From contig NZ_PDWP01000010.1 of assembly GCF_010093235.1 (NCBI RefSeq), forward strand, positions 1 to 64,000: 64,000 bases of DNA, read 5' to 3'. Position 1 is the stretch's first letter. Each line of letters opens with the position of its first letter. The position numbers were made by a program, and so were the translations under genes. This document shows, one piece after another, positions 1-64,000 of this stretch. This stretch comes from Pseudoxanthomonas suwonensis (GTDB lineage Bacteria; Pseudomonadota; Gammaproteobacteria; Xanthomonadales; Xanthomonadaceae). The notes under the pieces are model-generated. The model was given only the letters and a program-made list of their open reading frames with translations, was not told the DNA's origin and did not search any database.

Positions 1-177
1 CGCGTCTTTACTAGATTTATCATTGCCATGCGTTCTTCAGTCGGTTTATATAAGTCAGTCTCTCTTGCACTCTACTATAGTTCAGCATCTTAATTTGTTT
101 TTTCTTTCCGTTATCGGCCCCCCCCAGAGTCTTACACATAGTAGTTCGTCGGCAGCATCAGATGGTTAAAAGATACA
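1..177. other. AT-rich foreign or low-quality sequence at window start
   Basis: This stretch is visibly AT-rich next to the GC-rich window that follows. It carries several stops in all frames and a C8 run at 117-124, and it encodes nothing recognisable. It meets minC inside the proline-rich linker codons, where real coding similarity stops abruptly. The likeliest reading is an assembly or read-end artefact; an insertion boundary is possible but shows no inverted repeat or target duplication. Confidence 0.6.
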
Positions 178-548
178 GGGGGCGGGGGCGGTGCCGCCGC
201 GGGCGCGGACGGCTCGTACTGGGCACGGAACTTGGCCAGCACCGGCAGGCCCAGGGCCTCGGCCAGGGCGTCGTTCTCGCGGGTGCCGTAGGCCAGGGCC
301 CCCGGCAGCACGCCGGCCTGGCGCAGGCCCTCGATCAGGGCGCGCGCGGTGTCCACGTCCGGGGTCTGGACCAGGCCGCCGAAGTCGACGATCACCGCGG
401 CACGGCCGAAGAGCTTGGGCGCACGCTCGACGCGCTCGCGCATCTCGCCGACCAGGCGTTCCACGTCCAGGGTGCGGATGCGCAGGTTGGCGATGCCCAC
501 CTGGCCGATCTTCAGTTCGCCGGCCTGCTCGTAATTCGTTGCGCTCAC
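177..548 (-). pseudogene. minC: MinC septum-site protein, N-terminal fragment
   Basis: MinC inhibits FtsZ polymerisation away from midcell together with MinD. About 124 residues of the MinC_N domain are present (ELKIGQVGIANLRIRTLD near the start, KFRAQYEP near the end), followed by the Ala/Pro linker. The C-terminal MinD-binding domain is absent: after the proline codons the frame runs into the AT-rich end and stops at 132. The likely start is GTG at 548, or GTG at 554, just beyond the stop of the acetyltransferase gene. minD and minE would be expected further downstream, off the window. This may be a contig-edge truncation and not true gene loss. Confidence 0.8.
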
Positions 549-555
549 CGCCACC

Positions 556-1149
556 TCAGGTCCCCGTCGCACGGTTGGCGCCGGCGGGACGGCGTGGACG
601 CCCCACCCAGGGCAGGTCCGGCAGGTTCTCGCCGTAGGTCTCGCGGACCCAGTCGTAGCTGCACAGCTCCTTGATCATCATGCTGGCGCGCACGTCCACG
701 TCCGGCATCACGTTCTGGCCGGCCTCGTGGAAGCCGAAGCTGCCGTGGAACAGCAGGGCCGGGTCGGCGCCGTGGTCCAGGAACACCTCGCAGCACAGCA
801 GGGGGTAGCGCAGCTCGGCGTAGCTCTGCACGTCGGCGTAGAACGCCCGGCCCACGCCGCCGCCGCGGCGGCGGCTGGCCACCACGATGCGGTCGATATA
901 GAAGAAGTGCGGGTAGCGCTCCTTGAACCAGGCGAAGTTGCAGCTGTCGTGCTGGCTGTCGCTGCCGAAGCCGACCAGGAAACCGGCCAGGTTGCCGTCG
1001 CGCTCCGCCACGCGGAAGTATTCGGCGGTGTCGTAGAAGCTGCGCACCCGGGCCGCGTCCAGCGGCAGGATGGCCGATCCGGCGTTGTTGTTCAGGGCCA
1101 GGATCGAGTCCAGCTCGTGTTCGCGCACGTCGCGGATGACGATGGACAT
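556..1149 (-). CDS. GNAT family N-acetyltransferase
   Basis: Predicted acetyl-CoA-dependent N-acetyltransferase of 197 residues, substrate unknown. The N-terminus (MSIVIRDVREHELDSILALN) is the usual first strand and helix of a GNAT fold. The central IDRIVVASRRRGGGVGRAFY matches motif A, with the R/Q-x-x-G-x-G/A pyrophosphate-binding loop. The frame stays open far upstream, but coding character begins at the ATG at 1149. It lies immediately upstream of minC on the same strand with almost no gap, so the two probably share a transcript, an arrangement I believe is common in xanthomonads. Specificity cannot be inferred. Confidence 0.85.
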   Translation of the reverse strand: MSIVIRDVREHELDSILALNNNAGSAILPLDAARVRSFYDTAEYFRVAERDGNLAGFLVGFGSDSQHDSCNFAWFKERYPHFFYIDRIVVASRRRGGGVGRAFYADVQSYAELRYPLLCCEVFLDHGADPALLFHGSFGFHEAGQNVMPDVDVRASMMIKELCSYDWVRETYGENLPDLPWVGRPRRPAGANRATGT

Positions 1150-1284
1150 CAGGAATGGAACCTTGCAGTGGGCGGGCCGGCAGGGCCGGCAGTGCGCCCG
1201 GATTATCGCATGGGGCCGCCGGGCCCGGCGAGGCCATGACTTCCGGCGCAGCGGCGGGCATGGCTTGACCCGTAAGATGCGGCC

Positions 1285-2484
1285 ATGTTCGGACCCATCA
1301 GCCACACCCGCCTGCTGCGCTATGCCGGCCTGTTCACCTGGGGCATGGTGGGCGTGCCGCTGGTGTATTCGCAGTACGTGCCGGCCTACGGCAGCGAGGA
1401 ACTGGGCGGGGGCGCCACGCCCACGGCCCTCCTGTTCGCCTGCTACCTCGGCTTCGGCGCCTGCTACTGGTGGCTGACCCGCGGCCTGGGCGGCGCGCGG
1501 CCGGCCTGGCACGACCGCGGCCTGCTGCTGGTGCTGACCCTGTTCGCGCTGGCTGTCAGCTATTTCAACGGCTCGGGCCTGGGCAGCATCCTGCTGATGG
1601 TGGCCGCGGGGGTGATCCCCTGGCTGCTGCCGGCCGGCTCCGGGGTCCTGCTCCTGCTGCTGAGCCAGCTGGCGGTGCTTCCGATCTATTACGGCGTCTT
1701 CCGGATGCCGCTGTTCGAGGCCCTGATGCAGTCGCTGCTGTACGGCGGCTTCTCCATGTTCATCTACGTGACCAGCCTGGTGGCCCGGCAGCAGGCACAG
1801 GCCCGGGAAGAGCAGCGGCGGCTGAACGCCGAACTGCGCGCCACCCGGGCCCTGCTGGCCGAGAGCGCCCGGGTCAACGAGCGCACCCGCATTTCCCGCG
1901 AGCTGCACGACCTGCTGGGGCACCACCTGACCGCGCTGAGCCTGAACCTGGAGGTGGCCAGCCACATGACCGAGGGCAGGGCCCAGGAGCATGTGCGCCA
2001 GGCCAATACCCTGGCCCGCCTGCTGCTGACCGACGTCCGCGAGGCGGTCAGCCAGCTGCGCGACGCCAGCGGCGGCATCGACCTGTCGGCGGCATTGCGT
2101 CCCCTGGCCGACCACGTGCCCTCGCTGGACGTGGACCTGGACATCCAGTCGCCGCTGGCGATCGACGACCCGGAGCGCGCCCACGTGGTCCTGCGCTGCA
2201 CCCAGGAGATCATCACCAATGCGGTGCGGCACGCCGCCGGCGCCAGCCGCCTGTCGATCCGGGTGTGGCGCGAGGACGGGGCGATCCGCCTGGAAGCACG
2301 CGACAATGGCGAGGGCGCCGAGGGCGTGGTCCCCGGCAACGGCCTGCGCGGCATGCACGAGCGCGTGCAGCAGTGCGGCGGGACGCTCGACATCCAGACC
2401 CGGAAGGGCGCCGGCTTCATCCTGCGCCTGTCCATCCCTGCATCAGCCCCGGCACGGCCGGCCATCGAAGGAGCGTTGCCATGA
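1285..2484 (+). CDS. NarX/DesK-type sensor histidine kinase
   Basis: Membrane sensor kinase of 399 residues. Roughly residues 12-165 form four to six hydrophobic segments, followed by a short coiled coil. The HisKA_3 dimerisation motif (RISRELHDLLGHHL) has the phospho-accepting His at about 208. The HATPase domain shows an N box (EIITNAVRHA) and a G box (GNGLRGMHERV). No separate periplasmic sensor domain is present, so the signal is probably sensed within the membrane, as in DesK. The stop overlaps the next start by ATGA (2481-2484), so kinase and regulator are translationally coupled. Ligand and regulon are unknown. Confidence 0.92.
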   Translation: MFGPISHTRLLRYAGLFTWGMVGVPLVYSQYVPAYGSEELGGGATPTALLFACYLGFGACYWWLTRGLGGARPAWHDRGLLLVLTLFALAVSYFNGSGLGSILLMVAAGVIPWLLPAGSGVLLLLLSQLAVLPIYYGVFRMPLFEALMQSLLYGGFSMFIYVTSLVARQQAQAREEQRRLNAELRATRALLAESARVNERTRISRELHDLLGHHLTALSLNLEVASHMTEGRAQEHVRQANTLARLLLTDVREAVSQLRDASGGIDLSAALRPLADHVPSLDVDLDIQSPLAIDDPERAHVVLRCTQEIITNAVRHAAGASRLSIRVWREDGAIRLEARDNGEGAEGVVPGNGLRGMHERVQQCGGTLDIQTRKGAGFILRLSIPASAPARPAIEGALP

Positions 2485-3122
2485 TCCGAGTCTGCCTGGT
2501 CGACGACCAGACCCTGGTGCGCCAGGGCATCAAGTCCCTGCTGGCCCTGGACGGGAGCATCGAGGTGGTGGCCGAGGCCGGCGATGGCCGCCAGGCCGTG
2601 GAGATGATCCCGCAGGTCGCCCCGGACGTGGTCCTGATGGACATGCGCATGCCGGTGATGTCCGGGCTGGAGGCGCTGCAGACCCTGTCCCAGGCCGGCC
2701 AGCTGCCGCCGACCATCATCCTGACCACCTTCGACGACGACCAGCTGGTGCTGGCCGGGCTGAAGGCAGGCGCCCGCGGCTACCTGCTCAAGGACGTGTC
2801 GCTGGAGCAGCTGGTGGGGGCGATCCAGGCCGTGGCCAGCGGCGGCTCGCTGGTGCAGCCGGCGGTGACCCAGCGCCTGCTGTCGGGCCTGGAACACATG
2901 CGCAACGACTTCGTCAGCCTGGACCGCCCGGATCCGCTGACCGACCGCGAGACCGAGATCCTGCGGCTGATGGCCTCCGGCTTCTCCAACAAGGAGATCG
3001 CCAATTCCCTGGGCGTGGCCGAGGGCACGATCAAGAACCACGTGTCCAACATCTTGAGCAAGCTGGGCGTGCGCGACCGCACGCGGGCCGTGCTCAAGGC
3101 CTTCGAGCTGCAGCTGGTCTGA
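2481..3122 (+). CDS. NarL/FixJ-type response regulator
   Basis: DNA-binding response regulator of 213 residues, partner of the overlapping kinase. The receiver domain has the acidic pair (VDD) and the phospho-acceptor Asp at about 54 (VLMDMRMP), with the conserved Thr and Lys in ILTTF and LLKDV. The LuxR-type helix-turn-helix spans about residues 150-205 (LTDRETEILRLMASGFSNKE). A GC-rich hairpin follows at 3143-3158 (GGCGGG-CTGT-CCCGCC), possibly the end of the operon. Confidence 0.95.
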   Translation: MIRVCLVDDQTLVRQGIKSLLALDGSIEVVAEAGDGRQAVEMIPQVAPDVVLMDMRMPVMSGLEALQTLSQAGQLPPTIILTTFDDDQLVLAGLKAGARGYLLKDVSLEQLVGAIQAVASGGSLVQPAVTQRLLSGLEHMRNDFVSLDRPDPLTDRETEILRLMASGFSNKEIANSLGVAEGTIKNHVSNILSKLGVRDRTRAVLKAFELQLV

Positions 3123-3429
3123 AATCCGCGCGCGGTGGATCGGGCGGGCTGTCCCGCCGGCCGCCGCCCGCAGGGGCGGCCCGATGCGGGTGGCGACATT
3201 CCCCACGCCTGCGTATGGAGCTGGAAGCCGCGCTTGGGGCAGGTTTTCCCCGGCACGTGGGGGAGACTGGAAGCCTTGTGCCACCAGCGTCCGCGTCTGG
3301 GCGGCATGTAAGAATTCCGTTCAATCGCGGGCCCGTTCCTGTATTCGGCTGCGCGTACGCCAAGAACCCTGTTACGATTCGCGGCTCGCATCGCAAATAC
3401 GCCGTGGAATCGGCCCCGGAGACTCCTGA
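3123..3429. other. Intergenic region, no gene seen
   Basis: About 300 bases separate the response regulator from the SRPBCC gene. A short GC hairpin at 3143-3158 lies just after the regulator stop. Part of the stretch is less GC-rich (3290-3400) and presumably holds the promoter of the next gene, but I could not pick a convincing -35/-10 pair. No coding frame is credible. Confidence 0.5.
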
Positions 3430-4602
3430 ATGACCCGTCTTATCGAGTTCCTGATCGCCTTGGGGATCGTGGCCGGCCTGGCCTTGCTGGTCGGTGTCGT
3501 GCTTCCCGACCATCGCCATATCTCCGAGAGCGTGGAAACCAACCGCAAGATGACCATCGTGTACGACACGGTGAACAATCTGCGCCGCTTCAGGGACTGG
3601 AACACGCTGGTCCTGCGTGACCCGAAGATCGAGCTGCGCACCTCCGGCGCCGTGGCCGGCGTGGGCGCCCGCCTCGACTACACCTCGCAGGACGACCGCA
3701 TCGGTAGCGGCAGCTGGGAGATCGTCGAGAGCATCCCGAACGAGAAGGTCGTGATCAAGGTCGAGGACGTCACCGCCGGCCACGACAAGACCGTGCAGTT
3801 CCTGCTGGAGCCGACCGGCAAGAACAACCGCAACGTCAAGATCACCCAGACCTACGACGTCGAGTACGGCTGGAACCTGGTCGGCCGCTACGCCGGCCTG
3901 TACGTCAGCCGCCACGTCGGCGACGACATGAAGATGGGCCTGGCGCGCATGTCGAACATGCTGGCCAGCGTGCCGAACTTCGACTACCGCGCCGACAACG
4001 TCCCGCTGCGCGACCTGTCGGTCGTCGAGGTCCCGGCCGAGGACCTGCTGGTGGTGAACGCCGGCAACGTCGACCGCAGCAACGAGGCGATCAAGCAGTC
4101 GATCAAGAACAACCAGGAGTGGATCAAGCGCACGCTCGATGCCAACAACCTGGAGGCCGCCGGTCCGGTGCGCATCATCACCACCGACTTCGGCCAGGAG
4201 AAGTACGCGTTCGACGTGGCCCTGCCGATCCGCCGCAAGGGTTCGGCCCCTGCTGCCGCTCCGGCCGCCGAGACCGAGGGCGAGGAGGCCGACGAGGCCG
4301 CCGCCAAGGCTGCCCAGGCCGCCGCGTTCGCCAAGCCGGTCCCGGCCCAGGGCGAGCCGCTGCAGGTCAAGATCCCGGATGGCGCGCCGGTGCAGTACGT
4401 GCGCACCAAGCCCGGCCGCTCGGCGTTCGGTTCGTTCACCGGCTTCATGGCCGAGCTGGACGCGGTCCGCAACTCGGTCCGCGCCTGGGCGACGACCAAC
4501 GGCTACGAGGTCACCGACCGTCCGTACGAGGTCTGGGAAGGTGGGGTCGACAAGGCCTTCACCCCCGAGGGCGAGTACGACGTGTACTGGCACATCAAGT
4601 AA
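3430..4602 (+). CDS. SRPBCC (polyketide cyclase-like) membrane-anchored protein
   Basis: Protein of 390 residues with an N-terminal hydrophobic segment (residues 5-27) that probably anchors it or acts as a signal. Residues about 40-175 resemble an SRPBCC/START helix-grip domain, with the typical W-E-I and V-x-I-x-x-E-D strands. The C-terminal part (about 190-390) resembles a GyrI/AraC effector-binding-like fold. An Ala/Glu-rich linker interrupts it at about 272-305 and a PYEVW-type motif lies near the end. It probably binds a hydrophobic ligand; none can be named. It stands alone, with a strong terminator downstream. Confidence 0.75.
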   Translation: MTRLIEFLIALGIVAGLALLVGVVLPDHRHISESVETNRKMTIVYDTVNNLRRFRDWNTLVLRDPKIELRTSGAVAGVGARLDYTSQDDRIGSGSWEIVESIPNEKVVIKVEDVTAGHDKTVQFLLEPTGKNNRNVKITQTYDVEYGWNLVGRYAGLYVSRHVGDDMKMGLARMSNMLASVPNFDYRADNVPLRDLSVVEVPAEDLLVVNAGNVDRSNEAIKQSIKNNQEWIKRTLDANNLEAAGPVRIITTDFGQEKYAFDVALPIRRKGSAPAAAPAAETEGEEADEAAAKAAQAAAFAKPVPAQGEPLQVKIPDGAPVQYVRTKPGRSAFGSFTGFMAELDAVRNSVRAWATTNGYEVTDRPYEVWEGGVDKAFTPEGEYDVYWHIK

Positions 4603-4640
4603 GACCGCCGGCCGGCCATCTGGCCGGCCTGGCAACCCGG

Positions 4641-4664
4641 AAAGCGCCGCGAAAGCGGCGCTTT
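4641..4664 (+). terminator. Rho-independent terminator
   Basis: Perfect 10-bp stem (AAAGCGCCGC / GCGGCGCTTT) closed by a GAAA tetraloop and followed by TCGTTT. It lies 38 bases after the SRPBCC stop codon and ends that single-gene transcript. Confidence 0.9.
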
Positions 4665-4696
4665 TCGTTTAGGCTGCGGCGCATGGAGGAAACCGC

Positions 4697-5068
4697 ATGA
4701 GTGCGAGCCCGGGTGTTCCTGCCGCCGCCTGGCCGGCCGCCGCCGGAGCGGTGCTGGCGGCCCTGTCGATCGGCCTGTCGGCCTACGCGGCCCATGGCGT
4801 GGACGATGCCCACGCCCGTGCCAACCTGCAGACCGCCTGCCTCCATGCATTCGGGCACGGCATCGCCCTGGCCGCGCTGTGGCCGCGCGCGGCGCGCCGG
4901 CTGGCCAGGTCGGCATTGCTGGTCCTGCTGCTGGGCACGCTGCTGTTCTCCGGCAGCCTCGTCGCCGGTGCGCTGGCCGGCTGGCCGACCCGGCTGGCGC
5001 CCGTGGGCGGCACGCTGATGATCCTGGCCTGGCTGGGCTGGGCGGTGTCGGCGGTGCGGAGGCACTGA
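4697..5068 (+). CDS. DUF423 family small membrane protein
   Basis: Inner-membrane protein of 123 residues with four predicted transmembrane helices. The AAHG motif (SAYAAHGVDD) and the family length (about 120-130) mark it as DUF423. No biochemical role is established for the family. An AlkA-type glycosylase follows within 3 bases of its stop, so the two are probably cotranscribed, with no evident functional link. Confidence 0.85.
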   Translation: MSASPGVPAAAWPAAAGAVLAALSIGLSAYAAHGVDDAHARANLQTACLHAFGHGIALAALWPRAARRLARSALLVLLLGTLLFSGSLVAGALAGWPTRLAPVGGTLMILAWLGWAVSAVRRH

Positions 5069-5071
5069 GCG

Positions 5072-5752
5072 ATGCCACGCCATGCCCGCGGGTTCGACGT
5101 ACAGGCGGCGTGGGACCACCTGGTCCGGCGCGACCGCAGGCTCGGGGCATGGATGCGCCGGATCGGGCCGCTGCCGCCGGAGGCCGGTTGGCGCCGCAGC
5201 TTCGATCCGGTCGATGCGCTGGCCCGGGCGATCCTCTACCAGCAGCTGTCCGGCAAGGCCGCCTCGACCATCGTCGGCCGGGTGGAAGCGGCGATCGGCA
5301 GCAAGCGCCTGCACCACGACACCCTGGGCCGCGTCGACGACGCCACCCTGCGTGCCTGCGGCGTCTCCGGCAACAAGACCCTGGCCCTGCGCGACCTGGC
5401 GGCCCGCGAGGCCCGTGGCGAGATCCCGGACCTGCGGCGCATGTCGTACATGGACCCGGACCAGATCGTCGAAGCCCTGGTGCCGGTCCGCGGCATCGGC
5501 CGCTGGACGGTGGAGATGATGCTGATGTTCCGCCTCGGCCGCCCCGACGTGCTGCCGGTGGACGACCTCGGCGTGCGCAAGGGCGCGCAGATCGTCGATG
5601 GCATTGAACTGGCGCCGACGCCGAAGGCGCTGGCCGAGCGCGGCCAGGTCTGGGGCCCGTACCGCACCTACGCCAGCCTGTACCTGTGGCGGATCGCCGA
5701 CGGGGCCGGTGGCGACGTCACCGCGCCGCGCACCAACCGCTCGCAGGACTGA
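5072..5752 (+). CDS. DNA-3-methyladenine glycosylase II (AlkA-like)
   Basis: Base-excision repair enzyme of 226 residues removing alkylated purines. It has the HhH-GPD fold. The helix-hairpin-helix reads VRGIGRWTVEMM (about 139-150) and the catalytic Asp lies in VDDLGVRKG (D164/D165). It lacks the N-terminal TBP-like domain of E. coli AlkA, so it is the short, single-domain type. It is convergent with the cytochrome b561 gene, with 4 bases between the stops. Confidence 0.92.
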   Translation: MPRHARGFDVQAAWDHLVRRDRRLGAWMRRIGPLPPEAGWRRSFDPVDALARAILYQQLSGKAASTIVGRVEAAIGSKRLHHDTLGRVDDATLRACGVSGNKTLALRDLAAREARGEIPDLRRMSYMDPDQIVEALVPVRGIGRWTVEMMLMFRLGRPDVLPVDDLGVRKGAQIVDGIELAPTPKALAERGQVWGPYRTYASLYLWRIADGAGGDVTAPRTNRSQD

Positions 5753-5756
5753 GGCC

Positions 5757-6299
5757 TCAGCCGCGCAGCGACATCCGCAGCAGGGTGTCGTCGTGGCGGA
5801 CGTGGTGGTGGTAGATCGCCGCGGCCGCATGCAGGCCCACCAGCCAGTAGCCGGCCAAGGCGATGCCTTCGTGCCAGCTCTCCAGCCGGTCGCCCAGCTC
5901 CGGCCGCAGGTCGAACAGCACCGGCAGCGACCAGCCGCCGATCGCCGGCGCGTGGCCCTTGGCGTTGAGGATCAGGTAGCCCAGCACCGGCATGGACAGC
6001 ATCAGCGCGTACAGCGACAGCGCGACCCCCCTGGCCAGCAGCACCTGCCACATGGGCGGCTCCGGCATGATCGGCGGGGTGGGGCTGGTGGCGCGCAGCG
6101 CCAGGCGCACCCAGGTCACGAAGAACACCGCCAGCCCGAGGAAGAAGTGCGAGGTCTTCATCAGCTCGCGCGGGGCGCTGCCCCTCGGGAAGAATCCGCG
6201 CAGCTCCATGGTCGCGTACACGGCGACCAGCAGCACCAGGGTCAGCCAGTGCAGGGCGATGAGCGAGGGGCGGTAGCGGGATGCAGGAGCCTGGACCAT
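5757..6299 (-). CDS. Cytochrome b561 family protein
   Basis: Four-helix di-haem membrane cytochrome of 180 residues. Candidate haem-ligand histidines lie in ALHWLT, MKTSHFF, ESWHEG and GLHAAA. The IYHHHV stretch and a short C-terminus are typical of CybB-like proteins, which move electrons between quinol and periplasmic acceptors such as superoxide. An FNR-like box at 6359-6372 and a GATACT -10 at the correct distance lie upstream, suggesting low-oxygen control. Confidence 0.9.
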   Translation of the reverse strand: MVQAPASRYRPSLIALHWLTLVLLVAVYATMELRGFFPRGSAPRELMKTSHFFLGLAVFFVTWVRLALRATSPTPPIMPEPPMWQVLLARGVALSLYALMLSMPVLGYLILNAKGHAPAIGGWSLPVLFDLRPELGDRLESWHEGIALAGYWLVGLHAAAAIYHHHVRHDDTLLRMSLRG

Positions 6300-6358
6300 G
6301 TCGGAGACAGCGTGGACGGGTGGTGGCTCCAGTATCGGCAGCGCCCGCTCCGGTCGCC

Positions 6359-6372
6359 TTGATCAGGCTCAA
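6359..6372 (-). promoter_or_regulatory. FNR/ANR-like box upstream of cytochrome b561
   Basis: TTGATCAGGCTCAA matches the FNR consensus TTGAT-N4-ATCAA at 9 of 10 defined bases. Read on the minus strand, a 22-base gap separates it from GATACT (6336-6331). That is the spacing of class II FNR promoters, where the box centres on -41.5. The cytochrome b561 start lies 60 bases from the box. Confidence 0.65.
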
Positions 6373-6385
6373 GCTGGCCGTTGGC

Positions 6386-7207
6386 TCACGTGGCTGGATG
6401 GAAGCGCCAGTGCCAGGGCTCGTAGACGATGCCGTGCGGGTTGTCGCGCGGATAGCTCATGCGGAAGCCAAAACCAGCGGCGTGGGCCTGCAGCCAGGCG
6501 AACGCCGCGGTGGCCTCGAACGATTCCTCGGCCGGCGGCTCGCCCGGGGTGCCGATGTCCAGGGCGCTGCCGTCGTGGTGCTCGCTGTAGCCCGGCGCGG
6601 CGTTGACCGTGAGGATCCGGGCCACGCTCTGCCCGCGTGCCAGCTTCCGTTCGAAGATGCCCAGCTGGTAGTCGTGGCTGCGGTAGCCGGAGATGGATTC
6701 CAGCACCACGCCGTCGGCGCTGGCGGCGCGGCGCATCGCCAGCCAGGCACGGGTCGCGCCCGGCAGCAGCCACAGCGGGCGCTGCCAGCGGTCGCGGCCG
6801 GCGAAGGCCAGCCACTCCGGTTCGGCCAGCGGTTCCAGCCCGGTGCGCGCCTCGTACGCAGCCGCATCGATGCCCAGCGCGGCCAGGCGCTGCTGCAGCC
6901 GTTCCAGCGGCAGCGGTTGCGGATCGGGTAGCGGACCGCGCCCGGGATGCGCGTCGGCCGCGGCCAGTGCGTCCAGCGCCTCGTCGATGCCCGGCTCGCG
7001 CGCAAGTCGTGGCACCAGCGCCAGCACGCCGTCCCCGCGCACCGTGGCCAGGTAGCGGCCGTCGCGCTTGCGCCGCAGTACGGTGTGGGCCTGGGCGATG
7101 GCGCGCGCATCGGTGTTGCCGCGCGCGCGCAGCAGGCAGGCGGGCCACAGTTCGATGTGCCCGGTGTTGACCAGGCGGGTACGCAGGGGCTGGGGAGGCT
7201 GGTGCAT
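6386..7207 (-). CDS. VanY/M15 family D-alanyl-D-alanine carboxypeptidase
   Basis: Peptidoglycan carboxypeptidase of 273 residues. The catalytic domain occupies the C-terminal half (about 130-270), with zinc and active-site motifs GYRSHDYQLGIF and SEHHDGSALDIG (S-x-H-x2-G-x-A-x-D). The N-terminal half is rich in Leu/Ala and unassigned, and no clear signal peptide is visible. An upstream in-frame start at 7234 exists, but the ATG at 7207 fits better. It sits alone between the FNR-box promoter and the SPFH operon. Confidence 0.85.
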   Translation of the reverse strand: MHQPPQPLRTRLVNTGHIELWPACLLRARGNTDARAIAQAHTVLRRKRDGRYLATVRGDGVLALVPRLAREPGIDEALDALAAADAHPGRGPLPDPQPLPLERLQQRLAALGIDAAAYEARTGLEPLAEPEWLAFAGRDRWQRPLWLLPGATRAWLAMRRAASADGVVLESISGYRSHDYQLGIFERKLARGQSVARILTVNAAPGYSEHHDGSALDIGTPGEPPAEESFEATAAFAWLQAHAAGFGFRMSYPRDNPHGIVYEPWHWRFHPAT

Positions 7208-7265
7208 GGGCTGCAAGCCTAGGCCGGCGCGCACCCGGCCGCCAGTACGCGGCGCCGGGAGCGGT

Positions 7266-7838
7266 TCATCCGCGCGATTGGCCGGCCGCTTCGCGCAGCC
7301 CCTGCAGCAGTTCCTGCGGCTTTTCCGGGCTCAGCAGGATGTAGCGTCCGTCGCGGCGCGGCAGCGCCAGGACCTTGTCGCGGCGGGTGAGCAGGCAGAA
7401 AGCGCGGGCGCGGTTGCGCAGCCGGGAATGGCCGGCGCTGAAGCCGGGCAGGCCCATGCCCCACAGGCGCGCGCCGGGCTTGAGAGCGGTGTGCTCGTCC
7501 AGGTCGACGATGCGCGCACGCTCCAGGTCCAGCTCGGCCACGGCGACCCTGTGCCCGAACATCCCGGCGGCGCGGATGGACAGCATGCCGTCGGCCAGCT
7601 GGATGCGCCGGTAGTGCAGCAGGATGAAGGAGCCAAGCAGGGGCAGGGTCAGGGCGGACATCGCCGGCAGCCACGCCGGCATCATGGGGACGGCCGGGTT
7701 CGCATGCAGCAGGACTTCGTGGCGCAGGGCGAAGACCACGGCGACCAGCACCACCCACAATGCGGGCAGGGTCCACATCGTGCGCGCGGAAGGCGGGGCG
7801 ACGTCGAAGACGCGCGTGGCAGGGGCGTGGTTGGCCAT
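7266..7838 (-). CDS. Membrane protein with bacterial PH-like domain
   Basis: Protein of 190 residues, last gene of the SPFH operon. Two hydrophobic segments (about 22-42 and 55-78) are followed by a soluble beta-rich C-terminus (RRIQLADGMLSIRAAG onward) of the kind found in bacterial PH (bPH) membrane proteins. A purine-rich AAGGAACC ribosome-binding site precedes the ATG at 7838. Function unknown; its place suggests a role with the SPFH protein at the membrane. Confidence 0.65.
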   Translation of the reverse strand: MANHAPATRVFDVAPPSARTMWTLPALWVVLVAVVFALRHEVLLHANPAVPMMPAWLPAMSALTLPLLGSFILLHYRRIQLADGMLSIRAAGMFGHRVAVAELDLERARIVDLDEHTALKPGARLWGMGLPGFSAGHSRLRNRARAFCLLTRRDKVLALPRRDGRYILLSPEKPQELLQGLREAAGQSRG

Positions 7839-7916
7839 GTCCTGGTTCCTTGTCAGGTCCTCGGGGCGCTGCATGCAGGCAGGGCCGCGGGCGCGGCCTG
7901 CCGGGAGCGGGCTTGC

Positions 7917-8039
7917 TCAGTGGCGCAGCAGCAGGGCGCCGGCGCCCTGCGCCAGCGCGGACAGCACGGCCAGTGCCAGGACCACGCGGGGACCGTGGCG
8001 GCCGCTGCGGCGTTCGACCAGGCGTATGACGTGCAGCAT
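7917..8039 (-). CDS. Small predicted membrane protein (40 residues)
   Basis: Short reading frame with a strong ribosome-binding site (GGAGGAGAG) 5-8 bases before its ATG at 8039. The product starts MLHVIRLVERR, with a basic stretch to about residue 18 and one hydrophobic segment (VVLALAVLSALA) after it, so it is probably a single-pass membrane peptide. It lies between the DUF4177 and PH genes on the same strand. I do not recognise it. Confidence 0.55.
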   Translation of the reverse strand: MLHVIRLVERRSGRHGPRVVLALAVLSALAQGAGALLLRH

Positions 8040-8054
8040 GGCGCTCTCCTCCGC

Positions 8055-8240
8055 TCAGGCAGGACGCTTGAACAGCAGGGTGGGCGAGGACACCGTGGGC
8101 GTGGCATGCACCATGTTGACCAGCTCCCAGCCCAGGCGGCCGTGCTTGTCCAGTTCTTCCTGCAGCTGTTCCAGCCTGAAGCTGCCCAGCATGGTGGTCT
8201 TCACCTCGACCACCAGGTATTTCCACTGCGTGGTGCTCAT
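8055..8240 (-). CDS. DUF4177 domain protein
   Basis: Protein of 61 residues that is entirely a DUF4177 domain (WKYLVVEV, then [11 protein letters not shown], then LLFKRP). The family is small, beta-rich and of unknown function. Its ATG overlaps the stop of the ribbon-helix-helix gene by ATGA (8237-8240), so the two are translationally coupled. The frame is open further upstream, but that part only shadows the preceding genes. Confidence 0.85.
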
Positions 8241-8422
8241 TGCTCGTCCTCCGTCGGGGGAGCCTTGTCGGGGCCGGGCAGGCGCCCGGCCTTGCGCAGC
8301 GCGTCGCGCAGCACGTATTCGATCTGGGCGTTGAGGCTGCGCAGTTCGTCGTCGGCCCAGCGCTGCGCCGCCGCCAGCACGTCGGCACTGATGCGCAGCG
8401 GGTAGGCCTTGCGCTCGGCCAT
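8237..8422 (-). CDS. Arc/MetJ-type ribbon-helix-helix DNA-binding protein
   Basis: Protein of 61 residues. The beta strand [11 protein letters not shown] and helices [26 protein letters not shown] match the Arc-family RHH fold, whose dimers bind short repeats in operators. Its ATG overlaps the upstream stop as TGATG and its stop overlaps DUF4177, so three genes are coupled. It probably autoregulates the operon through the GATATCAG repeats at 9606-9624. An antitoxin role is possible, but the neighbours do not look like a toxin. Confidence 0.8.
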
Positions 8423-8694
8423 CAGCCGCCGCGCCCCCGGCGCACGTGCAGCACGGTGGACACCGCCAGCGCGTTGACCGCCACCGCCATGGCCACCGCC
8501 ACCGCCGTGGTCGCGCCGCGGCTGCCACCGGCGAAGTACAGGCCGACGGCGCCGCACAGGATGGCCAGCGCGATCAACGACCAGCGCAGGGCCAGGCCAC
8601 GCGCGTGCTCGTCCTCGTAGCGGGCGTACCAGGCGGCCACGCCCAGCGCGGGCAGGCCGGTGATGGCGACGACCAGGGCAGCGACAGCATCCAT
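8422..8694 (-). CDS. Small three-helix membrane protein in SPFH operon
   Basis: Predicted inner-membrane protein of 90 residues with three hydrophobic segments (about 3-20, 38-57, 62-82) and a basic C-terminus (HVRRGRGG). The ATG at 8694 follows a GAGGTGG ribosome-binding site that overlaps the SPFH stop region; a GTG at 8703 is the alternative. I do not recognise the family. The overlap with the SPFH and RHH genes argues for a joint function. Confidence 0.6.
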
Positions 8695-8704
8695 TGCACC
8701 CACC

Positions 8705-9577
<873 letters not shown>

Positions 9578-9603
9578 GGTCGCTCTCCAGGTGACGGGTC
9601 TAT

Positions 9604-9631
9604 CTGATATCAGAAAGATATCAGTCGTCAA
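9604..9631 (-). promoter_or_regulatory. Promoter with tandem GATATCAG operator, SPFH operon
   Basis: On the minus strand TTGACG (9631-9626) and TATCAG (9609-9604) are separated by 16 bases. The core holds the perfect palindrome CTGATATCAG (9604-9613) and a second GATATCAG (9617-9624), starting 11 bases, or one helical turn, after the first copy (9606). This is the expected layout for a repressor, most simply the RHH protein of the same operon. Confidence 0.6.
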
Positions 9632-9709
9632 GTGCCGCCCGGGAAGGGGGGCGGCCGCCGGTGGGCCTGCCCGCTACACTGGCCGCCCTTTCACCACCGC
9701 CGCGTCGCC

Positions 9710-10894
9710 ATGGTCCGTATCGGAACCCCGCTGTCCCCCCACGCCACCCGCGTCCTGCTGCTCGGCTCGGGCGAGCTGGGCAAGGAGGTGGCGATCGAGC
9801 TGCAGCGGCTGGGCGCGGAGGTGATCGCTGCCGACCGCTACGCCGATGCGCCGGCCATGCAGGTCGCCCACCGCAACCACGTCCTGGACATGCTCGACAC
9901 CTTCGCCCTGCGCGAGCTGATCGCGCAGGAGAAGCCGGACCTGGTGGTGCCGGAGATCGAGGCGATCCACACCGAGACCCTGGTGCAGCTGGAGGCCGAA
10001 GGGCTCAAGGTGATCCCGACCGCGCGCGCCGCGCGCCTGACCATGGACCGCGAGGGCATCCGCCGCCTCGCCGCCGAGACCCTGGGCCTGCCGACCTCGC
10101 CCTACCGTTTCGTCGACACCCTGGAGGAGTACCGCGAGGCGATCGCCGCGGTCGGCCTGCCGTGCGTGGTCAAGCCGGTGATGTCCTCCTCGGGCAAGGG
10201 CCAGAGCACGGTGCGTGATGCCTCTCAGGTCGAGGCGGCATGGGAATACGCCCAGACCGGCGGCCGCGCCGGCGCCGGGCGCTGCATCGTCGAGGGCTTC
10301 ATCGACTTCGACTACGAGATCACCCTGCTGGCCGTGCGCCACGCCGGCGGCACCGACTTCTGCGAGCCGATCGGCCACCTGCAGCGCGATGGCGACTACC
10401 GCGAGAGCTGGCAGCCGCAGCCGATGTCGCCGCGCGCGCTGGAGCGTGCGCGGGAAATCGCCCGCGCCATCACCGACGACCTCGGCGGCTGGGGCGTGTT
10501 CGGCGTGGAACTGTTCGTCAAGGGCGACGAAGTGTGGTTCTCGGAAGTGTCGCCGCGCCCGCACGACACCGGCCTGGTCACCCTGGTCTCGCAGGAGCTG
10601 AGCGAGTTCGCGCTGCATGCGCGCGCCATCCTCGGCCTGCCGGTGCCGGTGATCCGCCAGAACGGCCCCAGCGCCTCCTGCGCGCTGCTGGCCAGCGGCC
10701 ATGGCGTGCCGGTGTTCTCCGGGATCGATGCGGCCCTCGCCGCGCCGGACACGGCGCTGCGCCTGTTCGGCAAGCCGAAGGGGGAGGGGCAGCGTCGGGT
10801 TGGCGTCACCCTGGCGCGCGGCGCCGACATCGGGCAGGCGCGCGCGATGGCGCGCGATGCCGCCGCGGCGATCGGGATCGAACTGCTGCCCTGA
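9710..10894 (+). CDS. purT: Formate-dependent phosphoribosylglycinamide formyltransferase
   Basis: PurT makes formyl-GAR from GAR, formate and ATP in purine synthesis, independent of folate. The 394 residues fit the family (about 392). The N-terminal Rossmann-like part has [20 protein letters not shown]. The ATP-grasp domain shows [14 protein letters not shown] and the metal-binding [14 protein letters not shown]. The ATG at 9710 is preferred over longer options because the family starts just before this motif. Monocistronic; convergent with the roadblock operon. Confidence 0.97.
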
Positions 10895-10909
10895 CGGGGC
10901 AGCAGCGGT

Positions 10910-11563
10910 TCAGAGCGGCGCGGCGAAGCGGGCGCCGGCCAGGCGGATGCTCCACACCAGCTCGACCATCGCCAGGTTGTTGAGCAGCGGCTCGCCCGCC
11001 AGCACCAGCCAGTAGCCGCTGCCGTCGATCCACAGCGGGACGAAGGACCATTCCGGCAACAGCATGTCCGGGTCGTTGTGGAACGCGACCCGCTGCGCGC
11101 CGGGCCAGCCGCGGCGGGCCTGGCGGGCGACGAACGAGGAATAGTCCGCCGCCGCCGCGCTGAGGGTCTCGGCCAGGTCCTGGTCCAGGCCGGAATGGCC
11201 CAGGCAGAAGCCGCTGTCGGACGCCAGCACCGCGCGGCGTTCGCCGGACAGCGGGGCGATCACGTGCTGGGCGAAGTCGCCCAGGCGCACGTCCGGCGCC
11301 GGCACCTGGCGGCGCAGGAGCTGCACCCACTGCTTTTCCTGCAGCTGCTGCAGCATGCGCCCGCTGCCATCGTGCTCCTGGCGCCAGCGCGCCAGCTCCA
11401 TCGCCTGCGGGCCGGCCAGCAGCGCCTGCACCGCGCGCTGCGCCGGGCCCGGCTCGGGCGAGGAGAACCCGTGCAGCGCGCCGCGCGGGGGGGGCAGCAG
11501 CCACTTCGCGGCCGCGTCGGCGGGGGTGTCGTTGGAGGCGGTGTCGACGAGGTCCAGGCTCAT
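10910..11563 (-). CDS. Unknown protein, last gene of roadblock/PAS operon
   Basis: Soluble protein of 217 residues that I do not recognise. It is Leu/Gln-rich in the first half (ELARWRQEHDGSGRMLQQLQ), with two tryptophan-rich patches later (LLPEWSFVPLWIDGSGYWL). No signal peptide or catalytic motif is obvious. Its ATG overlaps the stop of the previous gene by ATGA (11560-11563), so production is coupled to the rest of the operon. The pattern of short beta segments near the end could be a sensory or adaptor domain. Confidence 0.6.
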   Translation of the reverse strand: MSLDLVDTASNDTPADAAAKWLLPPPRGALHGFSSPEPGPAQRAVQALLAGPQAMELARWRQEHDGSGRMLQQLQEKQWVQLLRRQVPAPDVRLGDFAQHVIAPLSGERRAVLASDSGFCLGHSGLDQDLAETLSAAAADYSSFVARQARRGWPGAQRVAFHNDPDMLLPEWSFVPLWIDGSGYWLVLAGEPLLNNLAMVELVWSIRLAGARFAAPL

Positions 11564-12183
11564 GGGCATCCGTTGCGAGGTGAGGGCGCTTCCGCGCGGT
11601 CGCCGATGGCGGCGTACTGTTCCAGCCAGTCGGCGACCCGTTCCCAGCGGTCGCCCACGGCGATCTCGTGCCGGCGCAGGTCGCGGCTGGCGAGCATGAA
11701 GGCGTACTTGTCCTGGCACGACACGCAGTGCTCGAGGAACTCGTGCTCGATGCGGGCGGCCTGCAGCGGATCGCCGTCCAGCAGCGCCTCCACCACCTGC
11801 GTGGCCAGCCGGCGCGAATGGTCGGGGCTGGCGCGGCGCACGCGCGCCGGTACGTCGCCCGAGGGCTGGGCGAACACGCTCCAGCGGGTCGCCAGGGCGG
11901 TGATCGCCGGCAGGGAATGGCCGTGCGCGTGGCGGGCGAAGGCCTCGGCCACGTACGGCGTCAGCCGGGCAGAGGCCAGGTGCAGCGCGGCCTGGCGCAG
12001 GGCGGTGTCGGCCCGTGGCAGGGCCACGAACAGGTCGGCCAGCGCGCCCTGCACCGGCTCGGTATCGCCCAGCTGCAGCGCCGCCTGCAGCCGCGCCAGG
12101 TGCGCTGCCGGATCCTGCGGGGCACGGGCCACGGCACAGGTGCGCTGGCGGAAGTCGCGGCGTGCGCTCTGCAAGGGGTCCAT
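11560..12183 (-). CDS. Unknown helical protein in roadblock/PAS operon
   Basis: Soluble, mostly helical, Ala- and Arg-rich protein of 207 residues. A HCVSCQDKY patch at about 159-167 could hold a metal or a disulphide, with conserved-looking DRWERVADWLEQY near the end. No nucleotide-binding motif is visible, so it is not the MglA-type GTPase usually paired with roadblock proteins. It begins one base after the stop of the PhnD-like gene. Repeated helices suggest a TPR-like scaffold, but this is a guess. Confidence 0.6.
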   Translation of the reverse strand: MDPLQSARRDFRQRTCAVARAPQDPAAHLARLQAALQLGDTEPVQGALADLFVALPRADTALRQAALHLASARLTPYVAEAFARHAHGHSLPAITALATRWSVFAQPSGDVPARVRRASPDHSRRLATQVVEALLDGDPLQAARIEHEFLEHCVSCQDKYAFMLASRDLRRHEIAVGDRWERVADWLEQYAAIGDRAEAPSPRNGCP

Positions 12184-12184
12184 G

Positions 12185-12937
12185 TCAGTCCAGCAGGGTG
12201 TCCATCAGGTCGATCATGAATTCGGCGTCCTCCAGCTCCATGGGCTCGAAGCCGCGCGGCAGGCCCAGCGCCTGCAGCACCTGGGCATCCCCGGCATCGT
12301 CCGGATCGACCGCCAGCAGCGCCTGCGCCAGCGGCTGCAGGTCGCCGCCCACGCGCGGATGCGCCAGCAGCACGTGGCTGATGTCGCGCAGCTTGCTCTC
12401 CACCAGGACCTTGAGCCGCTCGCGGGTGATGCGGGCCAGGGCGTGGTAGGCAGAAGCGAGGAAGAAGCCCGCATCGACCTGGCCCGAAAGCGTCATGCGC
12501 GCGGCGGCCTGGTAGCTGGCCACTTCCTCCCACTGCGCGTCCTGCTCGGTGAGGTCGGCCGGCTCCAGCAGGCGCAGGCCGATCAGGCGCACGTCGCGGT
12601 TGTCGGTCACCGCGATCCGGCAGCCAGGGCGCAGGTCCTCGACCGTGGCCAGCGGGGAGCCGGCGGCGGTGGCGATCACCATCTCGTTGGAATGCGCGGC
12701 CGGGCGGGCGAAGGCGCGGTAGCCCTGCTCGCGGATCATGGACGTGGCGTCGAACGGATTGGCGTAGACCAGGTCGGCCAGGCCGTCGGCCAGCATCTGC
12801 GCCTGTTCGCGCGCGTCGGCCGGCATCAGCAGGTGCAGGCGCGTGCCGGAGCGGTGCTGCAGCACGGTGCCGAGCATGTACCAGCCGGGGAAGTTATCCG
12901 GCGCGAAGTCGGGCGCCACCAGCAGGTTGAGGGTCAT
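12185..12937 (-). CDS. PhnD-like substrate-binding domain protein without signal peptide
   Basis: Protein of 250 residues matching the PhnD/PBP type 2 solute-binding fold: LLVAPDFAPDN strand, DLVYANPFD, AVTDNRDVRLIGLRLLEP and AGFFLASAYHAL. Family members are normally exported phosphonate/phosphite-binding proteins next to ABC transporters. Here the protein starts directly at the first beta strand with no signal sequence or lipobox, and no permease or ATPase is near. It is therefore probably cytoplasmic and used as a ligand sensor. Its start overlaps the PAS gene stop by ATGA (12934-12937). Confidence 0.75.
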   Translation of the reverse strand: MTLNLLVAPDFAPDNFPGWYMLGTVLQHRSGTRLHLLMPADAREQAQMLADGLADLVYANPFDATSMIREQGYRAFARPAAHSNEMVIATAAGSPLATVEDLRPGCRIAVTDNRDVRLIGLRLLEPADLTEQDAQWEEVASYQAAARMTLSGQVDAGFFLASAYHALARITRERLKVLVESKLRDISHVLLAHPRVGGDLQPLAQALLAVDPDDAGDAQVLQALGLPRGFEPMELEDAEFMIDLMDTLLD

Positions 12938-13437
12938 GCCGTCACCTCCGCCTGCTCCTGTTCCAGCCACTGCCGGTAGAGCGGCAGCAGTTCCTCGATG
13001 CGCCGCCGCGAGGGCTTGCGCCGCACCGAGGTGTAGCCGACCACCTGGCCGCCGCGCACGTTGGGCAGGGCGGTGGCGTAGACCCAGTAGTGCCGGCCGT
13101 CCTTGCGCAGGTTCTTGACGTAGCCATGCCACTTGCGGCCGTCCTTGAGCGTGGCCCACAGGTCGGCGAAGGCGGCGCGCGGCATCTCCGGGTGGCGCAG
13201 GATGCTGTGCGGCGCCCCGATCAGCTCCTCGCGGCTGTAGCCGCTGAGCTCGACGAAGGCTTCGTTGGCGTGGGTGATCACCCCGTCCAGGTCGGTGCGG
13301 GAGACGATCAGCCGCCCGTCCGGATAGGGCACTTCCTCGTCGGTCCAGTACACGGTGCGGCGGGTGCCGTCGTGGCAGGTATGCACGGCGCTGCGGTGCG
13401 GGCCGGCGGGCGGGGTCATGTCCGGGAGGCGGCTCAT
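12934..13437 (-). CDS. Stand-alone Aer-type PAS redox sensor
   Basis: Protein of 167 residues with one PAS domain of the Aer aerotaxis type (TDLDGVITHANEAFVELSGY, then GYTSVRRKPSR). Residues that bind FAD in E. coli Aer are kept in LRHPEMPRAAFADLWATL: Arg-His and the Trp are present, while the Asp of RHPD is Glu. Aer normally continues into HAMP and methyl-accepting domains, which are missing here. It probably senses redox state or oxygen through FAD and signals to its operon partners. It lies 8 bases after the roadblock gene. Confidence 0.82.
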   Translation of the reverse strand: MSRLPDMTPPAGPHRSAVHTCHDGTRRTVYWTDEEVPYPDGRLIVSRTDLDGVITHANEAFVELSGYSREELIGAPHSILRHPEMPRAAFADLWATLKDGRKWHGYVKNLRKDGRHYWVYATALPNVRGGQVVGYTSVRRKPSRRRIEELLPLYRQWLEQEQAEVTA

Positions 13438-13445
13438 GCGCGACC

Positions 13446-13835
13446 TCAGACGATGCGGCCGAGGACCTGGGCGGCCCGCTTGATGTCCAGGAACGCGAGG
13501 CCGAGCTTGACCTCGGCGCGGGTCAGCACGGTCAGCACCGCCTCGTCGCCGGCGGCGGTCATGATCACGTAGCCGTCCTCGCCTTGGACCAGGACGCGCT
13601 CCAGGCGGCCGCGGCCGAGTTCGCGCGCGGTGCGTTCGCCCAGCGAGAGCAGGGCCGCGGACATGGCGCCGATGCGGTCCTCGTCCATGTTCTGCGGCAT
13701 GGCCGCGTCGATCAGCAGGCCGTCGATGGAAATGAGCGCGGAAGCCTCGATGTCGGCGCTGGAGCTGGTGAGGTCTTCCAGGGTCTGCCGGATCTGCGCG
13801 GCGCGGGGGTTGTGCTGGAGAGGGATGGCGTTCAT
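13446..13835 (-). CDS. Roadblock/LC7 domain protein
   Basis: Small adaptor of 129 residues in which the roadblock/LC7 fold covers nearly everything (IEASALISIDGLLIDAAMP, then VLVQGEDGYVIMTAAGDEAVLTVL). Bacterial members such as MglB act on Ras-like GTPases in polarity and gliding. No GTPase gene lies nearby. It is the first gene of a five-gene operon. The ATG at 13835 sits only about 36 bases from a perfect FNR box, leaving almost no leader. An MglA-type partner would have to be encoded elsewhere. Confidence 0.88.
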   Translation of the reverse strand: MNAIPLQHNPRAAQIRQTLEDLTSSSADIEASALISIDGLLIDAAMPQNMDEDRIGAMSAALLSLGERTARELGRGRLERVLVQGEDGYVIMTAAGDEAVLTVLTRAEVKLGLAFLDIKRAAQVLGRIV

Positions 13836-13870
13836 GGCGCGAATTGCATCACGCGCCCCCGCCCCCCCTT

Positions 13871-13884
13871 TTGATCAGGATCAA
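13871..13884 (-). promoter_or_regulatory. Perfect FNR/ANR-like box upstream of roadblock operon
   Basis: TTGATCAGGATCAA is a perfect match to TTGAT-N4-ATCAA. It overlaps the stop codon of the upstream EEP-domain gene. A 22-base gap leads to TGCAAT (13848-13843), a fair -10. Transcription would then begin almost at the roadblock ATG, implying a leaderless or nearly leaderless message. Confidence 0.7.
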
Positions 13885-15113
13885 TCGTCCGCGGCTGTCC
13901 GACCGGCGGTCAGGTCGACCCAGACCAGGTGGTGGTCGCTGCCATCGGCGATGGCCGCCGCCGGCTCGCCCGAGGCCGGCCAGAACACGCCGCTGCCGGT
14001 GGCCTGGAAGCCGGTGGAGGGGATCACGTAGTCCAGCCGCATGGCGCCCGAGCGCGGGCCGAAGTCGCCGGTGACATGCTCCGGCGCGCCGCGGTGGAGC
14101 AGTCCGGCCGCGGCATAGGCGCGCGCCTTCTCCGCGCCGCCTTCCGAGCGCGGCGCGGCCATGCGCAGCACCCGCGGATGCTCCAGCAGTTCGAGGATGG
14201 CGTCGTGGTGCCCGTCGCCGTCGACCGGGTCGTTGTTGAGGTCGCCGGCGATGACGAAACGCTCGCCTTCGGCCAGGCCTCCGCAGCGCCCCGCGTCGTC
14301 GCACAGCCACGGCAGGTCGCCGCCGGAGATGTAATGCCGCCACAGCGTGATCTCGTCGGCATTGCGCGCGCCGTTGCGGTCCTCCGGACCATCGAACACC
14401 GGCGGGGTCGGGTGCGAGACCAGGAAGTGCACGGTCCCATGCGGCGTGCGCACCGGCACGTCCCAGTGCGACTTCGAGGACAGCCGCAGCTGCGCCCAGA
14501 CCGCGTCGTCATGCCAGGGCTGGCCGGTAGCCGGATCGACGGGGCGGCGTGCGCCCGGCATCGCGCTCCAGCGCAGCAGCTGGAAGCTGCGCACGCCTGC
14601 GGTATCGATCGGATGGCGCGACAGCACCAGCATGCCGTACTGGCCCGGGTGCAGGCCGAAACCCCAGGCATCGTTGCCGCGCTGCCGGCCTTCGCCGCCG
14701 ACGCCGCCATTGCGATCCAGGTCCAGCCCGCTGGGCACGCCGGTGTTGACCGGCGCCAGGTAGCGGTAGGGATAGTGCAGCGGTTCGCCGCCACCGGGCT
14801 GGGCCTGCTCCAGGTACTGGCGCTGGAACAGGTCGGCGGCATGGCCGCCCTCGTCGTAGTCGAACTCGTTGACCAGCAGCAGGTCCGGGCGCACCTGCTG
14901 CAGCACCGCGGCGACCTTGCGCGCGCCCTCGTCCCCGGCCTGCAGCCGCGCGATCACGCCGCCGGCCTCGTCGTCGTACAGCGAGACGTTGTAGGTGGCC
15001 ACGCGCAGCGTGGACCCGGTGGACGTGGCGTCGGCGGCGACGGGAGCCGCGGGCGTGGCACAGGCACTCAGCATCGCGGCCAGGACGGGAATGATCGGGA
15101 GGAGGATGCGCAT
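13881..15113 (-). CDS. Endonuclease/exonuclease/phosphatase family lipoprotein
   Basis: Exported protein of 410 residues. It opens with a lipoprotein signal (MRILLPIIPVLAAMLSAC, Cys at 18). The EEP fold follows: LRVATYNVSLYDD, LLLVNEFDYDEGG, AGDLNNDPVDGDG, and the final SDHHLVW with the catalytic His. The family hydrolyses phosphodiesters or phosphomonoesters. This type is usually annotated as a secreted nuclease/phosphatase-like protein of unknown substrate. Its stop overlaps the FNR box of the next operon. Confidence 0.85.
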   Translation of the reverse strand: MRILLPIIPVLAAMLSACATPAAPVAADATSTGSTLRVATYNVSLYDDEAGGVIARLQAGDEGARKVAAVLQQVRPDLLLVNEFDYDEGGHAADLFQRQYLEQAQPGGGEPLHYPYRYLAPVNTGVPSGLDLDRNGGVGGEGRQRGNDAWGFGLHPGQYGMLVLSRHPIDTAGVRSFQLLRWSAMPGARRPVDPATGQPWHDDAVWAQLRLSSKSHWDVPVRTPHGTVHFLVSHPTPPVFDGPEDRNGARNADEITLWRHYISGGDLPWLCDDAGRCGGLAEGERFVIAGDLNNDPVDGDGHHDAILELLEHPRVLRMAAPRSEGGAEKARAYAAAGLLHRGAPEHVTGDFGPRSGAMRLDYVIPSTGFQATGSGVFWPASGEPAAAIADGSDHHLVWVDLTAGRTAADD

Positions 15114-15142
15114 GCGCCGATTCTCGCATGCCGCACGCGGCT

Positions 15143-15889
15143 TCATTCCGGGAAGGCTTGCCAGCTGCGGCCGTCGAAGGCCTCCAGCGGGCGGAAGCGG
15201 CGCTTGTAGTCCATCTTCGCGTGGCCTTCGATCCAGTAGCCCAGGTACAGGTGCTGCAGGCCCTCGCGCCGGGCCCATTCCAGCTGGCGCAGGATCGCCA
15301 GCGTGCCCAGCCCGCGTGCGGCCTCGGCTGGCTCGTAGAACGTGTACACGGCCGACAGGCCGCCCGGTATGCGGTCGGTCACCGCCACCGCCAGCAGGCG
15401 GCCGGGACCGCCGCTGCCCGGGGCGGCCGGTTCGCGCAGCTCCAGGAAGCGCGTGTCCGACCAGGCGCCCACCAGGAACTGGTCGAACTCGGTGGTGCCG
15501 TGGTCGTCCATGCCGCCGTCGCGATGGCGCGCCAGCAGGTAGCGGTGGTAGAGGTCGAAGTGTTCGTCGGTGCGTTCGGCCGGCGCCACGCGTGCGACGA
15601 CTTCGCTGTTGCGGCGCAGGCAGCGGCGCTGGCTGCGGTCGGGCTGGAAGCGTTCCACCGGGATGCGCACCGCCACGCAGGCGTGGCAGGCCTCGCAGTA
15701 GGGGCGATAGACGATGTCGCCGGAACGGCGGAAGCCCCAGGCCAGCGCCTGCGGATAGATGCGTCCCAGGCGCGGGTCGCGCGGATCCAGGACCAGGTCG
15801 CGGGCTTCGCGGTCGGGCCAGTAGCCGCACGGGTGCGCGCCGGTCTGGTACAGGCGCAGGTCATCGGCGGGAGTGGAGTCGTGGCCCAT
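15143..15889 (-). CDS. bpt: Aspartate/glutamate leucyltransferase
   Basis: Bpt transfers Leu from leucyl-tRNA to N-terminal Asp or Glu, marking proteins for ClpS/ClpAP degradation. The 248 residues fit the family. Visible features are the N-terminal Cys-containing block GAHPCGYW, the pair [18 protein letters not shown], and the C-terminal [19 protein letters not shown]. The ATG at 15889 gives the family N-terminus. It lies 29 bases upstream of the lipoprotein gene, probably with independent function. Confidence 0.95.
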
Positions 15890-16049
15890 GGTCGGAAGAT
15901 GGACGTGTGCGCCCAGCATAGCGCCGTGGCCATGGCGCTGCGGCAACCGGCTGGTTCCTGAACGGATCCGGGCGTGGGGTCAACGCCAGCGCGGCTGCGG
16001 CGTTTTCCTCGTCGTGGCCATCACGTCACGCCTTTACTGGAGATACCCC

Positions 16050-16628
16050 GTGAACAAGACCCCTTACCTGATCGCCGCCGCTCTGCTGGCCGTCACTGCC
16101 GGGGCCGCCATGGCCCAGGACAATGCGGCGCCTGCCGCCCAGGGCAAGCCGCGCGTGTCGCTGGACGCCAACAAGGACGGCGTGATCGATCGCCAGGAAG
16201 CCGCGGCGCGTCCGCGCCTGGCCGAACGCTTCGACGAGCTCGACCGCAACAAGGACGGCAAGCTGCAGCGCGATGAACTGCCGCGCATGAAGCACCACGG
16301 TCGCCATGGTGGCCGCGGCGGCCACGGCGGCCTCGGCTTCGCCGGCCCGAACGCCGATACCGACAAGGACGGCCGCATCAGCAAGGCCGAGGCCCTGGCC
16401 GCGGCGACCGCGCACTTCGAACGCATGGACGTCAACAAGGACGGCTTCATCGACAAGGCCGACCGCGAGGCGATGGCCAAGCAACACCGCGAGGCCTGGT
16501 TCAAGCGCGTGGATACCGACGGCGACGGCAAGCTGAGCCAGGCCGAGCTTGACGCGGCCAAGGCCAAGCGTGGCGAGCGTGGTGGCCATCGCGGCCACGA
16601 CGCTGCGGCGCCGGCGGCGAAGAAGTAA
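16050..16628 (+). CDS. Secreted EF-hand calcium-binding protein
   Basis: Exported protein of 192 residues. It has a signal peptide (NKTPYLIAAALLAVTAGAAMAQ), then five EF-hand-like loops: DANKDGVIDRQE, DRNKDGKLQRDE, DTDKDGRISKAE, DVNKDGFIDKAD and DTDGDGKLSQAE. A His/Gly-rich linker (HHGRHGGRGGHGG) lies between loops 2 and 3. It starts at GTG (16050) with GGAG 8 bases upstream. It probably binds calcium in the periplasm or outside the cell. An odd number of EF loops is unusual, since they normally pair. No linked partner. Confidence 0.88.
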   Translation: MNKTPYLIAAALLAVTAGAAMAQDNAAPAAQGKPRVSLDANKDGVIDRQEAAARPRLAERFDELDRNKDGKLQRDELPRMKHHGRHGGRGGHGGLGFAGPNADTDKDGRISKAEALAAATAHFERMDVNKDGFIDKADREAMAKQHREAWFKRVDTDGDGKLSQAELDAAKAKRGERGGHRGHDAAAPAAKK

Positions 16629-16637
16629 GTCGCGCGG

Positions 16638-17177
16638 CTAGCGCGGTGGCTGATCCGACGCTCCCGCGGGGGCGTCATTGGCCGGCGGGGCGGGGGAGAT
16701 GCGGATGCGCACCTCTTCCTCCCCGCCGTCCTGCGTCTGCGGAACCGCTTCGGCAGGCGGCGGCACCGGGGTGGCGACCGGGACCGGCCGGCGCAGCCAG
16801 ATGACCACGGCCACGGCGGCGATCACCGCCAGCAGGCCGATGCGTACGCGCCAGGCCCAGCGGTTGCCTGCCGGCTTGTCGCCGCCCAGTTCCAGCGGCC
16901 CGACCGCCGACGGTGGCAGGTCCGCGTACGAGCGGGTGGTGGCCAGCAGTCCGTACTTGCGCAGCAGTTCGCGCGCGCGCGGCTGGTCCTCGGGAATGCG
17001 TACCCACACGGCCGGCTGCTTGTTGGGCGCGACCGGTTCGGCGTAGCTGAACTGCCCGCTGCGCCGGCTGCGATACGAGCGCGGCTGGCTGATGTGCACC
17101 GGAATGCCGGCATCCTCCAGCAGCCTGGCCACGCCTTCGACGGTTTCCAGCCGCTGGCTGGTGAAGATCTGGCGCAT
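16638..17177 (-). CDS. DUF2007-like membrane protein
   Basis: Protein of 179 residues. The N-terminus (MRQIFTSQRLETVEGVARLL, then EDAGIPVHISQ) resembles the DUF2007 putative signal-transducing domain. One transmembrane helix follows at about 111-127 (IGLLAVIAAVAVVIWLR), then a Pro/Glu-rich tail that looks disordered. Similar proteins in xanthomonads are often labelled pathogenicity-like without experimental basis. It ends 9 bases from the convergent EF-hand gene and lies 4 bases after tesB, with which it is probably cotranscribed. Confidence 0.7.
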   Translation of the reverse strand: MRQIFTSQRLETVEGVARLLEDAGIPVHISQPRSYRSRRSGQFSYAEPVAPNKQPAVWVRIPEDQPRARELLRKYGLLATTRSYADLPPSAVGPLELGGDKPAGNRWAWRVRIGLLAVIAAVAVVIWLRRPVPVATPVPPPAEAVPQTQDGGEEEVRIRISPAPPANDAPAGASDQPPR

Positions 17178-17181
17178 GGCG

Positions 17182-18093
17182 CTACTCCTGCGCCGGCACG
17201 GCGCGTGCGGCACTGCTGTCGGGCACCACGCGGATCAGCCCTTCCTGCGCGGTGCTGGCCACCAGGCGGCCCTGGCGGTCGAAGATCTGGCCGCGCGCCA
17301 GGCCACGCGAGGACTGGCTACTGGGGCTGTCCAGCGAATACAGGAGCCAGTCGTCGGCGCGGAACGGGCGGTGGAACCACAGCGCGTGGTCCAGCGAGGC
17401 CATCTGCACGTTCGGCGTGTAATAGCTGATGCCGTGCGGGAAGGTCGCCGTGCCCAGGAGGTGGAAATCCGAGGCATAGGCCAGCAGCGCCTGGTGCAGC
17501 TCGGCCGGGATGTCGCCGACGCTCTCGCGCAGGCGGAACCAGACCTGCTGGTAGGGCGGGCGCTTGGGCGGGCTGAGCTCGTCGCGCGGATACACGTGGC
17601 GGAACTCGAACGGACCGCCGCGCGAGAGCCAGCGCTGGACCTTGGTCGGCAGGGTGGCCATCACGTCCGGCGGCACCGGGTCGGCCGGGGCGATGTCCTC
17701 CGGCTGCGGCACCTCGGGCATCTTCAGCTGGTGCTCGGCGCCGTTCTCGCCGTCCTGGAAGGAGGCGGCGCAGAAGAAGACCACCTTGCCGTGCTGGATC
17801 GCGGTCACCCGGCGCACGGAGAAGCTGCCGCCGTCGCGGGTGCGGTCCACGTCATAGACGATCGGGTGGTCGATGTTGCCGGCGCGCAGGAAATAGGCGT
17901 GCAGCGAGTGCGCCTGGCGGCCGTTGTCGATCGTGGCCTGGGCGGCGGCCAGCGCCTGGCCCAGCACCTGTCCGCCGAACACGTAGCGGGTGCCGATGTC
18001 GCGGCTCTGGCCGCGGAAGAGGTTGTCCTCCAGCCGTTCCAGGGCAAGCAGGTCGATCAGTTCGGAGACAACGGGGCCAAGGGCGGCGGACAC
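17182..18093 (-). CDS. tesB: Acyl-CoA thioesterase II
   Basis: TesB hydrolyses medium- and long-chain acyl-CoA. The 303 residues form a double hotdog fold. FGGQVLGQALAAAQATI, HSLHAYFLRAGN and the catalytic-region ASLDHALWFHRPFRADDWLLY are all typical. The start is GTG at 18093; a later GTG (VVSELIDLL) is possible. A TATAAT on the minus strand (18128-18123) lies 30 bases upstream and could be the -10, without a clear -35. It probably heads an operon with the DUF2007-like gene. Confidence 0.95.
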   Translation of the reverse strand: MSAALGPVVSELIDLLALERLEDNLFRGQSRDIGTRYVFGGQVLGQALAAAQATIDNGRQAHSLHAYFLRAGNIDHPIVYDVDRTRDGGSFSVRRVTAIQHGKVVFFCAASFQDGENGAEHQLKMPEVPQPEDIAPADPVPPDVMATLPTKVQRWLSRGGPFEFRHVYPRDELSPPKRPPYQQVWFRLRESVGDIPAELHQALLAYASDFHLLGTATFPHGISYYTPNVQMASLDHALWFHRPFRADDWLLYSLDSPSSQSSRGLARGQIFDRQGRLVASTAQEGLIRVVPDSSAARAVPAQE

Positions 18094-18172
18094 GGGCAGG
18101 CCAGTACGGGAGGGGACTGGCGATTATACCGGCCGCAGGCTTGCGGCCCCGTGGGCGATGCCGGGCGCGTGC

Positions 18173-18763
18173 TCAGCTGGCTGCAGCGGCTGCCGGATCC
18201 GGTAGCCGCTGCAGCGGAACCGCCGCCAGCACCTGTTCCCACGGGAAGCGCGGGCCGGGATCGAGCTTGCGCCGCACAAGCACCGACGGGTCGTCGCTGG
18301 CCGGCACCTGCTCGCGGTCCAGGTCCTCGTGCCCGGTGACGTAGCGCAGCGCCGGCAGGCTTGCCGCCAGTCCGCGCAGGAGCGCGGCCAGCGCCTCCAC
18401 CTGGGCTTGGCCATAGGGCTCGTCCATCGCCTGGTGGCGCGAGTCCAGCCAGTGCGGCCAGCGCCCCCGGTTGACCAGCTCGATGCCGATGGCGCGTTCG
18501 TTCCAGCCGCGCACGTGGTGTGCGATGCGGTTCTCGGGCACGTAGCGCAGCACCGTGCCGTCGCGGTCGACGTAGTAATGCCCGCTGTTGCCGGTGCCAC
18601 TGGGGTAGAGCACGCGCTCGCCGTAGTCGCGCGCGGTGGCCAGGTCGGGCAGTTCGGTGCAGTGGACCACCACCAGGTCCACCCCCGACAGATCGCGCTT
18701 GGCGAGCCGCTCCACGTAGGGCAGGGGCTGGTCGATCACGATCGGCGGGGGCAGGGTCGGCAT
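18173..18763 (-). CDS. N-acetylmuramoyl-L-alanine amidase (AmpD-like, amidase_2)
   Basis: Peptidoglycan amidase of 196 residues. The zinc-binding fold shows VVVHCTELPDLATARDYG, GNSGHYYVDRDGTVLRYVPE, HHVRGWNERAIGIELVNRGR and VTGHEDLD. These give the usual His/His/Asp ligands and the catalytic Glu. No signal peptide is present, so it may act on recycled muropeptides in the cytoplasm as AmpD does. Its start lies 24 bases from the divergent MOSC gene. Confidence 0.88.
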   Translation of the reverse strand: MPTLPPPIVIDQPLPYVERLAKRDLSGVDLVVVHCTELPDLATARDYGERVLYPSGTGNSGHYYVDRDGTVLRYVPENRIAHHVRGWNERAIGIELVNRGRWPHWLDSRHQAMDEPYGQAQVEALAALLRGLAASLPALRYVTGHEDLDREQVPASDDPSVLVRRKLDPGPRFPWEQVLAAVPLQRLPDPAAAAAS

Positions 18764-18787
18764 GGGGCGGGATGCTAGCATTCGCGC

Positions 18788-19306
18788 ATGCCTGCCCTCT
18801 CCCGACCTCCCGCGGACAGCCCGCTGGGGCAACTGATGTCGACCCTGCCGCGCCCCGGCCGTGTCGAATGGATCGGCCTGCGCCCGGCACGCGGCGTGGC
18901 CATGCGCGAGGTGGAAAGCGCCGAGGCCGCGGTCGGCGCCGGCCTGGCCGGAGACCGCTACAAGGGCGGCAGTGGCAAGCGCGACGTGACCCTGATCCAG
19001 GCCGAGCACCTGCCGGTGATCGCGGCCCTGGCCGGGCACGCGGCGGTCGCCCCGGCGACCCTGCGCCGCAACCTGGTCGTCTCCGGGATCCCGCTGGTGG
19101 CGCTCAAGGGGCGGCGCTTCCGCATCGGCGAGGTGGTGCTGGAAGGTACCGCGCCCTGCGATCCGTGCTCGCGCATGGAGGATGCGCTGGGCCCGGGCGG
19201 CTTCAACGCCATGCGTGGCCACGGTGGCCTGTGCGCGCGGATCGTCTCCGGCGGCACCCTGCGCGTGGGCGACGCGGTCGTGGCCCTGGCCGAGGAGGCA
19301 GCGTGA
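18788..19306 (+). CDS. MOSC domain protein (YiiM-like)
   Basis: MOSC domains bind sulphur-molybdenum cofactor. This 172-residue protein has [26 protein letters not shown] and the conserved Cys in [11 protein letters not shown]. YiiM-type members detoxify N-hydroxylated bases with molybdenum cofactor; whether this one does is not shown by sequence. Its stop overlaps the GTG of the next gene by 4 bases, so the two are coupled. Confidence 0.88.
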
Positions 19307-19833
19307 ACCGCGGCCACTGCATCCTCTCGCACGGCTTCGAAAGCGGCCCGGACGCGACCAAGGTCACTGCCCTGGCCGCCGCGGCCGAGGCCCTGGGCTT
19401 CACCACCGAGCGCCCGGACTACACCGACCTGGACGCACGCAGCGACATCAGCCGCGTCGGCGACGTGCCCGCACGCCTGCAACGCCTGGTGGACCTGGCG
19501 ACCCGCGCGGTCGAGCGCGGCGGGCCGGTGGTGCTGGGCGGTTCCAGCCTGGGCGCCTACATTTCCGCGCTCGCTTCGCTGCAGGTGCCGACCCGCGCGC
19601 TGTTCCTGATGGTGCCGCCGCTGGAGATGGGGCCGATGCCGCGGCTGGATGCCGCGCCGGTGCCGCTGTCGGTGGTCCACGCCTGGCACGACGAGATCAT
19701 CCCGGCGATGGGCGTCGTCGAGTGGGCACGCGCGCGTTCGGCGCGGCTGCTGCTGCTGGACGACAGCCACCGCCTTTCCGCGCACGTGGACGCCACCGCG
19801 CGCGCCTTCGCCGAACTGCTCGAATCGCTGTAG
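19303..19833 (+). CDS. YqiA/YcfP-type alpha/beta hydrolase
   Basis: Small esterase-like protein of 176 residues. The oxyanion region is [13 protein letters not shown], the nucleophile elbow [11 protein letters not shown] (Ser in G-S-S-L-G), and the Asp and His lie in [10 protein letters not shown] and [10 protein letters not shown]. It starts at GTG 19303, overlapping the MOSC stop. The substrate is unknown. It resembles E. coli YqiA, which has weak esterase activity. Confidence 0.85.
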
Positions 19834-19898
19834 CGCCAGCGCCGCCGATTCCCCATGCGATCCGCGCTACAGCGGGGCCGCCAACATACCGAGGTCCA

Positions 19899-22127
19899 AT
19901 GAAGTTCTTCGTTTCCTGCGCCAAGGGCCTGGAGTACCTGCTCGCCGACGAGCTGGTCGCGCTCGGTGCCAGCCGCGCCACCGCCGCCGTCGCCGGTGCC
20001 AATGCCGAGGGCAGCCTGGCCGATGCGCAGCGCGCCGTGCTGTGGTCGCGCCTGGCCAGTCGCGTGCTGTGGCCGCTGGCCAGCTTCGACTGCCCGGACG
20101 AGCAGGCGCTGTACGACGGCGCCGCCGCCGTGGCGTGGACCGAACACCTGGCCGAGGGCCAGACCCTGGCCGTGGACGCGCACGTGTCGGGCGACGCGAT
20201 CACCCATGCCCGCTTCGCCGCGCAGCGGGTCAAGGACGCGGTGGTCGACGTGTTCCGTGCCCAGGGGCTGGAGCGACCTTCGGTGGACGTGGATGCGCCG
20301 GACCTGCGCCTGAACCTGTCGCTGCGCAAGGGCAGGGCCACGCTGTCGGTGGACCTGGGTGGAGGTGCACTGCACCGGCGCGGATGGCGCAGCGCGCAGC
20401 ACGAGGCGCCGCTGAAGGAGAACCTCGCCGCCGCGGTGCTGCTGCGCGGCGGCTGGCCGCGGCTGTACGCCGAAGGCGGGGCGCTGCTGGATCCGATGTG
20501 CGGCAGCGGCACGCTGCTGATCGAAGGCGCGCTGATGGCTGCCGACGTGGCGCCGGGCCTGGGTCGCATGCAGGCCGCGCTGGAAGCGGTCGATGACGTA
20601 CCCGTGCCGGCCGATGACCCATGGGCCGCGGCGCGGCGGAAAGTCGCTCCGGAGGACGCGATCGACGGGGCGCGCCCGCCCTCGCGCTGGCGCGGCTTCG
20701 ACCTGGACGGGTGGGACGTGCTGGTGGCCGAGGCGCGCGAGCGCGCGCGGGCAGGCCTGGCCGCGCTGCGCCCGGTGTTCCATGGCAGCGACCTGGATCC
20801 GCGCGCGATCGAGGCCGCGCGTGACAACGCCGGCCGCGCCGGTGTCGCCGCGGCCATCGACTTCCAGATCCGCGACATCGATGCACTGCCGGCCCAGGCC
20901 GGGGCGCGCGGCCTGGTGGCCAGCAATCCGCCCTACGACCGCCGCCTGGCTGCCGACGGCGCGCTGTACCGGCGGCTGGGCCAGGCCCTGCAGCGGGCGG
21001 TGCCGCAGTGGCGCGCCAGCCTGCTGTGCGGCGACGCCGAGCTGGCGCACGCCACCGGCCTGCGCGCGGCGAAGAAGTACCAGGTGTTCAACGGCGCCCT
21101 GGAGTGCGCGCTTATCGTGTGCGATCCGGTGCAGGTGCCGCCGCGCGATGCCGCGCCGCGCGAACTGTCCGAAGGCGCGCAGATGGTCGCCAACCGCATC
21201 CAGCGCAACCTGCGCAAGCTGAAGAACTGGCGCAGCGGCGAGGGCGTCACCTGCTTCCGCGCCTACGACGCCGACATCCCCGAGTACGCAGCGGCGATTG
21301 ATGTCTATGCCGAGGACGGCGGCGAGCAGCGCACCTTCCTGCACATGCAGGAATACGCGCCTCCCAAGGAAATCCCCGAAGCCGACGTGCGCCGCCGCCG
21401 TGGCGAACTGCTGGCCGCGGCGCGCGCCAGCTTCGAAGTGCCGGCCGAGCGGGTCGCGCTGAAAACCCGCGAACGCGGCAAGGGCGGTTCCAAGTACGGC
21501 CGCTTCGACCAGCACGGCGAGCGCTTCGTGGTGCGCGAGAACGGCGCGCGGCTGTGGGTGAACCTGTTCGAGTACCTGGACACCGGCCTGTTCCTGGACC
21601 ACCGCCCGCTGCGCCGGCGCATGGCGAAGGAAGCCAGGGGGCGGCGCTTCCTCAACCTGTTCTGCTACACCGGCGTGGCCAGCGTGCAGGCGGCGGTGGC
21701 CGGCGCGGCGCAGACCACCAGCGTGGACCTGTCCGGCACCTACCTGCAGTGGTGCGCCGACAACCTCGCGCTCAACGGCCTCGGCGGCACTGCGCACCGG
21801 CTGGTGCAGGGCGACGCGCTGGCCTGGCTGGAGGCCGACCGCGGCTGGTACGACGTGATCTTCTGCGACCCGCCGACCTTCTCCAATTCCGCGCGCGCCG
21901 ACGACTTCGACGTGCAGCGCGAGCACGTGCGGCTGTTGCGAGCGGCGATGGCACGGCTGGCGCAGGGCGGGGTGCTGTACTTCTCCAACAACTTCCGCCG
22001 TTTCCGCCTGGACGAGGAGGCGGTGGCGCAGTTCGCCGAGTGCGAGGAGATCAGCGCATCGACCATCCCGCCGGACTTCGAGCGCAACGCGCGCATCCAT
22101 CGCGCCTGGCGCCTGACCCACGCCTGA
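19899..22127 (+). CDS. rlmL: Bifunctional 23S rRNA methyltransferase RlmKL
   Basis: Makes m2G2445 and m7G2069 in 23S rRNA. The 742 residues include an N-terminal THUMP region (about 45-155), then the RlmL half with [15 protein letters not shown] and the catalytic SNPPYDRRL. The RlmK half has [17 protein letters not shown] and CDPPTFSNS. It is somewhat longer than the E. coli protein (702) owing to insertions around residues 235-270. The ATG at 19899 has GAGG just upstream. A strong GC hairpin follows its stop. Confidence 0.97.
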
Positions 22128-22132
22128 CGGAA

Positions 22133-22160
22133 GGCGGCCCGGGATCGCTCCCGGGCCGCC
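22133..22160. terminator. GC-rich terminator hairpin between convergent genes
   Basis: An 11-bp perfect stem (GGCGGCCCGGG / CCCGGGCCGCC) with a 6-base loop lies 5 bases after the rlmL stop and 23 bases from the convergent hydrolase stop. The U tract is poor (GTTCCCGTT), so termination may be inefficient or bidirectional. Confidence 0.65.
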
Positions 22161-22183
22161 GTTCCCGTTCCATCCGTGGGGGC

Positions 22184-22987
22184 TTAGCGCCTGGCGCTTT
22201 CGCGTGCGGCGCGATCGACCAGGTCCGCGACTTCCTGCGGATGCGAGGTCATGACCACGTGCGAGGCGCCGGGGATGACCACGGTGCCGCGCGAGCCGGC
22301 GCGTTCGGCCATGTATCCCATGGCCTGCGCCGGGATGTTGCGGTCGCCGTCGCCATAGATGGCCCAGGTCGGAATGGTCTTCCAGCGCGGCTCTGCCGAG
22401 GCCTCCTCGAGCGCCGCCTTGGCGATGGGCCGCTGGCCGACGGCCATCAGCCTGGCCTGGGCCTGCGGCAGGTCGGCGGCGAACTGCTGGTGGAACGCTT
22501 CCTGGCGGATGTACAGGTCCTCGCCACCATCGGCACGGGCGACCGGTGCGTCCAGCGCGCCGGGCAGGGTGCTGCCGGGGAACTGGCCGGTCAGGCCGAG
22601 CACGGTCTCGCCGGCATCCGGGGCGAAGGCGGCCACGTAGACCAGGGCCCGGATCTTCGGGCTGGGCTGCACGCTGGAGATCACCGCGCCGCCGTAGGAA
22701 TGGCCGACCAGCACCACCGGCCCGGGCGCCTGCGCGACCAGGCCGTCGACGACCCTGGCGTCGCCCGCCACGCCCTGCAGCGGATTGGCGGCGGCGACCA
22801 CGCGGTAGCCCTTCGCATCGAGGCGGGGAATCACGCCGTTCCAGCTGGCCGCATCGGCGAAGGCGCCGGGCACCAGGATCACGGTGGTGCGGGTATCGGG
22901 GCCGGCGGCGGGCGTGGCGGCGGAAGCCGGGGCCACGATGGCGGCGGTGACGGCGGCGGTCAGTGCGAGTGCGATGAACGACTTCAT
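22184..22987 (-). CDS. Secreted alpha/beta hydrolase
   Basis: Exported hydrolase of 267 residues. Its signal peptide ends at about residue 23 (VAPASA). The catalytic triad is visible: Ser in VGHSYGGAV, Asp in IYGDGDRNIP, His in IPGASHVVM. The cap region is Ala/Gln-rich. Such proteins are often annotated as chloroperoxidase- or salicylate-esterase-like; the substrate is not known. About 84 bases upstream lies a 26-base element almost the same as one ahead of ohr, suggesting shared stress regulation. Confidence 0.85.
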   Translation of the reverse strand: MKSFIALALTAAVTAAIVAPASAATPAAGPDTRTTVILVPGAFADAASWNGVIPRLDAKGYRVVAAANPLQGVAGDARVVDGLVAQAPGPVVLVGHSYGGAVISSVQPSPKIRALVYVAAFAPDAGETVLGLTGQFPGSTLPGALDAPVARADGGEDLYIRQEAFHQQFAADLPQAQARLMAVGQRPIAKAALEEASAEPRWKTIPTWAIYGDGDRNIPAQAMGYMAERAGSRGTVVIPGASHVVMTSHPQEVADLVDRAARESARR

Positions 22988-23070
22988 GGCGGGGCTCCTG
23001 TCTGGGTGGCTGGCCGCTCGGCCAGTGGAGACAGCTTGCCCACCGGCGCCCGCCGCGCCGGAGCCTGGAA

Positions 23071-23096
23071 TCCGGATAACTTGATCCTGCGTCCGG
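23071..23096 (-). promoter_or_regulatory. Shared regulatory element, copy 1 (upstream of hydrolase)
   Basis: A 26-base element bounded by TCCGGA and TCCGG around a core AACTTGATC. It is identical at 21 of 26 positions to 41488-41513 and sits at the same distance from its gene (84 against 87 bases). Probably an activator or repressor site. Confidence 0.5.
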
Positions 23097-23135
23097 CACG
23101 CGCCGGGCCATGCGGCCCGGCGCACGGAGCGCGGA

Positions 23136-23975
23136 TCAGGCGCCGAGCAGCAGCAGGAACGTGCCGAGCTGGGAGTTCATCTGCAGCGGCAGTGCGCCGC
23201 GCGCTGCCAGCGCCGCGGCGCTGAGGCCGTGGTCCGGCGGCAGGGCGCGGTAGCGGGCGTCGTCCGGCAGCGCGCTGCGCACGACATAGCCCATCAGCAC
23301 GTTGACGATCTCGCCGAGGGCGTCGGCCGCCAGCTCGTCGTCGCAGCGTTCGGCCGGCACGCGCAGGAAGGCGCAGGCCATCGCGCGCATGGTGTCGCGG
23401 TCGCAGGCGATGCCCACGCGCAGCGGGCGGTCGCCTTCGATGTGCACGTGCACCGTGTGCGGCCACGCGTCCTCGATCACGGCGGCCACGCCGGCCGGCT
23501 GGCACTGGGCGCCCAGCATGCGCGGGAACAGGCGCGTGCAGATGCCCGCGGCTTCCTGCGCCAGCCCGCCGAGCGGGTGGCCTTCAAGCGCCGAGGCCAG
23601 GGCCTCGCTTCCGGCCTGCTGCTCGGCGCGGTGTTCGGCGAGGGCCTGATCCAGGGTCGCCGCGTCGAGCACGCCCTGCTCGACCAGGATCTGGCCGAAC
23701 AGCTTGCGGCCGGCCTTCTGCGCGGCCAGCAGCGACTCGACCTGGGCCGCGTCGAGCACGCCCAGTTCGATCGCGATGTCGCCGAAGCGGCGATCCTCGG
23801 CGCGCTGGCGCTCGTTGATGCGGCGCGCCTGCGCCTCGGTCAGCAGGCCCTGGCTGACGGCCAGTTCGCCCAGGAGGGGATTGGAGGCGCGCTGCGCCTC
23901 GGTGGCCGCGAGCAGCTGCTGCGGCGTGATCAGGCCGCGTTCCAGCAGGAACTGGCCCAGGAATTTGACTGCCAT
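23136..23975 (-). CDS. MshEN-like repeats fused to CheX-type phosphatase domain
   Basis: Two-part protein of 279 residues. Residues 1-115 hold four LG-x-x-L-x-x-x-G repeats (FLGQFLLERGLI, LLGELAVSQGLL, RFGDIAIELGVL, LFGQILVEQGVL), the pattern of MshEN/GspE N-terminal c-di-GMP-binding domains. Residues about 135-279 are CheX/CheC-like. The phosphatase signature D-x3-E-x2-N-x21-P is complete (D218, E222, N225, P247). It probably dephosphorylates a CheY-like protein under nucleotide control. The CheY-like gene lies 34 bases upstream on the same strand. Confidence 0.78.
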   Translation of the reverse strand: MAVKFLGQFLLERGLITPQQLLAATEAQRASNPLLGELAVSQGLLTEAQARRINERQRAEDRRFGDIAIELGVLDAAQVESLLAAQKAGRKLFGQILVEQGVLDAATLDQALAEHRAEQQAGSEALASALEGHPLGGLAQEAAGICTRLFPRMLGAQCQPAGVAAVIEDAWPHTVHVHIEGDRPLRVGIACDRDTMRAMACAFLRVPAERCDDELAADALGEIVNVLMGYVVRSALPDDARYRALPPDHGLSAAALAARGALPLQMNSQLGTFLLLLGA

Positions 23976-24009
23976 TGGTGGTGCTCCGTGGTTCGTAGGC
24001 TGGCCGGCT

Positions 24010-24381
24010 TCAGGCCAGGGCTTCACGGAGCACGCGCTCCATGACTTCCGGGTCGATCGGCTTCTGCAGGTACGAGCGGGCGCCGGTACGCAGGCATTCC
24101 TCGATGTCGCTTTGGGCGCCCAGCGAGCTGAGGATCACCACCTTCGCCTGCGGATCGGCTGCGAGGATGTTGGACAGCGCCTGGCGGCCGTCGCATTCGG
24201 GCATCACCAGGTCCAGCAGCACCAGGTCCGGCTTGAGTTCGCGGTAGCGGGCCAGGGCTTCGTTGCCATTGCCGGCTTCGCCCACGACCTGGAACCCGGC
24301 CTCCTCCAGCTGGCTGGCGGCCAGCATGCGCAGGGCGCGCGAGTCGTCACAAAGCAGCACGGTCGGTCGTGCGGTCGTCAT
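24010..24381 (-). CDS. CheY-like single-domain response regulator
   Basis: Receiver-only protein of 123 residues: acidic pair in LLCDDSRALR, phospho-acceptor Asp57 in LVLLDLVMPE, conserved Ser in VILSSLG and Lys in LQKPID. It has no output domain. The start codon is ATG 24381. It precedes the MshEN-CheX gene, so the pair look like a phosphorylation module: receiver plus dedicated phosphatase. The kinase is not in the window. Confidence 0.9.
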   Translation of the reverse strand: MTTARPTVLLCDDSRALRMLAASQLEEAGFQVVGEAGNGNEALARYRELKPDLVLLDLVMPECDGRQALSNILAADPQAKVVILSSLGAQSDIEECLRTGARSYLQKPIDPEVMERVLREALA

Positions 24382-24532
24382 CAGTTTTTCTCCCCCGTTG
24401 GATGGGCCGTATAGGGCCCTGATCGGCCTATCGGCCGGCGCGCCGGATACTTGAGGGATCGGTTCGTGACGGGCGTGGAATGAGGGACGGGACCGCGGTG
24501 GCGCCGGCTTCCACATCCGCCCCGGCGCAGGC

Positions 24533-25819
24533 TTATCCCTCCAGCAGCACGATCACCGCATGCAGCAGCAGGCCGATCAGCCCGCCGACCAGGGTGCCGT
24601 TGTAGCGGATGTACTGCAGGTCGCGACCCACGCCCAGTTCCAGCTCGCGCACCAGGTGGCGTTCGTCCCAGCCCTTGACGGTCTGGGCAATGTAGTCGGT
24701 GACGCCTCCGCGCAGGCGCAACGCCAACTTCTCGGCCCCGCCCATCACATGCTGGTTGATCGCCTCGCGCAGTTCCGGATCGCGGCCCAGCGCCGCGCCC
24801 AGCCCGGCCAGCGAACTGTCCAGGTGCGAGGCCAGCACGCCGTCCTCCCGCTCCAGGTCACTGCGCAGGGCGGTATGGATGTGGTCCCATAGCCCGGCCA
24901 CGTATTCCTGCACGCTGGCGTGGCCGATCAGGTCCTGCTTGATCCGCTCCACCCGGGCGCCCACTTCCGGGTCCTCGCGCAGGCGCTGCACGTAGGCCTG
25001 CAGCCACTGCTCGTAGTCGCGGCGCAGCGGGTGGTCGGGCTGGAGCAGGACCTCGTTGAGCTCGTCCAGCAGGGCGTGGGCGATGCGCTCGGCCAGGCTG
25101 TCGGCGATGCCCTCGACCGGCTTGACCCAGTCGACCGTGCCGACCAGCCGCGGCCATTCGCGGCGGGCGTGCTTGACCAGCAGGTCGGAGGCGCGCTGCT
25201 TGATGTCCTCGCTGTCGAGGTAGCGGCCAAGGCGGCGCAACGCCTCGTCGAGCAGGGCCTGGTGGCGGCCGTCGGCGGTAAGCACGCCAAGCACCTCGCC
25301 CGCGGTGGCCGAGGCATCCCAGGCCTGCAGGCGCGCGACCACGAACTCGCGTATGCGCTCGCGCACCGCGCGCTCGTCCAGCAGGTCCAGCGCCTGCAGC
25401 GCCCAGCCGCGGGCCATGCCAGCCAGTTTGCGCGACTGCTCCGGGCGCGACAGCCACTGGCCCAGGCGCTGGGCCGGGTCGAAGACCTCCAGCCGTGCCA
25501 GCAGGGTCTGTGGCTCGAGGAAGTGGTCGCGCACGAACGCGGCCAGGCTGTCGGCGATGCGCGACTTGCTGCGCGGAACGATGGCGGTATGCGGGATCGG
25601 CAGCCCCAGCGGATGGCGGAACAGCGCCACCACCGCGAACCAGTCGGCCAGCGCGCCGACCGTGGCCGCCTCGCAGAATGCCGAGACCCATGCCCACACG
25701 CCCTGGTTGCCCATGACGTGGCTGGTGACGAAGCCGGCGACCATCGCCAGCAGCATCGCCAGGGCGATGGCCTTCATGCGGCGCAGTTGTGCCTGGCGTG
25801 GATCCTCGCTGCTGCTCAT
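24533..25819 (-). CDS. DUF445 family membrane protein
   Basis: Protein of 428 residues with two N-terminal hydrophobic segments (about 15-60) and a C-terminal one (GGLIGLLLHAVIVLLEG). These flank a long helical middle with the family pattern ALADWFAVVALFRHPLGLPIPHTAIV. DUF445/YjiN-type proteins are widespread and have no firm biochemical role. It lies alone, with a repeat-rich intergenic block upstream. Confidence 0.88.
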   Translation of the reverse strand: MSSSEDPRQAQLRRMKAIALAMLLAMVAGFVTSHVMGNQGVWAWVSAFCEAATVGALADWFAVVALFRHPLGLPIPHTAIVPRSKSRIADSLAAFVRDHFLEPQTLLARLEVFDPAQRLGQWLSRPEQSRKLAGMARGWALQALDLLDERAVRERIREFVVARLQAWDASATAGEVLGVLTADGRHQALLDEALRRLGRYLDSEDIKQRASDLLVKHARREWPRLVGTVDWVKPVEGIADSLAERIAHALLDELNEVLLQPDHPLRRDYEQWLQAYVQRLREDPEVGARVERIKQDLIGHASVQEYVAGLWDHIHTALRSDLEREDGVLASHLDSSLAGLGAALGRDPELREAINQHVMGGAEKLALRLRGGVTDYIAQTVKGWDERHLVRELELGVGRDLQYIRYNGTLVGGLIGLLLHAVIVLLEG

Positions 25820-26517
25820 GCCGTTCCCGTGGAGATCGCATCACCGGGCCATGCCCGATTCCTGCGACACATGGCGCGGAAGTGTAGCGGGGAGGGTGTG
25901 CAGCTGGCATCGCGCCGGGAACTTGAGCCCCTCCCTCTCCGGGGGAGGGGTTGGGGAGAGGGCAGGGATTTCAGCGATGGGCTGTCACTCTCACCCATCC
26001 TTCTCTGATCGTGAGGGGAGACGTGTAGCCCGGATAAGGCCGGAGGCCGCATCCGGGGTCTTGGGCGTGCGTCGTGCGCCTGTCCTTGGGTGCGCTCTGC
26101 TTACCCGGGCCACGAGGGCTGTTGCCGCCGCTTTTGCTGTCGCTTTGGCTGTTGCCTTTGCGTTTGCCTTTGCTTTTCGCCGCCCGTTATAGCGAGCCGA
26201 GCATCGGAGTGCCGGCGGGGGCGTAGAGGCCGCATGTCTGAGCGAAGCGAGTTTGCGGGCCGTCCCCCGCCGGTGCGAGAAGCGCAGGTTACCGACCGGC
26301 GAAGCCGGGCGGGCGAGCGGTTCGGGCTGTGCTTTCTTTTTGGTCACTTTTTCTTTGCACAGGCAAAGAAAAAGTGACTCGCCCAAGCCGCGAAGCGGCT
26401 GGCGAAAGCTTTTGCTTCTTGGTGTCTACCGCACTTGGCCTGACGAGGCAGAGTCGGCTGGCATGGCGAGCCACCCGACTCTATCCCCCAACCCCCTCCC
26501 CGGCGGGGCGGGGAAGC
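25820..26517. repeat. Intergenic repeat block (REP-like and palindromic elements)
   Basis: This gene-free stretch holds several repeat-like pieces. Two G/C-tract elements lie in opposite orientation at its edges (25926-25968 and 26483-26518, CCCTCCC/GGGGAGGGG type). A REP-like palindrome (CCCGGATAAGGCC...GGCCGCATCCGGG) lies at 26029-26058. A pyrimidine/G stretch runs from 26115 to 26185. The conserved-looking segment at 26200-26420 resembles intergenic sequence often misannotated as hypothetical proteins. Short open frames on both strands here look spurious. Confidence 0.55.
26343..26378. terminator. Bidirectional terminator hairpin, 16-bp perfect stem
   Basis: GTCACTTTTTCTTTGC pairs perfectly with GCAAAGAAAAAGTGAC around an ACAG loop. 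The stem is A/T-rich, preceded by CTTTCTTTTTG, and would end transcription in both directions. It lies within the intergenic repeat block, between the divergently placed DUF445 leader and the mmsA stop. Confidence 0.75.
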
Positions 26518-28008
<1,491 letters not shown>

Positions 28009-28042
28009 GGCAGTCCTGCGGGTCGTGGGCGTTGGCGTGGCG

Positions 28043-29161
28043 TCAGGACGCCAGCGCCTCCGCGGCCTGGGTATGGGGAAGCGACAGCGCATCGGCCACC
28101 GCGCGATGGGTGATGCGGCCAGCGTGCACGTTGAGCCCGTTGCGCAGGTGCACGTCGTCGGCCATCGCGTGCGCCACGCCCTTGTCCGCCAGCTCCAGCA
28201 CGCGCGGCAGGGTGGCGTTGGTCAGGGCGAAGGTGGAGGTGCGCGCCACCGCCCCGGGCATGTTGGCCACGCAGTAATGGATGATTCCGTCGACCTCGTA
28301 GGTCGGCGCGTCATGCGTGGTCGGATGGCTGGTTTCGAAGCATCCGCCCTGGTCGATGGCCACGTCCACCAGCACCGAGCCGGACTGCATCAGTTTCAGC
28401 TGGCTGCGGGTGACCAGCCGCGGCGCGGCGGCGCCGGGGACCAGCACGGCGCCGATCACCAGGTCGCTGCGCGGCAGGCGGTCGTCGATGGAGTCGCGGG
28501 TGGAGTAGAGCGTGGAGATGCGGTCGCCGTACAGCTCGTCGATCTGGCGCAGGCGCTCGATCGAGCGGTCGACCACGGTGACCCGCGCGCCCAGGCCCAT
28601 GGCCATGCGCGCGGCGTTGAGGCCAACCGTGCCGCCGCCGAGCACCAGCACTTCGGCCGGGGCCACGCCGGGCACGCCGCCCAGCAGCACGCCCGAGCCA
28701 CCTTGCGCCTTCTCCAGCGCATGCGCGCCGGCCTGGATCGCCATGCGCCCGGCGACCTCGCTCATCGGCGCCAGCAGCGGCAGGCCACCGGCGGCATCGG
28801 TCACGGTCTCGTAGGCGATGGCGGTGGCGCCGGACGCCAGCAGGGCTTCGGCTTGGGCACGGTCGGGCGCCAGGTGCAGGTAGGCGAACAGCACCTGGCC
28901 GGCGCGCAGCATCGTGCACTCGTCCGGTTGTGGCTCCTTGACCTTCACCACCAGCTCGGCGCGGGCGTAGACCTCGGCCGCGGTATCCACCAGCTGCGCG
29001 CCGGCGGCCTCGTAGGCCTCGTCGGCAAGGCCGGCGCCCAGCCCGGCGCTGCGCTGGACCAGCACCTGGTGGCCGTGGGCGGACAGTTCGCGCGCGCCGG
29101 CCGGGGTGAGGCCGACGCGGTATTCATGGACCTTGGTTTCGGTGGGGACGCCGACAAGCAT
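28043..29161 (-). CDS. ald: Alanine dehydrogenase
   Basis: NAD-dependent interconversion of alanine with pyruvate and ammonia. It has 372 residues. The N-terminal [20 protein letters not shown] carries the family Arg and Lys region. The Rossmann motif is [16 protein letters not shown], and the catalytic-region His lies in FAYLHLAPD. Beside a pyruvate-dependent aminotransferase it would regenerate pyruvate from the alanine formed. It lies 34 bases upstream of mmsA on the same strand. Confidence 0.95.
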
Positions 29162-29193
29162 GGGGGTTCTCCGTAGCGGAAGCCTTGCTGGCG

Positions 29194-30555
<1,362 letters not shown>

Positions 30556-30647
30556 GCGCAGGCTCCGTTCGGATAAGCGGGGCAGGCACCCGGGCAGGCG
30601 GGGCCGTTCGATAAATTCAACGCTGGGCCCGAGTCTATGCCAAAAAA

Positions 30648-30675
30648 TTGACCGTCGCGGGGTGCCATGTAAAGT
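30648..30675 (+). promoter_or_regulatory. Promoter of PuuR-like regulator
   Basis: TTGACC (30648-30653), a 16-base spacer and TAAAGT (30670-30675) form a good sigma-70 promoter, 47 bases before the regulator ATG. It lies in the shared divergent region opposite the aminotransferase operon, so the regulator may act on both directions. Confidence 0.6.
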
Positions 30676-30722
30676 ATCCGGCAACACGCCGGCGCCCCCG
30701 GCAGCGGAGCAGACCTACGCGG

Positions 30723-31271
30723 ATGGACATCGGCGCACGCCTGCAGCGGGTACGCACGGCCCGTGGCCTCAGCCAGCGCGAGCTGGCCCGACGCGTGGGC
30801 GTCACCAACAGCACAATCTCGCTGATCGAGCAGAACAAGGTCAGCCCCTCGGTCAGCTCGCTGAAAAAGGTGCTGGATGGCATCCCGATCTCGTTGGCCG
30901 ACTTCTTCACCCAGGACCTGGACCCGGGCGAACCCGAGCAGCCGTTCTACGCGGCCGACGAACTGCCGGACGTGGGTGCCAACGGCATCCACTACTACCT
31001 GGTCGGCCAGCATCGTCCGCAGCGGCAGATGTGCATCCTGCGCGAGGTGATGCCGCCGGGCAGCGATACCGGCGAGGCCATGATCGTCCACGAGGGCGAG
31101 GAGGGCGGCGTCGTCGTCGCCGGCCAGGTCGAGGTCACCGTCGGCAGCCAGGTGAGGGTGCTGGGACCCGGCGAGGCCTACTATTTCGAGAGCCGCATCC
31201 CGCACCGCTTCCGCAACGTGGGCGAGGGCGAGGCGGTGATCGTCAGTGCCAACACCCCCGCCACCTTCTGA
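30723..31271 (+). CDS. PuuR-like XRE regulator with cupin domain
   Basis: Transcription factor of 182 residues. It has an XRE helix-turn-helix (residues 1-60: RLQRVRTARGLSQRELARRV) and a C-terminal cupin (about 105-180: VHEGEEGGVVVAGQVEVTVG). The layout and ISLADFFTQD match PuuR, the repressor of putrescine degradation in E. coli. It lies between a polyamine-type aminotransferase operon and a PuuC-like dehydrogenase gene, so it probably controls both in response to putrescine or a related amine. Confidence 0.85.
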   Translation: MDIGARLQRVRTARGLSQRELARRVGVTNSTISLIEQNKVSPSVSSLKKVLDGIPISLADFFTQDLDPGEPEQPFYAADELPDVGANGIHYYLVGQHRPQRQMCILREVMPPGSDTGEAMIVHEGEEGGVVVAGQVEVTVGSQVRVLGPGEAYYFESRIPHRFRNVGEGEAVIVSANTPATF

Positions 31272-31280
31272 GGGACGCGC

Positions 31281-31607
31281 ATGGATCCCGGGCAGGCCGA
31301 ACGGATTGCAGATGCACTGCTGGAACCCGAACGCCGGCGCCAGGCGCGGGCGCGGCAGTCGCGCCTGCTGCGCCGATGGACGGCCAGGGAGATGGGCTAT
31401 CGCAACCGGCGCGCGCTGCGGCTGGCGGCCGTGGTGACCGTGGCCGCTGCAGTGGTGGCCGGCATGGTCGGCGCGATGTCGGTCGAGGCGCTGGCGACGC
31501 TGGATGCCTGGCGGCGCCTGGCGGCGGTGGCCGGCGGGCCGGCCTGGCTGTTCGGGCTGTGGTGGTTCCGGATGCCGCCCAGGCCGGTCCATATCGAAGA
31601 ACTCTGA
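31281..31607 (+). CDS. Small membrane protein between regulator and dehydrogenase
   Basis: Protein of 108 residues that I do not recognise. It has a basic, Arg-rich N-terminal half (to about residue 45) and two hydrophobic segments (about 47-68 and 82-95). It starts 9 bases after the PuuR-like stop and precedes the dehydrogenase gene, so it is probably cotranscribed with them. Confidence 0.6.
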   Translation: MDPGQAERIADALLEPERRRQARARQSRLLRRWTAREMGYRNRRALRLAAVVTVAAAVVAGMVGAMSVEALATLDAWRRLAAVAGGPAWLFGLWWFRMPPRPVHIEEL

Positions 31608-31651
31608 CGGCGCTGCCGTCCTTTCCTTTCAGCGATTCCCGGAGGCGATCC

Positions 31652-33154
31652 ATGACCACCCCGCGTACCCGCGCCGACTGGCAGGCCATGGCCGAAGGGC
31701 TGCAGCTGCGTACCCGCGCCTTCATCGACGGCCAGTACGTCGATGCCGTCGACGGCCGCACCTTCGACTGCACCAGCCCGATCGACGGCCGCGTGCTGGG
31801 CCAGGTCGCCCGCTGCAGCCAGGCCGACGTCGAGCGCGCGGTGCGCGCGGCGCGGCGTAGCTTCGAGGCCGGCCACTGGTCGCGCGCCAGGCCGGTCAAG
31901 CGCAAGAAGGTGCTGCAGAAGCTCACCGCGCTGATCGAGAAGCACGCCGACGAGCTGGCCCTGCTGGAAACGCTGGACATGGGCAAGCCGATCGACGACG
32001 CGCGCAGCGTCGACCTGGCCGCCACCGTCCGCTGCTTCGGCTGGACTGCCGAGGCGCTGGACAAGGTCTATGGCGAGATCGCGCCCACCGGCGAGGACGA
32101 GCTGGGCCTGGTCACCCGCGAGCCGCTGGGCGTGGTCGCCGCGATCGTGCCGTGGAATTTCCCGTTGCTGATGGCCGCATGGAAGCTGGCCCCGGCGCTG
32201 GCTGCCGGCAACTCGGTGGTGCTCAAGCCGTCGGAGAAATCGCCGCTGAGCGTGCTGCGCCTGGCCGAACTGGTGGCCGAGGCCGGCATCCCCGAAGGCG
32301 TGTTCAACGTGCTGCCGGGCTACGGCCAGGAAGCGGGCGAGGCGCTGGCCCTGCATATGGACGTCGACGGCCTGGTGTTCACCGGTTCAACCGCGGTGGG
32401 CAAGCGCCTGCTGCAGTGCGCGGGCCTGTCCAACATGAAACGCGCCTACATGGAGTGCGGCGGCAAGAGCCCGAACATCGTGTTCGCCGACGCCCCGGAC
32501 CTGGCCAAGGCCGCCGAGGCGGCGGCGGTCGGGATCTTCTACAACCAGGGCGAGGTCTGCACCGCCGCCTCGCGCCTGCTGGTGGAGCGTGGCATCAAGG
32601 ACGAGTTCGTCGCCCGGGTGGTCGAGGCCGGCAGGAAGATGCAGCCGCGCCACCCGCTGGAACCCGGCGCGCCGATGGGGGCGCTGGTCGACGAGACCCA
32701 GACCAGGCGCGTGCTGGACTACATCGCCAGGGGCCAGGCCGAGGGCGCGAAGCTGGCCCTGGGCGGCAACCGCATCGCCCCGGTGGAAGGTGGCTGCTAC
32801 GTGGAGCCGACCGTGTTCGACGACGTGCGCCCGGAGCACACCATCTCCCGCGAGGAGATCTTCGGCCCGGTGCTGTCGGTGATCCCGTTCGACGACGAGG
32901 CCCAGGCGCTGAAGATCGCCAACGACAGCGAATACGGCCTGGCCGCCGGCGTGTGGACCGCCAACCTGTCCCGCGCCCACCGCGTCGCCCGCGGCCTGCG
33001 CGCCGGCAGCGTCTGGGTCAACTACTGGGACGGCGGCGACATGACCGCCCCCTTCGGCGGCTACAAGCAATCCGGCAACGGTCGCGACAAGTCGCTGCAC
33101 GCGTTCGACAAGTACACCGAGATCAAGGCGACCTGGATCAACCTGGCTGATTGA
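31652..33154 (+). CDS. PuuC-like aldehyde dehydrogenase
   Basis: NAD(P)-dependent aldehyde dehydrogenase of 500 residues: NFPLLMAAWKLAPALAAGN, TGSTAVGK, catalytic Glu in MECGGKSPNIV, catalytic Cys in NQGEVCTAASR, and PFGGYKQSGNGRD. The best parallel is gamma-glutamyl-gamma-aminobutyraldehyde dehydrogenase (PuuC), or an aminoaldehyde dehydrogenase of polyamine catabolism. The position after a PuuR-like regulator agrees. GGAGG lies 6 bases upstream of the ATG. Confidence 0.9.
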   Translation: MTTPRTRADWQAMAEGLQLRTRAFIDGQYVDAVDGRTFDCTSPIDGRVLGQVARCSQADVERAVRAARRSFEAGHWSRARPVKRKKVLQKLTALIEKHADELALLETLDMGKPIDDARSVDLAATVRCFGWTAEALDKVYGEIAPTGEDELGLVTREPLGVVAAIVPWNFPLLMAAWKLAPALAAGNSVVLKPSEKSPLSVLRLAELVAEAGIPEGVFNVLPGYGQEAGEALALHMDVDGLVFTGSTAVGKRLLQCAGLSNMKRAYMECGGKSPNIVFADAPDLAKAAEAAAVGIFYNQGEVCTAASRLLVERGIKDEFVARVVEAGRKMQPRHPLEPGAPMGALVDETQTRRVLDYIARGQAEGAKLALGGNRIAPVEGGCYVEPTVFDDVRPEHTISREEIFGPVLSVIPFDDEAQALKIANDSEYGLAAGVWTANLSRAHRVARGLRAGSVWVNYWDGGDMTAPFGGYKQSGNGRDKSLHAFDKYTEIKATWINLAD

Positions 33155-33182
33155 TCTGTCGGACGTTAGGTTGCAGGAGAAA

Positions 33183-33699
33183 ATGACGTCGGCACTTGTT
33201 GATCGAGGGCAAATTGGAGAAGGGGCCTTCAATCGTTGGCTATCCCGATCTGGAATGTCTTGCGTTTCCCTTTGCCAGGCGCCAGAGAGGTTCGCTCCGC
33301 TTTTCTCGGAAAACGTCAAGCGACCAGACTTCCTGGTCCTTTTCGAGTCGGTGGGCTTGCTTGCCGTGGACGTAAAGAACTACAGCTCCTCGCGAGGTTT
33401 CTTCACGTTGGAGCTGGAGGCAGAGCTTAGGAGGTCCCTGGCCTTTGAGCGGCTTTTCAGGCTTCCACTGTGGTATGCGTACTACGAGAAGGTTGATGCA
33501 GCAGAGTCGTGGTACTGGATAAGCGCACTGAAAGCGGTCGAGGTGGGTGAGGTCCCGCGAGAGGAAGCGCGACGGAATGAAGTTCCTTGCGATTCGGAAA
33601 GAAGAATTCGAGCATATTTTCCAGCCGAGCGAGCTCGCGAAGCTCTACACACACAGGCTTCCAGGTACTGCAAACATTGCGGCTTCCGTGTTGGGGTGA
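33183..33699 (+). pseudogene. PD-(D/E)XK-like protein, frameshifted
   Basis: Reading starts at ATG 33183 after AGGAGAAA. It gives a coherent protein with KRPDFLVLFE and LLAVDVKNYSS, a PD-(D/E)XK nuclease-like core (PD, then D-x-K). Near 33556-33566 (CGAGAGG) the reading must shift by +1. Beyond it the frame through 33577 reads KFLAIRKEEFEHIFQPSELA and stops naturally at 33697-33699, about 171 residues in total. The unshifted frame runs on to 33791 with no sensible sequence. Base composition is lower in GC than its neighbours, suggesting transfer. Function unproven; one indel or a sequence error explains the break. Confidence 0.65.
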
Positions 33700-34481
33700 T
33701 CTGGCGATTTACGCTAGCCGTAGCTCTCCGGTGGTGCGAATGGATTTGGGGTATCCGGAATTTGGCGTCGGGGCGCAATGAAATTCGTTAGCTTCCCGCC
33801 AGTTGACGCCCGATCCAGTGTGCGTACCTCACACTTCCGCCCCGGAGAGGGGCGATTAGGCAAGAGCCTCGCCAGGATGACCACAGGGGGGGATTCATGG
33901 AAAGGGGCTTGCAAAAGTTTCCGGACAAGGCGGAAGAGGTGCTCTGGTTCTGTCCGCCAGCAGAGGCCTGGGCAGGAGCGCGAGATGCGGTTTGCCCTGG
34001 TTTTCCCGGATGTGACATCCGTTGGGGATAACGCCTGGTCGAGGACGCTGCTCGGTCCGGTCCAGAGGCTGGTTCTGCCCCAATAGGGGTCACGCAGTGA
34101 GATCTGCGGCCCATTCACGCCGAGCGTGCCGCGCCGGTTGATCCGATGGCATCAGGTCGGCATGACCGGTCGCGAAGGCGCTGCGCGGTGGGCGAGGAGC
34201 ATGGCGAGCGGATGGGCGAGCCGGTCTCGCGGGAGGGGCATCAGGCTGCCGGCATCTGCGCACGGTGCGCCCCCTGGTCCCGTCGGGCCTTCACGCGGGT
34301 CCGCAGCACGAAGCCGGCCAGGCGGCGGTCGGGGATGGCCCCGTTGTTGAGTTTTCTTCGACCTTTGGGGGTGTATTGAGACCTAGGGCTTATGTTTCGT
34401 GAGTCCTCGGTCGATACATGCTGGGTATCCCCGGGTTCGCGTTGCCGGATCGTTCGCTTGTCGCCTGTTGGAGCCTGCCGC
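33700..34481. other. Accessory intergenic stretch, no confident gene
   Basis: About 780 bases with mixed composition, GC lower than the average in 33700-34110. Several short frames on both strands (for example 33778-34086 plus and 34241-34483 minus) give no recognisable protein and lack convincing ribosome-binding sites. It may be remnant DNA from the event that brought in the preceding low-GC gene. Confidence 0.5.
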
Positions 34482-37069
34482 ATGCCCTTCTCCTCCGTCA
34501 GCCACGCTGGAACTGCTTCTCAGCTGGAAGATCGATGGAGCGCCTTTGACAAGGCCATGGCCCTGGCGGAGTTCGCGCTGGACGGAAGGCTCATCTCCGC
34601 CAATGCCAGGTGCCAGGAACTGCTCCGCCTGGACCCGGCGCAGGTGGGTACGCTGCAGCATGCACAGTTGTGTACGGCGGGGCTGGCGCAGAGTCCGGCC
34701 TATGGCGCCATGTGGCAGTCGCTGTGTGACGGCCACGAGTTCTCCGGGGTAGTCGAACGCGTGTGCTGCGACGGCAGCCGCTGCTGGCTGGAAGCCCTGT
34801 ATGCCCCCGTACGCGACAGGCAGGGTGTGGTCACCCACATCATGATGGCGGCGACCGACGTGACCCAGAGCAAGCGCACGGAGCTGGCCCGCCAGGACCA
34901 TCTCTGGCGGCTGTCGCTGGTGGCCGACACCACCGATGCGGCCATCGTCATCACCGACTCGAACTCGCGGGTCGTCTACAGCAACGATGGCTTCCACCGC
35001 ATGTTCGGCTGGACCCTGCAGGAGATCCAGGAACAGAAGGTGCTGGAACTGCTGGCGCAGCAGACTCCCGTGGAGCTGTTCGAGCGTGTCCGTGGCGACC
35101 TGCGCCAGGGGCGGCCCGCGGAGATGGAGGAGGTCGCGACCGGCAAGGGCGGCCGTCGCTACTGGAGCAAGATCATCTGCAACCCCGTGATGGATGCCCA
35201 GGGACAGTGGGTCTATACGGTTTCGGTACTGCTGGACATCACCAAGACCAAGATCCATGAGGTGTTGCACCAGCGCGCGCTGCAGGCGATGTCCAGCGAC
35301 CTGCCGCTGATGCAGGTGCTGGAGATGGTGTGCGAGGAGGTCGAACGCCTGGCCCGGAGGTGCGTGCCTCCATCCTCCAGGTAGACGAGGAAGGGTTGCT
35401 GCATCCGCTGGCCAGCCTCAGCCTGCCTTTCAGCTATTCCGCCCAGCTTGATGGCGTGCAGATTGGTCCGCGGGCGGGTTCGTGCGGCACCGCCGCCTGG
35501 CGCAAGAGTCCCGTGCTGACCACGGATATCGCCACCGATCCCCTCTGGGATGGCTTCAGCCAGCTGATCCTGCCGTTGGGCTTCAATGTCTGCTGGTCCA
35601 CGCCGATCCTGCAGAAGGACGGCAAGGTCCCGGGCACGTTCGCCTTCTACTATCGCGAGAACGGCCCGTTCGTGGCCTCGAGCTTCCACCAGCAGCTGGT
35701 GGAGGCGTGTACCGACCTGTGCGCCCTGGCGATGGAGCGGGAGCTCGCGCGCCAGCGCATCCAGCGGCTGGCGTTCCATGACGCGCTCACCGGCCTTCCC
35801 AACCGCAGCCTGCTGGAGACGCAGGTGGCGCAGCTGCTGGACGCCGCACGGGAGAATGGCCAGCGCGTGGCCGTGCTGTACGTGGACCTGGACCGCTTCA
35901 AGCACATCAACGACTCGCTGGGCCATGCCGCCGGCGATGAGTTGCTGCGGGAAGTGGCTGCGCGCACCAGGGAACTGGTGCGCAAGGGTGGCGTGGCAGG
36001 ACGGCTGCCCGGGGACGAGTTCATCGTCGCCTTGCCGCTGGGGGCGGGCGAGGAGGCCAACGCCGTGATCGAGCGCTGGCAGGCGCGCCTGATGCGGCCG
36101 CTTCATCTGTCCAGTGCCAGGGTGGACCTGAGCGTGAGCATGGGCGTGGCCATGTATCCGGAGGACGGCACGAGCACGGCCACCCTGCTGCACCGTGCCG
36201 AGATGGGCGTGCACCAGGCCAAGGCCGGCGGGCCGGGGCGTGTCGGCTTCTTCAGCGTGGAACTGAGCCGCGCCGCCGAGGAGCGCATGGCGCTGGAGAG
36301 GGCGCTGCGTGCGGCCCTGCAGGCCGGCGGCCTGAGGCTGCACTACCAGCCACAGGTCGAGCTGGGAACCGGGCGCCTGCACGGAGTCGAGGCGCTCGCG
36401 CGCTGGGAGCATCCGGAGCTGGGCAGCATTCCCCCGTCGCGCTTCATTCCGCTTGCGGAGGAGTGCGGCCTGATGGGCGCCCGGGGCCGCTGGGCGCTGG
36501 ACCAGGCGTGCCGGCAGCTGGCGCAGTGGCGCCATGACGGACTGGTCGTGCCCAACGTGGCCGTGAACCTCTCGGCCTCCAACTTCCACAACCTCGAGCT
36601 GCCCACCATCGTGGCGCAGACGCTGGAGAGCCACGGCCTGCAGGCATCGGACCTGCTGCTGGAGCTTACCGAGAGCATCCTGCTCGACAGCCATGGTTCG
36701 GCGCTGCAGACCATCGAGCGGCTGCATGCCCAGGGCGTGGGCCTGTCGATGGACGATTTCGGTACCGGCTACTCCAGCCTCAGCTACCTGCGGCGCCTGC
36801 CGATCACCGAGCTCAAGCTGGACCGCAGCTTCGTGGCCGACCTGGAGACCGAGCCGACGGCGCGTGCGCTGAGCGCGGCGATCCTGGGGATCGGCACCAG
36901 CCTGGGCCTGACCGTCGTTGCCGAGGGCGTGGAGACGGAGGCACAGAAGGAAATCCTGCAGGCCCAGGGCTACCCGGTGGTCCAGGGCTACTGGTTCGCC
37001 AGGCCGATGCCGCCGGAGGACCTGCCAGGCTGGATGGCAGGGCAGGGCATGGGTACGTCGGGCAGCTGA
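34482..37069 (+). pseudogene. DosP-like PAS-PAS-GAF-GGDEF-EAL protein, one-base frameshift
   Basis: Would encode about 862 residues: two PAS domains (about 15-135 and 140-265), a GAF-like domain (about 270-420), GGDEF (about 430-590) and EAL (about 600-855), the order of E. coli DosP. The first frame ends at 35384 and the second opens at 35330. One extra C in the CCC at 35353-35355 restores EEVERLAPEVRASILQ. The GGDEF signature is RLPGDEF (first Gly is Pro), probably catalytically dead. The EAL residues are intact (EALARWEH, NLSASNF, ELTES, DDFGTGYS, KLDRSF, VAEGVET, QGYWFARP), so it would be a c-di-GMP phosphodiesterase. ATG 34482 has GGAG upstream. Confidence 0.82.
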
Positions 37070-37224
37070 GGTCCTGGACGTGCCCGACCTCCCGGTCGGG
37101 CGATGTCGATGGTCGCGACCGGTGGCCCTGTCGTCGCCCCGGATGGCTGGAAGCCTCGGTCCGCGATCCCCGTCCTCGCTTCCGGCCCGCCATGGCCCGG
37201 TCCCGCCGCGGCGGGATGGTGCTT

Positions 37225-39693
<2,469 letters not shown>

Positions 39694-39756
39694 CGTCTGG
39701 ATTCCCCTTGACGGGCCCCAATGATAGGCGCTGCGCCGCGTCGCAGGGCTGCTGCC

Positions 39757-39767
39757 GGGGGGGGGGG
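39757..39767. repeat. G11 homopolymer upstream of ATPase gene
   Basis: Eleven consecutive G residues, 64 bases from the ATPase start and about 100 before the plus-strand frame at 39866. Such a tract can slip and alter promoter spacing or act as a phase-variable switch. It is also a place where sequencing length errors are common. Confidence 0.6.
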
Positions 39768-40030
39768 TATGTCTGGATGGGACGCCCATTCGCCGGCTCC
39801 ATGTCTTCCCCGGTTGACCCCCGGCTTGCGGTCCGTACAAGCCCACACTGCTTCTTCGCGGAGGAATGACGTTACGATCCCGCAGGGTGATCCGCGCGGG
39901 CAATCCGGGTGTTGCCGGTGCGCCTGCTGCATGGTCCGAAGGCGAGTGGAACGGCGTTTTCCCGATGGGTCGCAGCCACAAGTCCGCGCTCGCCGGACCG
40001 GTTTGGCCAGGCAGGAAGGACTTCACGCCC

Positions 40031-40516
40031 ATGGAGCGGTGCCCGGGCACCGTCGGGGGCGACTATCTGCGAGGTTTGACCAAGGTGTTGATCCGCAGTC
40101 CAGGCGTCATCCTCAACCATGCGACAGGCATCCTGGAGCTGTTTCCCAGCACGGTTGTCGCAGGCATCTGGACGTTGCATGGCGTCCCGTTCGTGGTCGC
40201 CGGATTCCGTCGATCGGAGAATGTTGCCGGCTGCGCCATCCTGCTCGTCGCAATGCTTGTCGGCTGGTTCGGCCTTGTCACCGCCTGGCGTCTCTACCAT
40301 GCGCTGCTGAACGGCAGGACCGATTTCAATCGCCGCGTCGCGTGGTCGGGGCTGGCTTGCGGGAGCATTGTTTCGGTATTCCTCATCCTCGCCTCCAACG
40401 GGACGCTTGTTTTCCGGATTGGATTCTTCGGTTGGCCATTGCTCGCGGCCTTCTTCTATGCCGCCTGGCTGCGTTGCAAGTGCCCGGTTGGCGCGAGGGC
40501 ATGGCGTGCTGCCTGA
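40031..40516 (+). CDS. Hypothetical membrane protein
   Basis: Membrane protein of 161 residues from ATG 40031, which has GGAAGGA 10 bases upstream. Starts at 39866 or 39965 in the same frame are possible but add an unlikely Gly/Pro/Arg-rich leader. About four hydrophobic segments are seen: STVVAGIWTLHGVPFVVAGF, then AILLVAMLVGWFGLVTAW, SGLACGSIVSVFLILA and IGFFGWPLLAAFFYAAW. No family recognised. The sequence is less GC-biased than its neighbours. Confidence 0.6.
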   Translation: MERCPGTVGGDYLRGLTKVLIRSPGVILNHATGILELFPSTVVAGIWTLHGVPFVVAGFRRSENVAGCAILLVAMLVGWFGLVTAWRLYHALLNGRTDFNRRVAWSGLACGSIVSVFLILASNGTLVFRIGFFGWPLLAAFFYAAWLRCKCPVGARAWRAA

Positions 40517-40822
40517 ACTGGGGTTGGGCGGAGCGGTGCAAGGGCTGGTGGAGTTCGGGCAGTTCGAGTCGCGGGCCGCGGCCCTGGTCCAACGCGACGG
40601 CATCCATCCGGATTTCCTGGAAGACCTGCGCTTCACTTCGAGGCGGACAAGGCCAGGTACAACCTCCACCCTGCCTGCATTGCCTGTTCGAGGAGCTCGC
40701 GCCGCACATCAGCGGATCGGTCGAGATCAGGTGCCAGCGCGAGGGAATTCCGCCCGACCTGGATCATGACCGTTGCCGGGGGGCGGGCCGTCTTCAGCGA
40801 AGGGCCTTGGGACTACGCGTGA
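40506..40822 (+). pseudogene. Possible decayed small gene with several frameshifts
   Basis: Pieces of protein-like sequence lie in three frames in a row: from GTG 40506 VLPELGLGGAVQGLVEFGQF and RDGIHPDFLEDLRF, then HFEADKARYNLHPACIAC, then FEELAPHISGSVEIRCQREG, and finally TWIMTVAGGRAVFSEGPWDYA ending at TGA 40820-40822. Joined, they would give a protein of roughly 105 residues of unknown family. The reading rests only on composition and continuity, so it could be chance. A GC hairpin follows at 40836-40855. Confidence 0.3.
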
Positions 40823-40835
40823 TCCGCGCATTCTG

Positions 40836-40855
40836 GTGCGCCCGCACGGGCGCAC
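40836..40855. terminator. GC-rich hairpin
   Basis: GTGCGCCCG and CGGGCGCAC form a 9-bp perfect inverted repeat separated by CA, 13 bases after the decayed frame. The U tract is weak. It could terminate transcripts from the left or those running from ohr. Confidence 0.45.
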
Positions 40856-40972
40856 TGCGTCGTCCAGCGGTGAATGCCGCGCGGCCTGGCGTATGGCGCC
40901 AGGCCGGGCAGCGTGTCCAGCAGGGTGGCCCCGGCGCCCGCCGCTGCGGTGCACCGGAGGCGGGACGAACGG

Positions 40973-41401
40973 TCAGTCGGCAATACGCAGGTCCACCTCG
41001 ATGTTGCCGCGGGTGGCGTTGGAGTACGGGCACACTTGGTGTGCCTGCTCGACCAGCGATTGCAGGGTGTCGCGGGCGAGCCCCGGCGCGGACACCGTCA
41101 GCATGGCCTGCAGGCCGAAGCCACCGCCCAGCGGGCCGATGCCCACGTCGGCGGTGACCGTGGTCGCGGCCGGCAGCGGAACCTTCTGCTTGCTGGCGAC
41201 GAACTTCAGCGCGCTCAGGAAGCAGGCCGAGTAGCCGGCGGCGAACAGCTGCTCCGGGTTGGTGCCTTCGCCGCCCGGGCCGCCCAGCTCGCGCGGGGTG
41301 GACAGGGCGAGGTTGAGCTTGCCGTCGGAGGTGGAGGAGCGGCCTTCGCGGCCGCCGGTGGAGGTGGCGGTGCCGGTGTAGAGGATCTTCTCGAGGGACA
41401 T
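40973..41401 (-). CDS. ohr: Organic hydroperoxide resistance protein
   Basis: Ohr is a thiol peroxidase reducing fatty-acid and peroxynitrite-derived hydroperoxides with lipoylated reductants. The 142 residues fit exactly. All catalytic residues are present at classical positions: Arg18 and Glu50, the peroxidatic Cys60 in AAGYSAC, and the resolving Cys124 in [12 protein letters not shown]. The OhrR-type MarR repressor usually beside ohr is absent. A 26-base element shared with the secreted hydrolase gene lies 87 bases upstream and may give alternative control. Confidence 0.95.
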
Positions 41402-41487
41402 GGTGGGCTCCTTTGGGGGTTGGCCGGCGCGGTGCGTCCGGCAAGGCCTACTGTGCCCATCGTCCGCCACGGCGGGCTGCCTTGGCG

Positions 41488-41513
41488 TCCGGAAAACTTG
41501 ATCGCCAGTCCGG
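41488..41513 (-). promoter_or_regulatory. Shared regulatory element, copy 2 (upstream of ohr)
   Basis: Core TCCGGAAAACTTGATC followed by GTCCGG at the far end, 21 of 26 positions identical to the copy at 23071-23096, and at nearly the same distance from its gene. Confidence 0.5.
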
Positions 41514-41611
41514 CCGCGTGGCGCTCCCCCGGGGGCGGGGGCAAAGCCTTTATGCGGCGCATTCACCAGCCACCACCGACCATGGCCGTCGTCCCGGAAC
41601 AGGAGATCCCG

Positions 41612-41833
41612 ATGAAGACGCCACTGGCCGCGCTGGCCCTCGCCCTGCTTGCCATGGGCGCGCTGTCCGCCTGTCGCGAGGAGCATCCGGCCGATGCGGC
41701 GCAGGACAACCCCGCGCCGACCGCGGAAGCCCACGAGCCTGCGCAGCCGGCGCGTTACGCCACCGGAGCCCAGGAAACCCGGGTTGGCGACGATCCGGAA
41801 GCCGACGAGGAGCAGCCGCGCGCGCAGCGCTGA
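41612..41833 (+). CDS. Small lipoprotein
   Basis: Protein of 73 residues. It opens with a lipoprotein signal ([21 protein letters not shown], Cys at 21), followed by an acidic, Glu/Pro/Ala-rich tail that looks disordered. It starts at ATG 41612 with GGAG 9 bases upstream. No recognised domain. Divergent from ohr. Confidence 0.65.
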
Positions 41834-41941
41834 TGCGCCTGCCAGTCTGCCCTTAGCGTCATGGTAGAGAGGGATCGATCGCCTTCCCGGTGACCCGCAG
41901 GCGTTCACCGCGGATGCCAATGCCAACGGCGAGGAGGACAC

Positions 41942-42451
41942 GTGATCCAGCTTCCCGTGAGGGATCCCTGCGACCTGTGCAGGGCGATCCAGGCCGTGCG
42001 GTGGAAGATCGTCTAGGAAGCCGGCCACGCACTGACCGTGATCAACCCGTGCCAGTTCGAGGTCGGCCAGTGCTGCGTGATCACACGCCGTCACGTGGCG
42101 ACCCTGCTGGAGCTCACCGACCCCGAATGCACCGCCGTGATGCTGCATGCCAGGCGCGTGGCGCCGGCACTCGTGGGGCTTGCCGCCCGCTCGGCATCCT
42201 CACCTTCCAGAACAGCGGTGTCTACAGCGGGCAGGAAACGCCGCACTTCCCCCTCCATGTCGAGCCCAGAGCATGAAGGCAGCGACTGGGGGATGGGCCC
42301 GCCGCAGCTGGCGACGTTCGATGGCGCCGGCCGCCAGTGCGGGACGTCGCACGACCCCCGCGACGACTCCAGCCGTCGCGAGCGGGTCAGGGCTACGGAG
42401 GAAAGGCTCAGGGAGGCGGTCGCACTGATCCGTGCGAATCTGCCGGCCTGA
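41942..42451 (+). pseudogene. HIT family protein, decayed
   Basis: Recognisable HIT nucleotide hydrolase remains. From GTG 41942 (GGAGGA 4 bases upstream) it reads [18 protein letters not shown] and then hits an in-frame TAG at 42014. The same frame continues [16 protein letters not shown] and [12 protein letters not shown]. It shifts to another frame for [18 protein letters not shown] and LHVEP, then returns to the first frame for GPPQLATF through the stop at 42451. The catalytic triad H-x-H-x-H is PHFPLHV, with the middle His replaced by Pro. One nonsense change, two frameshifts and a lost active-site residue point to real decay. Confidence 0.75.
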
Positions 42452-42487
42452 TGCCGGCTCCGTGGCTGCGCCGCGCACTGACCTGCA

Positions 42488-43282
<795 letters not shown>

Positions 43283-43714
43283 GGCGGGCTCCTTGGATCG
43301 TGGGAAGCCGGGATAGCACGGGGCTGATCGCAGTTCAGTGAAGTGTGGGCGCGGCGATGCCACCGGAGAATGCCGGCTGGCCTCTGTCGCCAGCCTGTTC
43401 CCCCCGATAGGATTCCCCGCAGGACAAGGGGAAGTGTCCGGCAAGCTGGGTGGAGGCATGGGGCGGCGCCGTGCAGCGCCGTTCCCGCATCCCGGCGCCG
43501 CCTGGAGGCGATGCCACGGGCCGGATTCCAGCATGTATCCACACCGTGCAGGAGGCACGATGAGCGTTGATGTATCTGGTGGGCTGGTGAAAGCGGTTTG
43601 CATGCGCACGAGTGCGCTTGCCGCGACATGGGCCTGGATGCTGCCCGGGCCTGCTGCAACCCGGACCAGGACCGGATGGACCTTTGCATTGTTTGACGGA
43701 AGAAGGGGAGCACC
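43283..43714. other. Intergenic region, no gene seen
   Basis: About 430 bases between the OBAP-like gene and the DUF5076 gene. Open frames here lack ribosome-binding sites and family resemblance. The promoter of each divergent gene must lie here, but I could not place -35/-10 elements with confidence. Confidence 0.45.
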
Positions 43715-44014
43715 ATGAACGACGAGCAGTTGGAAATCCCGCCGGAAGCGTTGTCCGACCCGGAAGCGTTCGAGCTGCTGCGGCTTTGGGCCGCGCACGA
43801 ACAGCTGCATGTTGCGATCCGCAGCGATCTGGGCGGCGGGGCGGAGGATTTCGGGGAGCTGCTGGCGGACCTGTTCGAGCACGCCTCGCGCATGTTCGCG
43901 CAGCGCGACGGCGTGCCGCTGGCCGAGTGCCGCGAACTGATGCTGCAGGACTTCCTGCGCAGGGTGGAGTCGCCCAAGCCCAGCCTGGAAGGCACGCTGC
44001 CGACGGAGCACTAG
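43715..44014 (+). CDS. DUF5076 domain protein
   Basis: Small soluble protein of 99 residues matching DUF5076: PEAFELLRLWAAHEQLHVAI, then GELLADLFEHASRMFAQRDG. The family is common in Proteobacteria with no known function. It stands alone. Confidence 0.7.
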   Translation: MNDEQLEIPPEALSDPEAFELLRLWAAHEQLHVAIRSDLGGGAEDFGELLADLFEHASRMFAQRDGVPLAECRELMLQDFLRRVESPKPSLEGTLPTEH

Positions 44015-44183
44015 CCGCGGGCTGGTCCGGCGACGAGCCACCGGCCAGCGCCCTGGCATCGGATTGCTTGCAGCCTCCATGCAGGCGGCTGCAAGCATGG
44101 TGTCAATGGAACGGGTGCCCGCGTTGACGTACCGCTTCCATGGCCGGCGCTACGGTCGAACCTCCGCGCCGCAGGAGCCGACC

Positions 44184-44453
44184 ATGGCCAGGTCCAATTC
44201 CACCAATCCCGCCGCCCGCCAGGACGAAGTCGGCCTGGGCGAGGACGGCGTTCCGCTGGAGCAGCAGGGGCCGGCGCTCAAGGATCCGCGTTCGGTTGCC
44301 GCGATCGACAACATCGGCGTGGACGACCAGGCGGACCTGCTCGATGTCGCCCTGGACGAGGAGCCAGGCGACCGCGATGCCTACGGCCGCTCCTTCGCCG
44401 ATGACGTCCGCAGCGACGCGCCCCATGGCATCCGCGAGAGCGGAGAAGGCTGA
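44184..44453 (+). CDS. Small acidic hypothetical protein
   Basis: Protein of 89 residues, strongly acidic and probably unstructured (EVGLGEDGVPLEQQGPALKD, then DDQADLLDVALDEEPGDRDA). ATG 44184 has GGAG 8 bases upstream; the frame is open further 5' but without a credible start. No family recognised. Codon use is typical of the window, so it is probably real. Confidence 0.5.
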   Translation: MARSNSTNPAARQDEVGLGEDGVPLEQQGPALKDPRSVAAIDNIGVDDQADLLDVALDEEPGDRDAYGRSFADDVRSDAPHGIRESGEG

Positions 44454-44528
44454 ACGACAGCGCGCGTGGACGACGGTGGATTCACGCTGGACCGTCTGCA
44501 ATGCAGGCTTTCCACAGCGAGCATCCCC

Positions 44529-45029
44529 ATGAACGAAGCTTCCAAGCCCGTGACCGTGGCCTCCGTCGACCTGCAGCGTTACCTCGGCACCTGGTACGAG
44601 ATCGCGCGCCTGCCGATGCGCCACGAGCCCGAGGACTACACCGACATCACCGCGACCTATTCGCTCAATCCGGAAGGCACGGTGCGCGTGCAGAACCGCG
44701 CCCGCGACGGGCATGGCGAGCCACAGGAGTCGGTCGGCGAGGCCTTCGTGGTGGAGGGCAGCAACAACGCCAGGCTGGAAGTGAGCTTCCTGCCGGATGG
44801 GCTGAGGTGGATTCCGTTCACCAAGGGCGATTACTGGATCCTGCGCCTGGATCCGGAGTACCACACCGCGCTGGTCGGTTCGCCGGACCACAAGTACCTG
44901 TGGCTGCTGTCGCGCGAGCCGTCGCTGTCGGCGCAGGTGCAGCAGGAGTTCCTCGAGACCGCGCGTGCCCAGGGCTACGACCTGGACGGGCTGATCATCA
45001 CTCCGCATACCGGCAACCCGGTGCGCTGA
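44529..45029 (+). CDS. Lipocalin family protein (Blc-like, no lipobox)
   Basis: Lipocalin of 166 residues: LQRYLGTWYEIARLP with the G-x-W motif, GDYWILRLDPEYHTALVGSP and a C-terminal helix. Bacterial Blc proteins are outer-membrane lipoproteins that bind lysophospholipids. Here no signal peptide or lipobox precedes the barrel, so as annotated it would stay in the cytoplasm. An in-frame upstream start that would add a signal is not seen. Confidence 0.88.
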   Translation: MNEASKPVTVASVDLQRYLGTWYEIARLPMRHEPEDYTDITATYSLNPEGTVRVQNRARDGHGEPQESVGEAFVVEGSNNARLEVSFLPDGLRWIPFTKGDYWILRLDPEYHTALVGSPDHKYLWLLSREPSLSAQVQQEFLETARAQGYDLDGLIITPHTGNPVR

Positions 45030-45194
45030 CCTGCAGCCGGGCAAGGCCCGGCGCATCCGGGATACCGGTCGGGCCGGACTCCCGGATGCGCTGGGCCTGC
45101 GCCAGGCGGCCGGCAACTCGTTGCAGCAGTGACTACACGTGCACGGCGCTCCGGGGTCGATAGAATCGGCGCTCCACGCCAGCACGCCCACGCC

Positions 45195-46097
45195 ATGACC
45201 GGTTCGGATGTATTCCTGCGCGGCAGCATCGTCGCGCTCGTCACTCCCATGAACGACGACGGCAGTGTCGACTACGACGCGCTGCGCAAACTCGTCGACT
45301 GGCATGTCGAGGAGGGCACCGATTGCATCGGCGTGGGGGGCACCACCGGCGAGTCGCCGACGGTCAGCGTCGAGGAGCACTGCGAGATCATCCGCGTGGC
45401 GGTCGAGCAGGCGGCCGGCCGGGTGCCGGTGATGGCTGGCTGCGGCGGCAATTCCACCGCCGAGGCGATTGCCCTGGCACAGTTCGCGCGCAAGGTCGGC
45501 GCGGACAGCCAGCTGCAGGTCGTGCCGTACTACAACAAGCCCGGGCAGGAAGGGCAGTACCGCCACTTCCGCGCCATTGCCGAGGCCACCGGCGACCTGC
45601 CGGTCGTGCTGTACAACGTGCCCGGCCGCACCGGCGCGGACCTGCAGCACGACACCGTGCTGCGCCTTGCCCAGGTGCCGGGCATCGCCGGCATCAAGGA
45701 AGCCACCGGCAACATCGAGCGGGCGCAGTGGCTGGTGCGCGAGGCGCCGGCGGGGTTCGCGGTGTTCTCCGGCGACGACGCCACCGCGGTGGCCCTGATG
45801 CTGTGCGGCGGCCATGGCAACGTGAGCGTCACCGCCAACGTCGCGCCGCGGCTGATGCACGAGCTGTGCATGGCAGCGTTGGCGAGGGACGTGGAAGCGG
45901 CGATGCGCATCCAGCTGCGCCTGCTGCCGTTGCACCGCCACCTGTTCTGCGAGGCCAATCCGATCCCGGTGAAGTGGGCGCTCAGGCGCCTGGGTCGCAT
46001 TGGTGGCCAGGTCCGCCTGCCGCTGACCGAACTCGAGCCGGGCAACCAGGCGAAGGTCGAGGCGGCCCTGCGCGAGGCGGGCCTGCTGGCGGACTGA
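45195..46097 (+). CDS. dapA: 4-hydroxy-tetrahydrodipicolinate synthase
   Basis: DapA condenses pyruvate with aspartate semialdehyde in lysine and diaminopimelate synthesis. The 300 residues are typical: [11 protein letters not shown], the Tyr in [11 protein letters not shown] and the Schiff-base Lys in [11 protein letters not shown] -10-like TAGAAT at about 45161-45166 precedes the ATG by about 30 bases. Confidence 0.97.
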
Positions 46098-46171
46098 GGC
46101 CGTCGGCGGGCTTCGCCACTTGATCACGGCCAGCGCCCGAGACTGCCCGCGTGCGAAACGCGGGGAAAGCC

Positions 46172-46915
46172 ATGGGCCGGACGCCGGCACGCAGGATCAG
46201 GATCGGATGTGCCGGCTGGTCCATCCCGGGCCGCTACGCGTCGCTGTTCGGCGAAGGCGAAAGCGCGCTGGCGCGATACGCCACCCGCTTCGATGCGGTC
46301 GAGGTCAATTCCTCCTTCTACCGTCCGCACCAGCGCGCCACCTGGGCGCGCTGGGCGGCGACGGTGCCTTCCGGCTTCCGCTTCTCGGTGAAGCTGCCGC
46401 AGGAGATCTCGCACGAGCTGGGGCTGCGTGGCGCCGGCCCGGTGCTGGACCGCTTCCTGGCCCAGGTTGATGGGCTGGGCAGCCGGCTCGGTGGTTTCCT
46501 GCTGCAGCTGCCGCCAGGGCTGGCGCTGGATGGGCGCAGCGCCGCCGCATTCTTCGCCATGTTCCGCCGCCGCAGCGGTGCGCCACTGGCCTGCGAGCCG
46601 CGCCATGCCAGCTGGTTCACGCCGCAGGGCGAGGAGCTGTTCGCGCGCCACGGGGTCGGCCGCGTCGGCGCCGACCCACCGCGGGTGCCGGGCGGCGACC
46701 TGCCGCTGCCGTCCCGGCATTGGCGCTACTGGCGCTGGCATGGCTCGCCGCGGATCTATTACAGCGAGTATGACGAAGCCGCCCTGCGTGGATTGGCCGA
46801 GGAGTTGCGCGCGGCGAAGGGGCCGGGCCAGCGCTGGGTGATCTTCGACAACACCGCCCACGGATTCGCCGTGGCCAATGCAGCGCGGCTGCGGGAGTTG
46901 CTGGCGCCGGACTGA
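46172..46915 (+). CDS. DUF72 domain protein
   Basis: Protein of 247 residues of the DUF72/YecE family, a TIM-barrel-like fold: IRIGCAGWSIPGRYASLF, FDAVEVNSSFYR, RFSVKLPQEISH, ACEPRHASWF and VIFDNTAHGFAVANA. Substrate and reaction are unknown. It follows dapA by 74 bases. Confidence 0.88.
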   Translation: MGRTPARRIRIGCAGWSIPGRYASLFGEGESALARYATRFDAVEVNSSFYRPHQRATWARWAATVPSGFRFSVKLPQEISHELGLRGAGPVLDRFLAQVDGLGSRLGGFLLQLPPGLALDGRSAAAFFAMFRRRSGAPLACEPRHASWFTPQGEELFARHGVGRVGADPPRVPGGDLPLPSRHWRYWRWHGSPRIYYSEYDEAALRGLAEELRAAKGPGQRWVIFDNTAHGFAVANAARLRELLAPD

Positions 46916-46926
46916 CCGGCGCCACG

Positions 46927-47539
46927 TCAGGGCTCCGGGATCGCGCGCGGATCCCAGCGGATCTGCAGCGGCTCCCCGTCGCGCCAGGCGCCGATATGCA
47001 CGTGCGGGCTGCGCGAATAGCCGTTGTTCCCGACCCGGGCCAGCTGTTGCCCGGCGCGGACGGTATCCCCCTCGCGCACCACGGGGTCCTGGATATGGAC
47101 CAGGGTCACACGGGTTCCGTCGGCTGCCGCCAGCTCGATCGCCGAGGCGGGCGGCTTGCCGAGGATGCCCGGTTCGTTGGTGGCCGGATTGAGGCGGATC
47201 TCCCGGACCGTGCAGTCGCACGGCGACAGCACGGGCTGGTTCCAGCCGTACCAGTCGGTGTTGCTGTAGCCATCATTGCGGAACGCCCGGAGGAACAGCC
47301 GTCCATCCGACTCGACGAATTCCTGGATCAGGCAGTCCTGCCCGAGGTCGTCGCCCAGCGCTCCCAGTGATCCGGATGCATGCTCGCTGCAGCTGTAGAT
47401 GCTCCCGTACACCGGATGGGCCAGGTGTTGCCCGGGCGGTTCGGGCATCGCGCGTCGAGCGGGCCGGCGCGGCGGATGCGGCCAGCACGCACGACAGGAC
47501 CAGCAGCGACCTCGATCCGGGGATGGTGTCCGACTTCAT
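46927..47539 (-). pseudogene. M23 family metallopeptidase, signal peptide frameshifted
   Basis: The mature part (46927-47448) is a lysostaphin-type zinc peptidase: YGSIYSCSEHASGSLGALGDDL, VHIQDPVVREGD, and PHVHIGAW with the H-x-H. Its own first ATG (47448) gives no export signal. In another frame directly upstream, ATG 47539 encodes a good signal peptide (SRSLLVLSCVLAASAAPARS). Joining the two needs a shift of one base (one extra or two missing) around 47440-47475, for example in the CGCGCG stretch. Either the gene is broken or the sequence has an indel; 46927-47448 might also be expressed alone. Confidence 0.7.
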
Positions 47540-47663
47540 GGTGCCTCCTTGGCTGGTGGCGGACGCAGGCGGAGTCTAGCGCCGTCGGCCTGGCGCTTCA
47601 CCACCCGCCAACCATGCCGGACCTAGCTTCGTGGCCAGGCCCTCCACGCAAGCGACCACGACC

Positions 47664-48467
47664 ATGCCGCGCCGCAAGACACGCCTGCTCAAGCTGGCCA
47701 CCTTCAACGTCAACGGCGTCGGGCCACGCCTGCCGCACCTGCTGGAGTGGCTCGAGCGCGAGCAGCCTCACGTGGTCGCGCTGCAGGAGCTGAAGGCGCG
47801 CGACGATGCCTTTCCGGCGGCGGAGCTGGAAGCGGCCGGCTACGGCGCGATCTGGCATGGCGAGCACCGCTGGAACGGCGTGGCACTGCTGGGGCGCGGG
47901 GTCACGCCGGTGGAAAGCCGTCGAGGCCTGCCGGGCGACCGCAGCGACAGCCAGAGCCGCTACATCGAGGCGGCGGTGCACGGCGTGGTGGTCGGGGCCC
48001 TTTACCTGCCCAACGGCAATCCACAGCCGGGGCCGAAGTTCGATTACAAGCTCAAGTGGATGGCGCGCCTGGCGCGGCACGCTTCCACCCTGGTCGACCT
48101 GCCGCATCCGGTGGCGCTGCTGGGCGACTTCAACGTGATCCCCACCGACGAGGACGTGTACGACCCGAAGTCGTGGAAGCGCGACGCGCTGATCCAGCCC
48201 GAGGTGCGCGAGGCCTACGCGAAGCTGCTGGCCCAGGGCTGGAACGACGCGCTGCGCCAGATACACGGCGAAGATCGCATCTACACGTTCTGGGATTACT
48301 TCCGCCAGCATTTCGTGCGCGACCGCGGGCTGCGCATCGACCACCTGCTGCTCAACCCGGTGCTGGCGGCCGGGCTGGAGGATGCGGGGGTGGACCGCTG
48401 GGTGCGGGCGCTGGCCAAGCCCAGCGACCACGCCCCGACCTGGGTGAGGGTGAAGCTGCCGGGATAG
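47664..48467 (+). CDS. xth: Exodeoxyribonuclease III
   Basis: AP endonuclease and 3'-5' exonuclease for base-excision repair. The 267 residues carry the EEP-fold motifs: KLATFNVNGV, ALQELKARDD with the metal-binding Glu, GDFNVIPTDEDVYDP, LRIDHLLL and KPSDHAPTWV with the catalytic His. ATG 47664 is the family start. Confidence 0.94.
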   Translation: MPRRKTRLLKLATFNVNGVGPRLPHLLEWLEREQPHVVALQELKARDDAFPAAELEAAGYGAIWHGEHRWNGVALLGRGVTPVESRRGLPGDRSDSQSRYIEAAVHGVVVGALYLPNGNPQPGPKFDYKLKWMARLARHASTLVDLPHPVALLGDFNVIPTDEDVYDPKSWKRDALIQPEVREAYAKLLAQGWNDALRQIHGEDRIYTFWDYFRQHFVRDRGLRIDHLLLNPVLAAGLEDAGVDRWVRALAKPSDHAPTWVRVKLPG

Positions 48468-48516
48468 GGCGGCCCCGTGGAGACGGCCATCACCTGCCGC
48501 CGGCCATGCTGTGGGC

Positions 48517-50703
48517 ATGCGAATTCCTTCCCCACGTGCGTGGCTGCAGGCCCACCGCACCGGCCTGCGCCGGGCCGGCTGGGCGCTGCTCGGCCTTTAC
48601 CTGCTCTACCTGCTCGCCGCCAACGTGTTCCTCAACACGGTCATCGGCGAGCGCGTGATCAACCGTAAGCCCGACCGCTACCACGCGCGCTGGGACTGGG
48701 CGCTGAGCGCGTACCCGGGCCACATCCATGCGAGCGGAGTGGTGATGGGCGGGCATGCGCGCACCAACCGCTGGGTGGTGGCCGCCAGCCGCGCCGATGG
48801 CCGCATCCGCGTGCTGCCGCTGCTGTGGCGTACGGTCTCCTTCGGGACCATCCGGGCGCACGATGTTTCGGTGCACGTGTCGAAGGTGGCCGAGGACAAG
48901 CCGCCGTCCAAACGCGAGGGACGTGGCTGGACCCTGGATTTCCCGGCCATCACCACGCCGAGCCTGCTGCGCCTGGACTTCTACCATGCCCGCGTGACCG
49001 GCCACGGCCAGGCGCGTTTCGTGTTCGCCAAGACCCTGCAGGGCGGGGCGATGGAGGTGGGCCGATCCACCCTGCGCATGTCCCGTGCCGACCTGTCGGT
49101 GGCCGGGCTGGACCTGCTGCGCGACGGGGAGCTCGAGTTCGGGCTGTCGATCCCGGAACACATCCGGGAGCGGGCGCGGGGGCGGGAGAAGTTCGGCATC
49201 CTCGATGCCTGGCTGCGCGCCGAGGGCGCGGCGCCGGGCATCGACCTGGCCGCGCGCGATGGCGAGGCCATGCCATTGGGCGGGCACGGCCATGCCGGCC
49301 ACCTGCGTGTGGACCTGGCGGTCAGCCGCGGCGTGCTGCAACCCGGCAGCAGGCTGGACTGGTCGGCGCCGGTGTATTCGCTGGACGCCGCAGGCCGGCC
49401 GCTGCGGCCCCCGCTGGGCCTCGCCCTGCGCACGCGCGAGGAGGCGATCGACCTGGCGCTGCGCGTGCCGCGCACCGGTCACGGCTCGCCCTGGTTGCAT
49501 GCGGACCTTCGGGTGGACGATCGCCGGCTCGGGCCGGACGACTGGCTGGCGCCACTGCGCGCGCTCCATGGCCGGGTGCAGGCGCAGTGGTCGCAGGTAC
49601 CCCTGCGCTGGATCGACACCCTGCTGGACGACCTGTCTTGGCTGGAGGTGGACGGGCGTGGCGACGTGGACGCCGACCTGATGCTGGCGGACGGCCAGCC
49701 ACTGCCGGGCAGCCGCCTGGACCTGGACCGGGTCGCGCTGGTCGCGCGGGTGCTGGACAACCGCTTCGCCGGACAGGCGCTGGCGCGGGCACGCGTGGCC
49801 GGGGAACCCGGAGGTCACCGCACCGAGGTCGCGATCCGCATGCAGGAGTTCACCCTGGGGCCGGAGGCGCGCCCGGGGCAGGTGGACCTGCGCGGCAGCG
49901 ACCTGCGCCTGGACCTGGAGTCCGGAGGGGCGCTGGCGGAGTTCCAGCAGGGACTGGAGGCACGCCTGCGCTTCGACGACGCCGAGGTCCCCGACCTGCG
50001 CAGCTACAACCGTTACCTGCCGGGCGAAAGCGCACGTCTGCTGGGTGGCAGTGGCAAGGCCAGCGGCGACCTGCGGCTGGACCGCGAAGGCGGCATGGTC
50101 GCCGGCCACATGCGCGTGCGTGGCCGCGGCGTGCGCGTGGCGCTGGGGCCATCGGTGCTGTCGGGCAACGTCGAACTGGACAGCCGCCTGCGGCGCCTGC
50201 GTCCGCAGGGCCGGCACTACGTCGTGGAGGCGCTGGGCGTGGGCCTGGATGGCGTGCGCCTGGAGCAGGCGCGTGGCGGCGACGCCGCATGGTGGGCCAG
50301 GATGTCGCTCGACGAGGGCCGGCTGCACTGGCGCGAACCGTTCGAGGTCGACGGCCGCGGCACGGTGGAAATGCGCGACGCCAGCGTGCTGCTGGGACTG
50401 TTCGCCGATCGCGATGCGTTCCCGCGCTGGATCGGCAACCTGGTCGACTCGGGCCAGGCGCGGGCCACGGGCCGGCTGCGCATCCGCCAGGAAGAGCTGG
50501 TGTTCGACCGGATCGAGGCCAGCAACGACCGCATCGACCTGCAGGCGCGGCTGCGCATTGCCGGGGGCAAGCCCGGCGGCGACCTTTACGCACGCTGGGG
50601 CGTGCTGGGCATGGGCGTGGAGCTGCAGCCTGGCGGGCGCAAGCTGCACCTGGCCGGCGCCCGCAACTGGTACGAATCGCGCCCGGCGCTGCTCCCGGAG
50701 TAG
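48517..50703 (+). CDS. AsmA-like large inner-membrane/periplasmic protein
   Basis: Protein of 728 residues. One N-terminal transmembrane helix (about 20-42, GWALLGLYLLYLLAANVFL) is followed by a long beta-strand-rich body of repeated short strands (for example ADLSVAGLDLLRDGELEFGL and VDLRGSDLRLDLESGGALAE). This is the layout of AsmA/TamB-like proteins that bridge the periplasm and move lipids. The ATG at 48517 lacks a strong ribosome-binding site; a GTG at 48511 is the alternative. It is followed closely by a convergent HAD gene. Confidence 0.7.
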   Translation: MRIPSPRAWLQAHRTGLRRAGWALLGLYLLYLLAANVFLNTVIGERVINRKPDRYHARWDWALSAYPGHIHASGVVMGGHARTNRWVVAASRADGRIRVLPLLWRTVSFGTIRAHDVSVHVSKVAEDKPPSKREGRGWTLDFPAITTPSLLRLDFYHARVTGHGQARFVFAKTLQGGAMEVGRSTLRMSRADLSVAGLDLLRDGELEFGLSIPEHIRERARGREKFGILDAWLRAEGAAPGIDLAARDGEAMPLGGHGHAGHLRVDLAVSRGVLQPGSRLDWSAPVYSLDAAGRPLRPPLGLALRTREEAIDLALRVPRTGHGSPWLHADLRVDDRRLGPDDWLAPLRALHGRVQAQWSQVPLRWIDTLLDDLSWLEVDGRGDVDADLMLADGQPLPGSRLDLDRVALVARVLDNRFAGQALARARVAGEPGGHRTEVAIRMQEFTLGPEARPGQVDLRGSDLRLDLESGGALAEFQQGLEARLRFDDAEVPDLRSYNRYLPGESARLLGGSGKASGDLRLDREGGMVAGHMRVRGRGVRVALGPSVLSGNVELDSRLRRLRPQGRHYVVEALGVGLDGVRLEQARGGDAAWWARMSLDEGRLHWREPFEVDGRGTVEMRDASVLLGLFADRDAFPRWIGNLVDSGQARATGRLRIRQEELVFDRIEASNDRIDLQARLRIAGGKPGGDLYARWGVLGMGVELQPGGRKLHLAGARNWYESRPALLPE

Positions 50704-50704
50704 C

Positions 50705-51370
50705 TCAGTCGCCGGCCAGGCGCCGCAGCTCGGAAACCTCGGCCAGGTACGCCTGCGGCTGGCAGGCCTGCAGCGAGTCGGCGGTCGCGTAGCCCCAGGC
50801 CACGGCCGCGAAGGCCATCCCGGCCTGGCGCGCGGCCTCGGCATCCGATGCCTGGTCGCCCACGTAGATCGCGCGTGAAGCCGGCACGCCGGTGCGCGCC
50901 AGCACCCGGCGCAGGCGCCGCGCCTTGCCGAACAGGGACGCGCCGCACTCGACGTGGGCCAGCAGGGTCCAGCAGTCTTCGCCCAGGATCCGCCGGCTGT
51001 TCTCCGCCGAATTGCTGGTCACCATGGCCAGGCGCATGCCCAGGGCGTGCAGCTGGTGCAGGGCCTCGCGCGCGCCCGGGAAGCAGGTGATGGCTTGGCC
51101 TTCGTCGCGCATCAACCGGCGGAAGTCGCGCGCCACCAGCGGCAGCCGCCAGGCGGGCAGGCGGGTATGGCGCATGATCTGGCGCGGGCTCCAGCCGCGC
51201 AGCATCTCCACCTCGTGCTCGGCGATCGCCGCGAAGCGGTGCCGCTGGGCCAGCCGGTTGTGGTTGGCGATGAAGAAGCCGAAGGAATCGGCCAGGGTGC
51301 CGTCCAGGTCGAATACCGCCAGGTCGTAGCGGCGGGCACGGGGGCTTGAGGGGGCAGGAATGGAGGCCAT
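50705..51370 (-). CDS. HAD superfamily phosphatase
   Basis: HAD hydrolase of 221 residues. The nucleophile motif is VFDLDGTLADSF. Motif 2 lies in AMVTSNSAENSR, a Lys in LFGKARRLRR, and motif 4 in YVGDQASDAEAA. A helical cap follows motif 1. It resembles phosphoglycolate phosphatase, but the substrate is unassigned. ATG 51370 is preferred; the frame is open far upstream. Confidence 0.88.
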   Translation of the reverse strand: MASIPAPSSPRARRYDLAVFDLDGTLADSFGFFIANHNRLAQRHRFAAIAEHEVEMLRGWSPRQIMRHTRLPAWRLPLVARDFRRLMRDEGQAITCFPGAREALHQLHALGMRLAMVTSNSAENSRRILGEDCWTLLAHVECGASLFGKARRLRRVLARTGVPASRAIYVGDQASDAEAARQAGMAFAAVAWGYATADSLQACQPQAYLAEVSELRRLAGD

Positions 51371-51432
51371 GGGCGCATGTGCGTCAGGAACGGCGCGATT
51401 CTGCACTCCCACGGCCGCGGCCACCCGTGCCG

Positions 51433-51702
51433 TCAGTCGCCCTCGACTTCCTCCAGCTCCACCCCGAAGCGGCGGGCGTAGGCGCGCTCGTCGCTGACCC
51501 TTGCCACCTCCGCGTAAGGGGTGTCCGGCGCGCCATAGACCGCGCAGGCGACTTCCCCGCCGGCAGCCACGCCCAGCTGGCGCAGGCGATAGCGCGGCTG
51601 GCCGCCGCCACCGTCCTGCGGGTAATGGACCGGGGGCTGGCCCGGATCCAGGTCGATCTCGGTGTTGTCCACTACGCCGCCGACGAACAGGCCACGGATC
51701 AT
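51433..51702 (-). CDS. Small hypothetical protein
   Basis: Soluble, beta-rich protein of 89 residues (MIRGLFVGGVVDNTEIDLDP, then ARRFGVELEEVEGD). No family recognised. Good composition and a GAGGTGCGAC ribosome-binding region before ATG 51702 support it. It lies upstream of the HAD gene on the same strand. Confidence 0.55.
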   Translation of the reverse strand: MIRGLFVGGVVDNTEIDLDPGQPPVHYPQDGGGGQPRYRLRQLGVAAGGEVACAVYGAPDTPYAEVARVSDERAYARRFGVELEEVEGD

Positions 51703-51792
51703 GTCGCACCTCGCTGTTTCGGACCGGGATCCAGCCTCGGCCCGTCCGCGTGCGCGTGCGGTCAACGGCGTTGCAGGTTCTTCCGGCGCGCT

Positions 51793-52023
51793 TCAGTCGA
51801 CGTCGATGACGCGGCCACGGCGGTCGATCAGGAACCGCGCGCGCTGGCGGCCGTGGTAGAAGGTCGCGCGCCAGGTGCCGTCGTCCTCGCCGGTGCCGCG
51901 CTCGCACAGCACGGCGATCCTGCCCTGGTCCATCAGCTGCCGGAATGCCGGGACATCCAGGCCGACGCGGGCCGCCACGCGGGCGCCATCGATCTCGAGC
52001 GCGGGAACATTGCCGTTTGCCAT
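51793..52023 (-). CDS. DUF6522 family protein
   Basis: Small protein of 76 residues: ALEIDGARVAARVGLDVPAF, CERGTGEDDGTWRATFYHGR, then ARFLIDRRGRVIDVD. The ERG-x-G-x-D-x-G-x-W-R block and the following basic strand match DUF6522, often found near denitrification or low-oxygen genes. A strong GGAGGAGGAT precedes ATG 52023, and an FNR-like box lies 53 bases upstream. Confidence 0.75.
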   Translation of the reverse strand: MANGNVPALEIDGARVAARVGLDVPAFRQLMDQGRIAVLCERGTGEDDGTWRATFYHGRQRARFLIDRRGRVIDVD

Positions 52024-52075
52024 CACGGATCCTCCTCCAGTCCCGGCAGGATTGCAGGGCCGCGTGGCTCCGTCC

Positions 52076-52089
52076 TTGATCCAGGTCAT
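52076..52089 (-). promoter_or_regulatory. FNR/ANR-like box upstream of DUF6522
   Basis: TTGATCCAGGTCAT matches the consensus at 8 of 10 defined bases. It lies 53 bases from the DUF6522 start, close to the spacing of the other boxes in the window, but the -10 region is poor. Weaker than the other four. Confidence 0.45.
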
Positions 52090-52175
52090 GCGCGGTGTCG
52101 CGCGGGGCGGGGGCGCGTGGCGGCGGTTTCATGAAGCGTGCGGATAATGGCCCGTCCGGACCCAGGAGTCGCCGA

Positions 52176-53303
52176 GTGCCATCCATGCCACGCCTGCAGC
52201 AGCACGCCACCCGCGCCGCGTTCTTCATGCCGGGCTTCGCCATCGCCGCCTGGGCGCCGCTGGTGCCGTTCGCGAAGGCACGTGCCGGGCTGGACGAGGC
52301 GATGCTGGGCATGGTCCTGCTGTGCCTGGGGGCCGGTTCGCTGGTGGCCATGCCGCTGGCCGGTGCGCTGGCGGCGCGCCAGGGCTGCCGTCGCGTCATG
52401 GTCGCGGCGATGCTGGTGGCCTGCGCGGTCCTGCCGGTGCTTGCGCTGGCACCGGACGCGGTGCTGCTGGGCCTGGCCCTGTTCGTGTTCGGCGCGGCGA
52501 TCGGCGCGATGGACTGCACCATGAACCTGCAGGCGGTGGTGGTGGAACGCGAGAGCGGGCGGGCGCTGATGTCCGGATTCCACGCGTTCTACAGCATCGG
52601 CGGATTCGCCGGCGCCGCGGCGATGACCGCGCTGCTGAGTGCGGGAGTGGCGCCTGTCGCTGCCTGCGTGGCCGCGGTTGCGGTGGTTCTGGCCCTGGTT
52701 GCCGTCGCCGTGCGCCACTGGCGCCAGGAACGGGCGGATTCGGACGTGCCTGCCTTCGCCTGGCCGCGCGGCATCGTGCTGCTGATCGGCGCGGTGTGCT
52801 GCGTGATGTTCCTGGCCGAGGGCGCGATGCTGGACTGGGGCGCGGTGTTCCTCGACCAGGCCAAGGGCATGGATCCGGAGCGTGCCGGCGTGGGCTACGT
52901 GGCCTTCGCACTGGCGATGACGGTGGCGCGCCTGGCCGGCGACCGCGTGGTCCAGGCCGTCGGCGCCATGCGTGCGGTGGTGGCGGGAGCGCTGGTCGCG
53001 TTTGCCGGATTCGCGGTGATCGTGCTGGCGCCGGCCCCGCTGCCGTCGCTGGCCGGCTTCGTGCTGGTCGGGATCGGCTGCGCCAACATCGTGCCGGTGA
53101 TGTTCACGGCGGCAGGGCGCCAGTCGGCCATGCCGGGAAGCCTGGCGATACCGGCGATCAGCACCTTCGGCTATGCCGGCGTGCTGGCCGGGCCGGCCCT
53201 GGTCGGCTTCGTCGCCCATGGCACGTCGCTGCAGTTCGCGTTCTGGTGCCTGGCCGCTGCCGTGGCGGGCGTGGCCGCGGCCACGCGCTGGCTGCGCAGC
53301 TAG
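52176..53303 (+). CDS. MFS transporter
   Basis: Major facilitator transporter of 375 residues with about 12 hydrophobic helices (for example MLGMVLLCLGAGSLVAMPL, then LLIGAVCCVMFLAEGAML). It has the loop GALAARQGCRRVM between helices 2 and 3. The pattern resembles the FucP/YbjJ-type sugar or inner-membrane transporters; the substrate is unknown. GTG 52176 has GGAG 7 bases upstream; ATG 52185 is the alternative start. Its TAG overlaps the stop of the convergent SemiSWEET gene. Confidence 0.85.
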   Translation: MPSMPRLQQHATRAAFFMPGFAIAAWAPLVPFAKARAGLDEAMLGMVLLCLGAGSLVAMPLAGALAARQGCRRVMVAAMLVACAVLPVLALAPDAVLLGLALFVFGAAIGAMDCTMNLQAVVVERESGRALMSGFHAFYSIGGFAGAAAMTALLSAGVAPVAACVAAVAVVLALVAVAVRHWRQERADSDVPAFAWPRGIVLLIGAVCCVMFLAEGAMLDWGAVFLDQAKGMDPERAGVGYVAFALAMTVARLAGDRVVQAVGAMRAVVAGALVAFAGFAVIVLAPAPLPSLAGFVLVGIGCANIVPVMFTAAGRQSAMPGSLAIPAISTFGYAGVLAGPALVGFVAHGTSLQFAFWCLAAAVAGVAAATRWLRS

Positions 53304-53587
53304 CTGGAGGACGTCGTCGCATCTTCCCCGGCGATGCGCCGCTTCGTGCGCCAGGCCATCAGCTGGCCGACGACGGCCGTGGCGAGGAGGCAACTGTTGG
53401 TGACGATGAACACGGTGTTGTCCAGCAGCACCGAGTAGACGATGAACAGCGCCGAGGCCGTTGCCTGGCCGACGAACAGCCAGGTCGACACGCCTTCGCC
53501 GCCGCTGCGCGCCTGTTTGAGGATCTGGCGGACCAGGGTCGCCAGCAGCACCGCGGAGGCGGCCCAGCCGATGAGGTCGGGATTCAT
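53300..53587 (-). CDS. SemiSWEET-like/PQ-loop small transporter
   Basis: Protein of 95 residues with three helices (about 4-20, 37-57, 61-78), the size and pattern of bacterial SemiSWEET proteins that dimerise to move sugars. Features are DLIGWAASAVLLATLVRQIL, STWLFVGQATASALFIVYS and NTVFIVTNSCLLATAVV. The PQ of the loop is RQ here. ATG 53587; convergent with the MFS gene. Confidence 0.75.
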   Translation of the reverse strand: MNPDLIGWAASAVLLATLVRQILKQARSGGEGVSTWLFVGQATASALFIVYSVLLDNTVFIVTNSCLLATAVVGQLMAWRTKRRIAGEDATTSSS

Positions 53588-53749
53588 GGCCTGCTGCTCC
53601 GCTGTCCGCCGTCGGGTCGTGGGCAGTCCAGCGCCTGCAGGCGGGGCGCGCTGGAGGCGTCGATCGATGATGCGTGCATGGACGGGAAAGACCTCGCGTG
53701 GAAGCCCAGCTTTGCGTGGTCCCGGTCAAGCCGGGGTGAGGTGGTGGCG

Positions 53750-54259
53750 TCAGCGCACGCCGTCGCTGGCCGTGGTCGGATCATGGGTGGTTGGCAGGAT
53801 CTGCCCGGCCTCGACCCACTCCCGCAACCTGCGCAGGGCCTGGCCGGCGAGCAGTAGCGGGGCGGGGTCGGCCTGGCGGCCCAGCAGCCCGGTCAGGAAG
53901 CCTTCGATCCGGAAAGCCACCTCCAGGGTTACCTCGGTGCCGGGGCGGCCAGGGGCGGGCAGGGCGCACAGTTCGCTGGACAGGAGGAAGCCGCCATCGC
54001 CTTCGGCATGATGGCGGACGCAGTTGCCGGTGCGTGCATCCTGGTGCAGCCATACCCGCGGCGAGGGGCCCAGTGGTGTCCTGATGCGCCACAGGGTGGG
54101 GTCCTCGCCGCCACCTGCGGGTTCAGCCGCGCCTTCCACGATGCGCTTCTGCACCGCAGGGTCGCACCAGGCATCGAGGATGCGTGCTGCGTCGGCCTGG
54201 AAGGTCAGGGGGCGGCGGATGCTGAGGGTCGGTCTGCCCGCATGGGCGTGTCCGTTCAT
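53750..54259 (-). CDS. SRPBCC-like hypothetical protein
   Basis: Protein of 169 residues with some resemblance to the SRPBCC/cyclase fold (LTFQADAARILDAWCDPAVQ, TEVTLEVAFRIEGFLTGL). It is only a remote family guess. ATG 54259 gives MNGHAHAGRPTLSIRRP. No clear neighbour link. Confidence 0.5.
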   Translation of the reverse strand: MNGHAHAGRPTLSIRRPLTFQADAARILDAWCDPAVQKRIVEGAAEPAGGGEDPTLWRIRTPLGPSPRVWLHQDARTGNCVRHHAEGDGGFLLSSELCALPAPGRPGTEVTLEVAFRIEGFLTGLLGRQADPAPLLLAGQALRRLREWVEAGQILPTTHDPTTASDGVR

Positions 54260-54448
54260 GGCCTGCCCCCCGTGATGACGCGCGCGAAGGGCAGGCTGCC
54301 TGGTCGAAAGGCATTGCGATGGCTTGGCATGGATGTGCTGTGCGTGGGGGCGCGGCTGCAGGCTGCCGCGTGTCCGGGATCCATCGCGTGAATAGGCGGG
54401 GCGACCGCGATGCAAAGCGTTCAATCGCGGCGTGTATCGCTGACGGGT

Positions 54449-54736
54449 TCAGGCGGAGCCGACCCGTATCACGCGCTCGACCTCGTCCAGCCAGTACAGG
54501 TGTACGCCGCCATCGCCATCGTCGACCCGGAACAGGCCGTTGGTGCCTTCGTTGCCATCGGGATCGAAGAACTGCTGGATGGTCGGCCGTTCCGGCAGCG
54601 TGCCCCTGAGGACACTGCCGTCGCGCATGTGCAGCTCGACCGCCAGTTCCCCGTCCAGTTCCAGCTGCAGGGTCTTGAGGCGCTCGATGGCCTCCGGGTC
54701 GGTGTGCACGCGCGGTGCGATGGCAATGCTGTTCAT
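54449..54736 (-). CDS. DUF3247 family protein
   Basis: Small protein of 95 residues of the DUF3247 family, Sm-like and found mainly in Xanthomonadales: RLKTLQLELDGELAVELHMR, DGSVLRGTLPERPTIQQFFD, then LFRVDDGDGGVHLYWLDEVE. Function unknown. GGAGGAC precedes ATG 54736. It supports the taxonomic assignment of the window. Confidence 0.8.
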   Translation of the reverse strand: MNSIAIAPRVHTDPEAIERLKTLQLELDGELAVELHMRDGSVLRGTLPERPTIQQFFDPDGNEGTNGLFRVDDGDGGVHLYWLDEVERVIRVGSA

Positions 54737-54866
54737 GGCCGTCCTCCTCAAGGATCGACACACGCTAACCGGAGCGGGGTGACCGCCCGATCACGAGGTT
54801 GCCTGCACGTGGCGTGGACCGCGCAGGCCGCAGTCTGGAACGCCGTCCCTGCCGGAGCACGCATCC

Positions 54867-55961
54867 ATGACCGATCCGACCAGGAACCTGCCGCCGCTGC
54901 CGGAGCCTGGCAGCGTCCTGCCCACCCGCGGCCACGTTTCCGGCCGTTCCCTGCCATCCAATCCGCCGTCATCGCGCTATCGCCCGGCGACCCGGCTGGG
55001 CCTGGGCGGCGTGGCGATCGGCAACGGTTTCGCCGCCGCCAGCGACGCCCAGTGCGAAGCGACCCTGGCCGCGGCCTGGGATGCCGGCGTGCGCTACTTC
55101 GACACCTCGCCCTGGTACGGGCTGGGACTGTCGGAACGGCGCTTCGGGCATGTCCTGCACCGGCATCCGGCGGAGGCGTACACGCTTTCCACCAAGGTGG
55201 GACGGCTGCTGATCGCCACCCGCGGCCCGCTGCAGGAAACCATGTGGGTCGAGCCGGCCCCGTTCCACTATCGCTACGACTATTCGGCGGCTGGCGTGCG
55301 GCGCTCGGTCGAGGACAGCCTCAACCGCCTGGGCGTGTCGCAGCTGGACGTGGTTTTCATCCACGACCTGTCGCCGGACAACGAGGACGACCTGGGCATG
55401 CCCTGGGAACGGCGCTTCGCCGAAGCGGCGAAGGGCGCCATGCCCGAGCTCAACCGGATGCGCTCGGAAGGGCTGATCAAGGGCTGGGGTTTCGGCGTCA
55501 ACCGGCCGGAGCCGGCGCTGCTGGCGCTGGAGGAGGCCGATCCGGACATCTTCCTGCTGGCATGCCAGTACTCGTTGCTGGACCACGCCCAGGCGCTGCA
55601 TGACACCTTCCCGCGCATCGCCGCGCGAGGTGCCTCGGTGGTGGTGGGATCGCCGCTGCTGGCCGGCTACCTGGCCGGCCGCGACCGTTACCTCTACGAC
55701 GGCACCGTGCCGGAATGGGCCCCGCGGAAGCGGGCAAAGGCGCAGGCGGCATGCGACCGCCACGGCGTGGACCTGCGCACGGTCGCCCTGCAGTTCGCGG
55801 CGGCGCCGGAGGTGGTGTCGGCGGTCATTCCGGGAGCACGCACCCCGGAACAGGTGCAGGCCAATGTCGCCTCGATGGCAGTGGACATACCGGCGGCGCT
55901 GTGGGCGGAACTGAAGGACGAGGGGCTGATCGAACGCGACGCCCCGGTGCCGGCGGGCTGA
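54867..55961 (+). CDS. Aldo/keto reductase (D-threo-aldose 1-dehydrogenase-like)
   Basis: NAD(P)-dependent oxidoreductase of 364 residues with the (beta/alpha)8 barrel: Asp in DAGVRYFDTS, Tyr in PWYGLGLSERR, Lys in LSTKVGRLL, and a catalytic-type His in VFIHDLSPD. GFGVNRPEPALLALEE and the C-terminal IPGARTPEQVQANV bind cofactor. The pattern fits the L-fucose/D-threo-aldose dehydrogenase subfamily. The first 35 residues are Pro-rich and atypical. Confidence 0.88.
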   Translation: MTDPTRNLPPLPEPGSVLPTRGHVSGRSLPSNPPSSRYRPATRLGLGGVAIGNGFAAASDAQCEATLAAAWDAGVRYFDTSPWYGLGLSERRFGHVLHRHPAEAYTLSTKVGRLLIATRGPLQETMWVEPAPFHYRYDYSAAGVRRSVEDSLNRLGVSQLDVVFIHDLSPDNEDDLGMPWERRFAEAAKGAMPELNRMRSEGLIKGWGFGVNRPEPALLALEEADPDIFLLACQYSLLDHAQALHDTFPRIAARGASVVVGSPLLAGYLAGRDRYLYDGTVPEWAPRKRAKAQAACDRHGVDLRTVALQFAAAPEVVSAVIPGARTPEQVQANVASMAVDIPAALWAELKDEGLIERDAPVPAG

Positions 55962-56024
55962 GCACCCGAAGCCGGCGCCGCGACGCCTCGCGGCGCCGTG
56001 GCGTCGCCATCCCGGCCGGCCACG

Positions 56025-59000
56025 TCAGCCGGCCTGCGGCTCCGGTTCGCCGCCGGCTGCGTCCGCGGTCGCCGCGACACGGTCGTGGCTGTGGTCCCGC
56101 GCCAGGTACAGGTAGAACGCCGGCAGGACGAACAGGGTGAACGCGGTACCGATGGTCATGCCCGAGGCGATCACCATGCCCAGCGAGAAGCGTGCCGCCG
56201 CACCGGGGCCCTTGGCGATCAGCAGCGGGATCATCGCGAACACCAGCGCGGCGGTGGTCATCAGCACCGGACGCAGGCGGATGCTGGTGGCCTGCTCGAT
56301 CGCCTCGCGCCTGGACAGCCCCTGCAGCTGCAGCTTGTTGGCGAACTCCACGATCAGGATGCCGTGCTTGGAGATCACGCCGACCAGGGTCACCAGGCCG
56401 ACCTGGGTGTAGATGTTGATACTCATGCCGGGAAACGCCTCGATCCCTGCGATCTGCAGTGCGCCGGCCACCAAGGCCAGGAAATTGAGCACAAGCAGCG
56501 CGCCGGAGATCGCCATCGGCACGGTGACCAGCATGATCAGCGCATCGCGGAAGCTCTCGAACTGGGCGGCCAGCACCAGGAAGATCGCGACCAGGGCGAA
56601 GCCGAGGGTGACCAGCATGGTCGCGCCCTCCTGCTTGTACTGGCGCGACTCGCCGGCGTAGTCGACGCTGTAGCCCTGCGGCAGCACTTCCGCCGCCGCC
56701 TGCTCCAGCACGCGCAAGGCCTCGCCCTTGGACACGCCGGGGCGCGGGGCGAAGGTGATGCCCACCGCGTTCAGCTGCTGGAAGCGCTTGAGCGTCTGCG
56801 GCTGGGCGCTTTCCTGCAGGGTGACCAGGGTCGACAGCGGCACCAGTTGGCCGTCGCGGGTGCGGGTGTAGTAGTTGCGCAGCTGGTCGGCATTGAGCCG
56901 GTCGCTGCGCTGCACCTGCGGGATCACCCGGTAGGAGCGGTTCTCCATGGCGAAGCGGTTGGTGTATCCGCCGGACAGCATCGCCGCCATGTCCGCCGCC
57001 AGGGTGCGCATGTCGATGCCCAGCGAGGCCGCCTTCTCGCGGTCGATCTGCACCTCGATCCGCGGCTTGTCGATCTTCAGGTCCTTGTCCAGGAAGATGA
57101 AGCGTCGGCTTTCCATGGCCTTCTGCACGATCGCATCGGACAGTTCGTTGAGCTGCTGCAGCGAGCCGATGCCCAGGACCAGGAACTCGCCACCGCCATC
57201 GCCGCCGGCCGAGGGCAGGGAAGGCGGCACCAGGGCGAAGGTGTTGAGGCCGGTGACCTGGGCCAGCCTGGGCTGCAGCTCCTGCTGCAGTACCTGGTTG
57301 GTCGATCGCCCGCGCTCGCTCCAGGGCTTGAGGACGAAGCCGGCCATGGCGCTGTTGCTGGCGCCGCCACCGCCGCCGAAGCCGCCGTTGAACAGGAAGA
57401 AGTCGTTGACCTCGGGGATCTCCCCGGCCATCGCATTGATCTCTTCGGTGTAGCGCTCCACGTAGTCCAGGGTGGTGTAGGCGTCGGCGCCGCCGATGGC
57501 GAAGATGAAGCCCTCGTCCTCCAGCGGCGCCGGCTCCTTGGGGGCGGTCCAGTAGAAGACGGCGCACGACACCAGCACCAGCAGGCCGAACGCCGCGATC
57601 ACGCCGCGGGTCTCCAGCGCGCTGTGCAGGCGGCGCTGGTAGCCGTCGCGCAGCTTGTTGAAGCGGGTGTCCAGCCAGGCCTCCATCCGGCCCATGCCCT
57701 GGCCGGGGCCGTGCGCCTTGAGCAGGCGCGCGCACATCATCGGCGACAGGGTCAGCGCGATCACGCCCGAAAGCAGCACCGAGCCGGCCAGGGTGAAGGC
57801 GAACTCGGTGAACAGCACGCCGGTCAGGCCGCCCTGGAAGCCGATCGGCAGGTATACCGCCACCAGGGTGGTGGTCATGGCCACCACTGGCCACGCCAGC
57901 TCGCGCGCGCCCTTGATCGCCGCGTCGTGGGGGTTCATGCCCTCCTCGATGTGGCGGTGGATGTTCTCCAGCACGATGATCGCGTCGTCCACCACGATGC
58001 CGATCGCCAGCACCATCGCCAGCAGGGTCAGCAGGTTGATGGTGAAGCCCATCAGCAGCATCAGGAAGAACGCGCCCACCAGCGACAGCGGCACGGTCAC
58101 CGCCGGCACCAGCACGCTGCGCAGCGAGCCGAGGAACAGGAAGATCACCACGATCACGATGATCACCGCCTCGATGATGGTCTGCACCACCTCGTTGATC
58201 GCGTCCTCGATCGCCTCGGTGCTGTCGTAGGGGATGCTCGCCTCGATGCCCTCCGGCAACTGCGGCACGATCTCGTTGTCCCACACCCGGCGGACTTCCT
58301 CGATCACGTCCAGCGAGTTGGCGTCGGGCGAGACGAAGATGCCCATGAAGGTGGCGGCGTCGCCGTTGATCCGCACCGAGGTGCCGTAGTTTTCCGAGCC
58401 CAGCTCGACGTCGGCGATGTCGCCCAGGCGCACGATCGCGCCGTTCTCCTCGCGCACGATCAGCCGGCGGAATTCCTCGGCGTTGCGCAGGTCGGTGCGC
58501 GCGGTGAGGTCCACCGCCACCATCTGGCCCTTGGTCGAGCCCAGCGCCGAAAGCACGTTGTTGGACTGCAATGCCTGGTGCACGTCGCTGGCGGTGACCT
58601 GCAGCGCGGTCATGCGGTCAGGCTTGAGCCACACGCGCATGGCGAAGGTGCCCGCGCCCAGGATCTCGGCGCGCTGCACGCCGGGGATGGTGGCGATGCG
58701 CGGCTCCACTGCCCGCACCAGGTAGTCGGTGATCTGGTTGTTGTCGAGCCGTTCGCTGGAGAAGGACACGTACATCGCCGCGATCTGCTGGCCCTGCTGC
58801 AGGTCGATCACCGGGTCCTCGGACTCGGCCGGCAGCTGGTTGCGGAGCTTGTTCACCTTGGCCGCGATCTGGGTCAGGGCCTCGTTGGCGTCGCGGTCCA
58901 GGCGGATGTAGGCCTGGATGGTGGAAATGCCGGCGGCGCTGGTCGAGGTCAGGTAGTCGATGCCCTCGGCCGAGGCCACCTCGCGTTCCAGCGGCGTGGT

Positions 59001-59189
59001 GATGAAACCCTGCATCAGGTCCGCGTCGGCGCCGTAGTAGGTGGTGCTGACGGTGACCACCGCGTTCTGCAGCTCCGGGTACTGGCGCACGTTGAGCTCG
59101 GAGAACGAGCGCAGGCCCAGCAGCAGGATGAACAGGCTGACGACCATCGCCAGCACTGGCTTGTTGATGAAGATGTCGGTGAATTTCAT
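56025..59189 (-). CDS. RND (HAE1 family) multidrug efflux permease
   Basis: Inner-membrane proton-driven pump of 1054 residues with 12 helices and two large periplasmic loops. The N-terminus is MKFTDIFINKPVLAMVVSLF. TM4 has the proton-relay Asp pair in GIVVDDAIIVLENIHRH, and the second half has GISKH-type VGVISKHGILIVEFANKL. A His/Asp-rich C-terminal tail is unusual but short. The partner membrane fusion protein lies 81 bases upstream on the same strand. No outer-membrane channel gene is in the window, so a shared TolC-type channel would be needed. Confidence 0.95.
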   Translation of the reverse strand: MKFTDIFINKPVLAMVVSLFILLLGLRSFSELNVRQYPELQNAVVTVSTTYYGADADLMQGFITTPLEREVASAEGIDYLTSTSAAGISTIQAYIRLDRDANEALTQIAAKVNKLRNQLPAESEDPVIDLQQGQQIAAMYVSFSSERLDNNQITDYLVRAVEPRIATIPGVQRAEILGAGTFAMRVWLKPDRMTALQVTASDVHQALQSNNVLSALGSTKGQMVAVDLTARTDLRNAEEFRRLIVREENGAIVRLGDIADVELGSENYGTSVRINGDAATFMGIFVSPDANSLDVIEEVRRVWDNEIVPQLPEGIEASIPYDSTEAIEDAINEVVQTIIEAVIIVIVVIFLFLGSLRSVLVPAVTVPLSLVGAFFLMLLMGFTINLLTLLAMVLAIGIVVDDAIIVLENIHRHIEEGMNPHDAAIKGARELAWPVVAMTTTLVAVYLPIGFQGGLTGVLFTEFAFTLAGSVLLSGVIALTLSPMMCARLLKAHGPGQGMGRMEAWLDTRFNKLRDGYQRRLHSALETRGVIAAFGLLVLVSCAVFYWTAPKEPAPLEDEGFIFAIGGADAYTTLDYVERYTEEINAMAGEIPEVNDFFLFNGGFGGGGGASNSAMAGFVLKPWSERGRSTNQVLQQELQPRLAQVTGLNTFALVPPSLPSAGGDGGGEFLVLGIGSLQQLNELSDAIVQKAMESRRFIFLDKDLKIDKPRIEVQIDREKAASLGIDMRTLAADMAAMLSGGYTNRFAMENRSYRVIPQVQRSDRLNADQLRNYYTRTRDGQLVPLSTLVTLQESAQPQTLKRFQQLNAVGITFAPRPGVSKGEALRVLEQAAAEVLPQGYSVDYAGESRQYKQEGATMLVTLGFALVAIFLVLAAQFESFRDALIMLVTVPMAISGALLVLNFLALVAGALQIAGIEAFPGMSINIYTQVGLVTLVGVISKHGILIVEFANKLQLQGLSRREAIEQATSIRLRPVLMTTAALVFAMIPLLIAKGPGAAARFSLGMVIASGMTIGTAFTLFVLPAFYLYLARDHSHDRVAATADAAGGEPEPQAG

Positions 59190-59270
59190 CGTTGCCTCCA
59201 CCGGCCGCATCGGCGGCCGGACAGGGGGGCGCCGCGGGGCGGCGGCCGGGACCGGCGGGCGTGCCGCCGG

Positions 59271-60467
59271 TCAGCGGTTCTCGGGAGTCGGCGCGGCGTC
59301 GGCCTGCGGGGTCACCGTGTTGTTGATGATCACCGCCGCATCGTTGCGCAGGCGCAGCAGGCCGCTGCTGACCACCACCTCGCCGGGCTTGAGGCCGTCG
59401 GTGATGCCGACCAGGTCGCCGCGGGTAGGGCCGGTGGTCACGAAGCGCTGCTTGACCACGTGCTGCGGCGCCTGCTCGCCCTCCTGCACCTCGGCGTTCT
59501 TTACCTCGTCCGGCGCCTCGGCCAGCACGTATACCGAGTTGCCGTAGGGGTTGAAGCTGACCGCCGTCTGCGGCACCACCACCACGTCGCGGGACTGGCC
59601 CAGGTCGAAGCGGACGCGGGCGAAGGTGCCCGGGCGCAGCACGCCCTCGGGGTTGGCCAGCGTTGCGCGCACCGGGAAGTTGCGGGTGCTGGTCTCGACC
59701 GCGGGTTCGACCGCGGTGATCGTGGCCTCGAACTCCTGCCCGGGCAGTGCGTCGACGGTCACCCGCACCTTCGTGCCCGGGGCCACCTGGTTCATGCGCT
59801 GCTCGGGCAGGGTGAAGTCGACGTGGATCGGGTCCAGCGCCTGCAGGCCTACGATCGGGTCGCCCGGGTTGAGGTACTGGCCGAGGTTGACCTTGCGGAT
59901 ACCGAGTACGCCATCGAATGGCGCGCGGATGGTCTTCTGCGCGATCAGGGCGCGCTGGGCCTCGGCCTGGGCGCGGGTCTGGGCGGCGTCGCTGGTGCGC
60001 TCGTCGACCTCGGCCTGGGAGACCAGCTTCTGCCCGCCAAGCTCGCGCCAGCGGTCGCGCTGGGTGGCGGCCAGCCGGGCGGCCGCCTCGAGCGCGTTCA
60101 GCTGGGCCAGCTCGTTGGCGGTGTTCAACTGCACCAGCAGGTCGCCCTTGCGCACCCGCTGCCCGGATTCGAATGCGATGCGCTGGACCACGCCGCCGGC
60201 CTCCGTGGTGACCTGGGTGCCGTTGTCCGCCACCAGGGTGCCCACCGCCTCGGCGGTATCGCTCCAGTTCTCGGCGCGGGCCTCGAAGGTGCTGACCTGC
60301 ACCGCCGGCTGCGGCATGTTGTCGAAGAAATCGTTGAGCGCGCGCTGTGACAGGAACCACAGCACGAACACCCCCCCGAATACGACGGCGAACAGGATCA
60401 GCATCAGGGTCACGCGCCGGCCAGTGGAAGGCGGACGCCGGGTGGACTGCGGCTTGCTGTCACTCAT
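59271..60467 (-). CDS. RND membrane fusion (periplasmic adaptor) protein
   Basis: Adaptor of 398 residues. It has an N-terminal membrane anchor (about 19-41) and a lipoyl/barrel-sandwich part with AGGVVQRIAFESGQRVRKGD, followed by a helical hairpin (ALEAAARLAATQRDRWRELG). The beta-barrel half contains IHVDFTLPEQRMNQV and GTFARVRFDL. The pair with the downstream permease defines the efflux pump. The promoter lies in the 225-base divergent region before the MHS transporter. Confidence 0.93.
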   Translation of the reverse strand: MSDSKPQSTRRPPSTGRRVTLMLILFAVVFGGVFVLWFLSQRALNDFFDNMPQPAVQVSTFEARAENWSDTAEAVGTLVADNGTQVTTEAGGVVQRIAFESGQRVRKGDLLVQLNTANELAQLNALEAAARLAATQRDRWRELGGQKLVSQAEVDERTSDAAQTRAQAEAQRALIAQKTIRAPFDGVLGIRKVNLGQYLNPGDPIVGLQALDPIHVDFTLPEQRMNQVAPGTKVRVTVDALPGQEFEATITAVEPAVETSTRNFPVRATLANPEGVLRPGTFARVRFDLGQSRDVVVVPQTAVSFNPYGNSVYVLAEAPDEVKNAEVQEGEQAPQHVVKQRFVTTGPTRGDLVGITDGLKPGEVVVSSGLLRLRNDAAVIINNTVTPQADAAPTPENR

Positions 60468-60618
60468 CGGGATTCCATTGCGTCAGGTCGTTCGGGAACG
60501 GCATCGCGGCCGGCGGGGCCGGGGGGCGTGCGATGGCGGGTACTGCGGCGGCAGGGACTGCAATGTGGCGGGGCCGGGGCGAGGACTGGCCGGAAGGGCC
60601 GATTCTGGACATGGTCCG

Positions 60619-60632
60619 GTTGCCTGTGCAAC
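60619..60632. promoter_or_regulatory. Inverted repeat in divergent efflux/MHS promoter region
   Basis: GTTGC-CTGT-GCAAC is a perfect 5-bp inverted repeat, 61 bases before the MHS start and 152 bases before the adaptor start. It could be a small operator for a TetR- or MarR-type protein, none of which is encoded nearby. Confidence 0.3.
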
Positions 60633-60692
60633 GACCGCGGCAGCGGACGGCGGCTGGGCCATAATCGGCCGCCTCCCGTGTCCGCCTGCCGA

Positions 60693-61961
60693 ATGCCGGT
60701 GAGGGCCCCTGCCTCGCCACGCCGCATCCTGTTCGCAAGCCTCATCGGTACGACGATCGAGTTCTTCGATTTCTACATCTACGCCACCGCTGCGGTGCTG
60801 GTGTTCCCGAAGCTGTTCTTCCCGGCGTCGGAGCCGACCGCGGCCACCCTGCAGTCGCTGGCGACCTTCGCCCTGGCCTTCCTGGCCCGGCCACTGGGGT
60901 CGGCGGTGTTCGGGCACTACGGGGACCGCATCGGGCGCAAGGCGACCCTGGTGGCGGCGCTGCTGACCATGGGCATCTCCACCGTGCTGATCGGCCTGCT
61001 GCCGACCTATGGGCAGGTCGGCGTGCTGGCGCCTGCGCTGCTGGCGCTGTGCCGCTTTGGCCAGGGCCTGGGCCTGGGCGGCGAATGGGGCGGGGCGGTG
61101 CGGCTGGCCACCGAGAACGCGCCCCCGGGCAAGCGCGCCTGGTACGGCATGTTCCCGCAGCTGGGCGCGCCGCTGGGCTTCCTGTGCTCGACCGGCGTGT
61201 TCCTGGTGCTGGCCCACTTCCTCGACGAGGGCCAGTTCATGGCCTGGGGCTGGCGCGTGCCGTTCCTGGCCAGCGCCGCCCTGGTCCTGGTCGGGTTGTG
61301 GGTGCGGCTGCGCATCACCGAGACGCCGGCGTTCCAGAAGACCCTGGAGCGCGAGGAACGCGAGCGCCTGCCGATGGCCACGGTGCTGCTGCGCCATCCG
61401 GGCACCCTGGTGGTCGGCACCCTGGCGCTGATGGCGACCTTCGTCCTGTTCTACCTGATGACCGTGTTCGCGCTGAGCTGGGGCACGGCCGGCCTGGGCT
61501 ACGACCGCGAGCAGTTCCTGCTGCTGCAGATGGTCGGCGTGCTGTGCTTCGCCGCGACCATCCCGCTGTCGGCGGTGTACGCCGACCGCTTCGGCCGCCG
61601 CCGGGCGATGATCGTGGCCACGGCCGGGATCATCCTGTTCGGCCTGCTGTTCAAGCCGCTGTTCGAGGCCGGCAGTGCCTGGCAGGTGCTGCTGTTCCTG
61701 TGCGTCGGCCTGGGCCTGATGGGGCTGACCTACGGTCCCTGCGGCACGATCCTGGCCGAGATGTTCCCCACGCCCGTGCGCTATACCGGCGCCTCGCTGG
61801 CCTTCAACCTGGCGGGCATCCTCGGCGCCTCGCCGGCACCCTACATCGCCACGAAGCTGGCCGGCGAGCATGGCATCGGCGCGGTCGGTGCCTACATGGC
61901 AGGCATGGCCATGCTGACCCTGCTGGCGCTTCTGCTGGTGCCTCGCCGGCCGGTGGAATGA
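60693..61961 (+). CDS. MHS family MFS transporter
   Basis: Metabolite:H+ symporter of 422 residues. The family signature is visible in GTTIEFFDFYIYATAAVLVF, GHYGDRIGRKATLVAALL and RFGQGLGLGGEWGGAVRLA. Twelve helices. Related members carry shikimate, proline/betaine, alpha-ketoglutarate or citrate; which one applies here is not shown. ATG 60693 follows GTG 60678 in the same frame. Confidence 0.92.
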   Translation: MPVRAPASPRRILFASLIGTTIEFFDFYIYATAAVLVFPKLFFPASEPTAATLQSLATFALAFLARPLGSAVFGHYGDRIGRKATLVAALLTMGISTVLIGLLPTYGQVGVLAPALLALCRFGQGLGLGGEWGGAVRLATENAPPGKRAWYGMFPQLGAPLGFLCSTGVFLVLAHFLDEGQFMAWGWRVPFLASAALVLVGLWVRLRITETPAFQKTLEREERERLPMATVLLRHPGTLVVGTLALMATFVLFYLMTVFALSWGTAGLGYDREQFLLLQMVGVLCFAATIPLSAVYADRFGRRRAMIVATAGIILFGLLFKPLFEAGSAWQVLLFLCVGLGLMGLTYGPCGTILAEMFPTPVRYTGASLAFNLAGILGASPAPYIATKLAGEHGIGAVGAYMAGMAMLTLLALLLVPRRPVE

Positions 61962-61994
61962 GCCGGCCGGCCGCGGTGCGGCCAGCGGCGGAGC

Positions 61995-62474
61995 TCAGTG
62001 GGCGTGGGAATGCCCGGGGAACAGGCGGTGCAGGGTGCGCGACAGCCAGCCGCCCTGCTGGTGCTCGCGGGTGAAGCGGTCCAGGTGCCGCCGCACCTGC
62101 TCCGAATAGGCCTTGTCGTCGTTGCGGATGTGGTTGAACAGCCAGCGCGAGAGCATGCTCTTGAGTTCGTCGACCACGTCCTCCCCGGCCTGGTAGCGCA
62201 TCCGGTACTCGGAGACGCGCTTGGTGAACACCTCGTGCACCCGCTTGTGGGCGGCGCAGAACGGGTAGCCGGCCTCCTCCATCAGCTCCTCCTCGAAGGC
62301 GAAGTGGGAGAGGGTGTAGTCCACCAGTTCGTCCAGCACCTCGCTCACGGCCAGCGCGGAGGCACCGGTCTGCGCCTGGTGCAGCTGGTTGATCATCGCC
62401 ACGATGCGGCGATGTTGTTCGTCGATCACCTCGATGCCGGTATCGAGGTCGTCCTGCCAGATCATCAGCGACAT
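61995..62474 (-). CDS. Bacteriohemerythrin (copy 1)
   Basis: Diiron oxygen-binding protein of 159 residues. All ligands are visible: [30 protein letters not shown] and [12 protein letters not shown] (the H-x4-D). It has a His-rich C-terminus (FPGHSHAH). The ATG at 62474 follows a TAGCCT -10 and a perfect FNR box. It probably stores or senses oxygen under micro-oxic conditions. It is a clear paralogue of the next gene. Confidence 0.93.
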
Positions 62475-62531
62475 TGGGTCACGTACGCGGTGGAGTTGCG
62501 CGCAGGCTAGGGGGCGCCGCGGGCGGCGGCC

Positions 62532-62545
62532 TTGATCGGGATCAA
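62532..62545 (-). promoter_or_regulatory. Perfect FNR/ANR-like box upstream of hemerythrin copy 1
   Basis: TTGATCGGGATCAA is a perfect palindromic match. A 22-base gap separates it from TAGCCT (62509-62504), exactly class II spacing. It overlaps the stop codon of hemerythrin copy 2. Confidence 0.75.
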
Positions 62546-63003
62546 ACGCGCGGGCCGAACAGGCGGGCGAGCGTGGAGGCCATCCAGCCGGCGCCCTCCT
62601 GGCGACGGGCGAAGCGCTCCAGGTGCCGGCGTACCTGTTCCGTGTATGCCCGGTCGTCATTGCGGATGTGGTTGAACAGCCACGTCGAGAGCAGGTCGCG
62701 CAGCTCGTCGACCACGTCCTCGCCGGCGCGGTGGCGCTCCTGGTAGCGGAGGACCCGGCGGGCGAACATGTCGTGGATCCGCCGGTGCGCGTCGGTGAGC
62801 GGGTAGCCGGCCACCGCCATCAGCTCCTCCTCGAAGGCGAAGTGCGACTGGGTGTAGTCGAGCAGGTCGGCGATCACTTCGCCCGCCGCCTCCGGCGCGC
62901 CTTCGGCCGGCTGGTTGATCATCGCCACGATGCGCCGGTGCTGCTGGTCGATCACGTCGATGCCGGTATCCAGGTCGTCCTGCCAGGTGATGGTCCGGGA
63001 CAT
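62542..63003 (-). CDS. Bacteriohemerythrin (copy 2)
   Basis: Second hemerythrin of 153 residues with the same ligand set: [30 protein letters not shown] and [12 protein letters not shown]. It differs from copy 1 in a shorter loop (residues 30-45) and a basic C-terminus without the His tail. Its own near-perfect FNR box and the same TAGCCT -10 precede it, so the gene and its promoter were duplicated as a unit. Confidence 0.93.
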
Positions 63004-63068
63004 GCATCCCCCTTCGAGGCCACGGGAACGGACCGGCGGAGGCTAGGGGAGGGCCGACGGCGCCGGCC

Positions 63069-63082
63069 TTGATCCTGGTCAA
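63069..63082 (-). promoter_or_regulatory. FNR/ANR-like box upstream of hemerythrin copy 2
   Basis: TTGATCCTGGTCAA matches 9 of 10 defined bases. A 23-base gap leads to TAGCCT (63045-63040), the same -10 as in copy 1. The hemerythrin start lies 66 bases away. Confidence 0.7.
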
Positions 63083-63114
63083 CCCGCGGTGGGCAGGCGA
63101 CGGACGGTCGCGGC

Positions 63115-64000
63115 TCAGGCCGCGTCGACGATGCGGTTGCGGCCGCCGGCCTTGGCCAGGTAGAGGCGGCGGTCGGCTTCGGCCAGCAGGCTGTGCAGGG
63201 TATCGCCCACCCGCGCGTTGCAGGCGCCGATGCTCACCGACAGGCGCAGCTCGCCCTGCTCGACCGGTACCCGCAGGTCCTCCACCCGCAGGCGCAGACG
63301 CTCCAGGTGGCCATTGAGCGCGGTCCCTTCCAGGCCCGGCAGCAGCATGCAGAACTCCTCGCCGCCGAAGCGGGCGATGTGGTCCTGCGGGCGGGCGTGG
63401 GTGGCGATCGCGTGGGCAACCGCACGCAGGGCGCGGTCGCCGGTCTCGTGGCCCCAGGTGTCGTTGACGTGCTTGAAGTGGTCCAGGTCGAGCATGACCA
63501 TCGCCAGCGGCTGGCGCACGTCGCGCATACGCGGCACCAGGCGTTCGGCCTGGTCGAGGAAGTGGCGGCGGTTGGGCAGGCCGGTGAGGAAGTCGCGGGT
63601 GGCCAGGGCCTGCAGGCTGCCGATCAGCTCCAGCTGGTCCACGTTCTGCGAGACCCGGCAGAAGAACTCCTCGCGCGAGTACGGCTTGCGCAGGAAGTCG
63701 TTGGCGCCGTTCTTGAGGAAGCGCGCGACCAGGCCGGGGTCGTCGCGGCCGGAAACGCCGATTACCGCCATGCGGTCGCGCGCGCGCAGGGCGCGCAGGC
63801 GGCGGGTCAGCTCGATGCCCTGCATGCCGGGCATCTCCTGGTCGACGATGGCCAGGCGGATGGTCGGATCGGCTTCCACCGCGGCCAGTGCGCGGTCGCC
63901 GTCCGGCGCCTGCACCACGCGGTAGCCGAACATCTCCAGCAGCAGGCCGGCGTGGGCGCGCGCGCTGGGGGAGTCGTCCACCACCAGGGCCGAGATCCGG
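63115..64000 (-). CDS. REC-GGDEF diguanylate cyclase (partial, start off window)
   Basis: Response-regulator diguanylate cyclase whose start lies beyond the window end. The receiver domain shows VVDDSPSARAHA and the phospho-acceptor Asp in AIVDQEMPGMQG. The GGDEF domain has TRDFLTGLPNRRHFLDQAER, MLDLDHFKHVNDTWGHETGD and the active motif FGGEEF. A product-inhibition I site (RPQD) lies 5 residues before it. It therefore makes c-di-GMP when phosphorylated. It ends about 33 bases after the FNR box region of hemerythrin copy 2. Confidence 0.93.
   Translation of the reverse strand, partial: RISALVVDDSPSARAHAGLLLEMFGYRVVQAPDGDRALAAVEADPTIRLAIVDQEMPGMQGIELTRRLRALRARDRMAVIGVSGRDDPGLVARFLKNGANDFLRKPYSREEFFCRVSQNVDQLELIGSLQALATRDFLTGLPNRRHFLDQAERLVPRMRDVRQPLAMVMLDLDHFKHVNDTWGHETGDRALRAVAHAIATHARPQDHIARFGGEEFCMLLPGLEGTALNGHLERLRLRVEDLRVPVEQGELRLSVSIGACNARVGDTLHSLLAEADRRLYLAKAGGRNRIVDAA

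Follow-up and report, generated by a model that had tools for sequence, protein, structure and literature searches.

A conserved five-gene roadblock operon in Pseudoxanthomonas suwonensis as a candidate reduced, oxygen-controlled derivative of a Group 3 MglA signalling module

MglB-like roadblock proteins of bacteria are mainly known for regulating small GTPases. In Group 3 MglA systems, the MglA GTPase is coupled to one or two MglB genes and to an unknown protein with a receiver-like N-terminus, a variable linker and a C-terminal winged helix, and the GTPase itself is marked by GTPGQ in G3, the absence of the NKxD lysine in G4, and DAR in G5 (Wuichet and Sogaard-Andersen 2014; PMC4316618). 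The accessible portion of that paper names no input sensor for these systems, and its main text, so far as available, makes no mention of PAS, phosphonate, aerotaxis, solute-binding, redox or Fnr. The actinobacterial conservons (Group 2 MglA; CvnA-D) combine a histidine kinase-like sensor with a GTPase (PMC4316618, PMC13343842), Myxococcus employs the TPR protein SgmX as an MglA effector for type IV pili (PMC7519303), and in Snodgrassella, which has a Group 3 MglA, mutation of an orphan mglB changed colony edges on soft agar, from which its authors infer altered type IV pilus-dependent motility (PMC11112851). A search of the open-licence literature, mainly by titles and the starts of abstracts, returned no description of the operon considered here, which may exist in print elsewhere.

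The window is the whole 64,000-nucleotide stretch of Pseudoxanthomonas suwonensis that was analysed (contig NZ_PDWP01000010.1, positions 1 to 64,000), in which a sequence-only reading had proposed five genes acting together. All five reading frames were found on the minus strand, intact, together with the reported ATGA overlaps at 12934-12937 and 11560-11563, and the remaining intergenic gaps measure 8 nt and 1 nt (Table 1). Pfam agreed with the three domain calls made by that reading, for Robl (E 1.5e-18; 66.7 bits against a cut-off of 23, with PDB roadblocks also matched), PAS (PAS_3, E 4.8e-17) and the PhnD-like protein (Phosphonate-bd, E 1e-38).

Table 1. Features of the operon and its upstream region, in window positions
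Feature	Position	Strand	Basis or remark
FNR box TTGATCCTGATCAA	13871..13884	-	perfect match to FNR consensus
-10-like hexamer TGCAAT	13843..13848	-	exactly 22 nt downstream of FNR box
Robl, roadblock/LC7 protein, MglB-like, 129 aa	13446..13835	-	ORF and Pfam Robl_LC7
Stand-alone Aer-type PAS protein, 167 aa, predicted FAD redox sensor	12934..13437	-	ORF and Pfam PAS_3
PhnD-like solute-binding fold without signal peptide, 250 aa	12185..12937	-	ORF and Pfam Phosphonate-bd
U4, all-helical protein, 207 aa, perhaps TPR-like	11560..12183	-	ORF and predicted structure
U5, N-terminal extension and predicted divergent roadblock domain (~residues 85-217)	10910..11563	-	ORF and model

The operon of five genes is genuine and conserved. 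PAS occurs in 78 of 80 related loci, the contigs of the other two starting just ahead of PhnD, and Robl in 71 of 80; in every locus with usable starts (77/77) PAS ends no more than 48 nt from PhnD. Robl, PAS and PhnD-like are kept as a trio far outside the genus, and within the window's clade U4, U5 and the FNR box travel with them. The proposal that the five genes form one unit is thus borne out as co-inheritance across related loci, with homologues kept together as a set except in 7/80 loci that hold PAS-PhnD without the other genes.

Of the two proteins originally described as unrecognised, U5 can now be given a probable identity. It falls below the Pfam roadblock cut-off (12.9 bits against 23, E 0.092) and does not match Robl in profile comparison (hhalign 0.3%), so its membership rests on a predicted model (pLDDT 89), for which Foldseek returned 11 PDB matches at E <= 0.001, every one a roadblock or MglB (best 3kye: E 3.9e-4, probability 1.00, TM 0.39 by query and 0.62 by target). 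The prediction for U5 is therefore a divergent roadblock domain, the second in the operon. U4 reaches no Pfam family cut-off; it is in one family with the gene that opens the Thiothrix/Sphaerotilus operon (hhalign 97.7%, E 2e-12). The protein is helical and perhaps TPR-like, and a Foldseek search gave it no confident match, the best being the TPR protein MamA at E 0.62.

Relatives of the operon reveal a larger arrangement. In some Comamonadaceae, Moraxella, Thiothrix and Sphaerotilus a seven-gene module runs U4, receiver-like protein, MglA, U5 (roadblock 2), Robl (roadblock 1), PAS and PhnD-like; the window's clade keeps the five genes and lacks the receiver-like protein and MglA, and gene order is a single ring opened at two points. 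An MglA-type GTPase lies inside the cluster in 33/80 loci, and in the 18 of these 33 GTPases that were aligned PGQ and DAR never vary and the lysine of NKxD is missing, G3 reading GAPGQ in two (L069, L074); by these motifs, the relatives' GTPase carries the sequence marks of Group 3 MglA. The C-terminal region and tail of the receiver-like protein are kept in 17/18 aligned MglA-bearing rows and 0/10 MglA-lacking rows, and the window offers nothing better than E 0.027 for this protein, that match lying elsewhere than the operon. The sequence-only reading had described a set devoid of any MglA-type GTPase, and this is supported, no MglA being found in the window or its genome; relatives, however, have the GTPase within the operon. 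So far as the available description of Group 3 systems goes, the relatives share with them the marked GTPase, the receiver-like protein with its variable linker, and the roadblocks (one by sequence, the second by predicted fold), whereas the window lacks both the GTPase and the receiver-like protein and matches their one or two MglB genes with Robl by Pfam and U5 by predicted fold only.

Computed gene content, kinship and missing genes lead us to favour, with a probability of about 0.6, the reading that a Group 3 MglA signalling module, reduced in gene content and placed under oxygen control, gave rise to the operon. The MglA and receiver-like genes would have been lost, not never gained, though counts on the tree fit loss and gain alike. 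Reduction might also be read as decay, the operon being a remnant of the MglA module with no function of its own, and both the graded series (from the full module, through a truncated receiver-like protein with (L058) or without MglA, to neither) and the absence of U4, U5, PAS and PhnD-like from two of nine sampled genomes of the genus (Pseudoxanthomonas G010 and G060) lean that way. Such decay is nevertheless most improbable, given five intact reading frames in the window, an FNR box that is perfect in all 17 other loci of clade and family (10/10 named loci of the window's clade and 7/7 further family genomes), and a mean identity within MglA-lacking loci close to that within MglA-bearing ones (PAS 0.70/0.70, U5 0.59/0.59, U4 0.49/0.46, PhnD 0.68/0.71 and Robl 0.79/0.88, MglA-lacking first, taken over loci before L075 without L071, L073 and, on the MglA-lacking side, cut-off loci).

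No match to MglA better than tblastn E 0.27 was found in the window, nor any at E <= 10 in its genome with an MglA model that finds the GTPase in 51/198 family genomes. Robl and U5 might still serve a GTPase encoded elsewhere, diverged past the MglA model or drawn from another family, and three observations would suit this account: Robl retains Asp-Gly at D38-G39, unchanged across 30 aligned rows and taken to be the pair holding the roadblock aspartate placed within 5 A of MglA (PMC4316618); three of the 15 module carriers among the 198 family genomes have an MglA outside the module; and in the Anaerolineales locus L093 a dynamin-type GTPase directly follows PAS-PhnD. We regard it as unlikely, however, since besides the empty search of the window's own genome the carriers, 12/15 of which are without MglA, are no richer in MglA (3/15) than other family genomes (48/183), and Robl itself differs between MglA-bearing and MglA-lacking loci. 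Residue 67 is D in 31/31 of the former and E in 33/38 of the latter, the window included (E67), where the 38 count L059, L064 and L082, loci of unsure MglA absence whose contigs end inside the cluster; the switch rests on few events, the independent-pair test on the tree, with those three left out, giving a median p of 0.5. A fuller version of the reduced-module reading, which we hold tentatively and at slightly less than even odds, is a roadblock complex working without any GTPase, in which, under FNR control, two roadblocks freed from MglA would serve as the receiving end for a flavin redox sensor and a solute-binding protein of the cytoplasm, with residue 67 marking the change and MglA lost more than once.

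Oxygen control is suggested by the region upstream of Robl. The box at 13871-13884 is perfect against the FNR consensus, and class II FNR promoters have a box-to-(-10) spacing of 22 nt. A T..AAT pattern stands exactly 22 nt after the box in 20/29 sequences, against no more than 2/29 at each of the remaining offsets between 14 and 39. The pattern was picked after inspection of the sequences, a bias that the offset control guards against only partly, and these 29 are mutually related. Most of the 17 other loci with a perfect box likewise have a -10-like hexamer 22 nt further on. As computed, the promoter ahead of Robl appears to be of class II FNR type, with a predicted transcription start at ~13835-13836, so that the mRNA would be nearly leaderless. 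FNR-like sites at <=1 mismatch number 4 in the window against 0.19 expected, and perfect sites 8 genome-wide against 0 for a reversed control; further boxes precede ccoN, nirK, hemF and bacteriohemerythrin, and an FNR-like protein bearing the iron-sulfur cysteines expected of it (read by eye) is encoded in the genome. Box conservation, spacing and this regulator together lend sequence-level support to the FNR control first proposed, and the operon is probably switched on at low oxygen.

The sensory half of the operon is the PAS-PhnD pair. The PAS profile matches that of the E. coli Aer PAS at 1.6e-44, and Aer H53, R57, W70, N85, R115 and Gly28 align with H77, R81, W94, N109, R139 and G52, of which H77 alone varies in 32 aligned rows; the position of Aer M69 is Leu. 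With FAD contacts mostly kept and the pocket judged by alignment, the suggested Aer-type flavin PAS stands, and the protein probably binds FAD and senses redox state. It shares this FAD-contact PAS with Aer (PDB 8dik; PMC9668731, in its available part) but has no HAMP, membrane or chemoreceptor part; standing alone, it must signal to partner proteins. The PhnD-like fold begins at residue 7, leaving no space for a signal peptide, just as a solute-binding fold without export signal had been proposed. It shares a Pfam family with PhnD and PtxB, and PtxB is its sole PDB sequence match at E <= 0.001 (a weak 6.3e-6), so that the operon might primarily sense or handle a PhnD-type small ligand such as phosphite or phosphonate, with redox secondary. 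We consider this very unlikely, because the S-T-S-S stretch of PtxB, presumably ligand-binding, is replaced by D-V in the PhnD-like family, because none of the five genes encodes a transporter, and because the longest invariant run of the protein sits instead in its strongly conserved C-terminal tail, EDAEFMIDLMDTLLD.

Under the reduced-module reading, falling oxygen would lead FNR to activate the operon, whereupon the PAS protein, with its FAD, would report the cell's reduction state, partnered by the PhnD-like protein as ligand sensor or scaffold. For the complex, its ligand and the direction of signalling we envisage that these two would act on a platform of two roadblock proteins, whose state U4 would hand to a target, the output perhaps being type IV pili or another polar machine, a guess from kinship. 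As far as the cited descriptions extend, the conservons likewise unite in one operon an MglB-type roadblock, a sensor and an uncharacterised protein, but with a kinase-like sensor and a GTPase, whereas the window has a stand-alone PAS and, among its five genes, neither a histidine kinase-like CvnA nor a GTPase CvnD (PMC4316618, PMC13343842). With the MglA/MglB system of Myxococcus and its SgmX it has a roadblock protein in common, MglA being absent in the window (PMC7519303); Snodgrassella likewise has an MglB-type protein but retains mglA, and no PAS-PhnD link is apparent in the available part of its description (PMC11112851). If the proposal is true, a conserved, regulated operon with roadblocks but no GTPase would mean that roadblock platforms can signal alone, and the PAS-PhnD pair would be a candidate input for Group 3 MglA systems, namely cell redox state. 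Furthermore, five genes are common to the forms with and without the GTPase, so that the two together offer a natural test of MglA's contribution.

The distribution of the box was surveyed in 68/80 loci, with L044 (too little upstream DNA) and 11 loci without Robl or a usable Robl start, including L041 and L047, left out, and with a shuffle control that preserves base make-up only. At <=1 mismatch it occurs in 18/35 MglA-lacking and 2/16 MglA-bearing Robl-first loci, in 0/17 with Robl inside the operon, and nowhere upstream of 12 U4-first operons or 7 PAS-first pairs. A tie between box and MglA absence was dropped and is not claimed, since it fails the tree-based test (independent pairs, median p 1, with L059, L064 and L082 counted as MglA-lacking) and 10 of the 18 loci form a single clade. 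Outside the window's clade only 8/25 MglA-lacking Robl-first loci have the box, one of them perfect; it is missing in L060 and L062 (titled Lysobacteraceae), their kin L059, Lampropedia and Corticibacter, so that FNR control is no necessary companion of MglA absence, and L058 has both a perfect box and MglA. In the window itself, the box overlaps the stop codon of the upstream gene, which by eye is endonuclease/exonuclease/phosphatase-like.

The operon is real and conserved: its five genes, their overlaps and the FNR box were all recovered in the window by an ORF and box check, at the positions proposed in the sequence-only reading. Three of the proteins belong to a Pfam family; U4 and U5, which that reading could not name, fall below the Pfam cut-off and found no match in NCBIfam. 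Across 198 genomes of the family, U4 occurs in 16, U5 in 16 and both together in 15, the surplus U4 match being short and interrupted by a stop codon and the surplus U5 match a partial one in genome G088. The PhnD-like protein, searched against contigs of named genomes, gave 248 confirmed loci, and among the best 80 of these BLASTP (E 1e-3) found the PAS protein in 78, the roadblock/LC7 protein Robl in 71, U5 in 70 and U4 in 60. The two loci without PAS (L051, L054) lie on contigs that start just before PhnD; in all 77 of the best 80 whose starts were usable, the PAS gene stops 48 nt or less from PhnD, and this pair stands without Robl, U4 and U5 at seven loci (L071, L073, L077, L080, L081, L093, L094). 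Apart from those seven loci the set stays together, which bears out the synteny that the earlier reading had asked about. The kind is already known, being roadblock/MglA signalling; the variant, which lacks the GTPase, is driven by FNR and pairs an Aer-type PAS with a PhnD-like protein, is new as far as our searches went, and its mechanism we in part infer.

Neighbouring ORFs of the related loci were clustered to reveal further module members, which added a small GTPase and a receiver-like protein. The GTPase lies in the cluster at 33 of the best 80 of 248 loci and measures 178-195 aa among the 18 aligned. Ottowia-like Comamonadaceae and Moraxella have the genes as Robl-PAS-PhnD-U4-receiver-MglA-U5. 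Thiothrix, Sphaerotilus and their kin have them as U4-receiver-MglA-U5-Robl-PAS-PhnD, where the first gene is assigned to the U4 family because hhalign pairs it with U4 (97.7%, E 2e-12); the two orders are a single ring cut at two points. All 18 aligned GTPases share PGQ and DAR and lack the NKxD lysine, features in common with Group 3 MglA as marked out in the available text of PMC4316618, in which Group 3 puts together MglA, MglB (one or two) and an unknown protein whose ends resemble a receiver and a winged helix. The words PAS and phosphonate are absent from the main text of that paper (word search).

The window's operon is best explained as a GTPase-less, low-oxygen-induced derivative of such a module. 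The lack of an MglA-type GTPase, already remarked on for the operon, extends to the whole genome, in which none was found at E <= 10; a single Robl_LC7 match (E <= 0.01) is present, U5 not included. MglA occurs elsewhere in the genome of 3 of 15 module carriers in the family sample (G053, G155, G172) versus 48 of 183 non-carriers. In the receiver-like alignment (28 of 50 clustered ORFs), the C-terminal region with its amphipathic-looking tail is kept in 17 of 18 rows with MglA and 0 of 10 without, and the window's clade has neither gene. The exception, L058 of Rhodoferax ferrireducens, looks intermediate: MglA occurs there with a receiver-like protein that is truncated and an FNR box without mismatch. 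On a tree of Robl, PAS and PhnD (69 rows) the pattern of MglA presence needs seven changes, or six when three uncertain contigs are removed; such counts cannot separate loss from gain, and we prefer loss because the GTPase holds the same cluster place in distant lineages.

At residue 67, Robl has D in all 31 loci with MglA and E in 33 of 38 without, the remainder being L026, L064, L065, L078 (D) and L082 (S). It changes four times on the tree and, in a pair test against MglA, never in the opposite direction, with too few events for significance; the residue is a possible mark of MglA absence. By alignment, the window's Robl retains an Asp-Gly pair, which we read as the one placed near MglA in the available text of PMC4316618. 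AlphaFold2 models from family alignments gave mean pLDDT of 89.1 (U5) and 91.6 (U4). Against the PDB at E <= 0.001, the U5 model had 11 matches, all roadblock/MglB chains, including 3kye (E 3.9e-4), 1j3w and 6hjm (TM 0.30-0.39 by query, 0.47-0.62 by target); by sequence, U5 and Robl do not match. The U4 model is helical, and its fold search returned no confident match.

By profile, the PAS protein matches the PAS domain of E. coli Aer (8dik, E 1.6e-44). Aligned to 8dik, the Aer FAD contacts named in the available text of PMC9668731 map to H77, R81, W94, N109 and R139, and the stabilising glycine to G52; Aer M69 is replaced by Leu. This alignment-derived numbering fits the residues of that text except T27 (Q in the aligned chain), and the mapped residues other than H77 are invariant in 32 rows. 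PtxB was the sole and weak PDB match of the PhnD-like profile (E 6.3e-6), and PtxB's S-T-S-S stretch is altered in the PhnD-like protein. The tail of the latter is invariant in 31 rows from F240 to D246 (FMIDLMD).

Several relatives' loci carry further genes. Bactofilin adjoins the module, or lies one gene off, in the Sphaerotilus and Thiothrix types, where the ORF after PhnD is FimV-like by eye, with no LysM or FimV among the Pfam matches listed; these neighbours are no more than a hint of polarity or cytoskeleton. L084, an MglA-bearing locus, has a protoglobin gene (Pfam E 1.5e-27) between Robl and PAS and a chemoreceptor gene past PhnD on the opposite strand. At L093, an Anaerolineales contig, a dynamin-type GTPase (Dynamin_N E 2.2e-25) directly follows PAS-PhnD, overlapping the pair if the longest start is correct. 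A second PhnD-like gene lies beside PAS or Robl at L071 and L078, with only 24% identity to the window's protein at the latter. L065, titled Streptomyces cinereus, has a Moraxella-like module, groups with Moraxella in the tree and is probably mislabelled or contaminated.

Positions of the operon, of FNR-like boxes and of further genes in the window and in related loci
Sequence	Feature	Positions	Strand
Window	U5	10910-11563	minus
Window	U4	11560-12183	minus
Window	PhnD-like	12185-12937	minus
Window	PAS	12934-13437	minus
Window	Robl	13446-13835	minus
Window	FNR box of operon	13871-13884	
Window	cytochrome b561-like ORF	5757-6299	minus
Window	box upstream of it	6359-6372	
Window	bacteriohemerythrin-like, first	61995-62471	minus
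Window	box before first	62532-62545	
Window	bacteriohemerythrin-like, second	62542-63003	minus
Window	box before second	63069-63082	
Window	GGDEF protein	63115-63984	
L058	intermediate-looking locus	12270-12803	
L071	second PhnD-like	967-2535	
L078	second PhnD-like	8349-9083, 10001-10747	
L084	protoglobin	2614-3183	
L093	dynamin-type GTPase	4553-6331	

The operon appears to be regulated. Within the window's clade (11 rows, SH-aLRT 97), a perfect FNR box precedes 10 of 10 other named loci (Pseudoxanthomonas, Xanthomonas, Stenotrophomonas and Luteimonas by title), and upstream DNA of 7 of 7 further family genomes has one too; all 15 carriers of the family sample (7 among the named loci, the window's genome and the 7 further genomes) have the box. 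Among Robl-first loci without MglA beyond the clade, a box with one mismatch or none precedes 8 of 25; shuffling the bases of the upstreams gave such a box in 69 of 13,600 trials. Where the box has no more than two mismatches (29 sequences), T..AAT lies exactly 22 nt downstream in 20, at no other offset between 14 and 39 in more than 2 of those 29, and again at 22 nt in 7 of 7 further family genomes; a 22-nt spacing between box and -10-like element is that of a class II FNR promoter. The window's own hexamer reads TGCAAT and lies 7 nt ahead of the ATG, which probably leaves the transcript almost without a leader.

Other perfect boxes in the genome lie upstream of ccoN, nirK, hemF and bacteriohemerythrin (all over NCBIfam cut-offs), of a UspA-like and a chemoreceptor gene (both below cut-offs) and of an ORF resembling a short-chain dehydrogenase. 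Three CRP-family matches exceed the cut-off, and in two of them, read by eye, clustered cysteines go with an E-T-V-S-R helix. L114 has C-x2-C-x5-C and another Cys further on, and its neighbour is a HemN-like ORF; L113 has C-x2-C-x7-C. We choose L114 as the likely FNR. The genome has three PilT-family ATPase matches over cut-off, and type IV pili are therefore an available output of the operon. Elsewhere in the window, two bacteriohemerythrin-like genes stand in tandem (the second named by eye), the first behind a perfect FNR-like box and the second behind one with a single mismatch, adjoining a GGDEF protein (by eye), and a further one-mismatch box lies upstream of an ORF that is cytochrome b561-like by eye.
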